Assembly: GCF_000153705.1 (NCBI RefSeq)
Contig: NZ_DS022272.1
Coordinates: forward strand, 1,123,839-1,187,838
Origin: Fulvimarina pelagi HTCC2506
Lineage (GTDB): Bacteria; Pseudomonadota; Alphaproteobacteria; Rhizobiales; Rhizobiaceae
Direction: 5' to 3'
DNA: 64,000 nucleotides
Under the pieces are notes generated by a model, which worked only from the letters and a program-made list of their open reading frames with translations, made no database searches and was not told the DNA's origin. Numbering within the stretch: position 1 is the first letter of the stretch; each line of letters opens with the position of its first letter. This document shows, piece after piece, positions 1-64,000 of the stretch. Both the position numbers and the translations under genes were made by a program.

Positions 1-282
1 CCGTATAGGATTGAGTGGATCTTCGGCATGTTCGTCCTGATTCTGTGTTTGTACAAACTTCCTTCAGGTGAACGGTTCATCGCTCAGGGAATGAGTGCTG
101 TCTATGTCATCGGTTCCTGTTTGATCCTCGTTCTTGGTGCCAATCTCATTGACGGATACGAGGTCGAGGAGATGAGGGAATTAGCGATATGCGTTTCTCT
201 ATTTGCTTATTCCCTCTGGCTGGCGAACGGGGTGAAAGCGCGGAGCGAACGACCAGAACCTGATGAAGCTCTGAGGTCTTGA
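1..282 (+). CDS. Hypothetical small membrane protein, possibly truncated at the window edge
   Basis: The frame is open to the window edge, so the gene may begin outside; the first internal ATG is at 28 (84 residues from there). Two hydrophobic stretches, about residues 2-10 and 22-38 counted from that ATG, and a third around 50-64 suggest a small inner-membrane protein with a charged C-terminus. I do not recognise the family. It lies before the str operon, in the place where rhizobial genomes often have an unrelated gene between rpoC and rpsL. Function is unknown. Confidence 0.5.
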   Translation, partial: PYRIEWIFGMFVLILCLYKLPSGERFIAQGMSAVYVIGSCLILVLGANLIDGYEVEEMRELAICVSLFAYSLWLANGVKARSERPEPDEALRS

Positions 283-630
283 AAGCCGAACACCTGTCGG
301 TTCAGTTGGATGCCCGTGAGGGCAGCGTCAGCCCCAAAGAGTGGAGATCTCAGGCGAGGCACGACAGGTCGAGGAGTTAGCGAGGCGGACGAGTTCCGAA
401 ACCCGGATCGGATGCTGACCGTAGATTCGGTCAGCTGCCCAGCGCGCTAAATCTATAGCGCTCCTTTCAGGCGTTGCGAGGCCGCGCGGCGGCAAGATGT
501 TGGCGTCTTTCTCGCGCGATCGCACTACTGAAGGAGCTCTGGAAAACGAGGAACTCCACAGTCGAGCCTTCAATGGGAACTCGACACGAAGCTTCGTTTC
601 ATGGTCGGGAAAACCCCATGCTTCGGAGGG

Positions 631-659
631 TTGACGCGATGCAGCCAAGTCGTTAAGTA
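631..659 (+). promoter_or_regulatory. Candidate str operon promoter
   Basis: TTGACG at 631-636 is followed after 17 nt by TAAGTA at 654-659. The -35 box is near consensus and the -10 box is weak. It is the best match I found upstream of rpsL, and it is not proven. Confidence 0.35.
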
Positions 660-802
660 GCCCGCAACCAAGCCGATGTGAGGCCGAATCTTTCCCTGGA
701 CGCCACGTCCGGGAGCCTTGGTTGCCTCAAACAAGGTTTGATCAACGAGACGAAAATCTCTGGTGCACGATCGTTTCAATCGAAGCGATCCTCTGGTTTT
801 CG

Positions 803-927
803 ACCGAGCGCCTTTCCCAACCTTTCGGGAATTGGGCTGCTCGGTTTCGCGCATGACGATGGAGCGGCCATTCGGATCGTATCTCGTCGGCCGCACAGGA
901 TTTGGTTCGTTCCGGTCACGGGAACGA
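803..927 (+). promoter_or_regulatory. Structured leader upstream of rpsL
   Basis: ACCGAGC at 803-809 pairs with GCTCGGT at 839-845, and inside it CCCAA at 816-820 pairs with TTGGG at 832-836. A second hairpin pairs TCGTTCC at 907-913 with GGAACGA at 921-927, ending about 13 nt before the purine-rich ribosome binding site (about 940-947) of rpsL. The position suits translational feedback by S12 or S7. No named leader family was recognised. Confidence 0.35.
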
Positions 928-953
928 GGGAAAGAGTTAAGGGGAAGGCCCAA

Positions 954-1325
954 ATGCCGACCATCAACCAGCTGATCCGCAAGCCGCGTATTCGGCCTGC
1001 CGAGCGAAACACGGTGCCGGCGCTCGAAGCCAACCCGCAGAAGCGGGGCGTCTGCACCCGCGTCTACACGACGACCCCGAAGAAGCCGAACTCGGCGCTG
1101 CGTAAGGTCGCCAAGGTCCGTCTCGTAAACGGCTACGAAGTCATCGGCTACATTCCGGGCGAGGGGCATAACCTTCAGGAGCACTCGGTGGTCATGATCC
1201 GCGGCGGACGCGTGAAGGACTTGCCGGGCGTTCGCTATCATATCATCCGCGGTGTTCTGGATACCCAGGGCGTCAAGAACCGCAAGCAGCGCCGTTCGAA
1301 GTACGGCGCGAAGCGTCCGAAGTAA
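954..1325 (+). CDS. rpsL: 30S ribosomal protein S12
   Basis: S12 sits at the decoding centre of the 30S subunit. The protein has the usual 123 residues when started at the ATG at 954, which follows a GGGGAAGG ribosome binding site; the frame stays open further upstream but that part has no family similarity. Lys43 (in [11 protein letters not shown]) and Lys88 (in [10 protein letters not shown]) are the residues found in streptomycin-sensitive strains. It is the first gene of the str operon and rpsG follows after 34 nt. Confidence 0.98.
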
Positions 1326-1359
1326 TCCCGCGCAACCATTGAAGACGAAGAGCAACTGA

Positions 1360-1830
1360 ATGTCCCGTCGCCATAGCGCCGAAAAGAGAGAGATCAATCC
1401 GGACCCGAAGTTCGGCGATCTCGTCGTGTCGAAGTTCATGAACGCCGTGATGTACGACGGCAAAAAGTCCGTCGCAGAGCGCATCGTCTACGGCGCGTTC
1501 GATACGGTTCAGGAAAAGACTCGCCAGGAGCCTGTCGCGATTTTCCACCAAGCGCTTGAGAACATCGCGCCGCACGTGGAGGTTCGCTCACGCCGCGTCG
1601 GCGGTGCCACCTATCAGGTCCCGGTCGATGTCCGTCCCGAACGCCGTCAGGCTCTCGCAATCCGCTGGCTGATAACGGCCGCGCGTAATCGCAACGAGAC
1701 GACCATGGTCGATCGTCTGTCGGGTGAACTGATGGACGCTGCCAACAACCGCGGTACTGCCGTGAAGAAGCGCGAAGACACGCATCGCATGGCCGATGCC
1801 AACCGCGCCTTCTCGCACTACCGCTGGTAA
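1360..1830 (+). CDS. rpsG: 30S ribosomal protein S7
   Basis: S7 is a primary 16S rRNA binding protein that organises the 30S head. The 156-residue length is standard and the N-terminus [20 protein letters not shown] is typical of alphaproteobacteria. It lies between rpsL and fusA in the conserved str order, 30 nt before fusA. In E. coli S7 represses its own operon, so the structured leader upstream of rpsL may be relevant; that is inference. Confidence 0.98.
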
Positions 1831-1860
1831 ATTTCGCTTCGAATTCGAGAGACGAGCCCT

Positions 1861-3951
<2,091 letters not shown>

Positions 3952-4011
3952 TCTTTCGTGAAACCAATCCGGCTCTGATGAGCCAACTCATTAAGTGAAT
4001 GGAGTGCCAGG

Positions 4012-5187
<1,176 letters not shown>

Positions 5188-5205
5188 GCGACAATTGAAG
5201 GTGGG

Positions 5206-5236
5206 CGCGCCCCGGCCATAGCGGGGCGCGTTTTTT
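5206..5236 (+). terminator. Rho-independent terminator after tuf
   Basis: CGCGCCCCG at 5206-5214 pairs perfectly with CGGGGCGCG at 5222-5230 around a 7-nt loop, followed by six Ts. It lies 19 nt after the tuf stop and separates the str operon from the S10 operon. Confidence 0.9.
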
Positions 5237-5240
5237 CTTG

Positions 5241-5285
5241 GCCTTCGTCGACGAAGGCAGGCGGCCCGGCCGCCATTCGAATGGC
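5241..5285. repeat. Run of three adjacent palindromes before rpsJ
   Basis: A perfect 18-nt palindrome GCCTTCGTCGACGAAGGC lies at 5241-5258. GGCGGC-CCG-GCCGCC follows at 5260-5274, and a perfect 14-nt palindrome GCCATTCGAATGGC at 5272-5285. They fill the space between the tuf terminator and rpsJ, where the S10 promoter must lie. They could be an operator, a leader structure or both. Confidence 0.6.
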
Positions 5286-5351
5286 TGACAAGAAGACAAA
5301 ACGTTCGGAAAGCGCCGGTGGACCGGAAGGCTCCGACAGAGGACGAATGAA

Positions 5352-5660
5352 ATGAACGGCCAGAATATCCGCATCCGCCTCAAGGCGTTCGACCACCGGG
5401 TTCTCGACGCTTCGACGCGCGAGATCGTCTCGACCGCCAAGCGGACTGGTGCGAACGTTCGCGGACCGATCCCGCTCCCGACGCGGATCGAGAAGTTTAC
5501 CGTGAACCGGTCGCCGCACATCGATAAGAAGTCGCGCGAACAGTTCGAGATGCGCACCCACAAGCGTCTGCTCGACATCGTCGACCCGACGCCGCAGACG
5601 GTCGATGCGCTGATGAAGCTCGACCTCGCCGCCGGCGTCGATGTCGAGATCAAGCTCTGA
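5352..5660 (+). CDS. rpsJ: 30S ribosomal protein S10
   Basis: S10 is part of the 30S head and also serves as NusE in transcription antitermination. The 102-residue protein has the family core from [11 protein letters not shown] to the C-terminal VDVEIKL. It is the first gene of the S10 operon and starts 115 nt after the tuf terminator stem. A ribosome binding site AGAGGA lies just before the ATG. rplC follows after 25 nt. Confidence 0.98.
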
Positions 5661-5685
5661 TTCGAGCGGGGAAGGAATGAGACCC

Positions 5686-6411
5686 ATGCGTTCAGGAGTG
5701 ATCGCTCAGAAGGTCGGGATGACCCGCATCTACACGGATGCCGGAGAACACGTCCCGGTCACCGTCCTGAAGGTCGAGAACCTGCAGGTCGTCGGTCAGC
5801 GGACCCAGGACAAGAACGGCTACACCGCCGTTCAGGTCGGGGCTGGCCTCGCCAAGGTGAAGAACACCTCCAAGGCTATGCGCGGCGTCTTCGCGCAGGC
5901 CAAGGTCGAGCCGAAGCGCAAACTCGTCGAGTTCCGCGTCACGGAAGACAACATGATCGACATCGGTGCCGAAATCACCGCCGATCACTTCGTCGAAGGC
6001 CAGATGGTCGACGTGACGGGCACCTCAATCGGCAAGGGCTTCGCCGGTGCCATGAAGCGTCACAATTTCGGCGGCATGCGCGCCACCCACGGTGTTTCGA
6101 TCTCGCACCGTGCTCACGGTTCGACCGGTCAGAACCAGGACCCCGGCAAGGTGTTCAAGGGCAAGAAGATGGCCGGCCATATGGGTCAGGAGCGCGTGAC
6201 CACGCAGAACCTGCAGATCGTGCGCACCGACGCCGAGAAGGGTCTGATCCTGGTTCGCGGCGCGGTTCCGGGCGCCAAGGGCGGCTGGATCGAAATCCGC
6301 GACGCCGTGAAGGCCTCGCTGCCTGACAACGCGCCGAAGCCCGCCGCCCTGCGCGGTGCCGGCTCGCACGGCGCCAACGAAGAAGCGGCCGCCGCCGAGG
6401 GAGCGGAATAA
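5686..6411 (+). CDS. rplC: 50S ribosomal protein L3
   Basis: L3 binds 23S rRNA early in 50S assembly and reaches towards the peptidyl transferase centre. I chose the ATG at 5686 ([16 protein letters not shown]), which gives 241 residues and good spacing from GGAAGGA at 5670-5676; an ATG at 5677 is too close to that site and an upstream ATG at 5641 lies inside rpsJ. The stop overlaps the rplD start by one base (TAATG), which indicates translational coupling. Confidence 0.96.
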
Positions 6412-7031
6412 TGGACGTCACGATCAAGAAACTCGACGGCGCCGACGCCGGCACCGTAACCTTGTCCGAGGCGATCTTCGGTCTCGACCCGCGTCAGGAC
6501 ATCCTGCATCGCATGGTGCGCTACCAGCTCGCCAAGCGCCAGCAGGGCACCCATTCGACCCTCGGTCGCTCGGATGTCGCCCGTACCGGCGCTAAGATGT
6601 ACCGCCAGAAGGGTACGGGCCGCGCCCGTCACTCGACGGCCAAGGCTCCGCAGTTCCGCGGCGGTGGTATCGCGCACGGCCCAACGCCGCGCAGCCATGC
6701 GATCGACCTGCCGAAGAAGCTCCGCGCCCTCGCGCTGAAGCATGCGCTTTCGGCCAAGGCGAAGTCCGGCGGTCTGATCGTCATCGATGAGCTCAAGGCC
6801 GACGAGGGCAAGACCAAGTCGATGGTGAAGAGCTTTGCCGGTCTTGGCATCGAGAACGCCCTGATCATCGGCGGCAGCGAGCTCGACCAGAACTTCGCAC
6901 GCGCCTCGCGCAACATCGCGAAGATCGACGTCCTGCCGGTTCAGGGCATCAATGTTTACGACATCCTTCGTCGCCAGACGCTCGTTCTGTCGAAGTCGGC
7001 CGTCGAAGCTCTCGAGGAGCGTTTCAAATGA
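6411..7031 (+). CDS. rplD: 50S ribosomal protein L4
   Basis: L4 (206 residues) binds 23S rRNA and lines the exit tunnel; the basic loop with the [12 protein letters not shown] motif near residue 65 reaches into the tunnel. In gammaproteobacteria L4 also represses the S10 operon. Its start overlaps the rplC stop by one base and its stop overlaps the rplW start (ATGA), so the three genes are coupled. Confidence 0.97.
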
Positions 7032-7321
7032 GCGACGTTCGCCACTACGACGTCATCACCGCGCCGGTGATCACCGAGAAGTCGACGCTTCTGTCCGAAA
7101 AGAACCAGGTCGTCTTCAACGTTCCGAAGACCGCGACCAAGCCGCAGATCAAGGCTGCGGTCGAGGCCCTGTTCGAGGTGAAGGTCGAGGACGTGAACAC
7201 CCTGATCCGCAAGGGCAAGGTGAAGCGCTTCCGCGGCCGCATCGGCAAGCAGAGCGATCAGAAGAAAGCCATCGTGACCCTGGCCGAAGGTCAGTCGATC
7301 GATGTCTCGACCGGTCTTTGA
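7028..7321 (+). CDS. rplW: 50S ribosomal protein L23
   Basis: L23 lies at the tunnel exit and is the docking site for trigger factor and the signal recognition particle. The 97-residue protein has the usual ITEKST motif near residue 14 and the [19 protein letters not shown] segment. It starts within the rplD stop (ATGA overlap) and is followed 27 nt later by rplB. Confidence 0.97.
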
Positions 7322-7348
7322 TCGCGTAAGGACCGGAGGAACAGCATC

Positions 7349-8185
7349 ATGGCACTGAAGAATTTCAAACCGACAACGTCGAGCCAGCGTACGCTGGTCA
7401 TCGTCGATCGCTCGGGCCTGTGGAAGGGCAAGCCGGTCAAGCATCTGACCGAAGGCCTTACCGGAAGCGGCGGTCGCAACAACACCGGCCGCATCACGGC
7501 CCGCTATCAGGGCGGCGGTCATAAGCGGACCTATCGCAAGATCGACTTCAAACGTCGCAAGCTCGACATGACAGCGACAGTGGAGCGGCTCGAATACGAT
7601 CCGAACCGCACCGCCTTCATCGCGTTGATCCGCTACGAGGACGGAGAGGTCTCCTACATCCTCGCCCCGCAGCGCCTCGGCGTCGGTGATCACGTCGTTT
7701 CCGGCAAGTCCGGGGTCGACGTGAAGCCCGGCAATGCGATGCCGCTCTCGGCAATGCCGGTTGGCACGATCGTCCACAATGTCGAGATGAAGCCGGAAAA
7801 GGGCGGTCAGATCGCCCGCTCGGCTGGCGCCTATGCGCAGCTCGTCGGCCGCGATCCGTCGATGGCGATCTTGCGGCTCAATTCCGGTGAGCAGCGCCTC
7901 GTTCCGTCGTCCTGTTTTGCGACGGTCGGCGCGGTCTCCAATCCGGACCATGCGAATATTAGCCTCGGCAAGGCTGGCCGTAAGCGTTGGCTCGGCAAGC
8001 GCCCGCATGTTCGCGGCGTCGTCATGAACCCGGTCGACCATCCGCACGGCGGTGGTGAAGGCCGCACCTCGGGCGGCCGTCATCCGGTCTCGCCCTGGGG
8101 CAAGCCGACCAAGGGCAAGCGGACGCGTTCGAACAAGGCGACCGACAAGTTCATCATGCGCTCGCGCCACCAGCGGAAGAAATAA
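7349..8185 (+). CDS. rplB: 50S ribosomal protein L2
   Basis: L2 is needed for subunit association and peptidyl transfer. The 278-residue protein has the C-terminal [20 protein letters not shown] motif, which includes the conserved histidine near the peptidyl transferase centre, and a Lys/Arg-rich tail. A GGAGGA ribosome binding site precedes the ATG. rpsS begins 12 nt downstream. Confidence 0.98.
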
Positions 8186-8197
8186 GGGAATTTTCGA

Positions 8198-8476
8198 ATG
8201 ACACGTTCCGTCTGGAAAGGCCCGTTCGTCGACGGATACCTTCTCAAGAAGGCCGAGAAGTCGCGCGAGAGCGGCCGCAACGACGTTATCAAGATCTGGA
8301 GCCGTCGCTCCACCATCCTGCCGCAGTTCGTCGGTCTTACCTTCGGCGTCTACAACGGCAACAAGCACATTCCGGTTTCGGTCAGCGAGGACATGGTCGG
8401 GCACAAGTTCGGCGAGTTCTCCCCGACACGGACCTATTACGGCCACGGCGCCGACAAGAAGGCGAAGAGGAAGTAA
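8198..8476 (+). CDS. rpsS: 30S ribosomal protein S19
   Basis: S19 binds 16S rRNA with S13 in the 30S head near the A-site tRNA. The 92-residue protein starts [20 protein letters not shown] and contains the conserved [16 protein letters not shown] stretch. It is spaced 12 nt from rplB and 3 nt from rplV. Confidence 0.98.
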
Positions 8477-8479
8477 ATC

Positions 8480-8869
8480 ATGGGCAAGGCGAAAGCCGAG
8501 CGTCGGCTCAAGGACAACGAAGCGAAAGCCGTTGCCCGTACGATCCGGGTCAGTCCGCAGAAGCTCAACCTCGTCGCCGCGATGATCCGCGGCAAGAAGG
8601 TGGACCGGGCTCTCGCCGATCTGACCTTCTCGCGCAAGCGTATTTCCGAGACGGTCAAAAAGACCCTTGAAAGCGCGATCGCGAACGCAGAAAACAACCA
8701 CGACCTCGACGTCGATTCGCTGTTCGTCGCCGAGGCTTACGTCGGCAAATCGATCACGATGAAGCGCTTCCACGCCCGTGGCCGCGGTCGCGCGAGCCGG
8801 GTGGAGAAGCCGTTCTCGCATCTGACGATAGTCGTGCGTGAGGTCGAAGAACTCGAGGAGGCCGCGTAA
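8480..8869 (+). CDS. rplV: 50S ribosomal protein L22
   Basis: L22 contacts all domains of 23S rRNA, and its beta-hairpin lines the exit tunnel where macrolides bind. The 129-residue length is usual; the hairpin region with [20 protein letters not shown] lies near residues 95-114. The stop overlaps the rpsC ATG by one base (TAATG). Confidence 0.97.
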
Positions 8870-9576
8870 TGGGTCAGAAAATTAACCCGACCGGCTTTCG
8901 GCTCGGGATCAACCGCACCTGGGATAGCCGCTGGTTCGCAGATGGCCGCGAATACGGCTCGTTGCTCCACGAGGATCTGAAGATCCGCAATTTCCTGCTC
9001 GACGAACTGAAGCAGGCCGCGGTCTCCAAGATCGTCATCGAGCGCCCGCACAAGAAGTGCCGCATCTCGATCCACTCGGCCCGTCCGGGAATCGTCATCG
9101 GCAAGAAGGGCGCGGACATCGAAAAGCTTCGCAAGAAGCTGTCGACGATGACCGACGCCGAGACACACATCAACATCGTCGAGGTGCGCAAGCCCGAGAC
9201 GGATGCGGCTCTCGTCGCCCAGTCGATCGCCCAGCAGCTGGAGCGCCGCGTCGCGTTCCGCCGCGCTATGAAGCGTGCCGTCCAGTCGGCGATGCGCCTC
9301 GGCGCCGAAGGCATCCGCATCAACTGCGGTGGCCGTCTCGGCGGCGCGGAGATCGCCCGCACCGAGTGGTACCGCGAAGGCCGCGTCCCGCTGCACACCC
9401 TGCGCGCCGATGTCGACTACGGCACGGCCGAGGCCGAGACGGCCTACGGGATCTGCGGCGTCAAGGTCTGGATCTTCAAGGGCGAGATCCTCGAGCACGA
9501 TCCGATGGCCTCCGAGCGCCGTCAGGTCGAGGGCGAGGGCCAGGGTGGTGGCGGTCGTCGCCGCGAACACGCCTAA
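8869..9576 (+). CDS. rpsC: 30S ribosomal protein S3
   Basis: S3 forms part of the mRNA entry channel and helicase. The 235-residue protein starts [14 protein letters not shown], has a KH domain with the [14 protein letters not shown] motif near residues 80-93, and ends in a Gly/Arg-rich tail. It is coupled to rplV by a one-base overlap; rplP starts 26 nt downstream. Confidence 0.98.
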
Positions 9577-9602
9577 GCGATTAGCATTCGGAGTTTGAGA
9601 AG

Positions 9603-10016
9603 ATGCTGCAGCCAAAGCGCACGAAATACCGGAAGGCGTTCAAGGGCCGCATTCACGGAAACGCCAAGGGCGGAACCGCGCTGAATTTCGGCGCGTACGG
9701 CCTGAAGGCGGTGGACCCCGAGCGCGTCACGGCGCGCCAGATCGAAGCGGCCCGCCGCGCGATCACCCGTCACATGAAGCGTCAGGGCCGCGTGTGGATC
9801 CGGATCTTCCCGGATCTGCCTGTGACTTCCAAGCCCACCGAAGTTCGGATGGGTAAGGGCAAGGGCTCCGTCGACTACTGGGCGGCCCGCGTTCACCCGG
9901 GTCGTATCATGTTTGAAATCGACGGCGTCGACGAACTGGTCGCGCGTGAAGCCCTGCGTCTCGGAGCCGCCAAGCTCCCGGTTCGCACGCGCTTCATCCA
10001 GCGTATCGCCGAGTAA
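9603..10016 (+). CDS. rplP: 50S ribosomal protein L16
   Basis: L16 organises the A-site tRNA binding region of the 50S subunit. The 137-residue protein has the typical [16 protein letters not shown] start and the [20 protein letters not shown] core, whose arginine is the site of hydroxylation in some bacteria. It precedes rpmC by 12 nt. Confidence 0.98.
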
Positions 10017-10028
10017 GGAGAGTTTGAC

Positions 10029-10223
10029 GTGAAAGCTTCCGACGTCAGATCGATGACCCAGGACGAACTCACCGACGAGCTCGTAAAGCTGAAGAAGGAG
10101 CAGTTCAATCTGCGCTTCCAGCGTGCCACGGGTCAGCTCGAAAACACCGCCCGCGTGCGTCAGATCCGTCGCGACATCGCGCGGATCAAGACCATCTCCG
10201 CTCAGAAGGCGGCAGGGGCTTAA
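10029..10223 (+). CDS. rpmC: 50S ribosomal protein L29
   Basis: L29 is a small two-helix protein next to L23 at the tunnel exit. The 64-residue protein starts at a GTG ([14 protein letters not shown]) just after an AAGGAGAG ribosome binding site that overlaps the rplP stop region. The helices include [20 protein letters not shown]. rpsQ follows after 16 nt. Confidence 0.96.
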
Positions 10224-10239
10224 GGCCTGAGGAACGAAT

Positions 10240-10488
10240 ATGCCGAAACGAATTCTGCAGGGGACCGTGGTCTCCGACAAGAACGACAAGACCGTCGTCG
10301 TCCTGGTGGAGCGTCGCTTCACCCACCCGCTCTTCAAGAAGACGGTGCGCCGGACGAAGCGCTATAAGGCGCACGACGAAACCAACCAGTTCAAGGTTGG
10401 CGACCGCGTCTCGATCGAGGAAACGCGTCCCATTTCCAGGGACAAGAACTGGATCGTCGTAACAGAAGACTCCGCAGTCGCGGGTTGA
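10240..10488 (+). CDS. rpsQ: 30S ribosomal protein S17
   Basis: S17 is a primary 16S rRNA binding protein with an OB fold. The 82-residue protein begins [21 protein letters not shown] and contains the [23 protein letters not shown] segment typical of the family. A hairpin lies in the 63-nt gap between it and rplN. Confidence 0.97.
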
Positions 10489-10496
10489 GTAATTTT

Positions 10497-10527
10497 CCGG
10501 GAGCGGCGTTCGTATGAGCGTTCCCGG
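10497..10527 (+). other. Intercistronic hairpin between rpsQ and rplN
   Basis: CCGGGAGCG at 10497-10505 pairs with CGTTCCCGG at 10519-10527 (nine pairs, one G-T) around a 13-nt loop. There is no T tract, so it is more likely a processing, stability or partial pausing site than a full terminator. Confidence 0.5.
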
Positions 10528-10551
10528 CAGTAGCTTATAAGGCGAGCTGAC

Positions 10552-10920
10552 ATGATTCAGATGCAAACAAACTTGGACGTGGCCGATAATTCGGGCGCCC
10601 GCCGCGTTATGTGCATCAAGGTTCTGGGCGGTTCCAAGCGCAAGTACGCTTCCGTAGGCGACGTCATCGTCGTCTCGATTAAGGAAGCGATCCCGCGCGG
10701 ACGCGTCAAGAAGGGCGATGTGGCAAAGGCGGTCGTGGTTCGCACGGCCAAGGACATCCGTCGTCCAGACGGTTCCGTCATTCGTTTCGACACGAATGCC
10801 GCCGTCCTGATCAACAACAACAAAGAGCCCATCGGCACGCGCATCTTCGGCCCGGTTCCCCGTGAACTGCGCGCCAAGAATCACATGCGCATCGTGTCGC
10901 TGGCACCTGAAGTTCTTTAA
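10552..10920 (+). CDS. rplN: 50S ribosomal protein L14
   Basis: L14 binds 23S rRNA at the subunit interface, and RsfS targets it to silence ribosomes. The 122-residue protein starts [20 protein letters not shown] and ends with the conserved [15 protein letters not shown]. It is usually the first gene of the spc segment, and rplX follows after 12 nt. Confidence 0.98.
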
Positions 10921-10932
10921 GGGGAGCGGACG

Positions 10933-11247
10933 ATGAACAGACTCCGTAAAGGCGACAAGGTCGTCGTGCTCGCCGGCAAGGACAAGGGCCGCTCTGGCGA
11001 GATCACCAAGATGATGCCGAAGGACGAGAAGGCTCTCGTCGGCGGGATCAACATGGTCAAGCGCCACCAGCGCCAGACCCAGAACACCGAGGCCGGTATC
11101 GTTTCGAAGGAAGCGCCGATCCATCTGTCGAACCTCGCGCTCGCCGATCCGAAGGACGGCAAGCCGACCCGCGTGGGTATCAAGGTGACCGACGAAGGAA
11201 AACGTGTTCGCTTCGCCAAGCGTTCGGGAGAAGAGATCAATGGCTGA
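10933..11247 (+). CDS. rplX: 50S ribosomal protein L24
   Basis: L24 starts 50S assembly. The 104-residue protein has an N-terminal KOW motif ([19 protein letters not shown]) near residues 5-23. It has an AGGGGAGCGG ribosome binding site just after the rplN stop. Its last codons overlap the rplE start by eight bases. Confidence 0.97.
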
Positions 11248-11803
11248 AGCCGCTTCCAGCTACGAGCCGCGCCTCAAGGGCGTCTATCGCGAGGAAATCC
11301 GCGGGAAGATGCAGGAGCAGTTCTCCTACAAGAACCCGATGGAAGTCCCGAAGATCGAAAAGATCGTGATCAACATGGGTGTCGGCGAAGCGACCGGCGA
11401 CTCCAAGAAGCCGTCGAATGCGGCGGAGTCGCTCGCTTTGATCGCCGGCCAGAAACCTGTTATCACCCGCGCGAAGAAATCGATCGCCGGTTTCAAGGTG
11501 CGTGAAGGTATGCCGATCGGCACCAAGGTCACGCTCCGCAAGGACCGGATGTATGAATTCCTGGATCGCCTCGTGCAGATCGCTCTGCCGCGCGTCCGGG
11601 ACTTCCGTGGACTGAACCCGAAAAGCTTCGATGGTCGTGGCAACTACGCCATGGGCATTAAGGAACACATCGTTTTCCCCGAGATCAACTACGACAAGGT
11701 CGATCAGATGTGGGGAATGGACATCATCGTCTGTACGACGGCGAAAACCGACGAGGAAGCGCGCGCCCTGTTGAAAGCGTTCAACTTCCCCTTCCGCCAG
11801 TAA
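11240..11803 (+). CDS. rplE: 50S ribosomal protein L5
   Basis: L5 binds 5S rRNA and contacts the P-site tRNA. I chose the ATG at 11240 ([19 protein letters not shown]), giving 187 residues; the frame stays open upstream inside rplX. A GGGAGAAGAG ribosome binding site lies in the rplX 3' end and the genes overlap by eight bases. The family motifs [12 protein letters not shown] and [19 protein letters not shown] are present. Confidence 0.96.
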
Positions 11804-11827
11804 CGGCAGACGAGAAAGGATAATATC

Positions 11828-12133
11828 ATGGCCAAGAAAGGCATGATCGAGCAGAACAAGCACCGTCGTGAGATGGTCGCAAAGTATGCCGCCAAGCGCG
11901 CTGCGCTGAAGGCGATCACCAAGAATGCCGAAGCTTCGATGGAAGAGCGCTTCAAGGCACAACTCGAGTTGGCCGATTTGCCGCGCAACTCCTCGAAGAC
12001 TCGCATTCGCAATCGCTGCGAGGTTTCCGGCCGTCCGCGCGCCTACTATCGCAAGCTCAAGATGAGCCGTATCGCGCTTCGCGAACTCGGCAACAACGGC
12101 CAGATTCCCGGCCTCGTCAAGTCAAGCTGGTAA
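11828..12133 (+). CDS. rpsN: 30S ribosomal protein S14
   Basis: S14 binds the 30S head late in assembly. This 101-residue form is the long, zinc-independent type: the C-terminal region around [20 protein letters not shown] has a single cysteine rather than the four of the zinc ribbon form. It lies between rplE and rpsH, 13 nt before the latter. Confidence 0.97.
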
Positions 12134-12146
12134 GGGAGCGTAGACC

Positions 12147-12545
12147 ATGCAGTTGTCCGATCCTCTTGGCGATATGCTGACCCGCATCCGCAATGCGCTC
12201 TTGCGCAACAAGACGAGTGTCACCACGCCGGCCTCCAAGCTGCGCGGCCGCGTGCTCGATGTCCTGAAGGCCGAGGGTTACATCCGTGGCTACACGATCA
12301 CGGAACACGGCACCGGCAAGACCGAGTTCGATATCGAGCTGAAGTACTACGAAGGGGCTCCGGTCATCCGCGAGATCGCCCGCGTCTCCAAGCCTGGCCG
12401 CCGCGTTTACGTGTCGGCCAAGACCATCCCGCAGGTCGCGAACGGCCTCGGCGTCACGGTCCTTTCGACCCCGAAGGGCGTCATGGCCGACCACTCCGCT
12501 CGCGAGCAGAACGTGGGCGGCGAGGTTCTCTGCCAGGTCCTCTAA
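12147..12545 (+). CDS. rpsH: 30S ribosomal protein S8
   Basis: S8 is a primary 16S rRNA binder, and in E. coli it is the repressor of the spc operon through a site near rplE. The 132-residue protein starts [17 protein letters not shown] and ends with the conserved [11 protein letters not shown]. rplF starts 48 nt downstream. Confidence 0.97.
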
Positions 12546-12593
12546 GGTCGCTTGGCAAGAGACGTCGCAGAGCAAACGGACAAGGTTTCGAAT

Positions 12594-13127
12594 ATGTCTC
12601 GTATTGGTAAGAAGCCGGTCGCTGTGCCCAAGGGCGTGACTGCCTCGGTTGAGGGGCAGACGGTCAAGGCGAAGGGACCGAAGGGCGAACTGCAGTTCGT
12701 CGTCAACGACGAAGTCCTCGTTAAGATGGAAGACGGCGCGATCCAGGTCGATCCAAAGGATCAGTCCAAGGAAGCGCGGTCGAAGTGGGGCATGTCCCGC
12801 ACGATGATCCAGAACATCATGACGGGCGTCGTTTCGGGCTTCGAGAAGAAGCTCGAGATCTCGGGTGTCGGTTATCGCGCGGCGAAGCAGGGCAACAACC
12901 TGCAGCTGTCGCTCGGCTTCTCCCACGAGGTCGTCTACAAGACGCCGGAGGGCATCGACATTGCAGTGCCGAAGCCGACCGAGATAACGGTCACCGGCAT
13001 CGACAAGCAGCGCGTTGGCCAGGTCGCCGCGGAAATCCGCGAATACCGTCCGCCGGAGCCCTACAAGGGCAAGGGCGTGAAATATGCCGGCGAGAAGATC
13101 GTCCGCAAGGAAGGCAAGAAGAAGTAA
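12594..13127 (+). CDS. rplF: 50S ribosomal protein L6
   Basis: L6 lies near the factor-binding centre of the 50S subunit. The 177-residue length and [15 protein letters not shown] start support the ATG at 12594; the TTG at 12552 that keeps the frame open has no family similarity behind it. The C-terminal [15 protein letters not shown] motif is present. rplR starts 3 nt after the stop. Confidence 0.97.
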
Positions 13128-13130
13128 GTC

Positions 13131-13493
13131 ATGGCAACGAAAACAGAATCTCTGCGTCGCCGGGCTCTGCGGATTCGCCGTTCGGTCAAGAAGGTTGCGA
13201 ACGGTCGTCCGCGTCTTTCGGTGCATCGCTCCTCCAAGCATATCTATGCGCAAATCATCGACGACAGCGTTGGTCGGACTTTGGCCGCCGCGTCATCGCT
13301 CGACCCTAAGCTGAAGGGCGATCTTAAGACGGGCGCCGACGTCGAAGCGGCAACTGCTGTCGGCAAGCTTGTCGCCGAACGCGCTAAAGAAGCCGGCATT
13401 TCCGATGTCGTTTTCGATCGCGGCGCTTTCATCTATCACGGCAGGGTCAAGGCCGTGGCCGAGGGTGCTCGTGAGGGCGGTCTCAACTTTTAA
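13131..13493 (+). CDS. rplR: 50S ribosomal protein L18
   Basis: L18 binds 5S rRNA with L5. The 120-residue protein has the family signature [17 protein letters not shown] near residues 27-43 and ends [17 protein letters not shown]. The 119-nt gap to rpsE is the largest within the spc segment before rpmD and holds two hairpins. Confidence 0.97.
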
Positions 13494-13502
13494 TGTTTCC
13501 TT

Positions 13503-13570
13503 CGTCCGGTACTTTGCTGTATCGGACGGCTGAAAAACCCAATGGAACGGGCCGCCTATCGGCGCCCGTT
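13503..13570 (+). other. Two tandem hairpins between rplR and rpsE
   Basis: The first hairpin pairs 13503-13512 with 13519-13528 (ten pairs, one G-T, loop TTTGCT). The second pairs AACGGGC at 13546-13552 with GCCCGTT at 13564-13570, with inner pairing, and is followed by CTTTTC. The second resembles a weak terminator, so it may set the ratio of expression across the spc genes or mark a processing site. Confidence 0.5.
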
Positions 13571-13612
13571 CTTTTCGCAATGACGCCTCCGGAAAAGAAC
13601 AAGGACTAGGAT

Positions 13613-14200
13613 ATGGCGCCTCGTGACAATCGCAGAGACAGAGAAGAGCAGGACGACGGCTTCGTCGACAAGCTCGTTCACATCAACCGCGTCGCCAAGG
13701 TGGTGAAGGGTGGCCGTCGCTTCGGCTTCGCAGCCCTCGTCGTCGTCGGCGATCTCAAGGGCCGCGTCGGCTTCGGCCACGGCAAGGCACGCGAAGTGCC
13801 GGAAGCGATCCGCAAGGCGACGGAAGCGGCCAAGCGCGATCTGATTTTCGTGCCGCTGCGCGACGGCCGCACGCTTCACCACGACGTTCATGGCCGTCAC
13901 GGTGCCGGCAAGGTTCTCCTGCGCGCTGCCGAGGCCGGTACGGGCATCATCGCCGGTGGCCCGATGCGCGCGGTTTTCGAAGCTGTCGGCATGCACGACG
14001 TTGTCGCGAAGTCGCTGGGCTCGTCGAACCCCTACAACATGGTTCGCGCGACCTTCGAGGGCCTCAAACAGGCCACCCATCCGAAGGACATCGCTGCCAA
14101 GCGTGGGATCAAGTATTCCGAGCTGCAGGCGCGCCGTCAGGCCGCCACGGGTCACCACCCGCAGGCCGAACCGTCCGAAGAAGCTGCCGACGCCGCCTGA
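13613..14200 (+). CDS. rpsE: 30S ribosomal protein S5
   Basis: S5 helps form the mRNA entry channel and affects decoding accuracy. The 195-residue protein has the N-terminal dsRNA-binding-like domain with [16 protein letters not shown]-type residues (here [19 protein letters not shown]) near 23-41 and the [21 protein letters not shown] segment. The C-terminus is extended and Ala/Glu-rich. rpmD begins 40 nt downstream. Confidence 0.97.
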
Positions 14201-14240
14201 GTGCGCGTCCAGTTCGATCTGATTGAAGGAGATGACTTCG

Positions 14241-14432
14241 ATGGCAAAGAAGAAGAACGTCACGGTCGTTCAGACGGGTAGCCCGATCCGCCGTGCCAAG
14301 GACCAGCGCCAGACCCTCGTAGGTCTCGGCCTGAACAAAATGCACCGACAGCGCACTCTAGAAGATACGCCCGCTATCCGCGGCATGATCGCCAAAGTTT
14401 CGCACCTTGTGAAGGTGGTCGAAAAGGCATGA
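14241..14432 (+). CDS. rpmD: 50S ribosomal protein L30
   Basis: L30 is a small 50S protein absent from some lineages. I start it at the ATG at 14241 ([18 protein letters not shown]), 63 residues, with GAAGGAG at 14225-14231 as ribosome binding site. The core [20 protein letters not shown] is typical. A perfect hairpin lies a few bases after the stop. Confidence 0.95.
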
Positions 14433-14438
14433 TGCGCC

Positions 14439-14462
14439 GGTGGGCGGGAAAAGCCGCCCACC
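14439..14462 (+). other. Intercistronic hairpin between rpmD and rplO
   Basis: GGTGGGCGG at 14439-14447 pairs perfectly with CCGCCCACC at 14454-14462 around GAAAAG, six bases after the rpmD stop. It has no T tract. It is probably a stability or processing element. Confidence 0.55.
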
Positions 14463-14540
14463 TCAAACAGGCTTTCAATGCGGTCTCAGGCCCCCGTCGC
14501 GAATATCGCCTGACGCGCCATGGATCGCTGGAGATGAGAA

Positions 14541-14996
14541 ATGAAACTCAACGAAATCACCGACAACGAAGGCGCGACTCATTCGCGCAAGCGCGTCGGT
14601 CGCGGCATCGGCTCGGGTAAGGGCAAAACCGGCGGACGCGGCGTTAAGGGTCAGAAATCGCGTTCTGGCGTTGCGATCAACGGCTATGAAGGCGGCCAGA
14701 TGCCGCTTTATCGGCGTCTGCCGAAGCGCGGCTTTACCAATGTGTTCGCTAAAGATTACTCGATCGTCTCGGTCGGTCGCCTCCAGCAGGCCATCGACGC
14801 GGGCAAGCTCGACGCATCGAGCGAAGTCGACATCGCGGCGCTTATCGCTGCCGGCGTAGTCCGGCGTGCGAAGGACGGCGTCCGCGTTCTTGGTGACGGT
14901 GAGGTCACCGCGTCGCTCAAGCTGAACGTTGCGGGCGCATCGAAGTCAGCAGTCGAGAAAATCGAAAAGGCCGGCGGGTCGGTCAAGACTGCTTGA
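14541..14996 (+). CDS. rplO: 50S ribosomal protein L15
   Basis: L15 acts late in 50S assembly. The 151-residue protein has the Gly-rich N-terminal region ([19 protein letters not shown] near residues 17-35) and the [18 protein letters not shown] motif near 50-67. A strong terminator-like hairpin follows 62 nt after its stop, suggesting that it is the last gene of its transcript. Confidence 0.97.
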
Positions 14997-15057
14997 ACGT
15001 TCCGCTTGACCATTCCGCCTGCGCGGGCGCTGTGGCTTTGAGGCGGGTTAGTTGATC

Positions 15058-15095
15058 GCCCGTCTCGCCCATCGATTTGGGCGAGGCGGGCTTTT
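15058..15095 (+). terminator. Probable terminator between rplO and secY
   Basis: The 13-base arms 15058-15070 and 15079-15091 pair with one G-T and an 8-nt loop, followed by four Ts. In E. coli rplO and secY are co-transcribed, so a terminator here would split the spc operon before secY. Confidence 0.7.
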
Positions 15096-15111
15096 CGTTT
15101 GGGATAGCGGC

Positions 15112-15158
15112 AGCGGTCGACCGCTTTGCTTGCGTCAATTGCGACACCGGCTTATGTG
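15112..15158 (+). promoter_or_regulatory. Candidate secY promoter with adjacent palindrome
   Basis: A perfect 14-nt palindrome AGCGGTCGACCGCT lies at 15112-15125. TTGCGT at 15130-15135 is followed after 17 nt by TATGTG at 15153-15158. The arrangement just after a terminator fits a separate secY-adk transcript. The boxes are only moderately good. Confidence 0.35.
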
Positions 15159-15248
15159 TCCCGGAAGGCGGCGCGGCCAATACGCGACAGCTTTCGCGTG
15201 CTCCGACCGTTCGGTCCTCGAGGAGCGCGACACTCTGGAGATTTCCCT

Positions 15249-16589
15249 ATGGCATCGGCTGCAGAACAACTTGCTGCCAATCTGAATTTCTCGGCTTTTT
15301 CGAAGGCTGAGGATCTCAAGAAACGCATCTGGTTTACGCTCGGCGCGCTGATCGTCTATCGGCTCGGAACCTACATTCCGATGCCGGGCATCAATCCGGA
15401 CGCGCTGGCGCAAGCGTTCCAGCAGCAGTCGACCGGTATTCTCGGTCTTTTCAACATGTTCTCCGGTGGTGCGGTCGGCCGAATGGCGATCTTCGCTCTC
15501 GGAATCATGCCTTACATCTCGGCCTCGATCATCATTCAGCTGATGACGTCGGTGATCCCGTCGCTCGAACAGTTGAAAAAGGAGGGCGAGCAGGGCCGGA
15601 AGGTCATCAACCAGTATACCCGCTACGGCACCGTGCTGCTGTCGATCGTGCAGGCATACGGTATTGCGGCAGGGCTCCAGACCCAGGCGAATATCGTCGT
15701 CAATCCGGGCTGGTTCTTTACGATGTCCGCGGTCATCACGCTTGTCGGCGGCACGATGTTCCTGATGTGGCTCGGAGAACAAATCACAGCGCGCGGAATC
15801 GGCAACGGCATCTCGTTAATCATTTTCGCCGGTATCGTGGCTAACCTGCCGTCAGCGCTCGCGAACCTCCTCGAACTCGGTCGCACGGGTGCTCTTTCGA
15901 CAGCCGTCATTCTGATCATCATCGTGCTCGCGGTCGTCACCATCGCGACCATCGTGTTCTTCGAGCGTGCCCAGCGGCGACTTCTGATCCAGTATCCGAA
16001 GCGGCAGGTCGGAAACCGCATGTTCCAGGGCGACACCTCGCACCTGCCACTGAAGCTCAATACTTCCGGCGTTATTCCGCCGATTTTCGCTTCCTCGCTC
16101 CTGCTTCTGCCGGTGACCGTCGCGAACTTCTCGAACACCGAAGAGTTGCCGGACTGGGCAACGGCGGTTGTCGCTTCGCTGGGCCATGGGCAGCCGCTCT
16201 ACATGCTATTTTATGCCGGACTGATCGCGTTCTTTGCGTTCTTCTATACGGCAGTCGTCTTCAATCCGAAGGACACGGCCGACAATCTCAAGAAGCATGG
16301 TGGCTTTATTCCGGGCATTCGCCCGGGCGAGCGGACGGCAGAGTACATCGATTTTGTGCTAACCCGCATCACGGTCGTCGGCGCGATCTATCTGGTCGTC
16401 GTCTGTCTATTGCCCGAATTCCTAATTTCCGCAGCCGGCGTTCCGTTCTATCTGGGTGGCACTTCACTGCTGATCGTCGTCAGCGTGACGATGGATACGG
16501 TAGCGCAGGTCCAAGGGCACCTTTTGGCTCATCAGTATGAGGGCCTGATCAAGAAGTCGAAACTGAGAGGGGGGAAACGAGGCCGATGA
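15249..16589 (+). CDS. secY: Protein translocase subunit SecY
   Basis: SecY is the channel of the Sec translocon in the inner membrane. Starting at the ATG at 15249 (MASAAEQLAANLNFSAF) gives 446 residues with ten predicted membrane segments; the open frame upstream lacks similarity. Signatures include LGIMPYISASIIIQLM in TM2 and the GMSLIIFAGI-like GNGISLIIFAGIV in the middle. It overlaps adk by four bases (ATGA). Confidence 0.97.
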   Translation: MASAAEQLAANLNFSAFSKAEDLKKRIWFTLGALIVYRLGTYIPMPGINPDALAQAFQQQSTGILGLFNMFSGGAVGRMAIFALGIMPYISASIIIQLMTSVIPSLEQLKKEGEQGRKVINQYTRYGTVLLSIVQAYGIAAGLQTQANIVVNPGWFFTMSAVITLVGGTMFLMWLGEQITARGIGNGISLIIFAGIVANLPSALANLLELGRTGALSTAVILIIIVLAVVTIATIVFFERAQRRLLIQYPKRQVGNRMFQGDTSHLPLKLNTSGVIPPIFASSLLLLPVTVANFSNTEELPDWATAVVASLGHGQPLYMLFYAGLIAFFAFFYTAVVFNPKDTADNLKKHGGFIPGIRPGERTAEYIDFVLTRITVVGAIYLVVVCLLPEFLISAAGVPFYLGGTSLLIVVSVTMDTVAQVQGHLLAHQYEGLIKKSKLRGGKRGR

Positions 16590-17233
16590 GACTGATACTG
16601 CTAGGCCCGCCGGGAGCGGGGAAGGGAACGCAGGCCAAACGGCTGGTTGAAAAGCACGGTGTTCCCCAACTTTCGACCGGCGATATGCTGCGCGCCGCCG
16701 TCGCCAATCAGACGGAGGTGGGCAAGAAGGCCAAGCAGATCATGGATTCGGGTGGGCTGGTTTCCGACGACATCGTCAACCAAATCGTATCCGACCGAAT
16801 CGAGGAGCCGGATTGCGCGAATGGGTTTATTCTCGACGGCTACCCCCGGACGCTCAATCAGGCAGACGCGCTGGATGAAATCCTGACCGCTAAGGACAGG
16901 CAACTTGACCGAGTTGTAGAAATGAAGGTCGACGACGATGCGCTCGTCCATCGCATCACCGGGCGATACACCTGCAGCAATTGCGGTGCGCTCTACCACG
17001 ATGCCGACAAAAAGCCGGCTAAGGACGGCATTTGCGACAAATGCGGCTCGACGGAGTTCAAGCGCCGCGAGGACGACAACGAAACGACGGTACGTCAGCG
17101 GCTGCGCGCCTACTACAAGGATACCTCGCCGCTCGTCGGCTACTATCACTGCAAGGGCTCGCTGGCCCGTGTGGACGGTATGGCGGAGATCGACGCGGTG
17201 ACGACCTCGATCGAGAACGCGATCAAGGGATGA
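16586..17233 (+). CDS. adk: Adenylate kinase, long zinc-lid form
   Basis: Adk interconverts AMP and ATP with two ADP. The 215-residue protein has the P-loop GPPGAGKGTQ near residue 7 and LDGYPRT near 83. Its LID domain has a Cys4 zinc ribbon (Cys130, Cys133, Cys150, Cys153). Several rhizobia (for example Brucella) have the short form without a LID, so the long zinc form is a useful lineage marker. It is coupled to secY by an ATGA overlap. Confidence 0.97.
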   Translation: MRLILLGPPGAGKGTQAKRLVEKHGVPQLSTGDMLRAAVANQTEVGKKAKQIMDSGGLVSDDIVNQIVSDRIEEPDCANGFILDGYPRTLNQADALDEILTAKDRQLDRVVEMKVDDDALVHRITGRYTCSNCGALYHDADKKPAKDGICDKCGSTEFKRREDDNETTVRQRLRAYYKDTSPLVGYYHCKGSLARVDGMAEIDAVTTSIENAIKG

Positions 17234-17278
17234 TCGGAGCGCGATTTTGATTTAGAAGGCGGAAGCGTTGGCCTTCGG

Positions 17279-17307
17279 TTGACTTGTCAAGCGGTGTTTT
17301 TTATAGG
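17279..17307 (+). promoter_or_regulatory. Promoter of the alpha operon
   Basis: TTGACT at 17279-17284, a 17-nt spacer, and TATAGG at 17302-17307 form a near-consensus alphaproteobacterial sigma-70 promoter. It lies about 135 nt upstream of the rpsM start and would drive rpsM-rpsK-rpoA-rplQ. Confidence 0.75.
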
Positions 17308-17370
17308 CTATCGCTATCCGCGAATCCATTGCGATCGACGTGGGGTCCTCCCAACTCCGGGGGAGCCACT

Positions 17371-17416
17371 TCGGTCGCTTTTGGCCGTAACGTTTCGGGC
17401 ATCGAAAAGCGGCCGA
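17371..17416 (+). promoter_or_regulatory. Leader hairpin of the alpha operon
   Basis: TCGGTCGCTTTT at 17371-17382 pairs with AAAAGCGGCCGA at 17405-17416 (twelve pairs, one G-T) around a 22-nt loop. It ends 15 nt before the AGGAG ribosome binding site of rpsM. In E. coli this leader is the S4 target, but rpsD is not in this operon here, so a different ligand may act. Confidence 0.5.
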
Positions 17417-17442
17417 CAACCATCAAGTTTAGGAGTGACGAC

Positions 17443-17811
17443 GTGGCACGTATCGCTGGCGTCAATATCCCGACGGGCAAACGCGCGGTTATCGCGCTAC
17501 AGTACATTCACGGGATCGGACCGTCTCTCGCCAAGCAGATCATGGCGAAGGCAAACCTTACCGAAGACCGCCGGGTCAACGATCTTTCGGACGCAGAAGT
17601 GCTGCAGATCCGGGAAATCATCGACCGTGAACATCAGGTTGAGGGCGATCTTCGCCGCGAGACCTCGATGAATATCAAGCGCCTCATGGACCTCGGCTGC
17701 TATCGTGGCCTGCGTCATCGCCGGTCGCTGCCCGTACGCGGTCAGCGCACGCACACCAATGCACGCACCCGCAAGGGTCCGGCCAAGGCGATCGCCGGCA
17801 AGAAGAAGTAA
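17443..17811 (+). CDS. rpsM: 30S ribosomal protein S13
   Basis: S13 sits in the 30S head and bridges to the 50S subunit and tRNA. The GTG at 17443 ([20 protein letters not shown]), preceded by AGGAG at 17431-17435, gives the standard 122 residues; the upstream frame is the leader. The tail [21 protein letters not shown] contacts P-site tRNA. Confidence 0.96.
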
Positions 17812-17818
17812 TTTCGGT

Positions 17819-17867
17819 CGGGCGTCGATGAACGCCCGGTCAGGTGGAGCCGCCGGAATTACGGCGG
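17819..17867 (+). other. Two hairpins between rpsM and rpsK
   Basis: CGGGCGT at 17819-17825 pairs with ACGCCCG at 17832-17838, and CCGCCG at 17850-17855 pairs with CGGCGG at 17862-17867. Both have 6-nt loops, and neither has a T tract. Confidence 0.45.
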
Positions 17868-17895
17868 TGTCGAGATCGAACGAAAGACATCACCC

Positions 17896-18282
17896 ATGGC
17901 AAAAGAGCAGCGCGTTCGCCGCCGCGAGCGCAAGAACATCTCCGCGGGCGTCGCCCACGTCAATTCGACTTTCAACAATACGCTGATCACGATCACGGAT
18001 GCGCAGGGCAATGCGATCTCCTGGTCGTCTGCAGGTGCACAGGGGTTCAAGGGTTCGCGCAAATCGACCCCATTCGCTGCGCAGATCGCTGCCGAAGACT
18101 GTGCCAAGAAAGCCCAGGAGCACGGCATGCGGACGTTGGAAGTCGAGGTCTGCGGTCCGGGTTCGGGCCGTGAGTCGGCGCTGCGGGCGCTGCAGGCCGC
18201 CGGCTTCACGATCACGTCTATCCGCGACGTGACGCCGATCCCGCACAACGGTGTTCGGCCGCGCAAGAAGCGCCGCGTCTAG
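17896..18282 (+). CDS. rpsK: 30S ribosomal protein S11
   Basis: S11 forms part of the 30S platform near the mRNA exit. The 128-residue protein has [20 protein letters not shown] and the C-terminal [18 protein letters not shown] typical of S11. A perfect tetraloop hairpin lies just after its stop. Confidence 0.97.
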
Positions 18283-18294
18283 AAGCCTCGACCG

Positions 18295-18316
18295 CCCGGA
18301 AGACAAATCTTCCGGG
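18295..18316 (+). other. Perfect tetraloop hairpin between rpsK and rpoA
   Basis: CCCGGAAGA at 18295-18303 pairs perfectly with TCTTCCGGG at 18308-18316 around CAAA. It lies 12 nt after the rpsK stop and 108 nt before rpoA. The absence of a T run argues against full termination. Confidence 0.55.
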
Positions 18317-18424
18317 TAACGCTGTTTCGTCCCCGCGCCGCGGTCCGATACGGGCTGTGGCGCGTCGGCGTGTCAGAACCATCGCCACGAATGGATGGTG
18401 GCGAGGAAACTGAAAGGCATCCAC

Positions 18425-19477
18425 ATGATTGCTAGCAACTGGCAAGATCTCTCGAAGCCCAACCAGGTGGTCTTCAAGGGGAGCGGGCGGACCAAGGCGT
18501 CACTGACCGCAGAGCCGCTGGAGCGAGGCTTCGGCCTGACGCTCGGCAACGCGCTTCGCCGCGTGCTCCTCTCCTCGCTTCAGGGCGCGGCCGTGACCGC
18601 CGTTCAGATCGATGGCGTTCTCCACGAGTTCTCGTCGATCCCGGGCGTGCGCGAGGACGTGACGGACATCGTCCTCAACATCAAGGAAATCAACATCGGC
18701 ATGCAGGGCGAAGGCCCGAAGCGGATGGTGGTTCGCAAGCAAGGGCCGGGCGTGGTGCGCGCCGGCGACATTCAGACCGTCGGCGACATCGAGGTCCTCA
18801 ACCCCGATCACGAGATCTGCACCCTCGACGAGGGCGCCGAAATTCGCATGGAGTTCACGGTCAACACCGGCAAGGGTTACATCCCGGCCGACCAGAACCG
18901 CGCCGAAGATGCGCCGATCGGCCTGATCCCGATCGACGCGCTGTTCTCGCCGGTCAAGAAGGTGTCCTACAAGGTCGAGAACACCCGTGAGGGGCAGGAT
19001 CTCAACAAAGACAAGCTCACGATGCAGATCGAGACCGACGGCTCGATTTCGGGTGAGGATGCCGTGGCCTACGCCGCGCGCATTATCCAGGATCAGCTCT
19101 CGGTCTTCGTCAACTTCGAGGAGCCGCAGCGCGACCAGCGCGGCATGGCGATCGGAGCTGGCGTCGGCGGCGGTGCCGCGGCCGAAGAGCCGATGCAGGA
19201 GCTCGCCTTCAACCCGGCTCTCCTCAAGAAGGTCGACGAGCTGGAGCTTTCGGTCCGCTCGGCGAACTGCCTGAAGAACGACAACATTGTCTATATCGGC
19301 GACCTCATCCAGAAGACCGAAGCGGAAATGCTGCGCACTCCGAACTTCGGCCGCAAGTCGCTGAACGAGATCAAGGAAGTTCTCGCTTCCATGGGTCTCC
19401 ATCTCGGTATGGAAGTCCAGGCCTGGCCGCCGGAGAACATCGACGATCTGGCCAAGCGTTACGAGGACCAGTACTGA
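18425..19477 (+). CDS. rpoA: RNA polymerase subunit alpha
   Basis: RpoA is the assembly platform of RNA polymerase; its C-terminal domain contacts activators and UP elements. I start it at the ATG at 18425 ([19 protein letters not shown]), giving 350 residues; an upstream in-frame start at 18395 adds nothing family-like. The N-terminal domain has the [20 protein letters not shown] motif and the C-terminal domain has the helix-hairpin-helix region around [20 protein letters not shown]. It is followed 203 nt later by rplQ. Confidence 0.97.
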
Positions 19478-19680
19478 ACCGATCATCATCGGCATGTAGG
19501 CTCTTGTGAGAGGCTGATAGAGACTTCGGGCCGGCGCCAGCGGCGGACCGACAACCATTCAAAGGAACGGCGACACGTCCCGATGCTTTTCGAAGTGGGC
19601 GGGCGTGGACGCAAAGATCCCGACCTTCAGCCGAAGCACCTTTAGGGCCGGCTGACTTCTAGACCCAAGGAAACCAAACC

Positions 19681-20109
19681 ATGCGTCACGGAAATCGCGG
19701 CCGCAAACTCAATCGCACTTCGAGCCACCGGAAGGCGATGTTCAAGAACATGTCGGTCTCGCTCATCACCCATGAGCAGATCGTCACGACCTTGCCGAAG
19801 GCCAAGGAACTGCGCCCGATCGTCGAGAAGCTGATCACGCTCGGTAAGCGCGGCGATCTCCATGCCCGCCGTCAGGCCGCGTCCCGCCTGCAGGACGACG
19901 CCTCCGTCGTGAAGCTCTTTGATACGCTCGCGACCCGCTACGCCGACCGCCAGGGCGGCTATTGCCGCGTCCTCAAGGCCGGCTTCCGCTATGGTGACAA
20001 TGCGCCGATGGCAGTGATCGAACTCGTCGACCGCGATCCGGACGCCCGTGGCGCCGCCGACCGCGCGCGCCTCGAAGCCGAAGAGAACGAGGAAAACGAA
20101 GCCGCGTAA
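19681..20109 (+). CDS. rplQ: 50S ribosomal protein L17
   Basis: L17 lies at the tunnel exit. The 142-residue protein starts [20 protein letters not shown] and ends in an acidic Glu/Asn tail. It is the last gene of the alpha operon and is followed by a rho-independent terminator 29 nt after its stop. Confidence 0.97.
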
Positions 20110-20138
20110 TCTTGCGCACTTCGCGATCTTCGAACGAA

Positions 20139-20160
20139 GGGGCCCGAGCGGCCCCTTTTT
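20139..20160 (+). terminator. Rho-independent terminator after rplQ
   Basis: GGGGCC at 20139-20144 pairs with GGCCCC at 20150-20155, extended by two A-T pairs, with a CGAGC loop and a run of Ts. It ends the ribosomal supercluster. Confidence 0.88.
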
Positions 20161-20222
20161 CGTTCCAGCCGGCAGCGCGGCATGATCGACGGCTCGCCAC
20201 GGCTTTCCCTGAACGATAACGG

Positions 20223-21251
20223 ATGAACCCCATGACGCATGATCGCGTGCTTCTGACCGGTGCGTCCGGCTTCATCGCCAAGCACATCCTCAAGCGTCTC
20301 CTGGAAGAGGGCTATGCCGTTCGCGGCACGGTGCGCTCGCCCGCCAAGGCCGAGGAGGTGCGCAAGGCGATGGCGCAGGCTCGGGTTTCCACGGATCGAT
20401 TGGAAATCGTCGGCGCCGATCTCGCCACCGATGCGGGATGGAGCGAGATCGCCCGCGATTGCCGCCATGCGATCCACTGCGCCTCGCCGTTTCCCTCGCT
20501 CCAGCCCAAGGACAAATTCGCGCTCGTGCCGATCGCGCGGGACGGAACCCTGCGCGTCCTCGAGGCCGCGAGAGCTGCGGGTATCCAGCGCGTCGTCATG
20601 ACGTCTTCGGTGGTCTCGGTCTATGTCGGCCACGCGAGAAGAACCGACCGGGTTTTCACCGAAGCCGACTGGAGCGACGTCGAGGGGGAGGGTGCCTATC
20701 CCTACGCCGTCTCCAAGACGCTTGCGGAGAAGGCGGCCTGGGAGTTTGCCGGGGAGACTGGCCTCGAACTGACGGCCGTCAATCCCGCCTTCGTGCTCGG
20801 TCCGACGATCGACGGAACGACGGGCACATCCCTCGATGTCCTGCGCACCATGATGCGCGGCCGCATGCCCGCCGTGCCGGACGCCGCCTTCGGCGTCGTC
20901 GATGTCCGCGACGTCGCCGAGGCGCATTTGAGGGCGATGACGGTGAGGGAAGCCGCAGGCCGTCGCTTCCTCCTTTCCGGCGGGACGCGCTCACTGGTGG
21001 AGATGGGGTCCGCGATCGCTCGCGAATTGCCGGAGGTCAAACGCCGGGTGCCGTGGGTGACGCTGCCCGATTGGCCAGTCAAGGCTGCGGGGGCCCTGTC
21101 GCGCCAGGTTGCTCCGATCGTACCGGAACTCGGCAAGCGCAAGACCTTCGATTGCAGGCCGGCCAGGGAGGTTCTCGGCCTGCAATTGAAAGACGCGGAC
21201 GAAGCGATCGCCGCTGCCGCCCGGTCCCTGCGTGAGAAAGGGCTGGCCTGA
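20223..21251 (+). CDS. NAD(P)-dependent epimerase/dehydratase, dihydroflavonol reductase-like
   Basis: This is an extended short-chain dehydrogenase/reductase of 342 residues. It has the nucleotide-binding motif TGASGFIA at residues 12-19, a Ser in VVMTSS near 128, and the catalytic pair Tyr161 and Lys165 in YAVSK. The sequence resembles 4-dihydromethyltrigonelline/dihydroflavonol-4-reductase-like reductases rather than sugar epimerases. The substrate is unknown. It stands alone between the rplQ terminator and the tRNA gene. A second ATG at 20232 is possible. Confidence 0.85.
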   Translation: MNPMTHDRVLLTGASGFIAKHILKRLLEEGYAVRGTVRSPAKAEEVRKAMAQARVSTDRLEIVGADLATDAGWSEIARDCRHAIHCASPFPSLQPKDKFALVPIARDGTLRVLEAARAAGIQRVVMTSSVVSVYVGHARRTDRVFTEADWSDVEGEGAYPYAVSKTLAEKAAWEFAGETGLELTAVNPAFVLGPTIDGTTGTSLDVLRTMMRGRMPAVPDAAFGVVDVRDVAEAHLRAMTVREAAGRRFLLSGGTRSLVEMGSAIARELPEVKRRVPWVTLPDWPVKAAGALSRQVAPIVPELGKRKTFDCRPAREVLGLQLKDADEAIAAAARSLREKGLA

Positions 21252-21390
21252 CGGCGACAGGTTCCGGAAATCCGCGCCCATCGGGACCGGACTAAAGCGA
21301 CCATCAGCGTTTTCGACCATTCCGCACCGCTTTATCGCTCTTGCCTCCTCGCCTGGCGCAGAGACACTGCCGCTATCGGCACCGCACCAC

Positions 21391-21419
21391 TTGCGGCGCG
21401 CTTCGTTTCACGGTTATGG
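21391..21419 (+). promoter_or_regulatory. Candidate promoter of the tRNA-Ser gene
   Basis: TTGCGG at 21391-21396, a 17-nt spacer, and TTATGG at 21414-21419 place the start of transcription a few bases before the tRNA at 21430. Confidence 0.4.
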
Positions 21420-21429
21420 GTTCGCCACC

Positions 21430-21519
21430 GGATGGGTGGCCGAGCGGTTTAAGGCACCGGTCTTGAAAACCGGCGTGCGGGAGACCGTACCGTGGGTTCG
21501 AATCCCACCCCATCCGCCA
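21430..21519 (+). tRNA. tRNA-Ser (anticodon UGA)
   Basis: The 90-nt gene folds as a class II tRNA. The acceptor stem pairs GGATGGG with CCCATCC. The anticodon stem CCGGT/ACCGG holds the loop CTTGAAA with anticodon TGA at 21464-21466. There is a long variable arm and a GTGGG/CCCAC T stem with loop TTCGAAT. The discriminator is G73 and the CCA end is encoded. It reads UCA and other UCN serine codons. Confidence 0.97.
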
Positions 21520-21703
21520 CGATTTCTGATCCAGCCGAGTCAGGCCTCAGCTCTGAGCGCAACGCAGCGTTTGCGCGGTATCACGATTGCCCAGTTCGAT
21601 AGGGATCTACAGTCGGTCGGGTCTTTCATGGGCCGCCGGATTGAATCCCGCTGCCAATATTATCATATCCTTATAATCGAGCTGACTTTAAGGAAGCGTT
21701 CTC

Positions 21704-21841
21704 ATGCTCAAGGATCCATTTGACAGCCGCGATATCCGCCAGGGAAATCAAAGACTCAACGTTCTCTACGTGTTGGCGGCCGGGCTTGTACTCGCGGTGG
21801 TTGCCATGACCGTGGTCAATCTGTTCGGCGACATCTTCTAA
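21704..21841 (+). CDS. 45-residue single-span membrane protein
   Basis: A short gene of 46 codons starts MLKDPFDSRDIRQGNQRLN and has one hydrophobic helix at about residues 21-40, ending VNLFGDIF. A TAAGGAAG ribosome binding site lies at about 21688-21696. The charged N-terminus and clean helix look like a real small inner-membrane protein. I do not recognise a family. It lies 184 nt after tRNA-Ser; a possible promoter is TTGAAT at 21641 with CATATC at 21664. Confidence 0.6.
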   Translation: MLKDPFDSRDIRQGNQRLNVLYVLAAGLVLAVVAMTVVNLFGDIF

Positions 21842-21966
21842 TCGAGAGCCGAACGGCGGTTGCGCGTGCCGGCGGCGTTTGGCGTCGCGGCTAATTTCGA
21901 GTTCGCCTGAACCTCGCGAACGTTGCGTCGCGAGCAGCAGTTTTTTGGTTTCGTGTAGACGACGAT

Positions 21967-23661
21967 CTACCCACTCCGGCCCGTCATTGCTTCCTTTATT
22001 TCGTGTTCGGGTACCAACCTCTCGCGCATATCGCGGACGAGAAACTCTCGCATGTCCCACATCGGGATCGGGTCCGCGCCCGGGGTCGGAATCATGCCCT
22101 CAGCAAAGCCGAGAGGATCGAAACGCGTCAAAACGTCCGGATCGTTTGTGATGATATGCACCGGCACATCGCGGGTCGCGCCGTCGCCGGTCAACATCCG
22201 CGCGGGCTGATGGTCCCCAAGAACGATGAAGACGGCATCGTCGCCGAGCGTTTCGACAAAAGAACCGATCGTCTCCAACGCGTAATCGATTGAACGCACG
22301 AAATGATCGCGCACGCTATCCGGCTCCGACCAGACGACGGAGGGTGGTTCCCCCGCTCGCGCCTGATCGTTGAAAATGCTGCCGTCGCCAACTGCCTCCC
22401 ACGGCACGAGTTCTGCGATCGGCGTCCACGGCGCGTGGCTCGAAATGAGCGCGATCTCTGCCATCACGGGCTCATCTGATGCCTCGACGATCCGTCGGGC
22501 GGCCGTGAGTGTGAATTGATCCGGCATGGTCACCCAGTTGAAGGGCAAACCTTCATAGTCGAGATCCCCTGCGGCATAGATCTCGTCGTAGCCGTAATAG
22601 CCGCCCTCGGGCCAATCCATCGTGATCGCCGGCATGACCGCGATCGTCCGCCAACCGTGTTCGCGAAAGAGCGCGTTTAGCGACTTGCGCTCGCTCGCGA
22701 TCATCAGGTCGTATCGGTTTTGGTCCGTCGTCGGGAGGCCCGATAGGAGGGCGCCGTGGGCAAGCCAACTCTGGCCACCGACCGTCGGCGAGGTAAGCCA
22801 GCCGGACCGTGCCCGGTATCCGTTCGAGGCGAGGGCAGTCTGGATAGATTGCAACCGCGGCTCTATGAGAGTGCGAAAGGCGGGATTGGCAAGAACCGTG
22901 CGGCCGTAGGATTCGACGAAGAGGACGTAGACATCTCGCCCTTCGAGCGCGGCAAACAGAGGCTCTCCCGCAAGATCGTCGATGGGATCGGTCTCGAGCG
23001 CATCTCGGAAAGCAAGGAGGTCTGCCGAAGCACGCTGGATCAATGCTACCCGCTCGATCGCGAAGCGAATATTGTTCGCGGCGAACCGGCTGTCGTTTCT
23101 GTTTTGCGGTTCGTTGACGATCTCGATCAAGATGCCAGCGGCAGCAAAGCCGAGCGCTACCGCTCCTGCGATCCGGGCCGGTCGGGCAACAGCCCTTCCC
23201 GCGCCGGCAAGACAGTATGCAAGCAGCACGACCACAGCAGCCCAGCCCGCGAGTACAGCGACGATAATTGCAACGGCTTCGGTGAGGCCGACCGTTCCGG
23301 TGAGGAGGTTCCACCCATCGCGCAGAATGATCATGTCGAGCACCGGATTGAACGGCCGATCGAACGCCGTGTAGGTGCCAAGGTCGGCGAGCTTGAGAAA
23401 GAGCAGCGAGCCAGCCGTCGCAGCGATCAGAGCAAGTGTGATCCTGAACGGCAAGCCTCTGAAAAGAAGCAACGATCCGGCCGCGACCAGGAGCTCGACC
23501 GGGAACACGAGTGGCAACGGGATAGGCAACTGCGACGGACGGTCCGGTAACAGCAGGACAACTGCCAGGAGCAAGATCCCAGCAACGAAACGGATCGTCG
23601 CGGATATTTCCCGGCTCGTCCTGGAGATCCCACTTGATTCGCTGGCAGCCTGCATCCTCAC
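21967..23661 (-). CDS. Membrane-anchored sulfatase/phosphotransferase superfamily protein
   Basis: The protein belongs to the alkaline phosphatase/sulfatase superfamily, in the arrangement of LtaS and EptA: about five N-terminal membrane segments followed by a large periplasmic catalytic domain. Motifs are VLFVESYGRT at the start of the domain, VGGQSWLAHG (where the nucleophile, usually Thr or Ser, is expected) and VLGDHQPARM near the C-terminus, with metal-binding Asp and His. Such enzymes move phosphoglycerol or phosphoethanolamine onto lipids or glycans, but the substrate here is unknown. I start it at a GTG at 23661 with GGGAGGA 7 nt upstream; the open frame to 23787 overlaps the divergent gene. 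Confidence 0.75.
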   Translation of the reverse strand: MRMQAASESSGISRTSREISATIRFVAGILLLAVVLLLPDRPSQLPIPLPLVFPVELLVAAGSLLLFRGLPFRITLALIAATAGSLLFLKLADLGTYTAFDRPFNPVLDMIILRDGWNLLTGTVGLTEAVAIIVAVLAGWAAVVVLLAYCLAGAGRAVARPARIAGAVALGFAAAGILIEIVNEPQNRNDSRFAANNIRFAIERVALIQRASADLLAFRDALETDPIDDLAGEPLFAALEGRDVYVLFVESYGRTVLANPAFRTLIEPRLQSIQTALASNGYRARSGWLTSPTVGGQSWLAHGALLSGLPTTDQNRYDLMIASERKSLNALFREHGWRTIAVMPAITMDWPEGGYYGYDEIYAAGDLDYEGLPFNWVTMPDQFTLTAARRIVEASDEPVMAEIALISSHAPWTPIAELVPWEAVGDGSIFNDQARAGEPPSVVWSEPDSVRDHFVRSIDYALETIGSFVETLGDDAVFIVLGDHQPARMLTGDGATRDVPVHIITNDPDVLTRFDPLGFAEGMIPTPGADPIPMWDMREFLVRDMRERLVPEHEIKEAMTGRSG

Positions 23662-23760
23662 GCCGTTTTCCTCCCTTCGCGACCAGAGCGGCCTTGTGAT
23701 CGCCGCCATTCGTGGCGATCTCTCGACATTACCGCCATCAAACTTACACGGCGGTCGGTC

Positions 23761-24798
23761 TTGCCGTCCTCTCGATCCGAAAGACATGTCCGTTTGCGCC
23801 CCCGCACCCTTATGTTCCTGCGCGTCCTCGTCCCAGTCGTATTATTCACGGGGTTGTTGGCGGTCGTCGATCTTGGCAAAGCGCTTACGCTGATCGCTGG
23901 CGCTTCACCGGTGCCGCTTATCGCCGCGCTTGTCCTCGTTCAGGTGCAGATCATTCTAGCGGCGGTGCGCTGGCGCGTGACTGCGCGGAGCCTGGGTCAG
24001 AGATTGTCCATGAGTCGGGCAATCAAAGAATATTACGGTGCTTCGCTCCTCAACCTAATCCTGCCGGGCGGCGTCTCGGGCGATGTGGTTCGGGTTGCGC
24101 GCAATCGCAGTGACCAAAACGGTGTGGCCAACATGGAGCGCTCCGCACATGCAGTAATCCTAGAACGAGCCTCCGGGCAGTTCGCATTCGTCGCCGTCGC
24201 TGCTGCTGGTCTCGGAATTTGGGCCGTCAACGGCGGCGAAGGTGCACCGGACGAAGCCGTTCTCGGCGTCAAGACGCTCGGGGTGATCATTGCTGCCGTC
24301 ATCGGCGCGCTGGCCGTTACTGCGATATTCGCGCGTGGCCCCATCGCGGCGGCTCTCAAACGTTTCGTTACGGCAGCGCGGCTCGCTTTCCTTCAGCCCC
24401 GACAGGCGCTTTATCAGTTGGTGCTTTCGCTGGCACTCGTCGCCGCCTATCTCGCGGTCTTCGCGCTCGCCAGCCTTGCAGTCAGCGCGCCGCTCGATCT
24501 TCGTCAGGTTCTCCTTTTCGTGCCTCCCGTTCTTCTCACGATGGTGCTGCCGATATCTATAGGCGGCTGGGGTCTTCGGGAAACCGCCGCCGCGGCGCTA
24601 TGGCCACTCGCCGGCTACGCTCCAAGCATTGGAATTGCCGCGAGCGTTCTTTACGGGCTGGTTTCGACTGTCGGCGCGCTGCCGGGGCTCTTTGCCTTCG
24701 ACTTTCCGCTGCCGCACTTTTTCCGGCGCAGAAGATCGAGAGGCGAGGGGGATTATAATGCATCTCCCAGTGTCACCGAAGAGGATAGGCGGGCGTAG
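23761..24798 (+). CDS. Flippase-like integral membrane protein (UPF0104/YbhN, LPG-synthase membrane-domain family)
   Basis: The 345-residue protein has about eight hydrophobic segments and the family motif NLILPGGVSGDVVRV near residues 96-110, and resembles the N-terminal membrane half of lysylphosphatidylglycerol synthase (MprF). Family members are thought to flip or bind lipid-linked compounds. The frame opens at a TTG (23761); an ATG at 23812 is an alternative and neither has a strong ribosome binding site. It is divergent from the sulfatase-like gene and its last 46 bases overlap, tail to tail, the FkbM gene. Confidence 0.75.
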   Translation: MPSSRSERHVRLRPRTLMFLRVLVPVVLFTGLLAVVDLGKALTLIAGASPVPLIAALVLVQVQIILAAVRWRVTARSLGQRLSMSRAIKEYYGASLLNLILPGGVSGDVVRVARNRSDQNGVANMERSAHAVILERASGQFAFVAVAAAGLGIWAVNGGEGAPDEAVLGVKTLGVIIAAVIGALAVTAIFARGPIAAALKRFVTAARLAFLQPRQALYQLVLSLALVAAYLAVFALASLAVSAPLDLRQVLLFVPPVLLTMVLPISIGGWGLRETAAAALWPLAGYAPSIGIAASVLYGLVSTVGALPGLFAFDFPLPHFFRRRRSRGEGDYNASPSVTEEDRRA

Positions 24799-25523
24799 GC
24801 GTCGCCAGATGCGCCGGAGCGGATGGCTTCATTCAAGATTTTGCGGAAATCAGCAAGCGGAACCCAATCGGCTCGCGCGAAATGTTGCGTTTCGCCAATG
24901 ACGAAATTGTATTCGTAAGTACCGAGCTCCGCGAGGCGTTTCAGGCAGCGTTCTGCTATATCCAAAGCCGCAGGGAGATATTCGAAGGCAACAAGTGGGA
25001 GAGGATGCGACAAGCCTTCGAGAATGTCCGCCTCGCTCCCTTCGACATCGATCTTTGTGAAACTGGGGACGCCGTATTCCGCAATCAGCATGTCGAGGGT
25101 AACGACAGGCACCTCGATCACCTCGTCCCAGGCAACCTGTTCGAAGCCGGCGACAGTGCCGAGTCGCTCTGGCCATCCGGCGACCGTGCTCGACAGCGTC
25201 GGATGCCGCCGCGAGATGCTAAGTTGCGCCGAGCCCGGCACCTTCCCTACGGCTTCCCGGCGTACCGTGATATCGCGCCCACGTGCGATCCAATCGAGGA
25301 CGCCACCGAAAGCTGGCTGGGGCTCTAGGGCGACAACACGGGCGCCAGCTTTCGAAAGAGCCAACGAGCGATTGCCGGCATGAGCCCCGATATCGAAGGC
25401 TAGCGAACCCGGCCCGACAAGGTCACGCATGAAACGGCGAAGCGGAATAACGCGCCAGGGTTGACCGTGATAGATCGCCAAGGATCGGAAGAGCCCAAGT
25501 CCCGCGGCGAGATGCGGGATCAC
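24753..25523 (-). CDS. FkbM family methyltransferase
   Basis: The SAM-binding motif FDIGAHAGNRSLALSKAGA and the later FTKIDVEGSEADILEGL motif are hallmarks of FkbM methyltransferases, which methylate hydroxyls of polyketides or sugars. I start it at the GTG at 25523, whose GTGA overlaps the stop of the upstream gene, giving 256 residues; the longer open frame lies inside that gene. It is the third gene of the operon with the ribA-like and CDP-alcohol genes. The substrate is unknown. Confidence 0.8.
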   Translation of the reverse strand: MIPHLAAGLGLFRSLAIYHGQPWRVIPLRRFMRDLVGPGSLAFDIGAHAGNRSLALSKAGARVVALEPQPAFGGVLDWIARGRDITVRREAVGKVPGSAQLSISRRHPTLSSTVAGWPERLGTVAGFEQVAWDEVIEVPVVTLDMLIAEYGVPSFTKIDVEGSEADILEGLSHPLPLVAFEYLPAALDIAERCLKRLAELGTYEYNFVIGETQHFARADWVPLADFRKILNEAIRSGASGDAYARLSSSVTLGDAL

Positions 25524-26332
25524 CGTTTGATACCCTTGCGGCTCGGATATCCGCTGAACTGCACGACGAGATCGCGGCCAAAGGAAGCGCCGAGCAATAT
25601 GAGTGCGCCGAGCGCGATGACACTGGAAGTCGGCGGGTTCACCAGCGGCGTGACGATAAGGCACAGCGCGGATACCTGAATAACGCAAACGGCCTTGCGC
25701 ACCAGGCTTGGTGAGAGGTCACTCGGCAAACGCGGGAGGAGTGCGTGGATCGCAAGGTAAGCGTAGCGCATGGCGCCTAGCAAGATGACGAATGCGCCGG
25801 CTTTGCCCGACACGAATGCAAGCAGTGAAAGAAGGAGGATTAGCAGCGCGTCAACTTCCATGTCGAAGCGCTCGCCGAATGACGACTGCGTGCCGTTTCT
25901 CCTCGCTGCGTATCCGTCGACCCCATCGAGTAGAAGGGCTAATACAACGAGTCCCGCGACTGCCCAGGAGAATGCAGTATCGCCTTCATAGCGAAGTTGC
26001 CCCGCTTCGATCAGAGAGGCAGCAACGATCGCGGTCAAAGCGGCACGAAAGACCGTGATTACGTTCGCCGCCCCGAACCGGCCATGGGGATGATTCCGCA
26101 AGCCAGCGGCGGCAAGCCCCACTATCGCAAGGTAGACGGTGATCGAGATCATGACGAACCGCCAATCGGAACCGGCAATCTCCATCACAAAAGGAGCAGC
26201 CGCGGCAAGGACCAGGCCGATCAGCGAGAACACCGCGATTGCTTCCAGAAGAACCGGCCGCACTCCGAAAGGTAAACGTCTGCGCTCCGCGCGCGCGACG
26301 ACCGGTCTGTCTTCGAGACGGGAATCGTTCAC
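25520..26332 (-). CDS. CDP-alcohol phosphatidyltransferase family protein
   Basis: This 270-residue membrane protein has the complete CDP-alcohol phosphotransferase motif, with Asp136, Asp139, Asp157 and Asp161 in the DxxDGxxAR...GxxxDxxxD pattern. Such enzymes displace CMP from a CDP-alcohol with a second alcohol to form a phosphodiester, as in phospholipid synthesis. It has about eight membrane segments, longer at the N-terminus than minimal PgsA or PssA. Both neighbours are coupled by GTGA overlaps. Its acceptor is unknown; the context suggests a lipid headgroup made in this cluster. Confidence 0.85.
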   Translation of the reverse strand: MNDSRLEDRPVVARAERRRLPFGVRPVLLEAIAVFSLIGLVLAAAAPFVMEIAGSDWRFVMISITVYLAIVGLAAAGLRNHPHGRFGAANVITVFRAALTAIVAASLIEAGQLRYEGDTAFSWAVAGLVVLALLLDGVDGYAARRNGTQSSFGERFDMEVDALLILLLSLLAFVSGKAGAFVILLGAMRYAYLAIHALLPRLPSDLSPSLVRKAVCVIQVSALCLIVTPLVNPPTSSVIALGALILLGASFGRDLVVQFSGYPSRKGIKR

Positions 26333-27465
26333 TTATTTACCAAGGCCGACGCGATCAACGCGATATCGAGGGAATGCCCCGCGCGTTCCGCCTTCGTCGT
26401 CAGATAGTAGCGGTTCTCGTTCGTCACTTCGCCAAGAACTGCGGTACGGCGGCTGACGGTGATGCCGGCCTTCTGAAGGAAGGCAGCCTTGTTTGGGTTG
26501 TTGGTAAGGAGTTCGACAGAGGTTACGCCGAGCGCCGAGAGCATGGCGACTGCTGCCCCATAGCGACGGGTGTCAGCCCCGAAACCGAGTGCGGCATCGG
26601 CATCGATCGTGTCGAGACCATGCGACTGGTAGCCGTAGGCGCGCATCTTGGCACCAATGCCGGTACCGCGGCCCTCTTGATCGAGATAGAGCAATACGCC
26701 ACCGCCGCGCGCCTCGATCAGGCGAAGCCCCTCACGCAACTGATCGCCGCAATCGCATTTGAGCGAACCGAACAGATCGCCGGTAAGACATGAGGAATGG
26801 ATACGGATCGGAACGGGACGCTCGAAGTCCGGTTCGCCGACGACGATCGCCACCTGATCGCGCTGCGAAAGCCCGCCGCGGAAAACAACGAACTCTGCCT
26901 TTTCGACATCGCGGAGGGGAACGACCGTGCGGGCAACGATCTCGTATCGGGTCTCGGCATCGCCGGCCGCCTCGATGTCTTCGACAGCGATTTCCGCGAC
27001 GCCGGCGAAGGCGGGATCGGATTGGTCGATCTGAGCGACAACGAGGGCTGGTAGGAGGAGGGCAAGCCGCGACAGTTCGTTCAGTGCCGAAAGCGATGCC
27101 GGTGCATCGAACCATGTTTCCGGCACAGGGCTTTCCAACTGGTAGCCGAGTTCGCAGGCGCGCTCGTAGGAAAGGTCTTTCAAAGGAACCAGGGCGCCAT
27201 TTGGAGCGGAAAGTTCGAGCGCATCGGCTCGTTCGGTGGTGATAAAGAGAGCATGGCTCCCGCGCGTTGCCACCGCAAAACGTTCGAAATCACGCGCCGT
27301 CGCAGTGTCGAGAGCGATCGCGACGTAAGTTTCATCGGCATGAAGAACGACCGGGCGACCAAACCGCAGTTCCGCAGCCGCAACCTCGCAGTCACGCCGT
27401 GCGGCATCGGACGGGTCGAGAAAGCTCGGTGTTTCTCCGGTCTCGGTCTCGACTGTCTTCAGCAT
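26329..27465 (-). CDS. GTP cyclohydrolase II family protein with divergent N-terminal domain
   Basis: The C-terminal half (about residues 190-378) is RibA-like. HSSCLTGDLFGSLKCDCGDQL-type zinc cysteines (Cys-x10-Cys-x-Cys), LYLDQEGRGTGIGAKMRAYG and the catalytic Asp and Arg in GADTRRYG are present, as is LLTNNPNK. RibA opens the GTP ring and releases formate and pyrophosphate, the first step of riboflavin synthesis. The N-terminal 170 residues look like a decayed DHBP synthase (RibB) fold without its acidic signature. It could be the housekeeping RibA or a paralogue dedicated to the cluster; the overlap with the phosphatidyltransferase gene favours the second but does not prove it. Confidence 0.85.
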   Translation of the reverse strand: MLKTVETETGETPSFLDPSDAARRDCEVAAAELRFGRPVVLHADETYVAIALDTATARDFERFAVATRGSHALFITTERADALELSAPNGALVPLKDLSYERACELGYQLESPVPETWFDAPASLSALNELSRLALLLPALVVAQIDQSDPAFAGVAEIAVEDIEAAGDAETRYEIVARTVVPLRDVEKAEFVVFRGGLSQRDQVAIVVGEPDFERPVPIRIHSSCLTGDLFGSLKCDCGDQLREGLRLIEARGGGVLLYLDQEGRGTGIGAKMRAYGYQSHGLDTIDADAALGFGADTRRYGAAVAMLSALGVTSVELLTNNPNKAAFLQKAGITVSRRTAVLGEVTNENRYYLTTKAERAGHSLDIALIASALVNK

Positions 27466-27575
27466 TCAGGCTTCGTCCGCGGTTGTTGAACTGTCACAAT
27501 CATTACGAGACGTAGGCGTGTCCGGGCGTTTTGACAAATGCGACACTGTGAGACATGTGCGATGGATAACAGCCC
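27466..27575. promoter_or_regulatory. Divergent control region of the GTP-derived compound cluster
   Basis: These 110 bases separate the ribA-like operon (minus) from the dehydrogenase operon (plus), so both promoters and any shared operator must lie here. A perfect TTGACA lies on the plus strand at 27531-27536; the -10 box 16-17 nt further on (ACATGT/CATGTG) is poor, so an activator may be needed. Confidence 0.4.
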
Positions 27576-28637
27576 GTGAAAAGCACCAAGGGCTTATCGG
27601 CTCAGCCGCACGAGGCAGAATGCTTCGATCTCGAAACACCACAACCGTCGAAAGATCGTTCCTTGCCCGATCACACCTCGTCGAACGCTCTCTGGCTCGA
27701 AGCACGGGACAAACCCCGCATCCGAACGAATGAGCTGCCGCCGATCTCAGGTGAAAACGCCCGCGTTGCGGCGCGCTACGGTGCGATCAGCCGCGGGACG
27801 GAGCGGCTGGTCAGCGCCGGAGAAGTGCCGCCGAGCGAGTTCGACCGTATGCGTGCGCCTTTTCAGTCCGGCGATTTTCCTTTCCCAGTCAGTTATGGCT
27901 ACAGCGTCGCAGGTGTCGTCGAGGACGGACCGGAGGGTTGGATCGGATCTCGGGTTTTCTGCCTTCATCCGCATCAGGATCACTTTGTCGTGCCCGTAGA
28001 GGCCTTGCGCCCCGTGCCCGAAACGGTCCCCCTGGAGCGGGCCGTACTGGCCGCGAACATGGAGACAGCCGTCAACGTTGTGTGGGATGGTCAGATCCAG
28101 CCAGGCGACCGGGTTGCGATCGTCGGGGCGGGCGTGGTCGGGCTGCTCGCAGCGTTTGTTGCCGCGGCGATCCCCGGTACGCTCACCTATCTGATCGATC
28201 ATGACCCCAGCAAAGCCGATGTCGCCGCGGCCCTCGGCCTGATCTTCTCCGGCCCCGAAAGCGCGCCGGAGGACTGCGACGTCGTGATCCACGCTACGGG
28301 TTCGGAAGGCGGTCTTGTCACGGCGATCGACGCCGCCGGTTTTGAGGGACGGATCGTCGAGGCAAGCTGGTACGGCACCCGCGCGGCGACGGTGCCGCTT
28401 GGGGCAGCATTCCATTCGCGTCGGCTGCAGATCGTCAGCAGCCAAGTCGGGCAGGTTTCCCCCTCGAGGCGGGCGCGGTGGAGCCGCTCGCGCCGGCTAG
28501 ACCTGGCACTGTCGCTCCTGGAAGATCCGCGACTCGATGTGTTGATTTCAGGAGAGACGCCTTTCGCCGCACTCGCAGACACCTATCTCGACATCCTGAT
28601 GGATCCCAAGGTTCTCTGCCACCGCATCAAATATTGA
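27576..28637 (+). CDS. MDR-family dehydrogenase (BchC/zinc-binding alcohol dehydrogenase-like)
   Basis: The 353-residue protein has the GroES-like domain with AISRGTERL near residue 70 and a Rossmann domain with IVGAGVVGLLAA near 176. The structural-zinc cysteine loop of classical alcohol dehydrogenases is absent. It most resembles dehydrogenases of the bacteriochlorophyllide dehydrogenase (BchC) type. The frame begins at a GTG at 27576, but family-like sequence starts about 35 residues later, so the true start may be nearer 27663. It heads an operon with the PTPS-like gene, 15 nt downstream. Confidence 0.8.
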   Translation: MKSTKGLSAQPHEAECFDLETPQPSKDRSLPDHTSSNALWLEARDKPRIRTNELPPISGENARVAARYGAISRGTERLVSAGEVPPSEFDRMRAPFQSGDFPFPVSYGYSVAGVVEDGPEGWIGSRVFCLHPHQDHFVVPVEALRPVPETVPLERAVLAANMETAVNVVWDGQIQPGDRVAIVGAGVVGLLAAFVAAAIPGTLTYLIDHDPSKADVAAALGLIFSGPESAPEDCDVVIHATGSEGGLVTAIDAAGFEGRIVEASWYGTRAATVPLGAAFHSRRLQIVSSQVGQVSPSRRARWSRSRRLDLALSLLEDPRLDVLISGETPFAALADTYLDILMDPKVLCHRIKY

Positions 28638-28652
28638 GGAAGACGAAGTTCC

Positions 28653-29051
28653 ATGTTCGCAGTCGAAGTGACCGACCACATCATGATTGCCCATTCCTTG
28701 CCGCGCCCGGTGTTCGGTCCCGCGCAGGGTATGCATGGTGCAACTTTTACAGTGGATGCGGCCTTCTTCACCGAGGATCTCGACGACGACGGGCTCGCGG
28801 TCGATATCGGCGCGGCGAGCGAAATCCTTAGTGGCGTTCTCAAACCGCTCAATTACCAGAACCTCGACGAGATCACCGAATTCAACGGCAAGGTGACGAC
28901 GACAGAATTTCTCGCCCGGCATATCTTTTCGAAGATCGCGAAGGAGATCGCTGCCGGTCGAATGGGCGAGGCCGGTGGGCGTGTTATGAAATTGCGAGTT
29001 CGGCTGCATGAATCTCAGGTCGCGCGGGCTTGGTACGAGGCGGCTCTTTGA
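28653..29051 (+). CDS. Divergent 6-pyruvoyl-tetrahydropterin synthase/QueD-like protein
   Basis: The 132-residue protein follows the QueD/PTPS fold, with IAHSLP near residue 12, GMHGATF near 26, the TTTEFLA helix near 82 and the VRLHES segment near 114. Key residues are altered. The third zinc ligand of the HGH motif is Ala30, the cysteine before it is replaced, and the catalytic DHHxLN region reads LNYQNLD. His14 and His28 remain. It is therefore probably not an ordinary PTPS or QueD, but may bind or convert a related compound. Its stop overlaps the TTG start of the glycosyltransferase. Confidence 0.75.
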   Translation: MFAVEVTDHIMIAHSLPRPVFGPAQGMHGATFTVDAAFFTEDLDDDGLAVDIGAASEILSGVLKPLNYQNLDEITEFNGKVTTTEFLARHIFSKIAKEIAAGRMGEAGGRVMKLRVRLHESQVARAWYEAAL

Positions 29052-30094
29052 GCCGACCGGTCGTCTTCGCGATCCCGGGCGATCTTCAGACTCGAACCGG
29101 CGGCTACGGTTACGATCGGAGAATGATAGAGGAGCTAACCGCTCTCGACTGCCGGGTGCAGCACATTCCCTTGCCGTCAGGTTTCCCCGATCCCTCCAAG
29201 AGCGAGATTGCCGCGACCACCCGCCTTTTTGCTGCGATCGAAGGCGGGTCGACGGTGCTGGTGGACGGCCTGGCCTTCGGCGCGCTGCCTGATCTTGCCG
29301 AGGCCGAGGCTGTTCGATTGGACCTCATTGCGCTCGTGCATCACCCGCTGTCGCTGGAAACTGGCCTTACCGCAGATCGGGTTGCCAAGTTGAAGGAGGA
29401 CGAGACCCATGCGCTTCGTTTCGCCCGTTGCGTCGTCGTCACGAGTTCCGAGACGGGCCGTATTCTCACGCGCGACTTCGACGTGCCACGCGATCGCATC
29501 GCCGTCGTGCCGCCGGGGACCGACAGACGGCCTGTGCGCTCACGGCAGGAGCATATTCCTCTCATTCTCGCGGTTGGTTCTCTGATTCCGCGCAAGGGCT
29601 ACGACATTCTGATCGAAGCGCTCGGCACATTGCAGGATCTCGTCTGGACATGTCGGATCGTCGGCAGTGCGGATATGGACCCCTCTCATGCTGCCGAGCT
29701 CGAAGCGCTTGTCACGCAGGTCGGGCTTGCGGAGCGTGTCCTCTTCGCCGGCTCCGTGGATGGGCTCGCGGCCGAATACGACGCGGCGGATATCTTCGCA
29801 CTCGCCACTCGCTACGAGGGTTATGGCATGGTCTTCGGTGAGGCCCTAGCGCACGGACTACCCATCGTGGGGACGACTGGGGGAGCCGTATCCGATGTCG
29901 TCCCGGACTCAGCAGGAATACTCGTCGAGCCGGCCGACGCATGCATGTTTGCCGATGCCTTGCGGCGTATGATTTCGGACAGCGACTTGCGTTCGCGTTA
30001 CGCAGAGGGCGCACGGCAGGCCGCCCAAAGGCTGCCGAGTTGGCGCGACTCGGCGATTGCCCTCAAAGATGTACTGCGGAGGTCGAAACAATGA
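29048..30094 (+). CDS. Glycosyltransferase family 4 protein
   Basis: The protein has the GT-B fold: an N-terminal acceptor domain and a C-terminal GT4 domain with VGSLIPRKGYDIL, the ATRYEGYGMVFGEALAHGLPIVGT motif carrying the EX7E glutamates, and GGAVSDVV. I start it at a TTG at 29048 that overlaps the stop of the PTPS-like gene (TTGA), giving 348 residues, with GAGG upstream. It ends in an ATGA overlap with the methyltransferase. The likely task is transfer of a sugar onto the product of the preceding enzymes; the sugar and acceptor are unknown. Confidence 0.85.
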   Translation: MSRPVVFAIPGDLQTRTGGYGYDRRMIEELTALDCRVQHIPLPSGFPDPSKSEIAATTRLFAAIEGGSTVLVDGLAFGALPDLAEAEAVRLDLIALVHHPLSLETGLTADRVAKLKEDETHALRFARCVVVTSSETGRILTRDFDVPRDRIAVVPPGTDRRPVRSRQEHIPLILAVGSLIPRKGYDILIEALGTLQDLVWTCRIVGSADMDPSHAAELEALVTQVGLAERVLFAGSVDGLAAEYDAADIFALATRYEGYGMVFGEALAHGLPIVGTTGGAVSDVVPDSAGILVEPADACMFADALRRMISDSDLRSRYAEGARQAAQRLPSWRDSAIALKDVLRRSKQ

Positions 30095-30882
30095 GCGGTT
30101 TCGAAGCCGACTGGCTCACTCTACGCGAGCCTGCTGATCGCCGTGCCCGGAATCCGATCCTTCTGGAGGCTGCGGCGGCCTATGCGCTAGAGAAGATCGG
30201 CCCGATCGTTGATCTCGGCTGCGGGACGGGTTCGACCTTCCGCGCCCTCGATCCGCTGACAGCAAACGGGCGGTCCTGGATATTCGTCGACGACGATCCG
30301 CGTCTGCTCGACCGCGCACTGGAGGCGTTGCCGGCTACGGCCAACGAACGTGTGACGTTGCAGCGCGCCGACCTTGCTCAGCCGACTGAAACCCTGTTTG
30401 CCGGCGCGGCACTCGTGACGGCATCAGCGCTCTTCGATCTCGTATCATCGGCATACATCGTCGAGCTCGCGCAAGCGCTCCGTAGAGAGAATGTCGGCCT
30501 TTATACCGCGCTGACCGTCGACGGTCGGGTCGAATGGGAGAAGCCGCACGCGCTGGACGAGATCATTGTCGAGGCGTTCGCGCGGGACCAGAAGACCGAT
30601 AAAGGATTTGGCGAAGGTCTGGGAGGTGATGCGGCGGCGGTCCTGGACGATGCTTTTCGGGCAGAAGGTTTTTCGATCCGTTCTTCGACCAGCGACTGGC
30701 TACTCGGCGCCGACGACGCCGAACTCCAAGATGCATTCCATAAGGGTTTCGCCCAAACGGCACGTGCTCGCCTCGATGCCGAAGATCTCGAAGAGTGGCT
30801 GGCATTCCGGGCATCGGCCGCACGCGAAGGCGCAATGGTCCGAGTCGGTCACCGCGATTGTCTCGCGTTCCCGCCGGGGTGA
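30091..30882 (+). CDS. SAM-dependent class I methyltransferase
   Basis: The ATG at 30091 overlaps the glycosyltransferase stop (ATGA) and gives 263 residues. SAM motif I is VDLGCGTGSTFRAL near residues 40-53, followed by FVDDDPRLL and ADLAQP, as in class I methyltransferases. The substrate is unknown. It is the last gene of the dehydrogenase-PTPS-glycosyltransferase-methyltransferase operon; a gene on the other strand ends 12 nt downstream. Confidence 0.82.
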   Translation: MSGFEADWLTLREPADRRARNPILLEAAAAYALEKIGPIVDLGCGTGSTFRALDPLTANGRSWIFVDDDPRLLDRALEALPATANERVTLQRADLAQPTETLFAGAALVTASALFDLVSSAYIVELAQALRRENVGLYTALTVDGRVEWEKPHALDEIIVEAFARDQKTDKGFGEGLGGDAAAVLDDAFRAEGFSIRSSTSDWLLGADDAELQDAFHKGFAQTARARLDAEDLEEWLAFRASAAREGAMVRVGHRDCLAFPPG

Positions 30883-30893
30883 GCGCCAAGGGC

Positions 30894-31457
30894 TCATGTC
30901 ATCCGATAGAGCGTCGCATCGCGTTTGAGGACGTGGTGCTGCAGAACGCCGGCCATATGCAGGAGAAAAAGGACGAGGATCGTGTAACCGAGCGTGACAT
31001 GGACGGTCATGAAGATGCCGGCGAGCGCATCGTTTTTCCCTACCGGGCTCGGGATCGGGATGAGGCCGAATAGGCTCAAGGGAAAGCCGAATGCATTCGT
31101 CGCAAGGAAACCGAAAATCGGCATGGCGATCAATGCGACATAGAGAAGAACATGGACAGTGTCGGCAAGTCTCCTCTGCCATTCCGGCATTGGCGGATGT
31201 GCGGGGGCGCCCCGGACGAGCCGAACCGCCACCCGGGCCAGCATGATCCAGAGGATGAGAAAGCCGAAAGACTCGTGCAGCAGATAAAAGATTGGTTTGC
31301 TATCTTCGGCGATAAATTTGATGACCATGCCGAAGGGCCAGACCACCAAGACCATCACCGCGACTATCCAATGGAAAACTCTCGCGGTCGGGGCATATCG
31401 TGCTTCCTGTGGAAGACCTTCGGCGATGCCGTTCTTGTTATAAATCGCCTGGTCCAT
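30894..31457 (-). CDS. Cytochrome b561 family protein
   Basis: This 187-residue inner-membrane protein has four hydrophobic helices and the pattern of the bacterial CybB family: a histidine in TARVFHWIVAVMV near residue 29, one in LLHESFGFLI near 61, and paired histidines in VHVTLGYTILVLFLLHMAG near 153 and 167, which would ligate two haems. It probably moves electrons between quinone and superoxide or another carrier. It faces the gene-free region upstream of the ABC transporter. Confidence 0.85.
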   Translation of the reverse strand: MDQAIYNKNGIAEGLPQEARYAPTARVFHWIVAVMVLVVWPFGMVIKFIAEDSKPIFYLLHESFGFLILWIMLARVAVRLVRGAPAHPPMPEWQRRLADTVHVLLYVALIAMPIFGFLATNAFGFPLSLFGLIPIPSPVGKNDALAGIFMTVHVTLGYTILVLFLLHMAGVLQHHVLKRDATLYRMT

Positions 31458-31913
31458 GCGAACGGGCCCATTCTGAAACTATCTTCATTTCGGTAAGTGT
31501 CGTTTCTGGCGTCGCAACCGTCAACCTGCGTGAAGACGTGGCACTTTTGCGCTAGGACGCGAGGGCGCCAAATGCCGGCACAGCATTTCTCGTGCACGTG
31601 ATTCAGCGGAAGCAGCGCACAATTGAAATCCGTAAGGGTCGACGAACGGCTGACCGCGAGAACGAACTCCAACAAAGCACCGAGCACCGAAGTGTCCCGA
31701 TAACCTCGGTCCAACGAACGATAAATAAATTTTATTGACTTAATCATCAGGGTCTATCAAAAAGGGACTTGTCTATGAGGATTTCCGGTGGGAAATTCTT
31801 ATCGAATGCCGGACTGGGGCTCGGGAGGCTCGACTTTCCGGTGCGGCTCGTTAGGCTCTACTGGTGACTGAAGACCGGAGGGCTTCGGAACTCACGATCG
31901 AATGGGAGGAAAC
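31458..31913. other. Gene-free region between cytochrome b561 and the ABC importer
   Basis: No gene was found in these 456 bases. A stretch around 31720-31745 is much richer in A and T than its surroundings and contains the inverted repeat AATAAA-T-TTTATT (31724-31736) running into TTGACT at 31735-31740. No good -10 follows it. It may be the control site of the importer operon. A 30-codon frame at 31775 was judged too weak to call. Confidence 0.4.
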
Positions 31914-33245
31914 ATGTCGATCAAGGTTTGTCTAAGAGCAGGCGCGGCGCTGGGCGCGCTCGTCGCAGTAACGGTATCGGCCACCGCACAAGAGTCGACC
32001 ACGATCACCGTCGGGACCGTGAACAACTCGGACATGGTCCGCATGCAGGGCCTGACGAGCGACTTCGAGGAGAAGAACCCCGGGATCACGGTGAACTGGG
32101 TGACGCTCGAGGAGAACATTCTGCGCCAGCGCGTCACCACGGACATCGCGACCAATGGTGGCCAGTTCGACGTGATGACGATCGGTACCTACGAAGTTCC
32201 GATCTGGGCGAAGCAGGACTGGCTGGCCCCGCTCGATCAACTCGGCGACAGCTACGATATGGACGACCTGATCCCGTCGATCCGCAATGCGCTCTCGGTC
32301 GAGGACAATCTCTACGCCGCTCCGTTCTATGCCGAAAGCGTGCTGACGCTCTACCGCAAGGACCTGTTCGAGGAAGCCGGGCTCGAAATGCCCGAGCAAC
32401 CGACCTGGGATTTTATCGCGGAAGCCGCCGAGAAGACCGCCGACAAGGACAACGGCGTCTACGGCATCTGCCTGCGCGGCAAGCCCGGCTGGGGTGAGAA
32501 CATGGGCTTCCTCGGCAATATGGCCCGCGAATTCGGCGCGAACTATTTCGACGCCGACTGGCAGCCGCAGTTCGAGTCGGAAGGCTGGAAGAACGCGATC
32601 ACCCTCTATGTCGACCTGATGACCAAATACGGTCCTCCGGGTGCGGCATCGAACGGCTTCAACGAGAACCTCTCGCTGTTCGGTCAGGGCAAATGCGCGA
32701 TGTGGATCGACGCTTCTGTCGCAGCTTCCTTCGTGACCGACCCCGAGCAGAGCCAAGTTCCCGATCAGGTTGGTTTCGGAGCGGCTCCATGCGGGACCTC
32801 CGATTGTCCGAACTCCGGCTACAATTGGCTGTGGGCGTGGTCGCTAGCCGTTCCGAACGGTTCGCAGAAGCAGGAAGCGGCTCAGAAATTCATCAGTTGG
32901 GCGACTTCGAAGGAATACACCCAGCTCGTTGCCGAGCAGGAAGGCTGGGCCAACGTTCCTCCGGGCACGCGCCAGTCGCTCTATGAGAACCAGGAATATC
33001 TCGACGCGGCCCCGTTCGCGCAGGCAACGATCGACGCGATCAATTCGGCCGATCCTGAACCGACCGACGACAAGCCGTATTACGGCCTGCAATTTGCTGC
33101 GATCCCCGAGTTCCAGGGTATCGGCACGGCCGTCGGCCAGCAGATGGCGTCGGCGCTCTCCGGTTCGACCTCGGTCGATCAGGCACTGAGCCAAGCCCAG
33201 GCGATTGCGACCCGCGAAATGACCCGCGGCGGCTATATCGAATAG
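31914..33245 (+). CDS. Polyol/sugar ABC transporter substrate-binding protein
   Basis: This family-1 periplasmic binding protein has 443 residues from the ATG at 31914, which has GGGAGGA four bases upstream (an earlier ATG at 31902 lacks one). The signal peptide spans about residues 1-26 with cleavage after SATA. The mature protein resembles sorbitol/mannitol-binding SmoE/MtlE, including PCGTSDCPNSGYNWLWAW near 300. It is the first gene of the operon; a hairpin follows it, as often seen where the binding protein is made in excess. Confidence 0.88.
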   Translation: MSIKVCLRAGAALGALVAVTVSATAQESTTITVGTVNNSDMVRMQGLTSDFEEKNPGITVNWVTLEENILRQRVTTDIATNGGQFDVMTIGTYEVPIWAKQDWLAPLDQLGDSYDMDDLIPSIRNALSVEDNLYAAPFYAESVLTLYRKDLFEEAGLEMPEQPTWDFIAEAAEKTADKDNGVYGICLRGKPGWGENMGFLGNMAREFGANYFDADWQPQFESEGWKNAITLYVDLMTKYGPPGAASNGFNENLSLFGQGKCAMWIDASVAASFVTDPEQSQVPDQVGFGAAPCGTSDCPNSGYNWLWAWSLAVPNGSQKQEAAQKFISWATSKEYTQLVAEQEGWANVPPGTRQSLYENQEYLDAAPFAQATIDAINSADPEPTDDKPYYGLQFAAIPEFQGIGTAVGQQMASALSGSTSVDQALSQAQAIATREMTRGGYIE

Positions 33246-33269
33246 ACCGCGAGGATCATAAGAGCACGA

Positions 33270-33294
33270 CCCGGGCGGCCTTTTACCGCCCGGG
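33270..33294 (+). other. Intercistronic hairpin after the binding protein gene
   Basis: CCCGGGCGG at 33270-33278 pairs perfectly with CCGCCCGGG at 33286-33294 around a 7-nt loop, 24 nt after the stop. With no T tract it is more likely to protect the upstream mRNA than to terminate, raising binding protein over permease levels. Confidence 0.6.
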
Positions 33295-33522
33295 ACTTCG
33301 GCCACCGGGAGGACAAAGCCGAAGCAGTTGGAACAGGGTTCGGGTTGTACTCGGATCCCTTTGACAGGCCCGTTGCGCAGCTAGTCGCGCGCGGGCCACC
33401 GAAGATTACCGTGCGCCCCAGGATCGGGACGGGCGGGAACCGTTCCAACTCTCTTTCCTGCACTCCCGGCGAAATCATTGGACCCAGCGGTAACCTCGCG
33501 TTGCCGCCGCGCGGGGGATGTC

Positions 33523-34395
33523 ATGGCGACACAGAACACGACCAAGGTAGCGCGGGCGATGATGGCGCCCTCGGTAATTGCGCTCCTCATCTGGATGATC
33601 GTCCCGCTGGCGATGACGCTGTACTACTCCACGCTCGGGTACAGCCTCTACAACCCGATTTCGACGCCCTTCGTCGGACTGGACAACTATACCTACTTTC
33701 TCACTGATCCAACCTTCATCGCAGCGCTGACCAACACGCTTGTCCTCGTAGTCGGGGTGCTGATCATCACCGTCGGCGGCGGCATTCTCATCGCGCTGCT
33801 GCTCGATCAGGACGTTTACGGCGTCAATGTCGTCCGACTCCTGGTGATCGCACCCTTCTTCGTCATGCCCACCGTCGCGGCGCTCGTCTGGAAGAACATG
33901 ATGATGAACCCGGTCTATGGGGTAATCGGGCAGGCGATGTCCGGCCTCGGTCTTGCACCGATCGACTGGATGACGGATGTGCCTTTGACGTCGATCATCA
34001 TCATCGTCGCCTGGCAATGGCTGCCCTTCGCGACGCTCATCCTTCTCACATCGTTGCAATCGCTTTCGGCCGATCAGAAGGAAGCCGCCGAAATGGATGG
34101 GGCGGGGGCTCTCTCGATCTTCTGGTATATCACGCTCCCGCATATGAGCCGCGCGATCACCGTCGTCGTCCTGATCCAGACGATCTTCCTGCTCTCGATC
34201 TTCGCCGAAATTCTCGTCACGACGAATGGCGGACCTGGATCGCAGTCAACCAATATCACCTATCTCGTCTACCAGCAGGCGATCTCGTTCGGCGACATCG
34301 GCGCCGCGTCCGCCGGCGGTATCGTAGCCGTTATCCTCGCCAACATTGTCGCGATCTTCCTGATCAAGGCGATCGGCAAGAACCTCGACGCGTAA
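33523..34395 (+). CDS. Polyol/sugar ABC transporter permease (SmoF/MtlF type)
   Basis: The ATG at 33523 (MATQNTTKVARAMMAPS) has GGGGGAT upstream and gives 290 residues with six membrane helices. The EAA loop that docks on the ATPase is QKEAAEMDGAGALSIFWYI near residue 196. It lies 277 nt after the binding protein and 16 nt before the second permease. Family similarity is to the MalF-like permeases of sorbitol/mannitol importers. Confidence 0.88.
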   Translation: MATQNTTKVARAMMAPSVIALLIWMIVPLAMTLYYSTLGYSLYNPISTPFVGLDNYTYFLTDPTFIAALTNTLVLVVGVLIITVGGGILIALLLDQDVYGVNVVRLLVIAPFFVMPTVAALVWKNMMMNPVYGVIGQAMSGLGLAPIDWMTDVPLTSIIIIVAWQWLPFATLILLTSLQSLSADQKEAAEMDGAGALSIFWYITLPHMSRAITVVVLIQTIFLLSIFAEILVTTNGGPGSQSTNITYLVYQQAISFGDIGAASAGGIVAVILANIVAIFLIKAIGKNLDA

Positions 34396-34411
34396 AGGGA
34401 GGGGCATCGCC

Positions 34412-35242
34412 ATGGCGCGCCAAGTCACCAAGCAACGCAAGATCGGCATGACAGTGCTCGCATGGGCTGTCGGCCTGCTGATCTTCTTCCCCATCCTCTG
34501 GACGTTCCTGACATCGTTCAAGACCGAACTGACGGCAATCTCGATCCCGCCTCAGTTCATGTTCTTCGACTGGACGACTGAGAACTATTCGACGATCAAC
34601 AGTCAGGCGAACTATTTCCACTTCATGGCGAATTCGATCTATCTCGCCCTTGGATCGACGCTTCTCGGGCTGCTCTTCGCCATCCCGGCCGCCTGGGCGA
34701 TGGCCTTCTCTCCGACGCCGCGCACCAAGGATATCCTTCTGTGGATGCTGTCGACCAAGATGCTCCCAGCCGTCGGCGTCTACATCCCGATCTATCTCCT
34801 CTTCATCAATCTCGGCCTGCTCGACTCTCGCTTCGGTCTGATCGTCGTTCTCTTTCTGATCAACCTGCCGATCATGGTTTGGATGCTCTACACCTACTTC
34901 AAGGAGATCCCAGTCGACATCCTGGAGGCGGCGCGCATGGATGGTGCTTCGTTGCGGCAGGAGATCACTCAGGTGCTGACGCCGATGGCTGTGCCGGGTA
35001 TCGCCTCGACGGTTCTCCTCAACGTCATTCTCGCCTGGAATGAGGCCTTCTGGACGCTCAACCTGACGACGACGGACGCGGCTCCGCTGACCGCGTTCAT
35101 CGCTTCCTACTCGTCGCCCCAGGGCAATTTCTACGCCAAGCTCTCCGCCGCCTCGATGCTGGCGATCGCGCCGATCCTCGTGGTCGGCTGGTTCAGCCAG
35201 AAACAGCTCGTACGCGGTCTCACCTTCGGCGCCGTCAAGTAA
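34412..35242 (+). CDS. Polyol/sugar ABC transporter permease (SmoG/MtlG type)
   Basis: This MalG-like permease of 276 residues has six membrane helices and the EAA loop DILEAARMDGASLRQEI near residue 169. It pairs with the preceding permease to form the channel. GGGAGGGG lies before the ATG. The ATPase gene follows after 12 nt. Confidence 0.88.
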   Translation: MARQVTKQRKIGMTVLAWAVGLLIFFPILWTFLTSFKTELTAISIPPQFMFFDWTTENYSTINSQANYFHFMANSIYLALGSTLLGLLFAIPAAWAMAFSPTPRTKDILLWMLSTKMLPAVGVYIPIYLLFINLGLLDSRFGLIVVLFLINLPIMVWMLYTYFKEIPVDILEAARMDGASLRQEITQVLTPMAVPGIASTVLLNVILAWNEAFWTLNLTTTDAAPLTAFIASYSSPQGNFYAKLSAASMLAIAPILVVGWFSQKQLVRGLTFGAVK

Positions 35243-35254
35243 AGGATCAGGATC

Positions 35255-36259
<1,005 letters not shown>

Positions 36260-36462
36260 CGCCTTGGTGCTAAAGCAAATCCTCAAGTTCCGTTTCCGGA
36301 GCCTTGGGGCTTTGATGTCGAGTGAAGCCTGCCTTTCGACCGAACGACGGCGCCGGAGTAGAGATGTGCGCCGGAACAACAGATTGATTCTGCTGTGACG
36401 GTCACGCCGAATGATAGTACCGTTGACCGCATGAAAGCGGCTGGCGGACCAGGAGATTCGAC

Positions 36463-37848
36463 GTGAACCAGCAAGCCAATTTGAACGACATGTCCGGCGT
36501 GATCGAGGCAGATCGCAGGCACGTCTGGCATCATCTGACCCAGCACAAACCCTACGAGACCATCGATCCGCGCGTGATGATCGAGGGCATAGGCATGCGG
36601 GTCTGGGATGCGACAGGCAAAGAGCATCTCGATGCTGTCTCGGGCGGCGTCTGGACCGTGAATATCGGCTACGGCCGCGAGACGATGGCGGATGTCATCC
36701 GCGATCAGCTGCTGAAGCTGAACTATTTCGCCGGAGCCAGCGGGTCTGTGCCCGGGGCGCTGTTCGCCCAACGTCTGATCGAGAAGATGCCGGGAATGAG
36801 CCGGGTTTACTATTCCAATTCCGGCTCGGAGGCGAACGAGAAAGTCTGGAAGATGGTCCGCCAGATTTCACATCGCCATCACGGCGGGAAGAAATCGAAA
36901 ATCCTCTATCGCGAGCGCGACTATCACGGGACGACCTTCGGCGCGCTTTCGGCTGGAGGTCAGGCGCAACGGAACGCGCAATACGGGCCATTTATGCCTG
37001 GCTTCGTCGAGGTGCCGCATTGCCTGGAATATCGCAGCCAGTGGGGACCGGTCGACGACTACGGTGAGCGCGCCGCCAATGCGATCGAGGATGTGATCTT
37101 GCGCGAAGGACCGGACACCGTCGGCTGCCTCTGTCTCGAACCGATCACTGCCGGTGGCGGCATCATCACGCCGCCGGAAGGCTATTGGGAGCGGGTGCAG
37201 GACATCTGCCGAAAATACGATATCCTGCTCCACATCGACGAGGTGGTTTGCGGAATGGGGCGGACCGGCACATGGTTCGGCTACCAGCACTACGATGTCG
37301 AGCCCGATTTCGTGACATTGGCTAAAGGCGTCGCCTCGGGCTATGCGGCGATCTCCTGCACCGTGACGACCGAGGCGGTGTTCGATTATTTCAGGGACGA
37401 TGCGGACGACCCGCTCAGCTTCTTCCGGGACATCTCCACCTTCGGCGGCTGCACCTCCGGCCCGGCTGCTGCGCTTGAAAACATGAGGATTCTCGAGGAG
37501 GAGAAGCTGGTCGACAACAGCGCGCGCATGGGCGAGCGGCTGATCGGCAATCTTCAAGCGCTGATGGAAAAGCACGCGGTGATCGGCGAAGCCCGGGGGC
37601 AGGGGCTTTTCGCGGGTGCCGAGCTCGTCTCCGATCGGGAGAGCCGCGAACCGGCGCCGGAGGCGCTGGTGAAGGCGGTCGTCGCAGACTGCATGTCGAA
37701 CGGCGTCATTATCGGCGCGCAGAACAGGTCGCTTTCCGCCGGGCTGAACAACACGCTTCTCTTCGCACCCGCTCTCATCGCTACCGAAAACGATATCGAC
37801 GAGATCACGGAGACCGTTGATGCGGCGCTGATGCGGATTTTCGGATAG
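36463..37848 (+). CDS. Class-III PLP aminotransferase (omega-amino acid/taurine:pyruvate type)
   Basis: The 461-residue protein has YYSNSGSEANEKVWKM near 106, DEVVCGMGRTGTWFG near 260 and the PLP lysine in LAKGVASGY near 287. Length and motifs fit the omega-aminotransferase group that includes taurine:pyruvate aminotransferase and related enzymes; the exact substrate cannot be read from sequence. It starts at a GTG at 36463 after an AGGAG. A small inverted repeat GTGAC-G-GTCAC (36395-36405) lies 58 nt upstream and could be an operator. No sulfoacetaldehyde enzyme is adjacent. Confidence 0.8.
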   Translation: MNQQANLNDMSGVIEADRRHVWHHLTQHKPYETIDPRVMIEGIGMRVWDATGKEHLDAVSGGVWTVNIGYGRETMADVIRDQLLKLNYFAGASGSVPGALFAQRLIEKMPGMSRVYYSNSGSEANEKVWKMVRQISHRHHGGKKSKILYRERDYHGTTFGALSAGGQAQRNAQYGPFMPGFVEVPHCLEYRSQWGPVDDYGERAANAIEDVILREGPDTVGCLCLEPITAGGGIITPPEGYWERVQDICRKYDILLHIDEVVCGMGRTGTWFGYQHYDVEPDFVTLAKGVASGYAAISCTVTTEAVFDYFRDDADDPLSFFRDISTFGGCTSGPAAALENMRILEEEKLVDNSARMGERLIGNLQALMEKHAVIGEARGQGLFAGAELVSDRESREPAPEALVKAVVADCMSNGVIIGAQNRSLSAGLNNTLLFAPALIATENDIDEITETVDAALMRIFG

Positions 37849-37979
37849 GTCAGAGACGGCGACGGATGCTTGCCGCACCGATCGCAACGCTTACGAGGTT
37901 CGAGTCGGAAAATTTCTTCAGCCCGGCTTTTCAAGCCGTTCCGGATCGCTCAAGCTAGGCAGTGTTAGGGAGGATCGCC

Positions 37980-38303
37980 ATGGCAACTCACGACACGGGC
38001 GGCTGGAGCCCGATGACCAAGGCGGACCGTAGCGGCGCGCGAATACTCGTGACGGTTCGCGGCGGCGAGCAGGGCGCACCCGAGGTGGATACCGTCCGCT
38101 GGGGTTTGCCGCGCGCTGGCCACGACAAGTGCTGGATTGCGACCGACAGCGGTCCGGAAGCGCAAGTCACCTATGAGGACGACGACCTGGTCGCATGGAT
38201 GCCGCTTCCGACGCCTACGTCTGACCATGGGGTGACGAGCGCCGATGCAGTGCAACCGGCTCGAGAGAGCGATTTCCTCGAAGAGTCCGGCTCGGGAATC
38301 TGA
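37980..38303 (+). CDS. Small conserved-looking hypothetical protein
   Basis: The 107-residue, soluble, acidic protein begins MATHDTGGWSPMTKADR with GGGAGGAT upstream at 37968-37975. It contains RAGHDKCWIATDSGPEAQ and a Trp-Met-Pro stretch near residue 76. I recognise no domain or function. It stands alone between the aminotransferase and the trp leader, whose promoter starts about 70 nt after its stop. Confidence 0.6.
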   Translation: MATHDTGGWSPMTKADRSGARILVTVRGGEQGAPEVDTVRWGLPRAGHDKCWIATDSGPEAQVTYEDDDLVAWMPLPTPTSDHGVTSADAVQPARESDFLEESGSGI

Positions 38304-38370
38304 GGTATCGGGAGCGGATGCTCCACGTGGCAACTTGGGTTACAGCGAAACTGCGACTTCGGATGCTGTC

Positions 38371-38399
38371 TTGCCGATCCGAATGAGCTCGGCTATCGA
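38371..38399 (+). promoter_or_regulatory. Promoter of the trp leader
   Basis: TTGCCG at 38371-38376, a 17-nt spacer and TATCGA at 38394-38399 put the transcription start at or next to the A of the trpL ATG at 38406. In rhizobia the trpL message is known to begin at its start codon, so this fits well. Confidence 0.6.
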
Positions 38400-38405
38400 T
38401 ACGCC

Positions 38406-38453
38406 ATGTACACGATCGCGCCCATCATGAAGGTCTGGTGGCGTCCGCTCTAA
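38406..38453 (+). CDS. trpL: trp operon leader peptide
   Basis: The 15-residue frame [15 protein letters not shown] has two adjacent tryptophan codons at 38436-38441 and lies just before an attenuator hairpin and trpE(G). It has no ribosome binding site, which fits a leaderless message. When tryptophan is scarce the ribosome stalls on the Trp codons and the antiterminator forms. In Sinorhizobium the corresponding peptide and attenuated RNA (rnTrpL) also act in trans; whether that holds here is not known. Confidence 0.85.
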
Positions 38454-38454
38454 G

Positions 38455-38519
38455 GCGGCCGATCGACCTCGTGCGGGATCATTGTCGAAGGCTGCTGCGG
38501 AAACGCAAGCGGCCTTTTT
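38455..38519 (+). terminator. trp attenuator
   Basis: The terminator pairs 38488-38499 with 38504-38516 (one bulge, one G-T) around a GAAA tetraloop and runs into TTTTT. The competing antiterminator pairs GCGGCC and CGAC, just after the trpL stop (about 38455-38468), with GTCG and GGCTGC (about 38484-38495). The two structures share bases and exclude each other, as in classical attenuation. Confidence 0.85.
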
Positions 38520-38568
38520 CTTATGGCGCCGCTGCCGGCCAAGAACGCGATACGAAGGACAAGAGGCT

Positions 38569-40761
38569 ATGGCGACCACGACGACGGATGACGAGCAAAC
38601 CTTCTCGACCGAGGGCGGCGTCGAGATCACGCGGCGCTCGTGTGCGGTTCCTTATGCCGATGCGATCGAACCCTATTTCGACAAGCTCGATACGCGACGC
38701 GGCGCTGTTCTCTTCTCGAATTACGAGTATCCCGGTCGCTACACCAAACAGGACATCGCTTTCGTCGATCCTCCCCTGGTGCTCACTTCGGCGGGACGCC
38801 GCATGGTGATCGAGGCCCTGAACGGCAAAGGCGAAATCCTTCTGTCGATGATTGCCGGAGCCCTGGAGGGTCACGCCGATATCGCCAAGTTCGGGATGTC
38901 TGACGATGGCCGATCGGTTGAGCTAATGATCAAGGAACCGTCGGGCGCGGTCACTGAGGAGGAGCGTTCGCGGATACCGACGGTGTTCTCCGTCCTCCGC
39001 GCGATCGTTGCTCTCTTCAAAACCAGTGAGGACGCGCGCTGCGGGCTCTACGGCGCCTTCGGCTACGACCTCGCCTTCCAGTTCGATCCGATCGAGCAGA
39101 GCCTCGAACGGCCTGCCGACCAGCGCGATCTCGTTCTCTACATGCCGGACGAGGTGCTGGAGGTCGATCACTACTCGGCTTCTGCGGTTCTCTCGACATA
39201 CGACTTCGCCAAGGGCTCGCTGTCGACGGCTTCTGTGAAGGGCGGCGGGAGCGACGACGGTTTCGAGCCGGCGAAGCGAATCCCGGGCCGCGGCGATCAC
39301 GAGCCCGGTGAATATGCCGATCTCGTTCGCTCCGCCAAGGAGCGGTTCCGGCGGGGCGACCTCTTCGAGGTGGTTCCCGGTCAGGTCTTCTATGAGCGGG
39401 CCGAACATAAGCCGTCGGAGATTTCGCGTCGATTGAAAGCGGTAAATCCCTCGCCCTATTCTTTTTTCGTCAACCTCGGCTCGAACGAGTTTCTCGTTGG
39501 CGCCTCGCCAGAAATGTTCGTACGGGTCGCCGGCAAACGCGTAGAGACCTGCCCGATTTCGGGCACCGTTCCGCGCGGTCAGGATGCGATCGGCGACGCC
39601 GAGCAGGTGCTGAAGCTCCTCAACTCCAAGAAGGATGAGTCGGAACTCACCATGTGTTCCGACGTCGACCGAAACGACAAGAGCCGGGTCTGCGATCCCG
39701 GCTCGGTGAAAGTCATTGGCCGACGTCAGATCGAAATGTATTCGCGGCTGATCCACACGGTCGATCACATCACCGGCGTTCTCCGCGACGGGATGGATGC
39801 CTTCGACGCCTTCCTCTCACACGCCTGGGCGGTGACGGTGACCGGCGCGCCGAAGCTCTGGGCGATGCGGTTCATCGAAAAGCACGAGAAGAGCCCACGC
39901 GCCTGGTATGGCGGCGCTGTCGGCATGGTGCATTTCAATGGGGACCTGAACACCGGGCTAACGTTGCGTACGATCCGTCTCAAGGACGGAATTGCCGAAG
40001 TGCGCGCCGGCGCGACGCTGCTCTTCGATTCAGATCCGGACGCCGAAGAGGCTGAGACGGAGCTGAAGGCCTCGGCATTGCTCGGCGCGATCCGCGAGGC
40101 CGGTATGGCCAATGAGGGCGCGGCGAAGCTCGCGGCGGCGAAGGTAGGAGAGGGATTGACGATCCTCCTCGTCGATCACGAAGACTCTTTCGTTCATACG
40201 CTCGCGAATTACTTCCGGCAGACGGGGGCAGAAGTTTCGACGGTTCGCACACCGGTGCCGCAGGAGATCTTCGACCGCATCAATCCCGATCTCGTCGTTC
40301 TCTCGCCCGGTCCAGGAACGCCCTCGGACTTCGATTGTGCCGCGACGATCAGGCGGGCCCGAGAACATGGCTCGGCGGTCTTTGGTGTCTGCCTCGGACT
40401 TCAGGCGCTGGCGGAAGCCTATGGAGGCGAGCTCAGAACCCTTCACATTCCCTATCACGGCAAGCCATCGCGCATCCGTATCTCGAAGCCGGGGATCGTC
40501 TTCTCCGGACTGCCAGATGAGGTCACGATCGGACGCTATCACTCGATCTTTGCCGATCCGGTCCGGTTGCCGCGTGACTTCGAGGTTACGGCTGAGAGCG
40601 AGGACGGCATCGTGATGGCCTTCGAGCATCGCTCCGAGCCAGTCGCCGCGGTACAGTTCCATCCCGAGAGCATTATGAGCCTCGGCGGCGAGGCGGGACT
40701 GCGGATGATCGAGAACGTCGTTGCCCATCTTCCGCGCCGTGCGAAGGAGCGGGCCGCCTAG
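38569..40761 (+). CDS. trpE: Anthranilate synthase, fused TrpE-TrpG
   Basis: This bifunctional enzyme of 730 residues makes anthranilate from chorismate and glutamine. The TrpE part has [36 protein letters not shown] and [11 protein letters not shown]. The TrpG amidotransferase part (about residues 525-730) has [11 protein letters not shown], the catalytic Cys in [10 protein letters not shown] and the His-Glu pair in [10 protein letters not shown] start at the ATG at 38569; the frame open from 38482 is the attenuator. The trpE(G) fusion is typical of rhizobia, where it is controlled apart from the other trp genes. A metal exporter gene follows after 2 nt. Confidence 0.97.
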
Positions 40762-40763
40762 GC

Positions 40764-41681
40764 ATGTCCGAGACCGACAGGATCGAGGAAGGCGCTTCGC
40801 TGGCAAAGCGGATCGCGATGGCATCAGTCGCCATCGCGTTCGTCGTGCTGGTGATCAAATACGCCGCCTATCACGTCACCGGATCGGTGGCGCTTTTCTC
40901 CGATGCGATGGAGTCGATAGTCAACGTCGTGGCGGGGCTCATCGCGCTCTGGGCGATCACGCTGTCCTATAAGCCAGCAGACGACGACCACCCGTTTGGC
41001 CACAGCAAGGCGGAGTATTTTTCCGCCGTAGTTGAGGGCGTGTTGATCGCGCTCGCTGCGATTCTCATTCTCGCCGAGGCTTGGGACGCCTTCCGAGCAC
41101 CCCGTTCCCTGGAAATGCCAGTATTGGGGCTCATCATCAACGGCGTCGCGACGGTCGTCAATTTTGGCTGGGCCACCTACCTGTTGCGGCTCGCCCGGCG
41201 CCGGCGGTCTCCGGCCTTTGCAGCTGACGGCAGACATCTCATGGCGGATGTCGTGACTTCGGTTGGCGTCATCGCCGGCCTTGTCCTTGCGACGTGGACG
41301 AATGTCCCGGTGCTCGATCCGCTGCTTGCCGCCTTTGTTGCGCTGAACATTCTTCGCGAAGGGTATGCGGTTATTTCGAACTCGCTTTCGGGCCTTATGG
41401 ATCGGGCGATGGAACCGGAAGAGGAGGGTCGGGTGCGTGAAATCGTCTCTTCGAACGCAGATGGCGCTATCGAGGTACACGAACTACGCACACGCCTGTC
41501 AGGCCGAATGATCTTCATCGAGTTCCACCTGGTCGTGCCAAGCAGGATGACGGTTGGCGATTCCCATGTCATCTGCGACCGAATCGAGAACGCGCTGTTC
41601 GAGGCCTTTCCGACGGCCCGCATCCAGATTCACGTGGAACCGGAAGAAGAAGCACAGATCACAGGCGTTCCAGTCATCTAA
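40764..41681 (+). CDS. Cation diffusion facilitator family transporter
   Basis: This 305-residue CDF protein has six membrane helices and the usual metal-site patterns SDAMES near residue 46, HPFGHSKAEYFS near 72 and DGRHLMADVVTS near 153, followed by a cytoplasmic domain ending VEPEEEAQITGVPVI. CDF proteins export Zn, Fe, Mn or related divalent cations by proton antiport; the metal is not certain here. It starts 2 nt after the trpE(G) stop and is probably co-transcribed with it, an odd pairing. Confidence 0.88.
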   Translation: MSETDRIEEGASLAKRIAMASVAIAFVVLVIKYAAYHVTGSVALFSDAMESIVNVVAGLIALWAITLSYKPADDDHPFGHSKAEYFSAVVEGVLIALAAILILAEAWDAFRAPRSLEMPVLGLIINGVATVVNFGWATYLLRLARRRRSPAFAADGRHLMADVVTSVGVIAGLVLATWTNVPVLDPLLAAFVALNILREGYAVISNSLSGLMDRAMEPEEEGRVREIVSSNADGAIEVHELRTRLSGRMIFIEFHLVVPSRMTVGDSHVICDRIENALFEAFPTARIQIHVEPEEEAQITGVPVI

Positions 41682-41684
41682 GGG

Positions 41685-42935
41685 CTAGGCTCTGGCGCGG
41701 CGCAATGTAGGCGGCGCCATCGATTTAGCGATCGCCCTGAGATCGTGGCCATCCGCCTCGATGCGGGCGCGGGTCAGGCTGCCGGGGAGGGCAAGGAGAC
41801 GGCGAGCGGCCATATGGTCGCCCGCTGCGTTGACCGTTTCGACACTGACGAGATGATCGTCACGGTAGCCAAGAACGGTGAGGCACGATCCATCACCTGG
41901 GCGGGCCTCAAAATAGTTGGCGGCACTTGGCAGCCCGGCGATTTGAAGCTTCTGGTCACCCTGATCGCTCCAGAACCATGGCACGGCATGGTAGGAGGTG
42001 CCGCCTTCGCCCTTCGCGAGGTAGCGGGATAAGTGCTTGGCCTGATCGGTCGCCGCCTGAACCGATTCCAGCCGCTGGTGAATTCCGTCGATGGTGAGAA
42101 CCGCCGCGCAGTCCCCGATCGCGAAGATCGCGGGATCGTCGGTCGTAAGCTGGCCGTCCACCACGATGCCGTTTCGGCACTGGAGGCCGGCCTTTTCGGC
42201 GAGTGTGGTCGACGGTTTCACACCTGCTGCGAGGAGAACAAGTTCGCCTGCCAGCGACTGACCGTCCGCGAGGCGGACAGACTCGATCCTTCCTTCGTTC
42301 GAGCCCGCAATCTCCGCGACCGGAGCGTCAAGGAGAACTGTGTTTCCGATCGAGCGATGAAAATCGAGGAAATGTGCGGAGATGGCCGGTGAGACCGCAC
42401 GAGCCATCAGGCGCGAACTGGCCTCCGTGACGGTTGAGGTCACACGTTGAAGAGCGGCCATTGCCGCAAACTCGAGCCCGATGAAGCCACCGCCGATGAC
42501 GATCGCCTGCTTAGCTACGGCCAGGCGCTCGCGGATCGTCTCAGCATGGGCCAGCGTCCGCAATTCCAGAAGCGCAGGATGGTCGGCGCCCGTCAGCGGT
42601 GGGCGAACGTTCTCGGCGCCAATCGCGAGAACAAGGCGATCATAGCCGATAGTATCGTCTCGATCGGTCACGATGTGCTTGTTGGCACGATCGATCTCCG
42701 TCACACGTGTACCTTTGATCACCTCGATCTGATTGCTGGCGAAGAAGCTTTCAGGCTTCAGCAACAGCCGGCTTGCATCACCATCTTTCATGAAGGTTTT
42801 TGAGAGAGGCGGACGCTGATAGGGCAGGTGGGGCTCGTCGCCGACCATCGTCAGAGTGCCCTCGAAGCCATCCTGCCGAAGGCTCGTGACGAGTTGCACA
42901 GCCGCATGACCGGCACCCACGACTACGATTCTCAT
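41685..42935 (-). CDS. FAD-dependent ferredoxin/rubredoxin reductase-like protein
   Basis: The 416-residue flavoprotein has the FAD motif VVVGAGHAAVQLV at residue 4, the NAD(P)H motif VIGGGFIGLEFA near 145 and the second FAD motif FAIGDCA near 275. A reductase C-terminal domain follows. The arrangement is that of rhodocoxin/putidaredoxin reductases, which pass electrons to a [2Fe-2S] ferredoxin for a monooxygenase. No ferredoxin or P450 is adjacent. It ends 3 nt from the stop of the metal exporter, tail to tail. Confidence 0.88.
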   Translation of the reverse strand: MRIVVVGAGHAAVQLVTSLRQDGFEGTLTMVGDEPHLPYQRPPLSKTFMKDGDASRLLLKPESFFASNQIEVIKGTRVTEIDRANKHIVTDRDDTIGYDRLVLAIGAENVRPPLTGADHPALLELRTLAHAETIRERLAVAKQAIVIGGGFIGLEFAAMAALQRVTSTVTEASSRLMARAVSPAISAHFLDFHRSIGNTVLLDAPVAEIAGSNEGRIESVRLADGQSLAGELVLLAAGVKPSTTLAEKAGLQCRNGIVVDGQLTTDDPAIFAIGDCAAVLTIDGIHQRLESVQAATDQAKHLSRYLAKGEGGTSYHAVPWFWSDQGDQKLQIAGLPSAANYFEARPGDGSCLTVLGYRDDHLVSVETVNAAGDHMAARRLLALPGSLTRARIEADGHDLRAIAKSMAPPTLRRARA

Positions 42936-43067
42936 AAAGTGTAAGCTCCTGCGCCTCTAACCTTCCGGTTGTAATCGCCGATCGCAGGATCTGATGCAAC
43001 CTGCCTTCGGAAGCGCGAGGACGACGATGGTCTCAGACGACCGCATTTCGACAGAGCTTTACCCGTA

Positions 43068-43628
43068 TCATTCCGGATCGAGCTCGGTATCCCAGTATAG
43101 ATAGTCGAGCCAGCTCTCGTGGAGGTAGTTCGGCGGGAAGAGCCGGCCATTATTATGCAGGTCATGGACCGTCGGCTGATATGGCTTCTGCTGCGGGAAC
43201 ATTCCTGCCGCTTTCGGCATGTGCCCGCCCTTCCTCAGGTTGCACGGCGAGCAGGCCGCGACGACGTTCTCCCAGGTCGTGAGCCCCCCCTTCGAGCGCG
43301 GGACCACGTGATCGAAGGTGAGATCATTGTGGTCACCGCAATACTGGCACTGGAAGCGGTCGCGCAGGAAGACGTTAAACCTCGTGAAGGCGGGATTGCG
43401 AGCCGGCTTCACATAGCTTTTTAAGCAGACAACCGATGGCAGCCGCATGGATGCTGTCGGGCTGTGAACCGCACGGTCGTACTCTGCTACGATGGTCACC
43501 CGATCCAGAAACACCGCCTTGATCGCGTCCTGCCACGACCAGAGCGAAAGTGGATAATAGCTCAGTGGTCGGTAGTCTGCGTTAAGGACGAGCGCCGGAG
43601 ATAAATCGTTTGGGACGCCGATCGTCAC
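43068..43628 (-). CDS. HNH endonuclease family protein
   Basis: The 186-residue protein starts at a GTG (43628) with GAGGAG seven bases upstream; the longer frame to 43667 is not needed. The N-terminal part LVLNADYRPLSYYPLSLW is widely conserved. The HNH domain includes CQYCGDHNDLTFDHVVPRSKGG and CSPCNLRKGG, with two CxxC zinc pairs and the catalytic His. Members of this family are common single-copy alphaproteobacterial genes of unknown role. No restriction partner is adjacent. Confidence 0.85.
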   Translation of the reverse strand: MTIGVPNDLSPALVLNADYRPLSYYPLSLWSWQDAIKAVFLDRVTIVAEYDRAVHSPTASMRLPSVVCLKSYVKPARNPAFTRFNVFLRDRFQCQYCGDHNDLTFDHVVPRSKGGLTTWENVVAACSPCNLRKGGHMPKAAGMFPQQKPYQPTVHDLHNNGRLFPPNYLHESWLDYLYWDTELDPE

Positions 43629-43857
43629 CGACAAACTCCTCTTCTCACTGAGGCCCAGTAGGGCCACTGCGATTTATCGTGCGCCAACACGACAGCTTTG
43701 TGAAGCCTCATCACCGGTCTGTGCGGCGCTTTGGCCTTGAGTCGCAAACGCTTCTCTATGGTCTTCACAACGAACGACGTGGTTGAGAAGCTGTGGATAA
43801 ACTGTGCGGAGGCTATGCGCAGCCTGTGGAAAGCACGCAGTGAGCCACGCGTGCGGA

Positions 43858-44517
43858 TCAACCGACCGGAGTTCCGTCGCGGCGGTTGCGCGTCGCATAA
43901 TAGGCCCAAAAGAGCCGCGCCGCGGTGGAGCGGTGGGGAGCCCAGCTCTCCGCGATCGCCGAGAGTTCTTCCGGCTTCGGCCGATCTTCGAGGCCGAATA
44001 CCATCCTGACCGCCTCCTGAAGCGCGAGGTCCCCGACCGGGAAGACATCGCGGTGGCCAACCGCGAACAGAAGATAGCATTCTGCCGTCCAGACCCCGAT
44101 GCCCCTGAGTTTGACGAGATCCGCGATCGCATCTCTGCCGCTGGCGGAGGCGAGGCGGGCAAAGTCGAGTGTTCCCTCGGCCCGAGCGCGGGCGAGTTCC
44201 CTAATTGTCGCCTGCTTGGGTCGAGAGAGCCCGGCCCTGCGGAGGGCCCCTTCGTCGAGCGCCAAGATGGCATCATGGTCGTCGAGATCGGCCTCGGCTT
44301 CGAGTCGGCGAAAGATCGCGTCCGCACTCGCCTTCGACACCTGTTGGGCGACAACGATGGCACAAAGGCCGCGCAGCCCTTCGGCCTGCCTGCGTATGGG
44401 TATACTCCCTGCTGTTTCGATCACCGGTAGAAGGCGCGGATCGAGCGCTGCCAATGCATCGAGTTCGGTAAGGATGTCTTCGGCACTGGTGATACGGCCA
44501 ATCGGGCGGTCGATCAT
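43858..44517 (-). CDS. DNA-3-methyladenine glycosylase (AlkA/HhH-GPD family)
   Basis: This base-excision repair glycosylase removes alkylated purines. The 219-residue protein has an HhH-GPD core with LRGIGVWTAECYLLFAVGHRDVFPVGDLALQ near residues 144-174; the Asp in VGD is the catalytic residue. It lacks the N-terminal domain of E. coli AlkA and the 4Fe-4S loop of MutY and Nth, so it resembles the smaller Mag-type AlkA. It is divergent from gluQ. Confidence 0.87.
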   Translation of the reverse strand: MIDRPIGRITSAEDILTELDALAALDPRLLPVIETAGSIPIRRQAEGLRGLCAIVVAQQVSKASADAIFRRLEAEADLDDHDAILALDEGALRRAGLSRPKQATIRELARARAEGTLDFARLASASGRDAIADLVKLRGIGVWTAECYLLFAVGHRDVFPVGDLALQEAVRMVFGLEDRPKPEELSAIAESWAPHRSTAARLFWAYYATRNRRDGTPVG

Positions 44518-44588
44518 TTCAATTCCTTCGCTTGCGATCCTTCTTTAAGACGGAAGGACATATAGCGGTGCGAGGAACAAGCGGCGGG

Positions 44589-45509
44589 ATGGATATCGGT
44601 GCGGGAGCATGGGAGGTGGATCATTCGACTCCCGTCTTTCGCTTTGCGCCGAGCCCGAATGGCGAGCTTCATATCGGACATGCCTATTCGGCGCTGATCA
44701 ATCATCGAATGGCGCGTGAGAACAATGGTCGATTCCTCTTGCGCCTAGAGGACATCGATACCGCTCGATGCACAGCAGCCTTCGAAGAACAAATTGTCGA
44801 AGACCTTCATTTTCTAGGTGTCGATTGGGACGAAACCCGTCGGCGTCAGTCAGACCATTTCGCAGACTATGCCGCTGCACTCGAAACCTTGCACGATGCC
44901 GCGCTCGTCTACCCAGGCTTCATGACACGCGGAGAAATCCGTCGCTTTGCCGAGCGCTACGAGGAGGACGATGGCAGAACATGGCCGCGCGATCCGGACG
45001 GTGCGCCACTCTATCCGGGCCTTGATCGTTCCATTCCCGAAAGCGAACGTCAGAGAAGGATGGCAGAGGGCGAAAAGTATGTCTGGCGGCTCGACTTGAC
45101 CGCCGCGATGGCACTAACGCCCGCACTCGATTGGCAGGAATGGGGTGGAGGCCCGAACGGTGAGACCGGGTTGATCCCCGCCGATCCGAAAGTCTGGGGC
45201 GACGTTGTGCTTGCTCGCAAGGATATCCCGACAAGCTATCATCTTTCGGTCACTGTCGATGATGCGCTTCAGGGCGTAACCGACGTCGTGCGGGGGCGGG
45301 ACCTTTTCCACTCCACCAGCGTCCACCGGCTGCTTCAGACGGTGCTCGGATTTCCGGCTCCACGTTACCACCATCATGACCTGATCTTCGGTGAGGACGG
45401 GCGCAAGCTCTCCAAGAGCGCCGGCGATACTTCGATCCGATCGCTCCGCGCCGCCGGTTGCACGCGTAACGACATCGTCAGGATGATCGGGCTAGAGGGT
45501 GCTTTCTAA
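44589..45509 (+). CDS. gluQ: Glutamyl-queuosine tRNA(Asp) synthetase
   Basis: GluQRS attaches glutamate to queuosine at position 34 of tRNA-Asp. The 306-residue protein has only the catalytic half of Glu[21 protein letters not shown] carries the HIGH motif and [10 protein letters not shown] the KMSKS motif, with no anticodon-binding domain. The ATG at 44589 gives the usual length; a TTG at 44532 is possible. The cysteines of the zinc site found in E. coli YadB are absent in YPGFMTR. A queuosine-type modification pathway is therefore expected in this organism. Confidence 0.9.
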
Positions 45510-45597
45510 GCAGATAGAGGGTCGAACGGGCGCGATCCATCAAGGAGCTTCAAAGGCTTCGTCGGGAATGCGATTCAAACAAGGAGCGGGTTTTAAG

Positions 45598-46035
45598 TTG
45601 CTCAAGGAATTTAAGGAATTTGCCCTGAAGGGTAATATGGTGGATCTCGCGATCGGTATCATTATCGGTGCGGCGTTTTCCGGCCTTGTGAATTCGGTGG
45701 TGGAAGATCTCTTCATGCCGATAGTCGCAACGCTGACGGGGGGTGTGGACTTCACCAACAAATTTTTTGGTCTGGCGGAAAGCGTGAATGCGTCAAGTCT
45801 TGCTGCTGCGCGGGAGCAGGGCCCGGTGCTCGCCTACGGCAACTTCGTCACTCTTCTCATCAATTTCCTCATCGTGGCTTTCATTCTGTTCATGGTCGTC
45901 AAGGCAATGAACCGCCTGAAACGCAGAGAAGAGGAGAAGCCCGCCGAGGTCGCCAAAGTGCCGCGCAACGAAGCTTTGCTCGAGGAGATCCGAGACCTCC
46001 TCGCTAAGCAGTCGAGCGGCACTCCGAGGGTTTGA
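45598..46035 (+). CDS. mscL: Large-conductance mechanosensitive channel
   Basis: MscL is a pentameric emergency-release channel in the inner membrane. Family members begin [17 protein letters not shown]; here that is read from a TTG at 45598 with AAGGAG 11 nt upstream, giving 145 residues. An ATG at 45568 would add ten residues ([10 protein letters not shown]). The two membrane helices (about 16-42 and 83-105) and the charged C-terminal bundle are present. Confidence 0.92.
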
Positions 46036-46076
46036 GGAGCCGCGGGTCTTCGTACCCGCAGGCGATGTGACCAAAG

Positions 46077-46108
46077 ACGGCGGACGGGGTCGCGTCCCCG
46101 TCCGCCGT
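46077..46108. terminator. Shared hairpin terminator between mscL and fumC
   Basis: ACGGCGGACGGGG at 46077-46089 pairs perfectly with CCCCGTCCGCCGT at 46096-46108. It lies between two genes that converge (mscL ends at 46035 and fumC at 46123), so it can serve both; the T tract is poor on the plus strand. Confidence 0.7.
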
Positions 46109-46122
46109 TCTCGTTCATACCC

Positions 46123-47511
46123 TCAGCGCGGTGCGATCATCGTCGAGGGGTCGACGATGCGGTCGTAATCTTCGGCTGATACTAAGCCGGAGGCTATCGC
46201 TTCGTCGCGAAGCGTTGTGCCATTCTTGTGCGCGGTCTTGGCAATGTTTGCAGCGTTATCGTAGCCGATAGAGGGCGCGAGCGCGGTGACCAGCATCAGC
46301 GACTGCTCCATGAGGCTCTTGATACGTGCCTCGTTTGCTTCGATTCCGTCGACGCAGTGCTCCGCAAAGCTTTCCATCCCGTCGGCGAGCAGTCTGATGG
46401 AAGAAAGGACGGCGTTGGCGATCACCGGCTTGAAGACGTTGAGCTCGAAATGACCTTGGCTCGCGGCGACGGTTACCGTCGTCTCGTGCCCGAATACCTC
46501 GGTGGCGACCATCGTAAGCGCTTCCGCTTGGGTCGGATTGACCTTTCCCGGCATGATCGACGAACCGGGCTCGTTCGCCGGCAGGCTCAGTTCGCCGAGG
46601 CCGGAGCGCGGGCCCGAGCCGAGGAAGCGGATGTCGTTCGCGATCTTCATCAGGTCGGCGGCCAACGTGTTGAGCGAACCATGGAAGAAGGCGAGGGCGC
46701 CATGGGAAGCGAGTGCCTCGAACTTGTTTTCGGCGGTGCGGAACGGATGACCGGTGAGGCTCGCGACCTCCGCGGCGATCGCCGTGTCGAAGCCGATCGG
46801 CGCGTTCAGCCCGGTGCCGACCGCCGTGCCGCCCTGGGCAAGCGCCAGAACCCCCTCTAGCGAGACGCTGACACGCTTCTTGGCAAGTTCCAGCGCCATC
46901 GCATAGCCCGAGAATTCCTGGCCGAGCGTCACCGGCGTTGCGTCCTGCGTATGGGTGCGGCCGATCTTGATGATGCCCTTATATTCTTCGGCTTTCTTTT
47001 CGAGCGAAGCATGCAGGCGGTCGAGGGCCGGCATGAGGCGCTTGTGGGTCTCGACGACGGTCGCGACATGCATCCCCGTCGGGAAGACGTCGTTCGAGGA
47101 CTGGCTCATATTGACATGGTCATTGGGATGGACCGGCTTCTTCGAGCCCATCGTTCCGCCGGCCATCTCGATCGCCCGGTTCGAGATCACTTCATTGACG
47201 TTCATGTTGGTTTGCGTGCCCGAGCCAGTCTGCCAGACGACGAGCGGGAAGTGATCGTCGAGCTTGCCGGCGATGATCTCGTCGGCTGCCTTTTCGATGA
47301 GGTCGGCGAGCTCCTTCTCGAGCTTGCCTTTGGCGTAATTGACTCGAGCCGCCGCCTTTTTGACGGTTGCGAGCGCCACGATGAGCGGCATTGGTTGGCG
47401 ATCGCCGCCGATCTTGAAGTTATTGCGCGAGCGTTCGGTCTGGGCCCCCCAATAACGATCGGCTTCAACTTCAATCGCGCCGATCGAGTCGGTTTCGGTC
47501 CTGGTGCTCAT
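46123..47511 (-). CDS. fumC: Class II fumarate hydratase
   Basis: FumC interconverts fumarate and malate in the TCA cycle without an iron-sulfur cluster. The 462-residue protein has the superfamily signature [16 protein letters not shown] near residue 317, [12 protein letters not shown] near 102 and [12 protein letters not shown] near 138. The ATG at 47511 ([11 protein letters not shown]) gives full family length. It is divergent from the OhrR-like regulator, with 207 nt between them. Confidence 0.96.
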
Positions 47512-47681
47512 CGCTCATCTTTCCTGATCTTTCGGCATCCCGCCGCCATTAGTGAGCCACGGCATAACGCCGCCTTGGCGCACGGAAAAGGGCCACGCGT
47601 GAGGAAGACGTGCGATCACGTTCGAAAAGAGTGAAACAGAAGTGGAAAGCACCGTAGCGTCATGAGATTTTCGTGACCCCG

Positions 47682-47710
47682 CTTCGATTTCAATCATGCA
47701 TGATCTATAT
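47682..47710 (+). promoter_or_regulatory. Promoter and palindromic operator of the OhrR-like gene
   Basis: A perfect 12-nt palindrome ATCATGCATGAT at 47693-47704 lies between CTTCGA (47682-47687) and CTATAT (47705-47710), a rhizobial-type -10 box at 17-nt spacing. The palindrome fills the spacer, an ideal place for repression by the MarR protein encoded 9 nt downstream. Transcription would start about 2 nt before the ATG, so the message is nearly leaderless. Confidence 0.65.
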
Positions 47711-47718
47711 CGATTGCC

Positions 47719-48231
47719 ATGACGGATAAAAACGCTACCGATATTGATTGGGAGAGGCTGAACGAGAGCGTCGTAACGCGTCTGCATCTCGATGATGCTC
47801 TTTGCTTTGCGCTCTACAACGCGACGAATGCGATCATTCGGGCCTACAGGCCGCTTTTACACAAAATAAATCTGACCTACCCGCAATATCTTGTCATGAT
47901 GGCGCTTTGGGACGAAGGCGCCATGCGAATCGTCGACGTCGCCCGGCGCCTCGATCTCGCGCCCAACGCGATTACGCCGCTGGTGGACCGGCTCGAGAAG
48001 ATCGAACTTGTCTCGCGAGTGCCGTCCGAAACGGATCGGCGCACGTCGATGATTCATCTGACCGATCGTGGCGCCGAACTGGAGAAGGAGGCCTCGATCA
48101 TTCAGCAGGCCATCTCCTGCAATATTGCGTTGGATTCCGATCGCCACGGTCCGCTGTTGCACGACCTCAAGCGGATCGTCGCCGGAATGGAGCAGGGCGA
48201 TCTTCTGAGGGGGCGCGAAAAAAAGGATTAA
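47719..48231 (+). CDS. MarR family regulator, OhrR-like
   Basis: The 170-residue winged-helix protein has the OhrR pattern around the reactive cysteine (Cys29 in DDALCFALYNATNAI), YRPLLHKINLTYPQYLVMMALWDEG and the wing ETDRRTSMIHLTDRG. OhrR proteins sense organic peroxides by oxidising this cysteine and usually control the ohr peroxidase. No ohr gene is next to it. A palindromic site in its own promoter suggests autorepression. Remains of a haemoglobin gene follow. Confidence 0.88.
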   Translation: MTDKNATDIDWERLNESVVTRLHLDDALCFALYNATNAIIRAYRPLLHKINLTYPQYLVMMALWDEGAMRIVDVARRLDLAPNAITPLVDRLEKIELVSRVPSETDRRTSMIHLTDRGAELEKEASIIQQAISCNIALDSDRHGPLLHDLKRIVAGMEQGDLLRGREKKD

Positions 48232-48240
48232 AACTGCCGC

Positions 48241-48470
48241 GCCGTGCCCTGGTCGATTGAGGAGATTGGCGGTCCAAGAATCTACCCCGGACGCGACATG
48301 CGCGATAGCCATGCCCGAAAGTGCATCAAGGCGAATTCGACAGCGTCTATCCCGCGATCAAGGAGACGATTAATCAGGTCGGCGTGCCAAAGCGGGAGCG
48401 CGAGGATTCCATGGCGATAATCAAAAGCTATCGCTCGATGCTCGTGGCGCCGGAAAACCGAGCAGCCTGA
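48241..48470 (+). pseudogene. Remnant of a group 1 truncated haemoglobin gene
   Basis: The first frame reads EEIGGPRIYPGRDMRDSHA (48259-48315), which matches the middle of group 1 truncated haemoglobins, including the proximal-side GGP..Y.GRDM..(S/T)H pattern. The match then continues in another frame as HQGEFDSVYPAIKETINQVG (from 48324), to a stop at 48468-48470. The N-terminal half, with the distal haem pocket, is missing. The gene is thus truncated and frameshifted directly after the MarR gene. This is read by eye from memory of the family. Confidence 0.65.
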
Positions 48471-48499
48471 TCCTCGCCGCGACAATTCGACCGGTTTTG

Positions 48500-48532
48500 A
48501 ACCCGCGCCGTTGGCCGACGGCGCGGGTTTTT
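48500..48532 (+). terminator. Rho-independent terminator after the haemoglobin remnant
   Basis: AACCCGCGCCGT at 48500-48511 pairs perfectly with ACGGCGCGGGTT at 48518-48529 around a 6-nt loop, with a run of five Ts to 48532. It is a strong terminator and probably ends the transcript of the MarR gene. Confidence 0.9.
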
Positions 48533-48683
48533 GCTGCCAATCATGGCCCCGCCGCCAAGAGGGCGGGTTTAACGGTGCGTCAACACGCCGTCAGGGGCGA
48601 TCTGCATGGTGCACGGGTCGGTCGTGCGCCCTACCATTCCTGCCACCGGAAGGTCTTAACCCTCCTGGCGAAGGGACACGTTA

Positions 48684-50165
48684 ATGCAGAATACTGGTAG
48701 GGCGGTCGTAGCCAAGGCGAACAGGCGTGGACTCGTTTGGCTCGCGCCGATGGTCCTTATCTCCGTGGCTTTGGCATTCGGAAGTCTAAAAACAGCGGCC
48801 GCCCAGTCGAGCGATGGAGGTGGAGGGGGCTCAAGCACCGAAGAACAGTCCTCTACGCTCGATCTGCCGTTGATCGGAGAGGTAGAGCTTCCCGACTGGC
48901 TGGCCTTTATCGGTTCTTCCTCTTCCGAACAGTCCGAAGGCTCGACATCGGGCAGTGGCCGTGCAGCCGGACAGGGCGGCCCCGGCGGAGGTCAGCAGCA
49001 GCCTCCGGCTGTCGTGGTGACCCGCGCCGAGATCCAGTCCGTGGGCGACGAGTTCGAATTCATCGGCCGGATCGAAGCGATCGAAAACGTGACTCTCCAG
49101 GCCCGCGTCAACGGCTTTATCGAAGAGGTCTTCTTCGAAGGCGGGGACCAGGTTTCGATCGGCGACCGGTTGTTCAAGATCGAGGACGACCAGTATCAGG
49201 CCTCCCTCGATTCGGCGGAAGCGCAGCTTGCCGGCGCTGACGCGCAGCTCGCGGAGGCACAGCGGGCGCTCCAGCGGGCAGAGGAACTCATCGACTCAGG
49301 CACGATCCCCCAGGCCGAACTCGACAATGCCCGCGCCACCTTCGAATCGGCGCAGGCTTCGCGCCTGCAGGCACAGGCAGATGTTCGTCAGGCTCAACTT
49401 AATCTCGACTACACCTCGATCGAGGCGCCGATCGACGGCGTGATCTCCGAGCCGATGATCACCAAGGGCAATTTCGTGTCAGCGGCCAGCGGGACACTCG
49501 CCAATATCGTGCAACTCGATCCCATCTGGGGGACCTTCCCGATCGGCGAGGAGCGTATCTCGACGCTGCGCCGTGTCGGGGGCGGTGACGGCGATGCGGC
49601 TGCATCGGCGGAAAACTATCGCCTTACCCTGCGCCTGCCGAGCGACGAGCAGCTGCAGGGCGATGGAACCTTCGCCTTCGTCGGCAACATGGTCGATGAA
49701 TCGACCGGCACGATCGAGGTGCGCGTCCAGTTTCCCAATCCGGACGGACGGCTTCTGCCCAACGAGAACGTCACTTTGATCGCGACGGAACGAGAACCGC
49801 CGCAGCTCCCAGTGATTCCCATGACCGCATTACAGCTCAGCCGCGAAGGGCGTTTCGTCTATCTTCTCGATGATGAGAACGACATGGTGCGCCAGCAGCC
49901 AGTGCAGATTGGCAAGCAGATGCGCGGCGCGGCCGCGATTACGAGCGGCGTCGAGGCAGGTGACCTCGTCGTGGTGCAGGGCGTGCAGAACCTTCAGGAC
50001 GGAGCGCAGGTCACACCGAATTTCGAGGCGGGATCGTCCGGCTCGGGTGGATCGGCCGCCGGTGGCGCTCAGGAATCAGCGTCGAAAAACGGAGATGGTG
50101 GGGGCCAGACCGAAAGCGCCTCCGCGTCGAACGGTTCAGGTGCGCAGGCGGATAGCGGCGAATGA
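48684..50165 (+). CDS. RND efflux periplasmic adaptor subunit
   Basis: This 493-residue membrane fusion protein links the inner-membrane pump to an outer-membrane channel. It has an N-terminal membrane/signal segment (about 18-40), a lipoyl-like domain with TLQARVNGFIEEVFFEGGDQV, a coiled-coil hairpin (about 175-240) and the beta-barrel part. About 65 residues of Gly/Ser/Glu-rich sequence separate the signal segment from the lipoyl domain, and about 45 Gly/Ser-rich residues form the C-terminus; neither is usual for AcrA. It overlaps the pump gene by four bases (ATGA). Confidence 0.9.
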   Translation: MQNTGRAVVAKANRRGLVWLAPMVLISVALAFGSLKTAAAQSSDGGGGGSSTEEQSSTLDLPLIGEVELPDWLAFIGSSSSEQSEGSTSGSGRAAGQGGPGGGQQQPPAVVVTRAEIQSVGDEFEFIGRIEAIENVTLQARVNGFIEEVFFEGGDQVSIGDRLFKIEDDQYQASLDSAEAQLAGADAQLAEAQRALQRAEELIDSGTIPQAELDNARATFESAQASRLQAQADVRQAQLNLDYTSIEAPIDGVISEPMITKGNFVSAASGTLANIVQLDPIWGTFPIGEERISTLRRVGGGDGDAAASAENYRLTLRLPSDEQLQGDGTFAFVGNMVDESTGTIEVRVQFPNPDGRLLPNENVTLIATEREPPQLPVIPMTALQLSREGRFVYLLDDENDMVRQQPVQIGKQMRGAAAITSGVEAGDLVVVQGVQNLQDGAQVTPNFEAGSSGSGGSAAGGAQESASKNGDGGGQTESASASNGSGAQADSGE

Positions 50166-53100
50166 TTTCCGACACCTTCATCCGCCGTCCTCGCCTAGCG
50201 ACGGTCGTCTCCGTCGTCCTGGTGATCGCAGGCGCTCTTTCCACCTTCGTGATGCCGGTGACGCAGTTTCCGAACGTCGCGCCGCCGACGGTCAGCGTGT
50301 CGGCGAGCTATCCCGGCGCGTCGGCCCAGACGGTGGCAGACGCGATCGCAGCGCCCCTGGAGGAGGCGATCAACGGCGTCGAGAACATGATCTACATGTC
50401 CTCGACCTCTACGAATGCTGGACAGTATAATCTCTCGATCACCTTCGAGATCGGGACCGACCCCGACATCGCACAGGTCAATGTCTCGAACCGCGTTCAG
50501 CTCGCGACCTCGCAGCTGCCTACAGATGTCGCACGTCAGGGTGTGACGGTGCAGGCGCAATCGCCAAATTTCCTCCTGGCGATGAGCTTCTACTCGGCCA
50601 ATCCCGAAACGCTGGGCCCGATCGACGTCGGCGCCTATGTCTCGACCAACATCACACCCGCGCTTTCTCGCGTGGAAGGCGTCGGTAACGCTGCGCCCCT
50701 GGGGCCCGCCGACTACGCCATGCGGATCTGGACAGATCCGGACAAGATGGCAGCGTTCAATATAGCTCCGTCCGACATCACGGCCGCGATTGAGGCTGCG
50801 AATACCGTCGCTTCAGTCGGCATCATCGGCGGATCGCCCGCGCCAGAGGGACAGGCGACCGTCTACACCGTGACATCGCAGGGTCGGCTCTCCGATGCCG
50901 AAGATTTCGACGATATCGTCATTCGCGCTCAACCGAACGGGGCGTTGGTTCGAGTGCGAGACGTCGCGCGGGTCGAACTCGGGGCACAGAACTATTCGGT
51001 GAATTCCTATTCGGCCGAGGGCCTTCCGTCGCAGCTCGTCCAGGTGAACCAGGCGCCCGGCGCGAATGCTCTGGCCACGGTCGCAGCGGTAGAGCAGGAG
51101 CTCGATCGGCTATCCGCCTCGTTTCCCGAGGGCCTCGAATACGACATCGTCTACAATTCCACCGAATATGTCAGCGCGACGATCGAGGAGATCATCTTCT
51201 CGCTGTTCCTCGTCGCGGCGATCGTCGTCGTTGTGGTCTACGTTTTCCTGCAGGACTGGCGTGCGACACTGGTGCCGGCGCTGGCTATCCCGGTCTCTCT
51301 CGTCGGTACGTTTGCCTTTCTCCTGGCCGCGGGCTTCACCGTCAACGTCATCACGCTGCTCGCACTGATCCTTGCAATCGGTCTCGTCGTCGACGACGCC
51401 ATTCTGGTCGTCGAGAACTGCCAGCGCGTGATGGTGCAGGAAGGGCTCGAGGCGAAGGAGGCCGCGCACAAGGCAATGCGCGAGGTCACGGGACCCATCA
51501 TCTCGACCACGCTCGTTCTCCTCGCCGTCTTTCTTCCGACGACCTTCCTGCCGGGATTGTCCGGTCAGCTTTACAAACAGTTCGGCGTGACGCTCTCGAT
51601 CTCTCTTCTGCTCTCCTCGCTCGTCGCCCTGACGCTGACGCCGGCGCTGGCGGCGATTTTTCTGCGTCCGCCGCGCCGGAGCTGGGCGCCCTTGCGCCTC
51701 TTTTCGCGAGGGCTGGAAGGTGTGACGACGTTCTACGCCGGTGTCGTCGGTTTTCTCGTCAAACGCGTCCTCGTCGCTCTTATGATCCTCGCCAGCGCAG
51801 TCGGCCTTGCCGCCTTCTCCTTCCTCAGCCTTCCCAGCGCTCTCATCCCGACAGAAGACCAGGGCGCCATTCTCTTCGACGTCTCTCTTCCGGATGCTTC
51901 TTCTCTCCAGCGGACCGACGAAGTGCTCGATCAGGTCTCGGAGATCATCCGCAACACCGAAGGAGTCGAGACCTTCACGACGGCGGCCGGCTACAGCCTC
52001 CTGCAATCGGCGCAAAGGCCGGCAGGCGGCGTCGGTATCATCGGTCTAAAGCTCTGGGGTGAACGTCGCGACCTCTTCACGATCCTCGGGGAGCTGTCCG
52101 GCAAGTTCTCGCAAATTCCGGGAGCGACGATCGCCGCGTTCCCGCCGCCGCCGATCCCGGGTGTTGGATCGGTCGGCGGGTTCACGTTCGAGCTTCTGGC
52201 GCAGCAGGGCCAGGAACCGGCCGAAATGGCGCAGGTCGCCCGTGCCTTCGTTGGTGCGGCAAATCAGAGACCGGAGATCGCCGGCGCGCGCACGACGTTC
52301 TCGGCGAATGTGCCGAGTCTCTACTTGGAGATCGATCGCGATCGCGCCGAAACCCTCGGCCTGACCGTCGCTTCGATCTATGAGGCGGTCGGTGGAACGC
52401 TCGGCGAGGTCTTCGTCAACCAATTCAACTACAATGGCCGGGTATTCCAGGTGCGGCTCCAGGCCGAGCCGGAAGCGCGGGCGGACGAAGACGACATCCT
52501 AGACATCTACGCAAAGAACCGCGAGGGCGAGATGGTGCCGATCCGGACCGTCGTTTCTGTGCGCAATGAGTTCGGTCCCTATGCAGTGCCGCGATTCAAC
52601 CTTTATCTTGCGGCCGAAGTCTCCGGTAATCCGGCACCGGGATTCTCGTCCGGTGCCGCACTTCAGGCCTTGGAACAGGTCGCCACCGAGACGCTGCCTG
52701 ACGGCTACGGCTATCAGTTCGCGGGGACCTCCTATCAGGAGCAGCAGGCCGGGAACGTCACCTATCTCGCTTTCACGCTCGCCTTCATCTTCGCCTATCT
52801 CTTCCTCGTCGGGCAGTACGAAAGCTGGCTTCTGCCGCTGGCGGTGATGTTGTCGCTGTTCATCGCGGCGGCGGGCGCGGCGACCTCGCTCTTTCTGTTC
52901 GGCTACACATCGAACATCTACTCCCAGATCGGGATCGTCATGCTGATCGGGCTCGCCTCCAAGAACGCGATCCTGATCGTCGAATTCGCGCGATTCCAGC
53001 AAAATGTAGGCCTGTCGATTACCGAAGCGGCGATCAAGGGCGCGCGTCTCCGCCTGCGCGCCGTGTTGATGACGGCGCTCGCCTTCATCCTCGGCATCGT

Positions 53101-53386
53101 GCCGCTGGCGCTTGCAACAGGGGCTGGTGCGGCCGGCCGCAATGCCATTGGTATCACCGCGATTGGCGGCATGCTGGCGGCGACCTTCATCGGCATCTTC
53201 ATAGTGCCGGCGCTGTACGCACTGGTGCAGCGGGTTTCACAAGGAAAGCCCGGCAAGCTCTGGGGCCGCGAGAGTAGGTATGAAGCGGGATCCGCAGGCT
53301 CGAGCCAAGCCCTCTCGATGCCATGGAACCGTAGGGTGAGGAATACCGAGGATGGCCAGGGCGCCGCACCGCAACCGGCCGAATGA
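50162..53386 (+). CDS. RND multidrug efflux permease (HAE1/AcrB type)
   Basis: The 1074-residue pump has 12 membrane helices and two large periplasmic loops. The proton-relay pair Asp-Asp is present in GLVVDDAILVVEN (TM4), and TM10/TM11 have GLASKNAILIVEFA. Such pumps export hydrophobic compounds by proton antiport as trimers. It starts within the adaptor stop. No TolC-like gene and no TetR or LysR regulator is adjacent, so the outer-membrane partner is elsewhere. Confidence 0.95.
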   Translation: MISDTFIRRPRLATVVSVVLVIAGALSTFVMPVTQFPNVAPPTVSVSASYPGASAQTVADAIAAPLEEAINGVENMIYMSSTSTNAGQYNLSITFEIGTDPDIAQVNVSNRVQLATSQLPTDVARQGVTVQAQSPNFLLAMSFYSANPETLGPIDVGAYVSTNITPALSRVEGVGNAAPLGPADYAMRIWTDPDKMAAFNIAPSDITAAIEAANTVASVGIIGGSPAPEGQATVYTVTSQGRLSDAEDFDDIVIRAQPNGALVRVRDVARVELGAQNYSVNSYSAEGLPSQLVQVNQAPGANALATVAAVEQELDRLSASFPEGLEYDIVYNSTEYVSATIEEIIFSLFLVAAIVVVVVYVFLQDWRATLVPALAIPVSLVGTFAFLLAAGFTVNVITLLALILAIGLVVDDAILVVENCQRVMVQEGLEAKEAAHKAMREVTGPIISTTLVLLAVFLPTTFLPGLSGQLYKQFGVTLSISLLLSSLVALTLTPALAAIFLRPPRRSWAPLRLFSRGLEGVTTFYAGVVGFLVKRVLVALMILASAVGLAAFSFLSLPSALIPTEDQGAILFDVSLPDASSLQRTDEVLDQVSEIIRNTEGVETFTTAAGYSLLQSAQRPAGGVGIIGLKLWGERRDLFTILGELSGKFSQIPGATIAAFPPPPIPGVGSVGGFTFELLAQQGQEPAEMAQVARAFVGAANQRPEIAGARTTFSANVPSLYLEIDRDRAETLGLTVASIYEAVGGTLGEVFVNQFNYNGRVFQVRLQAEPEARADEDDILDIYAKNREGEMVPIRTVVSVRNEFGPYAVPRFNLYLAAEVSGNPAPGFSSGAALQALEQVATETLPDGYGYQFAGTSYQEQQAGNVTYLAFTLAFIFAYLFLVGQYESWLLPLAVMLSLFIAAAGAATSLFLFGYTSNIYSQIGIVMLIGLASKNAILIVEFARFQQNVGLSITEAAIKGARLRLRAVLMTALAFILGIVPLALATGAGAAGRNAIGITAIGGMLAATFIGIFIVPALYALVQRVSQGKPGKLWGRESRYEAGSAGSSQALSMPWNRRVRNTEDGQGAAPQPAE

Positions 53387-53413
53387 TTTCTACGCACAGT
53401 GTACGCAAGATAA

Positions 53414-53450
53414 AGCCGCCGCGCTCGATCCCGAGAGCGGCGGCTTCTCT
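53414..53450. terminator. Shared terminator between the RND pump and the FNT channel
   Basis: AGCCGCCGC at 53414-53422 pairs with GCGGCGGCT at 53437-53445, extended by four inner pairs after one mismatch, and is followed by TCTCTT. The genes on both sides converge here. Confidence 0.7.
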
Positions 53451-53489
53451 TATCCAGTTTCAGTCAGCCTCCGGTCCGCCGGATCACGA

Positions 53490-54446
53490 TTAAGCGCTAC
53501 GCACTTTCTTCGAGCTACTGTTGCTGCCGAAGATCCAGTCCCTGTAGCTCAGCGGCTCGCCATAGGGTTCGAAGAGTTTCGATTCCCTGTGCTCAGCAAA
53601 CTGCGCGTAGTTGAGGACTGCGACGAAGATCACGCCACCAACAGTGTTCCCGATCAGCACGGGCGCGACAAAGTTCGGGAAGAGCGCGAAGAACGACACA
53701 TCGGTCCGGAAGGCCAGGAAGAAGACTTCGACAGACGACGTGATAACGTGGAAGAAGCCGCAGATCCCGAGGAAGTACATCAGGATGAAGACAACCATCA
53801 TCCGCGAGACGGTGTCGCGCGCAGCGTGAACGAGCCAGACCATCGCTGCAACGATCCAGCCGGCGATGAGCGCGCGGGCGGCAATCGTCAGCCATTCGGT
53901 CTCGTAGGCGTGCCTCCCGATCTCGATCGCCTTTGCGACCCGTTGCACGGTCAAGACATCGACGTAGGCGATGAGCGCCGCGACCGCCATCGCACCGACG
54001 AGGTTGCCAATGAGCACGATCGTCCAGAGGCGCAAGAGGCTGGCAATGCTCGTCAGCTTCGTGAGCACCAACACGACAGGCGTAAGCGTGTTTTCCGTGA
54101 ACAGCTGATAGCGGCCGATCACGATGATCAGAAAGCCGACGGGATACATAAGATTGCCGAGAAAGCCGGGCGTCTCTTCGCCGGCCGCTTCGGTGAGGAT
54201 GACGCGAGCGAGAAATGTAAGGCCGATCGCGCCACCTGCACCAAGCGCGCTCCAGAACAGGTAACGGTTGCTGACGTCGAGTTCGTGATCGGCGGATGAG
54301 AGAACCCGCGCGAATACCTCTTCAAAAGAGAAATAGTCGGCGAGCGTCCTTCCTTCGTCGGGGGCATTGAGCAGGGACTCGTCGGGATCCCGCCTCAGAA
54401 GCTCTTCGTCATCCGCGTCGCGGCTATCTCGTCTCGTCTCACTCAT
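53490..54446 (-). CDS. Formate/nitrite transporter family protein (YfdC-like)
   Basis: FNT proteins are pentameric anion channels. This 318-residue protein (start ATG at 54446, with AGGGA upstream; an ATG at 54479 is also open) has six membrane helices and the family signature GNLVGAMAVAALI and GNTVGGVIFVAVLNYAQF. A charged N-terminal tail of about 60 residues and the ESKLFEPYGEPLSYRDWIF tail point to the YfdC subgroup of unknown substrate rather than FocA or NirC. Confidence 0.85.
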   Translation of the reverse strand: MSETRRDSRDADDEELLRRDPDESLLNAPDEGRTLADYFSFEEVFARVLSSADHELDVSNRYLFWSALGAGGAIGLTFLARVILTEAAGEETPGFLGNLMYPVGFLIIVIGRYQLFTENTLTPVVLVLTKLTSIASLLRLWTIVLIGNLVGAMAVAALIAYVDVLTVQRVAKAIEIGRHAYETEWLTIAARALIAGWIVAAMVWLVHAARDTVSRMMVVFILMYFLGICGFFHVITSSVEVFFLAFRTDVSFFALFPNFVAPVLIGNTVGGVIFVAVLNYAQFAEHRESKLFEPYGEPLSYRDWIFGSNSSSKKVRSA

Positions 54447-54628
54447 ACCAAGTCCCTGAACTAGAGGCGTTTCAACCATGCCGACCTATGCGGGTGAAGT
54501 AGCGTCAGATTGACTCGCATCACGCTACTGCCGAAAACGTGATCATTGCGAGATCAGGCGGAAACGCAACGGCTTGAACCGGCTGTTAACGCAAATCGTG
54601 CAATTCGATCGGTTCGAGGAGATTGTCG

Positions 54629-54937
54629 ATGCGTACGATCCAGACCAAGCGAAGCCGGTTGATCCGGTTGATCATCCCGACCCTTTCGGCCGCTGTGCTC
54701 GCGTATTTCGCGATCCACGTACAGACCGGCGATTATGGACTGAGCTCAAAGGCGGAACTGGAACGGCGCCTGAACGTCAAGAAAGCGGAACTCGCGAGCC
54801 TCGAACGGGAACGGACGGCGCTGGCGCAGCGCGTGGAGCTACTAAGTTCGGGGACACTGGAACGCGACATGCTCGACGAGCGCGCGCGCTGGGCCCTGAA
54901 TGTCGTTGCCGAGGACGAAATCGTCATTCTCAAATAG
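54629..54937 (+). CDS. ftsB: Septum formation initiator protein FtsB/DivIC family
   Basis: FtsB is a bitopic divisome protein that bridges to FtsL and FtsQ. The 102-residue protein from the ATG at 54629 (GAGGAG upstream) has one membrane helix (about 13-33) and a periplasmic coiled coil (about 40-75) ending in the family motif LLSSGTLERDMLDERARWAL. The position just before the pyruvate dehydrogenase genes is characteristic of alphaproteobacteria. Confidence 0.88.
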   Translation: MRTIQTKRSRLIRLIIPTLSAAVLAYFAIHVQTGDYGLSSKAELERRLNVKKAELASLERERTALAQRVELLSSGTLERDMLDERARWALNVVAEDEIVILK

Positions 54938-55119
54938 CGCGGTTCGCGGGCTTCAGGGCCGGGAGTGATGCTCCTGGTGCACTCGACGCCCCGCAGGTTC
55001 GAGTTCGCCTGTCCAACCTCTTTCCAAGCGTGAACCTTGGTAGTTTTTAACCATATGAAAGTTCAAATATTGCTGCGCTGCAGCGTAAACCAGTTAAAGG
55101 TTAAAGCAGAACGGGTCGC

Positions 55120-55147
55120 TTGAAGCGGCTTTCGTACGGTCTATAGT
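55120..55147 (+). promoter_or_regulatory. Promoter of the pyruvate dehydrogenase operon
   Basis: TTGAAG at 55120-55125 and TATAGT at 55142-55147, 16 nt apart, agree with the rhizobial CTTGAC...CTATAT pattern. It would start transcription about 35 nt before pdhA. Confidence 0.6.
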
Positions 55148-55188
55148 CAGCCATACACCGAGATATCGGTTCAGCGTATGGAGGCACC

Positions 55189-56328
55189 ATGGCGGCTCGA
55201 CCAAAAACGTCCTCGTCCCGCTCGTCCAAGACGGCAGCGTCGAAATCGACAAGGGCAAAATCGACCGAAAAGAAAACAGTCGATACAGAGTCGGGCAAAG
55301 AGATCGTCCGCACGCTTGAGGACTTCTCCACACCGGAGCCAGCCGATTTTTCAAAAGAAGAAGAGCTTCGCGCGTACCGCGACATGCTCTTGATTCGCCG
55401 CTTCGAGGAGAAGGCCGGCCAGCTTTATGGCATGGGCTTCATCGGCGGCTTCTGTCACCTCTATATCGGGCAGGAAGCCGTCGTCGTCGGCATGCAGATG
55501 TCGATGAAGGAGGGCGATCAGGTCGTTACGGGCTATCGCGACCACGGGCACATGCTGGCGACCGGCATGGAAGCGCGGGGCGTCATGGCCGAACTCACGG
55601 GTCGTCGTTCGGGCTACTCGAAGGGCAAGGGCGGCTCGATGCACATGTTCTCGAAAGAGAAGAAGTTCTACGGCGGCCACGGGATCGTCGGGGCGCAGGT
55701 TCCGATCGGCTCGGGTCTCGCCTTCGCCAACAAATATAACGGCACGGACGCCGTCTCGATCACCTATTTCGGCGACGGTGCCGCGAACCAGGGGCAGGTC
55801 TACGAGAGCTTCAACATGGCCTCGCTCTGGAAGCTGCCGGCCATCTACGTCATCGAGAATAATCGCTACGCGATGGGCACGTCGGTGTCACGCGCTTCGG
55901 CTGAGACCGATTTCTCCCACCGCGGCCTTTCTTTCAAAATTCCCGGCATACAGGTCGACGGCATGGACGTGCGGGCGGTGAAGGCAGCAGGCGACATGGC
56001 GGTCGAGCATTGCCGATCGGGCGAGGGGCCGATCATTCTCGAGATGATGACCTATCGTTACCGCGGCCACTCCATGTCCGATCCCGCGAAATACCGCTCG
56101 CGCGACGAAGTGCAGAAGATGCGATCGGAATCAGATCCGATCGAGCAGGTGAAGAAGCGGCTGACTGAGAACCACAACATGTCGGAAGACGAGGTCAAGA
56201 AGATCGATAAGGAGGTACGGGAAATTGTCGCTGATGCGGCGGACTTCGCGCAGAACGATCCCGAGCCTGATCCGAGCGAGCTCTGGACCGATGTCTATGC
56301 CGAGGAAATACCCCAGGCTGCCGAATAA
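55189..56328 (+). CDS. pdhA: Pyruvate dehydrogenase E1 component, alpha subunit
   Basis: With E1-beta this subunit decarboxylates pyruvate using thiamine diphosphate. The 379-residue protein has the TPP motif GDGAANQGQVYESFNMASLW near residue 190 and the YRYRGHSMSDPAKYRSRDE segment with the regulatory-type serine near 290. An unusual Ser/Lys/Thr-rich stretch occupies the first 30 residues. GGAGG lies before the ATG. pdhB follows after 12 nt. Confidence 0.95.
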   Translation: MAARPKTSSSRSSKTAASKSTRAKSTEKKTVDTESGKEIVRTLEDFSTPEPADFSKEEELRAYRDMLLIRRFEEKAGQLYGMGFIGGFCHLYIGQEAVVVGMQMSMKEGDQVVTGYRDHGHMLATGMEARGVMAELTGRRSGYSKGKGGSMHMFSKEKKFYGGHGIVGAQVPIGSGLAFANKYNGTDAVSITYFGDGAANQGQVYESFNMASLWKLPAIYVIENNRYAMGTSVSRASAETDFSHRGLSFKIPGIQVDGMDVRAVKAAGDMAVEHCRSGEGPIILEMMTYRYRGHSMSDPAKYRSRDEVQKMRSESDPIEQVKKRLTENHNMSEDEVKKIDKEVREIVADAADFAQNDPEPDPSELWTDVYAEEIPQAAE

Positions 56329-56340
56329 GGGAGGACGGCG

Positions 56341-57795
56341 ATGCCGACCGAAATTTTGATGCCCGCCCTCTCTCCCACGATGGAGGAAGGCACACTCGCC
56401 AAATGGGTGAAGAACGTCGGTGACACGGTCGAAGCCGGCGACATCATCGCCGAGATCGAGACCGACAAGGCAACCATGGAGGTCGAGGCCGTCGATGAGG
56501 GCAAGCTCGGCAAGATCCTCGTGGATGCGGGCACCGAAAACGTGAAGGTCAACGCCCCGATCGCCATTTTGCTCGCCGAGGGCGAAGATGACAGTGACAT
56601 CGAGAAGGCGTCATCCGGCAACGGAGCTTCCAAGAAGGAAGAGGTCGCAACGAAGTCCGACGACGAGCCGGTGGCCGAGAGCGGTTCGCAGGAGCGTGGC
56701 GCCAAGTCGATAACGCCACTCGACGAACGACGGGTACCGGCCGAGGGCAAGACTCATCCAGATGTCGAGGACGAAGGACCGTTCGGCCAAAAGGTGCCGG
56801 ACGATGTCGAACTGGTCTCAACGACCGTTCGTGAGGCACTGCGCGATGCCATGGCCGAAGAACTGCGCCGGGACGAAGCGGTTTTCGTCATGGGCGAAGA
56901 GGTCGCAGAATATCAGGGCGCCTACAAGATCACGCAAGGGCTGCTCGACGAGTTCGGCGCGCGCCGGATCGTCGATACGCCTATCACCGAGCACGGGTTT
57001 GCCGGTCTCGGTGTTGGTGCCGCTTTCGGAGGGCTGCGCCCGGTCGTCGAGTTCATGACCTTCAACTTCGCCATGCAGGCGATCGACCAGATCATTAACT
57101 CGGCAGCGAAAACGCTCTACATGGCCGGCGGGCAGATGGGCTGTCCGATTGTGTTCCGCGGCCCGAATGGCGCTGCGGCCCGCGTCGCGGCCCAGCACAG
57201 TCAGGACTATGCGGCATGGTACAGCCATGTACCAGGCCTGAAGGTGGTGCAGCCATTCACGGCTGCTGACTACAAGGGCCTGCTCAAATCCGCGATCCGC
57301 GATCCGAACCCGGTCGTCTTCCTCGAAAACGAGATCCTCTACGGTCAGTCCTTCGATGTTCCGAAGATGGACGACTGGACTGTCCCGATCGGCAAGGCGC
57401 GGGTGCACCGCAAGGGATCGGACGTCACGATCGTCTCCTGGTCGATCGGTATGACCTACGCCATCGAGGCGGCCGAAGAGCTCGCCAAAGACGGCATCGA
57501 AGTTGAGATCATCGATCTCAGGACGATCCGCCCAATGGATATGCCTGCGGTCGTGAAATCGGTGAAGAAGACGAACCGATGCGTGATTGTCGAAGAGGGT
57601 TTCCCACAGTGCTCGGTGAGCGGACACATCGCTTCCGAACTCATGGTGCAGGCTTTCGACTACCTCGACGCCCCGGTTTTGAAGGTCAACGGCAAGGATG
57701 TGCCAATGCCGTATGCCGCCAATCTCGAAAAGCTTGCGCTGCCATCGGTTCAGGACGTGATCGATGCGGTGAAGGCCGTCTGCTATCGGAATTGA
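56341..57795 (+). CDS. pdhB: Pyruvate dehydrogenase E1 component, beta subunit with lipoyl domain
   Basis: The 484-residue protein is a fusion. Residues 1-80 are a lipoyl domain ([20 protein letters not shown], lipoyl lysine in [10 protein letters not shown]), followed by an acidic linker and the E1-beta domain from about 155. E1-beta motifs such as [16 protein letters not shown] and [20 protein letters not shown]-type sequence are present. This fusion is known in alphaproteobacteria. An AHSA1-type gene starts 5 nt after the stop. Confidence 0.96.
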
Positions 57796-57800
57796 TCGCC

Positions 57801-58301
57801 ATGAGCGCGCTTCCGTCGAATGAGAAAGAAATCGTCATACGTGATGACGGGCAGCTCAAAATCCGCAAGGAGATCGCGGCTTCTCGCAAGATAGTGTGGC
57901 GTTGCCTGACGGAGCCGAATTGCCTGAAAGCCTGGTGGCGCGACAATATCGAGTTCGAACCGAAGGAGGGCGGGCGTTTCGTCGAGCCGTGGGTTGACCC
58001 AACCGGTCGAAACCGGACGACTAGGGCGCAGGTAACCTCGTTTCATCCACCGCATGGGTTCGTCATGGTTTGGGCGGACGAGGAGTGGACCTTCGACACC
58101 GTGGTCTCCGTCAGCCTCGGTGAGACCGAGTCCGGTACCGAAGTGACGATCGAGCATCAGGGCTGGGAGAAGGCACCCGAGGTCGACCGCTCGACTCTGC
58201 TGCTCGACCATTCTGCCGGCTGGACGGCGCACCTCGGCAATCTTGCGACCCACGCCGAGAGCCATGGCGACGGACCGGACGGTTCCGGCGGAAGACACTG
58301 A
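57801..58301 (+). CDS. AHSA1/SRPBCC domain protein within the PDH operon
   Basis: The 166-residue protein from the ATG at 57801 has the Bet v1-like fold of the AHSA1 family (SRKIVWRCLTEPNCLKAWWRDN near residue 29, SFHPPHGFVMVWADEEW near 80, and DHSAGWTAHLGNLATH near 140). These proteins bind hydrophobic ligands or act as chaperone helpers. It sits between pdhB and pdhC, where PDH operons normally have nothing. Its role is unknown. Confidence 0.8.
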   Translation: MSALPSNEKEIVIRDDGQLKIRKEIAASRKIVWRCLTEPNCLKAWWRDNIEFEPKEGGRFVEPWVDPTGRNRTTRAQVTSFHPPHGFVMVWADEEWTFDTVVSVSLGETESGTEVTIEHQGWEKAPEVDRSTLLLDHSAGWTAHLGNLATHAESHGDGPDGSGGRH

Positions 58302-58419
58302 ACAGATGGCGAGCGCAACAGCCGAAACGACGAACGCGTTTTCACTGGTAATTCACCGGCCGCTCAAGACCGCAGCCGAAACCCAAAAAGACGACGTATA
58401 AGACCCTTCGGAGACGAAC

Positions 58420-59859
58420 ATGCCGATCAATGTGACGATGCCAGCCCTGTCTCCGACCATGGAAGAGGGCAATCTCGCCAAATGGCTGATCGCCGAGGGC
58501 GACAGCGTCTCGGCTGGTGACATCATCGCCGAGATCGAAACTGACAAGGCGACAATGGAAGTCGAGGCGGTCGACGAAGGAACGCTCGCCAAGATCCTGG
58601 TGCCTGGCGGGACTGAAGGTGTGAAGGTTAACGACGTCATCGCGATCCTGGCGGCCGAAGGTGAAGACGTCGAAGAGGCTGCCAAATCAGGTGGCGGTTC
58701 CGATCCGGCGCCGTCTGGCGACGACAAGGGCGGCGCTATGATGGCCAACGCCGAAGCCGACAATGCCGCGGAGGGCAGCGAAGAAGATGCGAAGGATGCA
58801 TCAAAACGGGGCTATGCGCGGCCGGAGGGCGGAATAGGAAGCGGAGAAATCAAGGAAGCGACGGAGTCCGCCGGTCCGGCCCCAAAGGCCGAGGATGGCG
58901 ACCGTGTCTTTTCATCGCCACTCGCGCGTCGACTCGCCAAGGAGGCCGGGATTGATCTGGCACAGGTGAAAGGCTCCGGCCCGCATGGCCGCGTGGTGAA
59001 GGCCGATGTCGAGACCGCCACGGAGAATGGTGTCGGCAAGGCCGCGGCCGCCGACAAGCCGAAAGATGCGGCGAAGGCGGATGCCGCCCCGGCGCCTGCA
59101 GCGAAGGGTCCGAGCGACGACGCAATCCTCAAGATGTTCGAGGAAGGCTCCTACGAGAAGATCCCGCATGACGGCATGCGCAAGACGATCGCCAAGCGGC
59201 TCGTCGAGAGCAAGCAGACCGTTCCGCACTTCTACCTCTCTGTCGACTGCGAACTCGATGCACTGCTTGCCCTGCGCAAACAGCTGAACGACGCGGCGCC
59301 GAAGACCAAGTCGGATGATGGCGAGAAGCCGGCCTACAAGCTTTCGGTGAATGACATGGTCATCAAGGCGATGGCGCTGGCACTCAAGACCGTGCCAACC
59401 GCCAACGTCTCCTGGACCGATACGGCTATGCTGAAGCACAAGCATGCCGATGTCGGCGTCGCGGTCTCGATCGACGGCGGGCTGATCACGCCCATCATCA
59501 AGCGGGCCGAGGAAAAGACGCTGTCGACCATCTCGAACGAGATGAAGGACCTCGCCAAGCGCGCCCGTGCCCGCAAACTGCAGCCGCAGGAATATCAGGG
59601 CGGCACGACGGCGGTCTCGAACCTTGGCATGTTTGGCATCAACAACTTCTCTGCCGTCATCAATCCGCCCCATGCGACCATTCTCGCCGTGGGTGCAGGC
59701 GAAGAGCGTGCGATCGTCAAAAACGGCGAGGTCAAGGTCGCGACCCTGATGACGGTGACACTCTCGACTGACCATCGCGCTGTAGACGGTGCACTCGGAG
59801 CCGAGCTGATCGCAGCCTTCAAGCAGTACATTGAAAATCCGATGGGGATGCTGGTCTAG
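58420..59859 (+). CDS. pdhC: Pyruvate dehydrogenase E2 (dihydrolipoamide acetyltransferase)
   Basis: E2 is the core of the complex and moves acetyl groups to CoA. The 479-residue protein has one lipoyl domain (1-80, lysine in [10 protein letters not shown]), an Ala/Glu-rich linker, a peripheral subunit-binding domain (about 165-200: [20 protein letters not shown]), a second linker and the catalytic domain from about 245 with the DHRAVDG active-site motif near 457. The lipoyl domain is very close to the one on PdhB. The next gene starts 9 nt downstream. Confidence 0.96.
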
Positions 59860-59868
59860 CAGAGACAC

Positions 59869-60516
59869 ATGAAGACCGTCCTCGCCTTCGGCGATTCCCT
59901 CACCTGGGGCTACGATCCCGAGACTATGTTGCGGCACGATTTTTTCGATCGCTGGCCGAACGTCGTCGGCAGAGCGCTCGGGCACAAGGTCCGGGTGATC
60001 AGTGAGGGGCTGAACGGTCGTACGACGGCGTTCGACGATCATCTGGTCCCGGCCGAGCGCAACGGGGTGAAGATCCTGCCGACGCTGCTCGCCAGTCATC
60101 AACCGCTTGACCTCGTGGTGATCCTGCTCGGTACAAATGATCTCAAGCGGGACACGGGCGGGGGACGCGTCTTCGAATCCAGGCAGGGGCTCGAACGGCT
60201 CGTCGAGATCTGCCAGACCTTTCCCTATCAGCGCGGCTACGAGCCGCCGAAGCTACTGCTCGTCGCGCCGCCGCCTTTCTGCAGTACCACTGAACCCGAT
60301 TTTTCGCTTTTGTTCGGGCATGCGGTCGAGGAGTCGACGCATTTTCGGTCCGCGATCACCAAGGTCGCCGAGGAGTACGGGATCGCCATGTTCGATGCGG
60401 GCGAAGTCTGCGAGACCTCGCCAATTGACGGCGTCCACCTCGATGCCGAGAACACGCGCCGGCTCGGCGAAGCGTTGATCGAGCCGATCCGAACACTGCT
60501 CGAACTCGACGACTGA
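59869..60516 (+). CDS. SGNH/GDSL-family hydrolase
   Basis: The 215-residue protein has the four blocks of this family: FGDSLTWGYD (nucleophile Ser) at residue 7, GLNGRT near 47, LGTNDLK near 87 and DGVHLDAEN near 187 with the Asp-His pair. Such enzymes are esterases, often arylesterase-like. There is no signal peptide, so it is cytoplasmic. It lies in the PDH operon between pdhC and lpdA. The substrate is unknown. Confidence 0.87.
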   Translation: MKTVLAFGDSLTWGYDPETMLRHDFFDRWPNVVGRALGHKVRVISEGLNGRTTAFDDHLVPAERNGVKILPTLLASHQPLDLVVILLGTNDLKRDTGGGRVFESRQGLERLVEICQTFPYQRGYEPPKLLLVAPPPFCSTTEPDFSLLFGHAVEESTHFRSAITKVAEEYGIAMFDAGEVCETSPIDGVHLDAENTRRLGEALIEPIRTLLELDD

Positions 60517-60590
60517 GTTTCGGCAGACCTGACACGCAAAGGGCGACTTTCCGATCGCCCGCAGAGACAAACGATCCGGGGAGACGACCC

Positions 60591-62045
60591 ATGGCTGATA
60601 CATACGACGTTCTCGTCATCGGCGGCGGGCCGGGCGGCTATGTCGCCGCAATCCGCGCAGCACAGCTCGGCTTCAAGACGGCGGTCGTCGAGCGCGAGCA
60701 TCTCGGCGGCATTTGCCTCAACTGGGGATGCATTCCGACCAAGGCCTTGCTGCGGACGGCCGAGATCTTTCACTATGCCGAGAACGGCAAGAACTACGGT
60801 CTCGAAATCGCCAAGCCGAAGTTCGACATCGAGGCTGTAGTAAAGCGATCGCGCGGTGTCTCGGCGCAGCTCAACGGCGGCGTCGGCTATTTGATGAAGA
60901 AGAACAAGATCGACGTGATCTGGGGCCAGGCGAAGATCAAGAAAGCCGGTAAAGGCGGCCCTGTCGAGGTCGAAGTCGGCAAGATGCAGAAGCCGATCGT
61001 CGAGCCGCAGCATCCGGTGCCGAAGGGCACGCTGGGCGAGGGGACTTACAAGGCCAAGCACGTCATCGTCGCGACCGGTGCGCGCCCACGCGTGCTGCCG
61101 GGAATCGAACCCGACGGCGACCGCATTTGGACCTATTTCGAAGCGATGAAGCCGAAGTCCATGCCGAAAAGCCTGATCGTCATGGGCTCAGGCGCGATCG
61201 GCATCGAATTCGCGAGCTTCTACCGCACCATGGGTGCGGAGGTGACGGTGATCGAGCTCCTGCCGCAGATCCTGCCCGTCGAGGACGCTGAGGTCGCCAA
61301 ACTCGCCCGCAAGCAGTTCGAAAAGCAGGGCATGAAGATCATGACCGACGCGAAGGTCGCCAAGGTCGAAAAGGGCAAGGACGGCGTCACCGTCACGGTC
61401 GAGACAAAGGGCGGCAAGTCCGAGACGCTCAAGGCCGAGCGCTTGATCTCGGCGGTCGGCGTCCAGGGCAATACCGAGGGTCTCGGGCTGGAAGAGGCCG
61501 GCGTGAAGATCGAGCGCGGCGTCGTTCAGACGGACGGTCTCGGCAAGACGGATGCCCCCGGCATTTACGCCATCGGCGACGTCGCCGGCCCGCCCATGCT
61601 TGCCCATAAGGCCGAGCACGAGGGCACGATTTGTGTCGAAGCGATCAAAGGCATGCATCCGCACCCGATGAAGAAGACCGAGATTCCGGGTTGCACTTAC
61701 TGCCACCCGCAGATCGCCTCGGTCGGCCTAACCGAGGCGAAGGCCAAGGAGATTGGCCACGAGGTGAAGGTCGGCAGATTCAACTTCACCGGAAACGGCA
61801 AGGCCATCGCACTTGGGGAACCGGACGGGATGATCAAGACGGTGTTCGACGCGAAGACCGGCGAACTCCTCGGGGCCCATATGGTGGGCGCGGAGGTGAC
61901 CGAACTGATTCAGGGCTTCGTCATCGCGATCGGGCTGGAGACGACGGAAGAGGAGCTCTTCCACACCTGCTTCCCGCATCCGACCCTATCGGAAATGATG
62001 CACGAGTCATCGCTCGATGCTTACGGGCGCGTGATCCACCAATAG
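60591..62045 (+). CDS. lpdA: Dihydrolipoyl dehydrogenase (E3)
   Basis: E3 reoxidises the lipoyl groups of E2 with FAD and NAD. The 484-residue protein has the FAD motif VIGGGPGGYVAA near residue 9, the redox disulfide Cys42-Cys47 in GGICLNWGCIPTKAL, the NAD motif VMGSGAIGIEFASF near 200 and the C-terminal His-Glu pair in FPHPTLSEMMHE. It has no lipoyl domain of its own. GGGGAGACG precedes the ATG. Confidence 0.95.
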   Translation: MADTYDVLVIGGGPGGYVAAIRAAQLGFKTAVVEREHLGGICLNWGCIPTKALLRTAEIFHYAENGKNYGLEIAKPKFDIEAVVKRSRGVSAQLNGGVGYLMKKNKIDVIWGQAKIKKAGKGGPVEVEVGKMQKPIVEPQHPVPKGTLGEGTYKAKHVIVATGARPRVLPGIEPDGDRIWTYFEAMKPKSMPKSLIVMGSGAIGIEFASFYRTMGAEVTVIELLPQILPVEDAEVAKLARKQFEKQGMKIMTDAKVAKVEKGKDGVTVTVETKGGKSETLKAERLISAVGVQGNTEGLGLEEAGVKIERGVVQTDGLGKTDAPGIYAIGDVAGPPMLAHKAEHEGTICVEAIKGMHPHPMKKTEIPGCTYCHPQIASVGLTEAKAKEIGHEVKVGRFNFTGNGKAIALGEPDGMIKTVFDAKTGELLGAHMVGAEVTELIQGFVIAIGLETTEEELFHTCFPHPTLSEMMHESSLDAYGRVIHQ

Positions 62046-62148
62046 GCGGCTATTCGACTTGTTTGGAAATCGCGGCGGATGTCTTGTCTCACCTGACAAT
62101 CACCTATCTGCCCTGCGGAACAGTGAACGCAGTCAGAGGATCCTAGCA

Positions 62149-62397
62149 ATGGGTTGGTTAGCAGCAATTATCGTCGGCGGCCTTGCAGGCTGGCTCGCCG
62201 AAAAGGTCATGGGCAGCGACATGGGGCTGCTGATGAACATCATCCTAGGCATAGTCGGGGCGATCGTTCTCAGCCTCCTGCTTCAGTTGACGGGCCTCGG
62301 AGCCGGCGCAGGCGCTTCGTTCTCGTTCGCCTATCTGATCACCGGTTTCGTCGGCGCCTGCCTTCTGATCTTCATCTTCCGCCTCGTCCGGCGCTGA
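62149..62397 (+). CDS. GlsB/YeaQ/YmgE family membrane protein
   Basis: The 82-residue protein from the ATG at 62149 (MGWLAAIIVGGLAGWLAEKV) has three membrane helices and the Gly-rich GLAGWLAEKVMG motif of the transglycosylase-associated/GlsB family. Family members are stress-induced envelope proteins of unknown biochemical function. The open frame upstream to 62059 has no similarity. It lies between lpdA and lipA. Confidence 0.85.
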   Translation: MGWLAAIIVGGLAGWLAEKVMGSDMGLLMNIILGIVGAIVLSLLLQLTGLGAGAGASFSFAYLITGFVGACLLIFIFRLVRR

Positions 62398-62449
62398 CGC
62401 GACCGGTTGGCCGATTGCGACGAGCGCTAGCAGGGCTTAGGTAGAAGGC

Positions 62450-63424
62450 ATGGTTACGGTGCTCGACAATCGCGCCGAGATCGAGGTGAAACCTCGGTTA
62501 CGGCATCCCGAAAAGGCTCATCGGCCGGACACGGCCGCGAGCCCACCAAAGCCGGACTGGATCCGGGTTCGGGCACCTGTTGGGAAGGGTTTTCAGGAAA
62601 CCCGTGACATTGCCCGCTCCAACGGTCTCGTCACCGTATGCGAGGAAGCTGGCTGCCCTAACATCGGCGAGTGCTGGGACAAGAAACACGCGACTTTCAT
62701 GATCATGGGCGGGATCTGCACCCGCGCATGTTCCTTCTGTAACGTCGCGACTGGCATGCCCCATCCGCTTGATGAAGCTGAGCCTGAAAGTGTCGGCAGG
62801 GCCGTTTCCAAGATGGGGCTGAACCACGTCGTCATCACTTCAGTCGATCGGGACGATCTCGATGATGGCGGCGCTGAGCATTTCGTCCGCACGATCCGGG
62901 CGATCCGCGCCGCGGCACCGGGCACGACGATCGAAATACTGACGCCGGACTTCCTGCGAAAGCGAGGAGCCCTCGAAAAGGTGGTTGCGGCCAGACCCGA
63001 CGTTTTCAACCACAATCTTGAAACCGTGCCGTCGAAATATCTGACGGTTCGGCCCGGTGCGCGATACTATCATTCGATCCGCCTCCTGCAGCAGGTCAAG
63101 GAACTCGACCCGACAATCTTTACCAAGTCCGGCATCATGGTCGGCCTTGGCGAGGAGCGGAACGAAGTCATTCAGCTGATGGACGACCTGCGCAGCGCCG
63201 ACGTGGATTTCCTGACGATCGGCCAGTATCTGCAGCCGACGAAAAAGCATCATGCAGTGATCCGCTATGTGACGCCCGACGAGTTTCGCTCCTTCGAGAC
63301 GATCGCGCTCGCCAAAGGATTTCACGTCGTCTCGGCGAGCCCCCTGACGCGCTCCTCGCACCATGCGGGAGAGGATTTTGAGCGGCTGAAGGCTGCTAGG
63401 CTCGCGAAATCGAACGCTGCATGA
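62450..63424 (+). CDS. lipA: Lipoyl synthase
   Basis: LipA is a radical SAM enzyme that inserts two sulfurs into octanoyl groups to make lipoate. The 324-residue protein has the auxiliary cluster cysteines in [14 protein letters not shown] near 63-76 and the radical SAM cluster in CTRACSFCN near 90, and ends in the SSHHAGEDF tail that carries the cluster-ligating serine region. Its place after the PDH genes fits, as it makes the cofactor for PdhB and PdhC. Confidence 0.97.
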
Positions 63425-63433
63425 TCGGGTCCG

Positions 63434-63892
63434 ATGCCGCAATTTGAATCGACACGCCGTGTCGGCCACAGCGCTGACGAAATGTTCGAACTGGTCGCCG
63501 ATGTCGAGAAATACCCGCAGTTTTTGCCGCTCTGTAAGAGCCTGCACGTGCGCTCGCAGCGCGACAAGGACAACAAAACCCTGCTCGTCGCCGACATGAC
63601 CGTTGCCTACAAGATGGTGCGCGAGACTTTCACGAGTCAGGTCCTACTGAAGCCGGAAGAGCGTCGAATCGACGTCAAGTACGTCGATGGGCCGTTCCGC
63701 TATCTTGATAATCGCTGGACGTTCGAGCCGCTCGGCGAGAAACAATGCGATGTCCGCTTCTTCATCGATTACGAATTCAAGAGCCGCACCTTGAGCATGC
63801 TCATGGGCTCAATGTTCGATTACGCGTTCCGACGTTTCGCCCAGGCGTTCGAGGAACGCGCCGACGAAGTCTATGGCCGGCCCGATCGATAG
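63434..63892 (+). CDS. Coq10/RatA-family START domain protein
   Basis: The 152-residue protein has a START/SRPBCC fold with HSADEMFELVADVEKYPQFLP-type residues near 13-33 and the YVDGPFRYLDNRWTFEPL segment near 75-92. Mitochondrial and alphaproteobacterial members are Coq10-like ubiquinone-binding proteins that support respiration; E. coli RatA was described as a ribosome-binding toxin. In this neighbourhood the Coq10-like role is more likely. It starts 9 nt after lipA. Confidence 0.85.
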   Translation: MPQFESTRRVGHSADEMFELVADVEKYPQFLPLCKSLHVRSQRDKDNKTLLVADMTVAYKMVRETFTSQVLLKPEERRIDVKYVDGPFRYLDNRWTFEPLGEKQCDVRFFIDYEFKSRTLSMLMGSMFDYAFRRFAQAFEERADEVYGRPDR

Positions 63893-63920
63893 GCTGGCGT
63901 GCAGTCTCTGATCATGTCGG

Positions 63921-64000
63921 TCAGGAGTGTTCGATTGCCACAAGGAGCATGCGGAGCGCCATTTCGACGCTCCTGATCCTAATCTCGGCCCGCCCGATAT
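63921..64000 (-). CDS. 3' end of a CinA-like (nicotinamide-nucleotide amidase) gene
   Basis: The last 25 codons of a minus-strand frame are inside the window and read IGRAEIRIRSVEMALRMLL before the stop at 63921-63923. The pattern GDIGR..IR..SV..AL.ML is the usual C-terminus of CinA-domain amidases (PncC), and in rhizobia such a gene lies tail to tail with the coq10-like gene. The rest is outside the window. Confidence 0.55.
   Translation of the reverse strand, partial: IGRAEIRIRSVEMALRMLLVAIEHS

Follow-up and report, generated by a model that had tools for sequence, protein, structure and literature searches.

A predicted leaderless, rhizobial-type transcription attenuator upstream of trpE(G) in Fulvimarina pelagi HTCC2506

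How is the fused anthranilate synthase gene trpE(G) of Fulvimarina pelagi HTCC2506 regulated, and does the short open reading frame (ORF) in front of it belong to a transcription attenuator of the kind described in Sinorhizobium? The window, i.e., the whole stretch of DNA analysed, comprises 64,000 nucleotides (64 kb), and all features of this locus lie on its forward (+) strand. The gene that would be regulated, trpE(G), occupies 38569-40761 and is assigned by TIGR01815: its product matches this TrpE-clade3 model with 1202.5 bits (cut-off 739.15), aligned over 38569-40758. Further upstream, a predicted promoter (38371-38399) consists of a -35 element TTGCCG (38371-38376), a 17-nt spacer and a -10 element TATCGA (38394-38399). 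Six bases past the -10 element, at the predicted +1, lies the ATG (38406) of trpL, a predicted leaderless leader of 15 codons (38406-38453) that is recognized in the sequence and has a counterpart ORF in 76 trpE(G) loci, its own included. The leader carries two consecutive Trp codons (38436-38441), residue 13 is Arg, and 50 nt separate the end of the attenuator from the trpE(G) ATG (38569).

This arrangement is almost certainly a transcription attenuator of the rhizobial leaderless type, through which ribosomes translating trpL would control trpE(G). Read from the sequence, the transcript, the stalling of the ribosome and the response to Trp would be as follows. RNA polymerase would take the A of the trpL ATG as its first nucleotide, and ribosomes would load straight onto the bare 5' end of the RNA. 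Scarcity of charged tRNA-Trp would make the ribosome stall at the two Trp codons; region 2 (GGCGGCC) would then be exposed and pair with region 3 (GGCUGCU), and polymerase would continue into trpE(G). With ample Trp, the ribosome would reach the stop codon and cover region 2, whereupon region 3 would pair with region 4, transcription would terminate after ~110-114 nt, and an rnTrpL-like RNA would be released.

The predicted pairings agree with this scheme. Regions 1 and 2 would form a protector hairpin (38436-38460) in which UGGUGGC, containing the Trp codons, pairs with GCGGCC; RNAalifold recovered it from eight Aurantimonadaceae-type sequences, and it is also present in the consensus of 36 relatives. 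The predicted antiterminator of regions 2 and 3 (38454-38496) joins GGCGGCC (38454-38460) to GGCUGCU (38490-38496) and UCGAC (38463-38467) to GUCGA (38484-38488), and the predicted intrinsic terminator of regions 3 and 4 (38487-38519) comprises a hairpin at 38487-38517 and a U tract at 38515-38519. Because region 3 is used in both, the 2:3 and 3:4 pairings are mutually exclusive. When the fold was computed for a ribosome sitting on the Trp codons, before synthesis of region 4, the antiterminator formed at -18.8 kcal/mol; when the ribosome was instead positioned on the stop codon, covering region 2, the terminator formed, and its hairpin has an energy of -20.5 kcal/mol. The whole leader from 38406 folds at -51.2 kcal/mol (z = -3.01; equally stable shuffles, 0/200).

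In the window alone, the 2:3 pairing does not differ significantly at the 5% level from that obtained with a shuffled region 2 (p = 0.13), and what argues for the predicted antiterminator is comparative conservation in relatives. The GCGGCC/GGCCGC pairing cores are conserved across 36 aligned relatives, in which little or no variation is seen in the GCGG of region 2 or in the corresponding core of regions 3 and 4; since this core is invariant, covariation is not demonstrable for 2:3. The outer pairs of the terminator do covary: among the 36 relatives, 20 cells differ on both sides and 97.2% are paired, a level reached by 0/500 shuffles. The Agrobacterium-type loci (L018:1320 onward and L066:838 onward) have a leader ORF of 19 codons that extends into region 2; the 2:3 test on post-stop sequence therefore fails there, and the ribosome geometry in these loci must differ slightly.

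For a broader comparison, trpE(G) loci were drawn from 41 whole genomes plus genome contigs, and in 76 loci, the Fulvimarina one included, trpE(G) was preceded by an ORF for a leader peptide with consecutive Trp codons. A covariance model was built from 36 alphaproteobacterial attenuators, none of them from Fulvimarina; three loci (L021, L062 and L065) were excluded from its alignment, their terminators having been misassigned by the script. This model scores the window attenuator at 52.6 bits and gives its extent as exactly 38406-38519; the E-value over the 64 kb is 1.5e-14, against 0.31 for the next match. In a scan of the whole genome with the same model, the window attenuator was the sole strong match. 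Two weak matches elsewhere were considered as second attenuators and rejected: the runner-up of the genome scan, with 24.7 bits at G000:C4:2042391, is the terminator of an aconitase-like gene, and that at G000:C4:3188 is a small ORF with a terminator. The nearest named relatives are Jiella, Aurantimonas and Aureimonas, and the other two genomes of the genus have the leaders MNTKTITTKGWWRSL and MNTTLNLAKMWWRAL in an unchanged position before trpE(G).

The promoter region was examined in the same comparative manner. With a promoter matrix built without Fulvimarina, position 38371 ranks top in the 64 kb with 20.8 bits, and the runner-up scores 10.6. The arrangement TTGnnn-17-TAnnnn followed by 6-8 nt to the ATG occurs in 73 of the 76 trpL-trpE(G) loci, and a Shine-Dalgarno-like 4-mer in only three of 73 trpL loci (3/73); because of this shared spacing and the rarity of such 4-mers, a leaderless start is the rule before trpE(G). 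Judging from the sequence, transcription at the Fulvimarina locus probably starts at the trpL ATG, and the S. meliloti counterpart has been demonstrated by experiment to be leaderless and translated (PMC10117765; PMC7298713). The original prediction of a rhizobial-type trp attenuator with a leaderless 15-residue peptide is borne out by these analyses, all of its elements lying where it had placed them: the predicted promoter has its +1 at the ATG, the two Trp codons are followed by mutually exclusive antiterminator and terminator hairpins before trpE(G), and the anticipated short terminated RNA of about 115 nt agrees with the predicted size of ~110-114 nt.

The attenuator is an ordinary one, in that the same leaderless kind has long been known in Sinorhizobium and stands upstream of trpE(G) in dozens of relatives. 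It resembles the S. meliloti trpE(G) attenuator (trpL, rnTrpL/RcsR1, peTrpL) in its downstream gene, in the position of trpL at +1, in its consecutive Trp codons and in a GCGGCC region 2 that competes with region 4 for region 3; the Ensifer locus L076 has a promoter of the same form, TTGC-17-TA. It differs in its peptide, which is 14 residues long with three Trp in S. meliloti and 15 residues long with two in Fulvimarina. Like the E. coli trpL attenuator, it would rely on stalling at Trp codons to choose between alternative hairpins. However, trp transcription in E. coli is also repressed (PMC7298713), whereas in Fulvimarina no TrpR was detected in the genome and trpL is predicted to be leaderless. 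The absence of a detected TrpR fits published S. meliloti work, in which trpLE(G) is controlled without transcriptional repression (PMC7298713). The Rfam Trp leader model gave no match to the region at E<=5.

The presence of two Trp codons and a strongly divergent peptide had been taken as a hint that this locus is special, a view that the comparative data do not sustain. Among the 76 loci, three consecutive Trp codons are found in 62, two in 12 and four in 2. Mapped on a trpE(G) tree made with a quick method, the two-Trp state requires 9 changes, of which well-supported branches enforce at least 7; the three genomes of the genus all have this state. The N-terminal half of the peptide showed no conservation across the order. 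In Bradyrhizobium japonicum, Bja-peTrpL (MSTAVAPARLWWRTS) is likewise 15 residues long (PMC7298713); compared as a peptide, it shares with the Fulvimarina leader its length and two Trp followed by Arg (WWR), and differs in the remainder. Because the two-Trp state is recurrent on the tree and Bja-peTrpL has the same length and WWR motif, two Trp codons represent a common variant. Bja-peTrpL and Atu-peTrpL are active in their own hosts, although nothing beyond the Trp run is conserved (PMC7298713); since they work despite their unlike sequences, a divergent peptide speaks neither for nor against a trans role. The original interpretation is thus upheld only in part. Two features do make a simple carry-over of the resistance role from S. 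meliloti less probable, namely the residue at one position and the layout of the efflux genes.

Two trans activities are described in S. meliloti: trpDC is a target of the terminated RNA, and smeR is lowered by the peptide together with an antimicrobial compound (PMC7298713; PMC7143759). It is possible, but on balance unlikely, that the Fulvimarina attenuator also yields such trans products, with an RNA that represses trpDC and a peptide that, with an antimicrobial, lowers an efflux-pump repressor. This reading is favored by the peptide role reported in Agrobacterium and Bradyrhizobium too, which is conserved despite unrelated peptides, one of them of 15 aa with WWR (PMC7298713; PMC7143759), and by a separate trpDC-moaC cluster elsewhere in the genome. 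On the other hand, in a crude comparison across five genomes that takes no account of accessibility, the energies of leader RNA:trpDC duplexes were near the control range and no site was shared; the best duplex fell slightly below the lowest control in two genomes (G000 and G024) and not in the other three, and the sites differed. Moreover, the TetR gene adjacent to the best acrAB-like pump lies upstream in divergent orientation and is not co-transcribed downstream as in smeABR. This divergent layout recurs in all five Aurantimonadaceae-type genomes examined (G000, G001, G002, G022 and G024; read from coordinates in the last four) for an acrAB-like pump whose orthology to SmeAB is putative. 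The third Trp of the S. meliloti peptide, W12, is essential, W12A being inactive, and the corresponding position is Arg here. Taken together, the Arg at the W12 position and the divergent TetR lower the likelihood of a resistance role like that in S. meliloti. More speculatively, and with a low probability, the genus may have kept the cis role while its peptide, in which Arg replaces the third Trp, ceased to act in trans on a smeR-type repressor, whose gene here does not belong to the pump operon, or acquired a different target; recurrent changes from WWW to WW across the order could then mark such switches.

The locus might instead be read as a standalone RcsR1-like small RNA gene and not an attenuator, given that Rfam RcsR1 is the best-matching family over the 401 bases searched here (E = 0.0015). 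This is highly improbable: RcsR1 and rnTrpL are reported to be transcribed from one position in S. meliloti (PMC7143759), and the trpL leader of Ensifer itself scores 98.1 bits with RF02552. Because of this common start and this match, RcsR1 and the trpL attenuator are two names for one thing, and the RF02552 model covers the Ensifer version of the leader. RF02552 aligns over its full length at 38425-38519, but with only 26.9 bits, below the gathering threshold of 60, so the window attenuator is not filed under that family. The predicted terminated RNA (38406-38519), delimited by the covariance model and matched by Rfam RcsR1, is described as rnTrpL/RcsR1-like. Least probable of all, to the point of being negligible, is that a terminator-like hairpin and a short WW ORF precede trpE(G) by chance, since, although generic sigma-70 promoter and terminator scans made no call at the trpL attenuator and short WW ORFs do arise randomly, such an origin is ruled out by the comparative data, i.e., a position and form conserved in 76 loci, the covariance-model E-value and the promoter-matrix score.

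With the attenuator as the preferred reading, a well-studied leaderless regulatory element would now be extended to one more lineage, and placement of +1 at the ATG is a nearly universal design before trpE(G) among the relatives examined. Changes in Trp-codon number and the absence of the known pump-repressor layout can be located with the comparative set, which helps in choosing species in which to test the reach of the trans roles.

Several additional observations were made during the analysis. Within the window, ~8 kb downstream of trpE(G), an RND efflux pair of an adaptor and an HAE1-type pump lies at 48684-53386; the pump scores 1065.5 bits to TIGR00915, a MarR-like ORF (47719-48231) precedes the pair, and a TetR gene is absent beside it. 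A smeABR-like layout is found at G011:C7:84522-87853, where a TetR domain is encoded immediately after an HAE1 pump, in the same orientation, unlike in the Aurantimonadaceae-type genomes. Finally, the Rfam family Alpha_RBS (RF00140) matches the window at 17368-17475 with 41.7 bits against a gathering threshold of 38, immediately 5' of an rpsM-like gene of the alpha ribosomal operon, as an ordinary autoregulatory leader.
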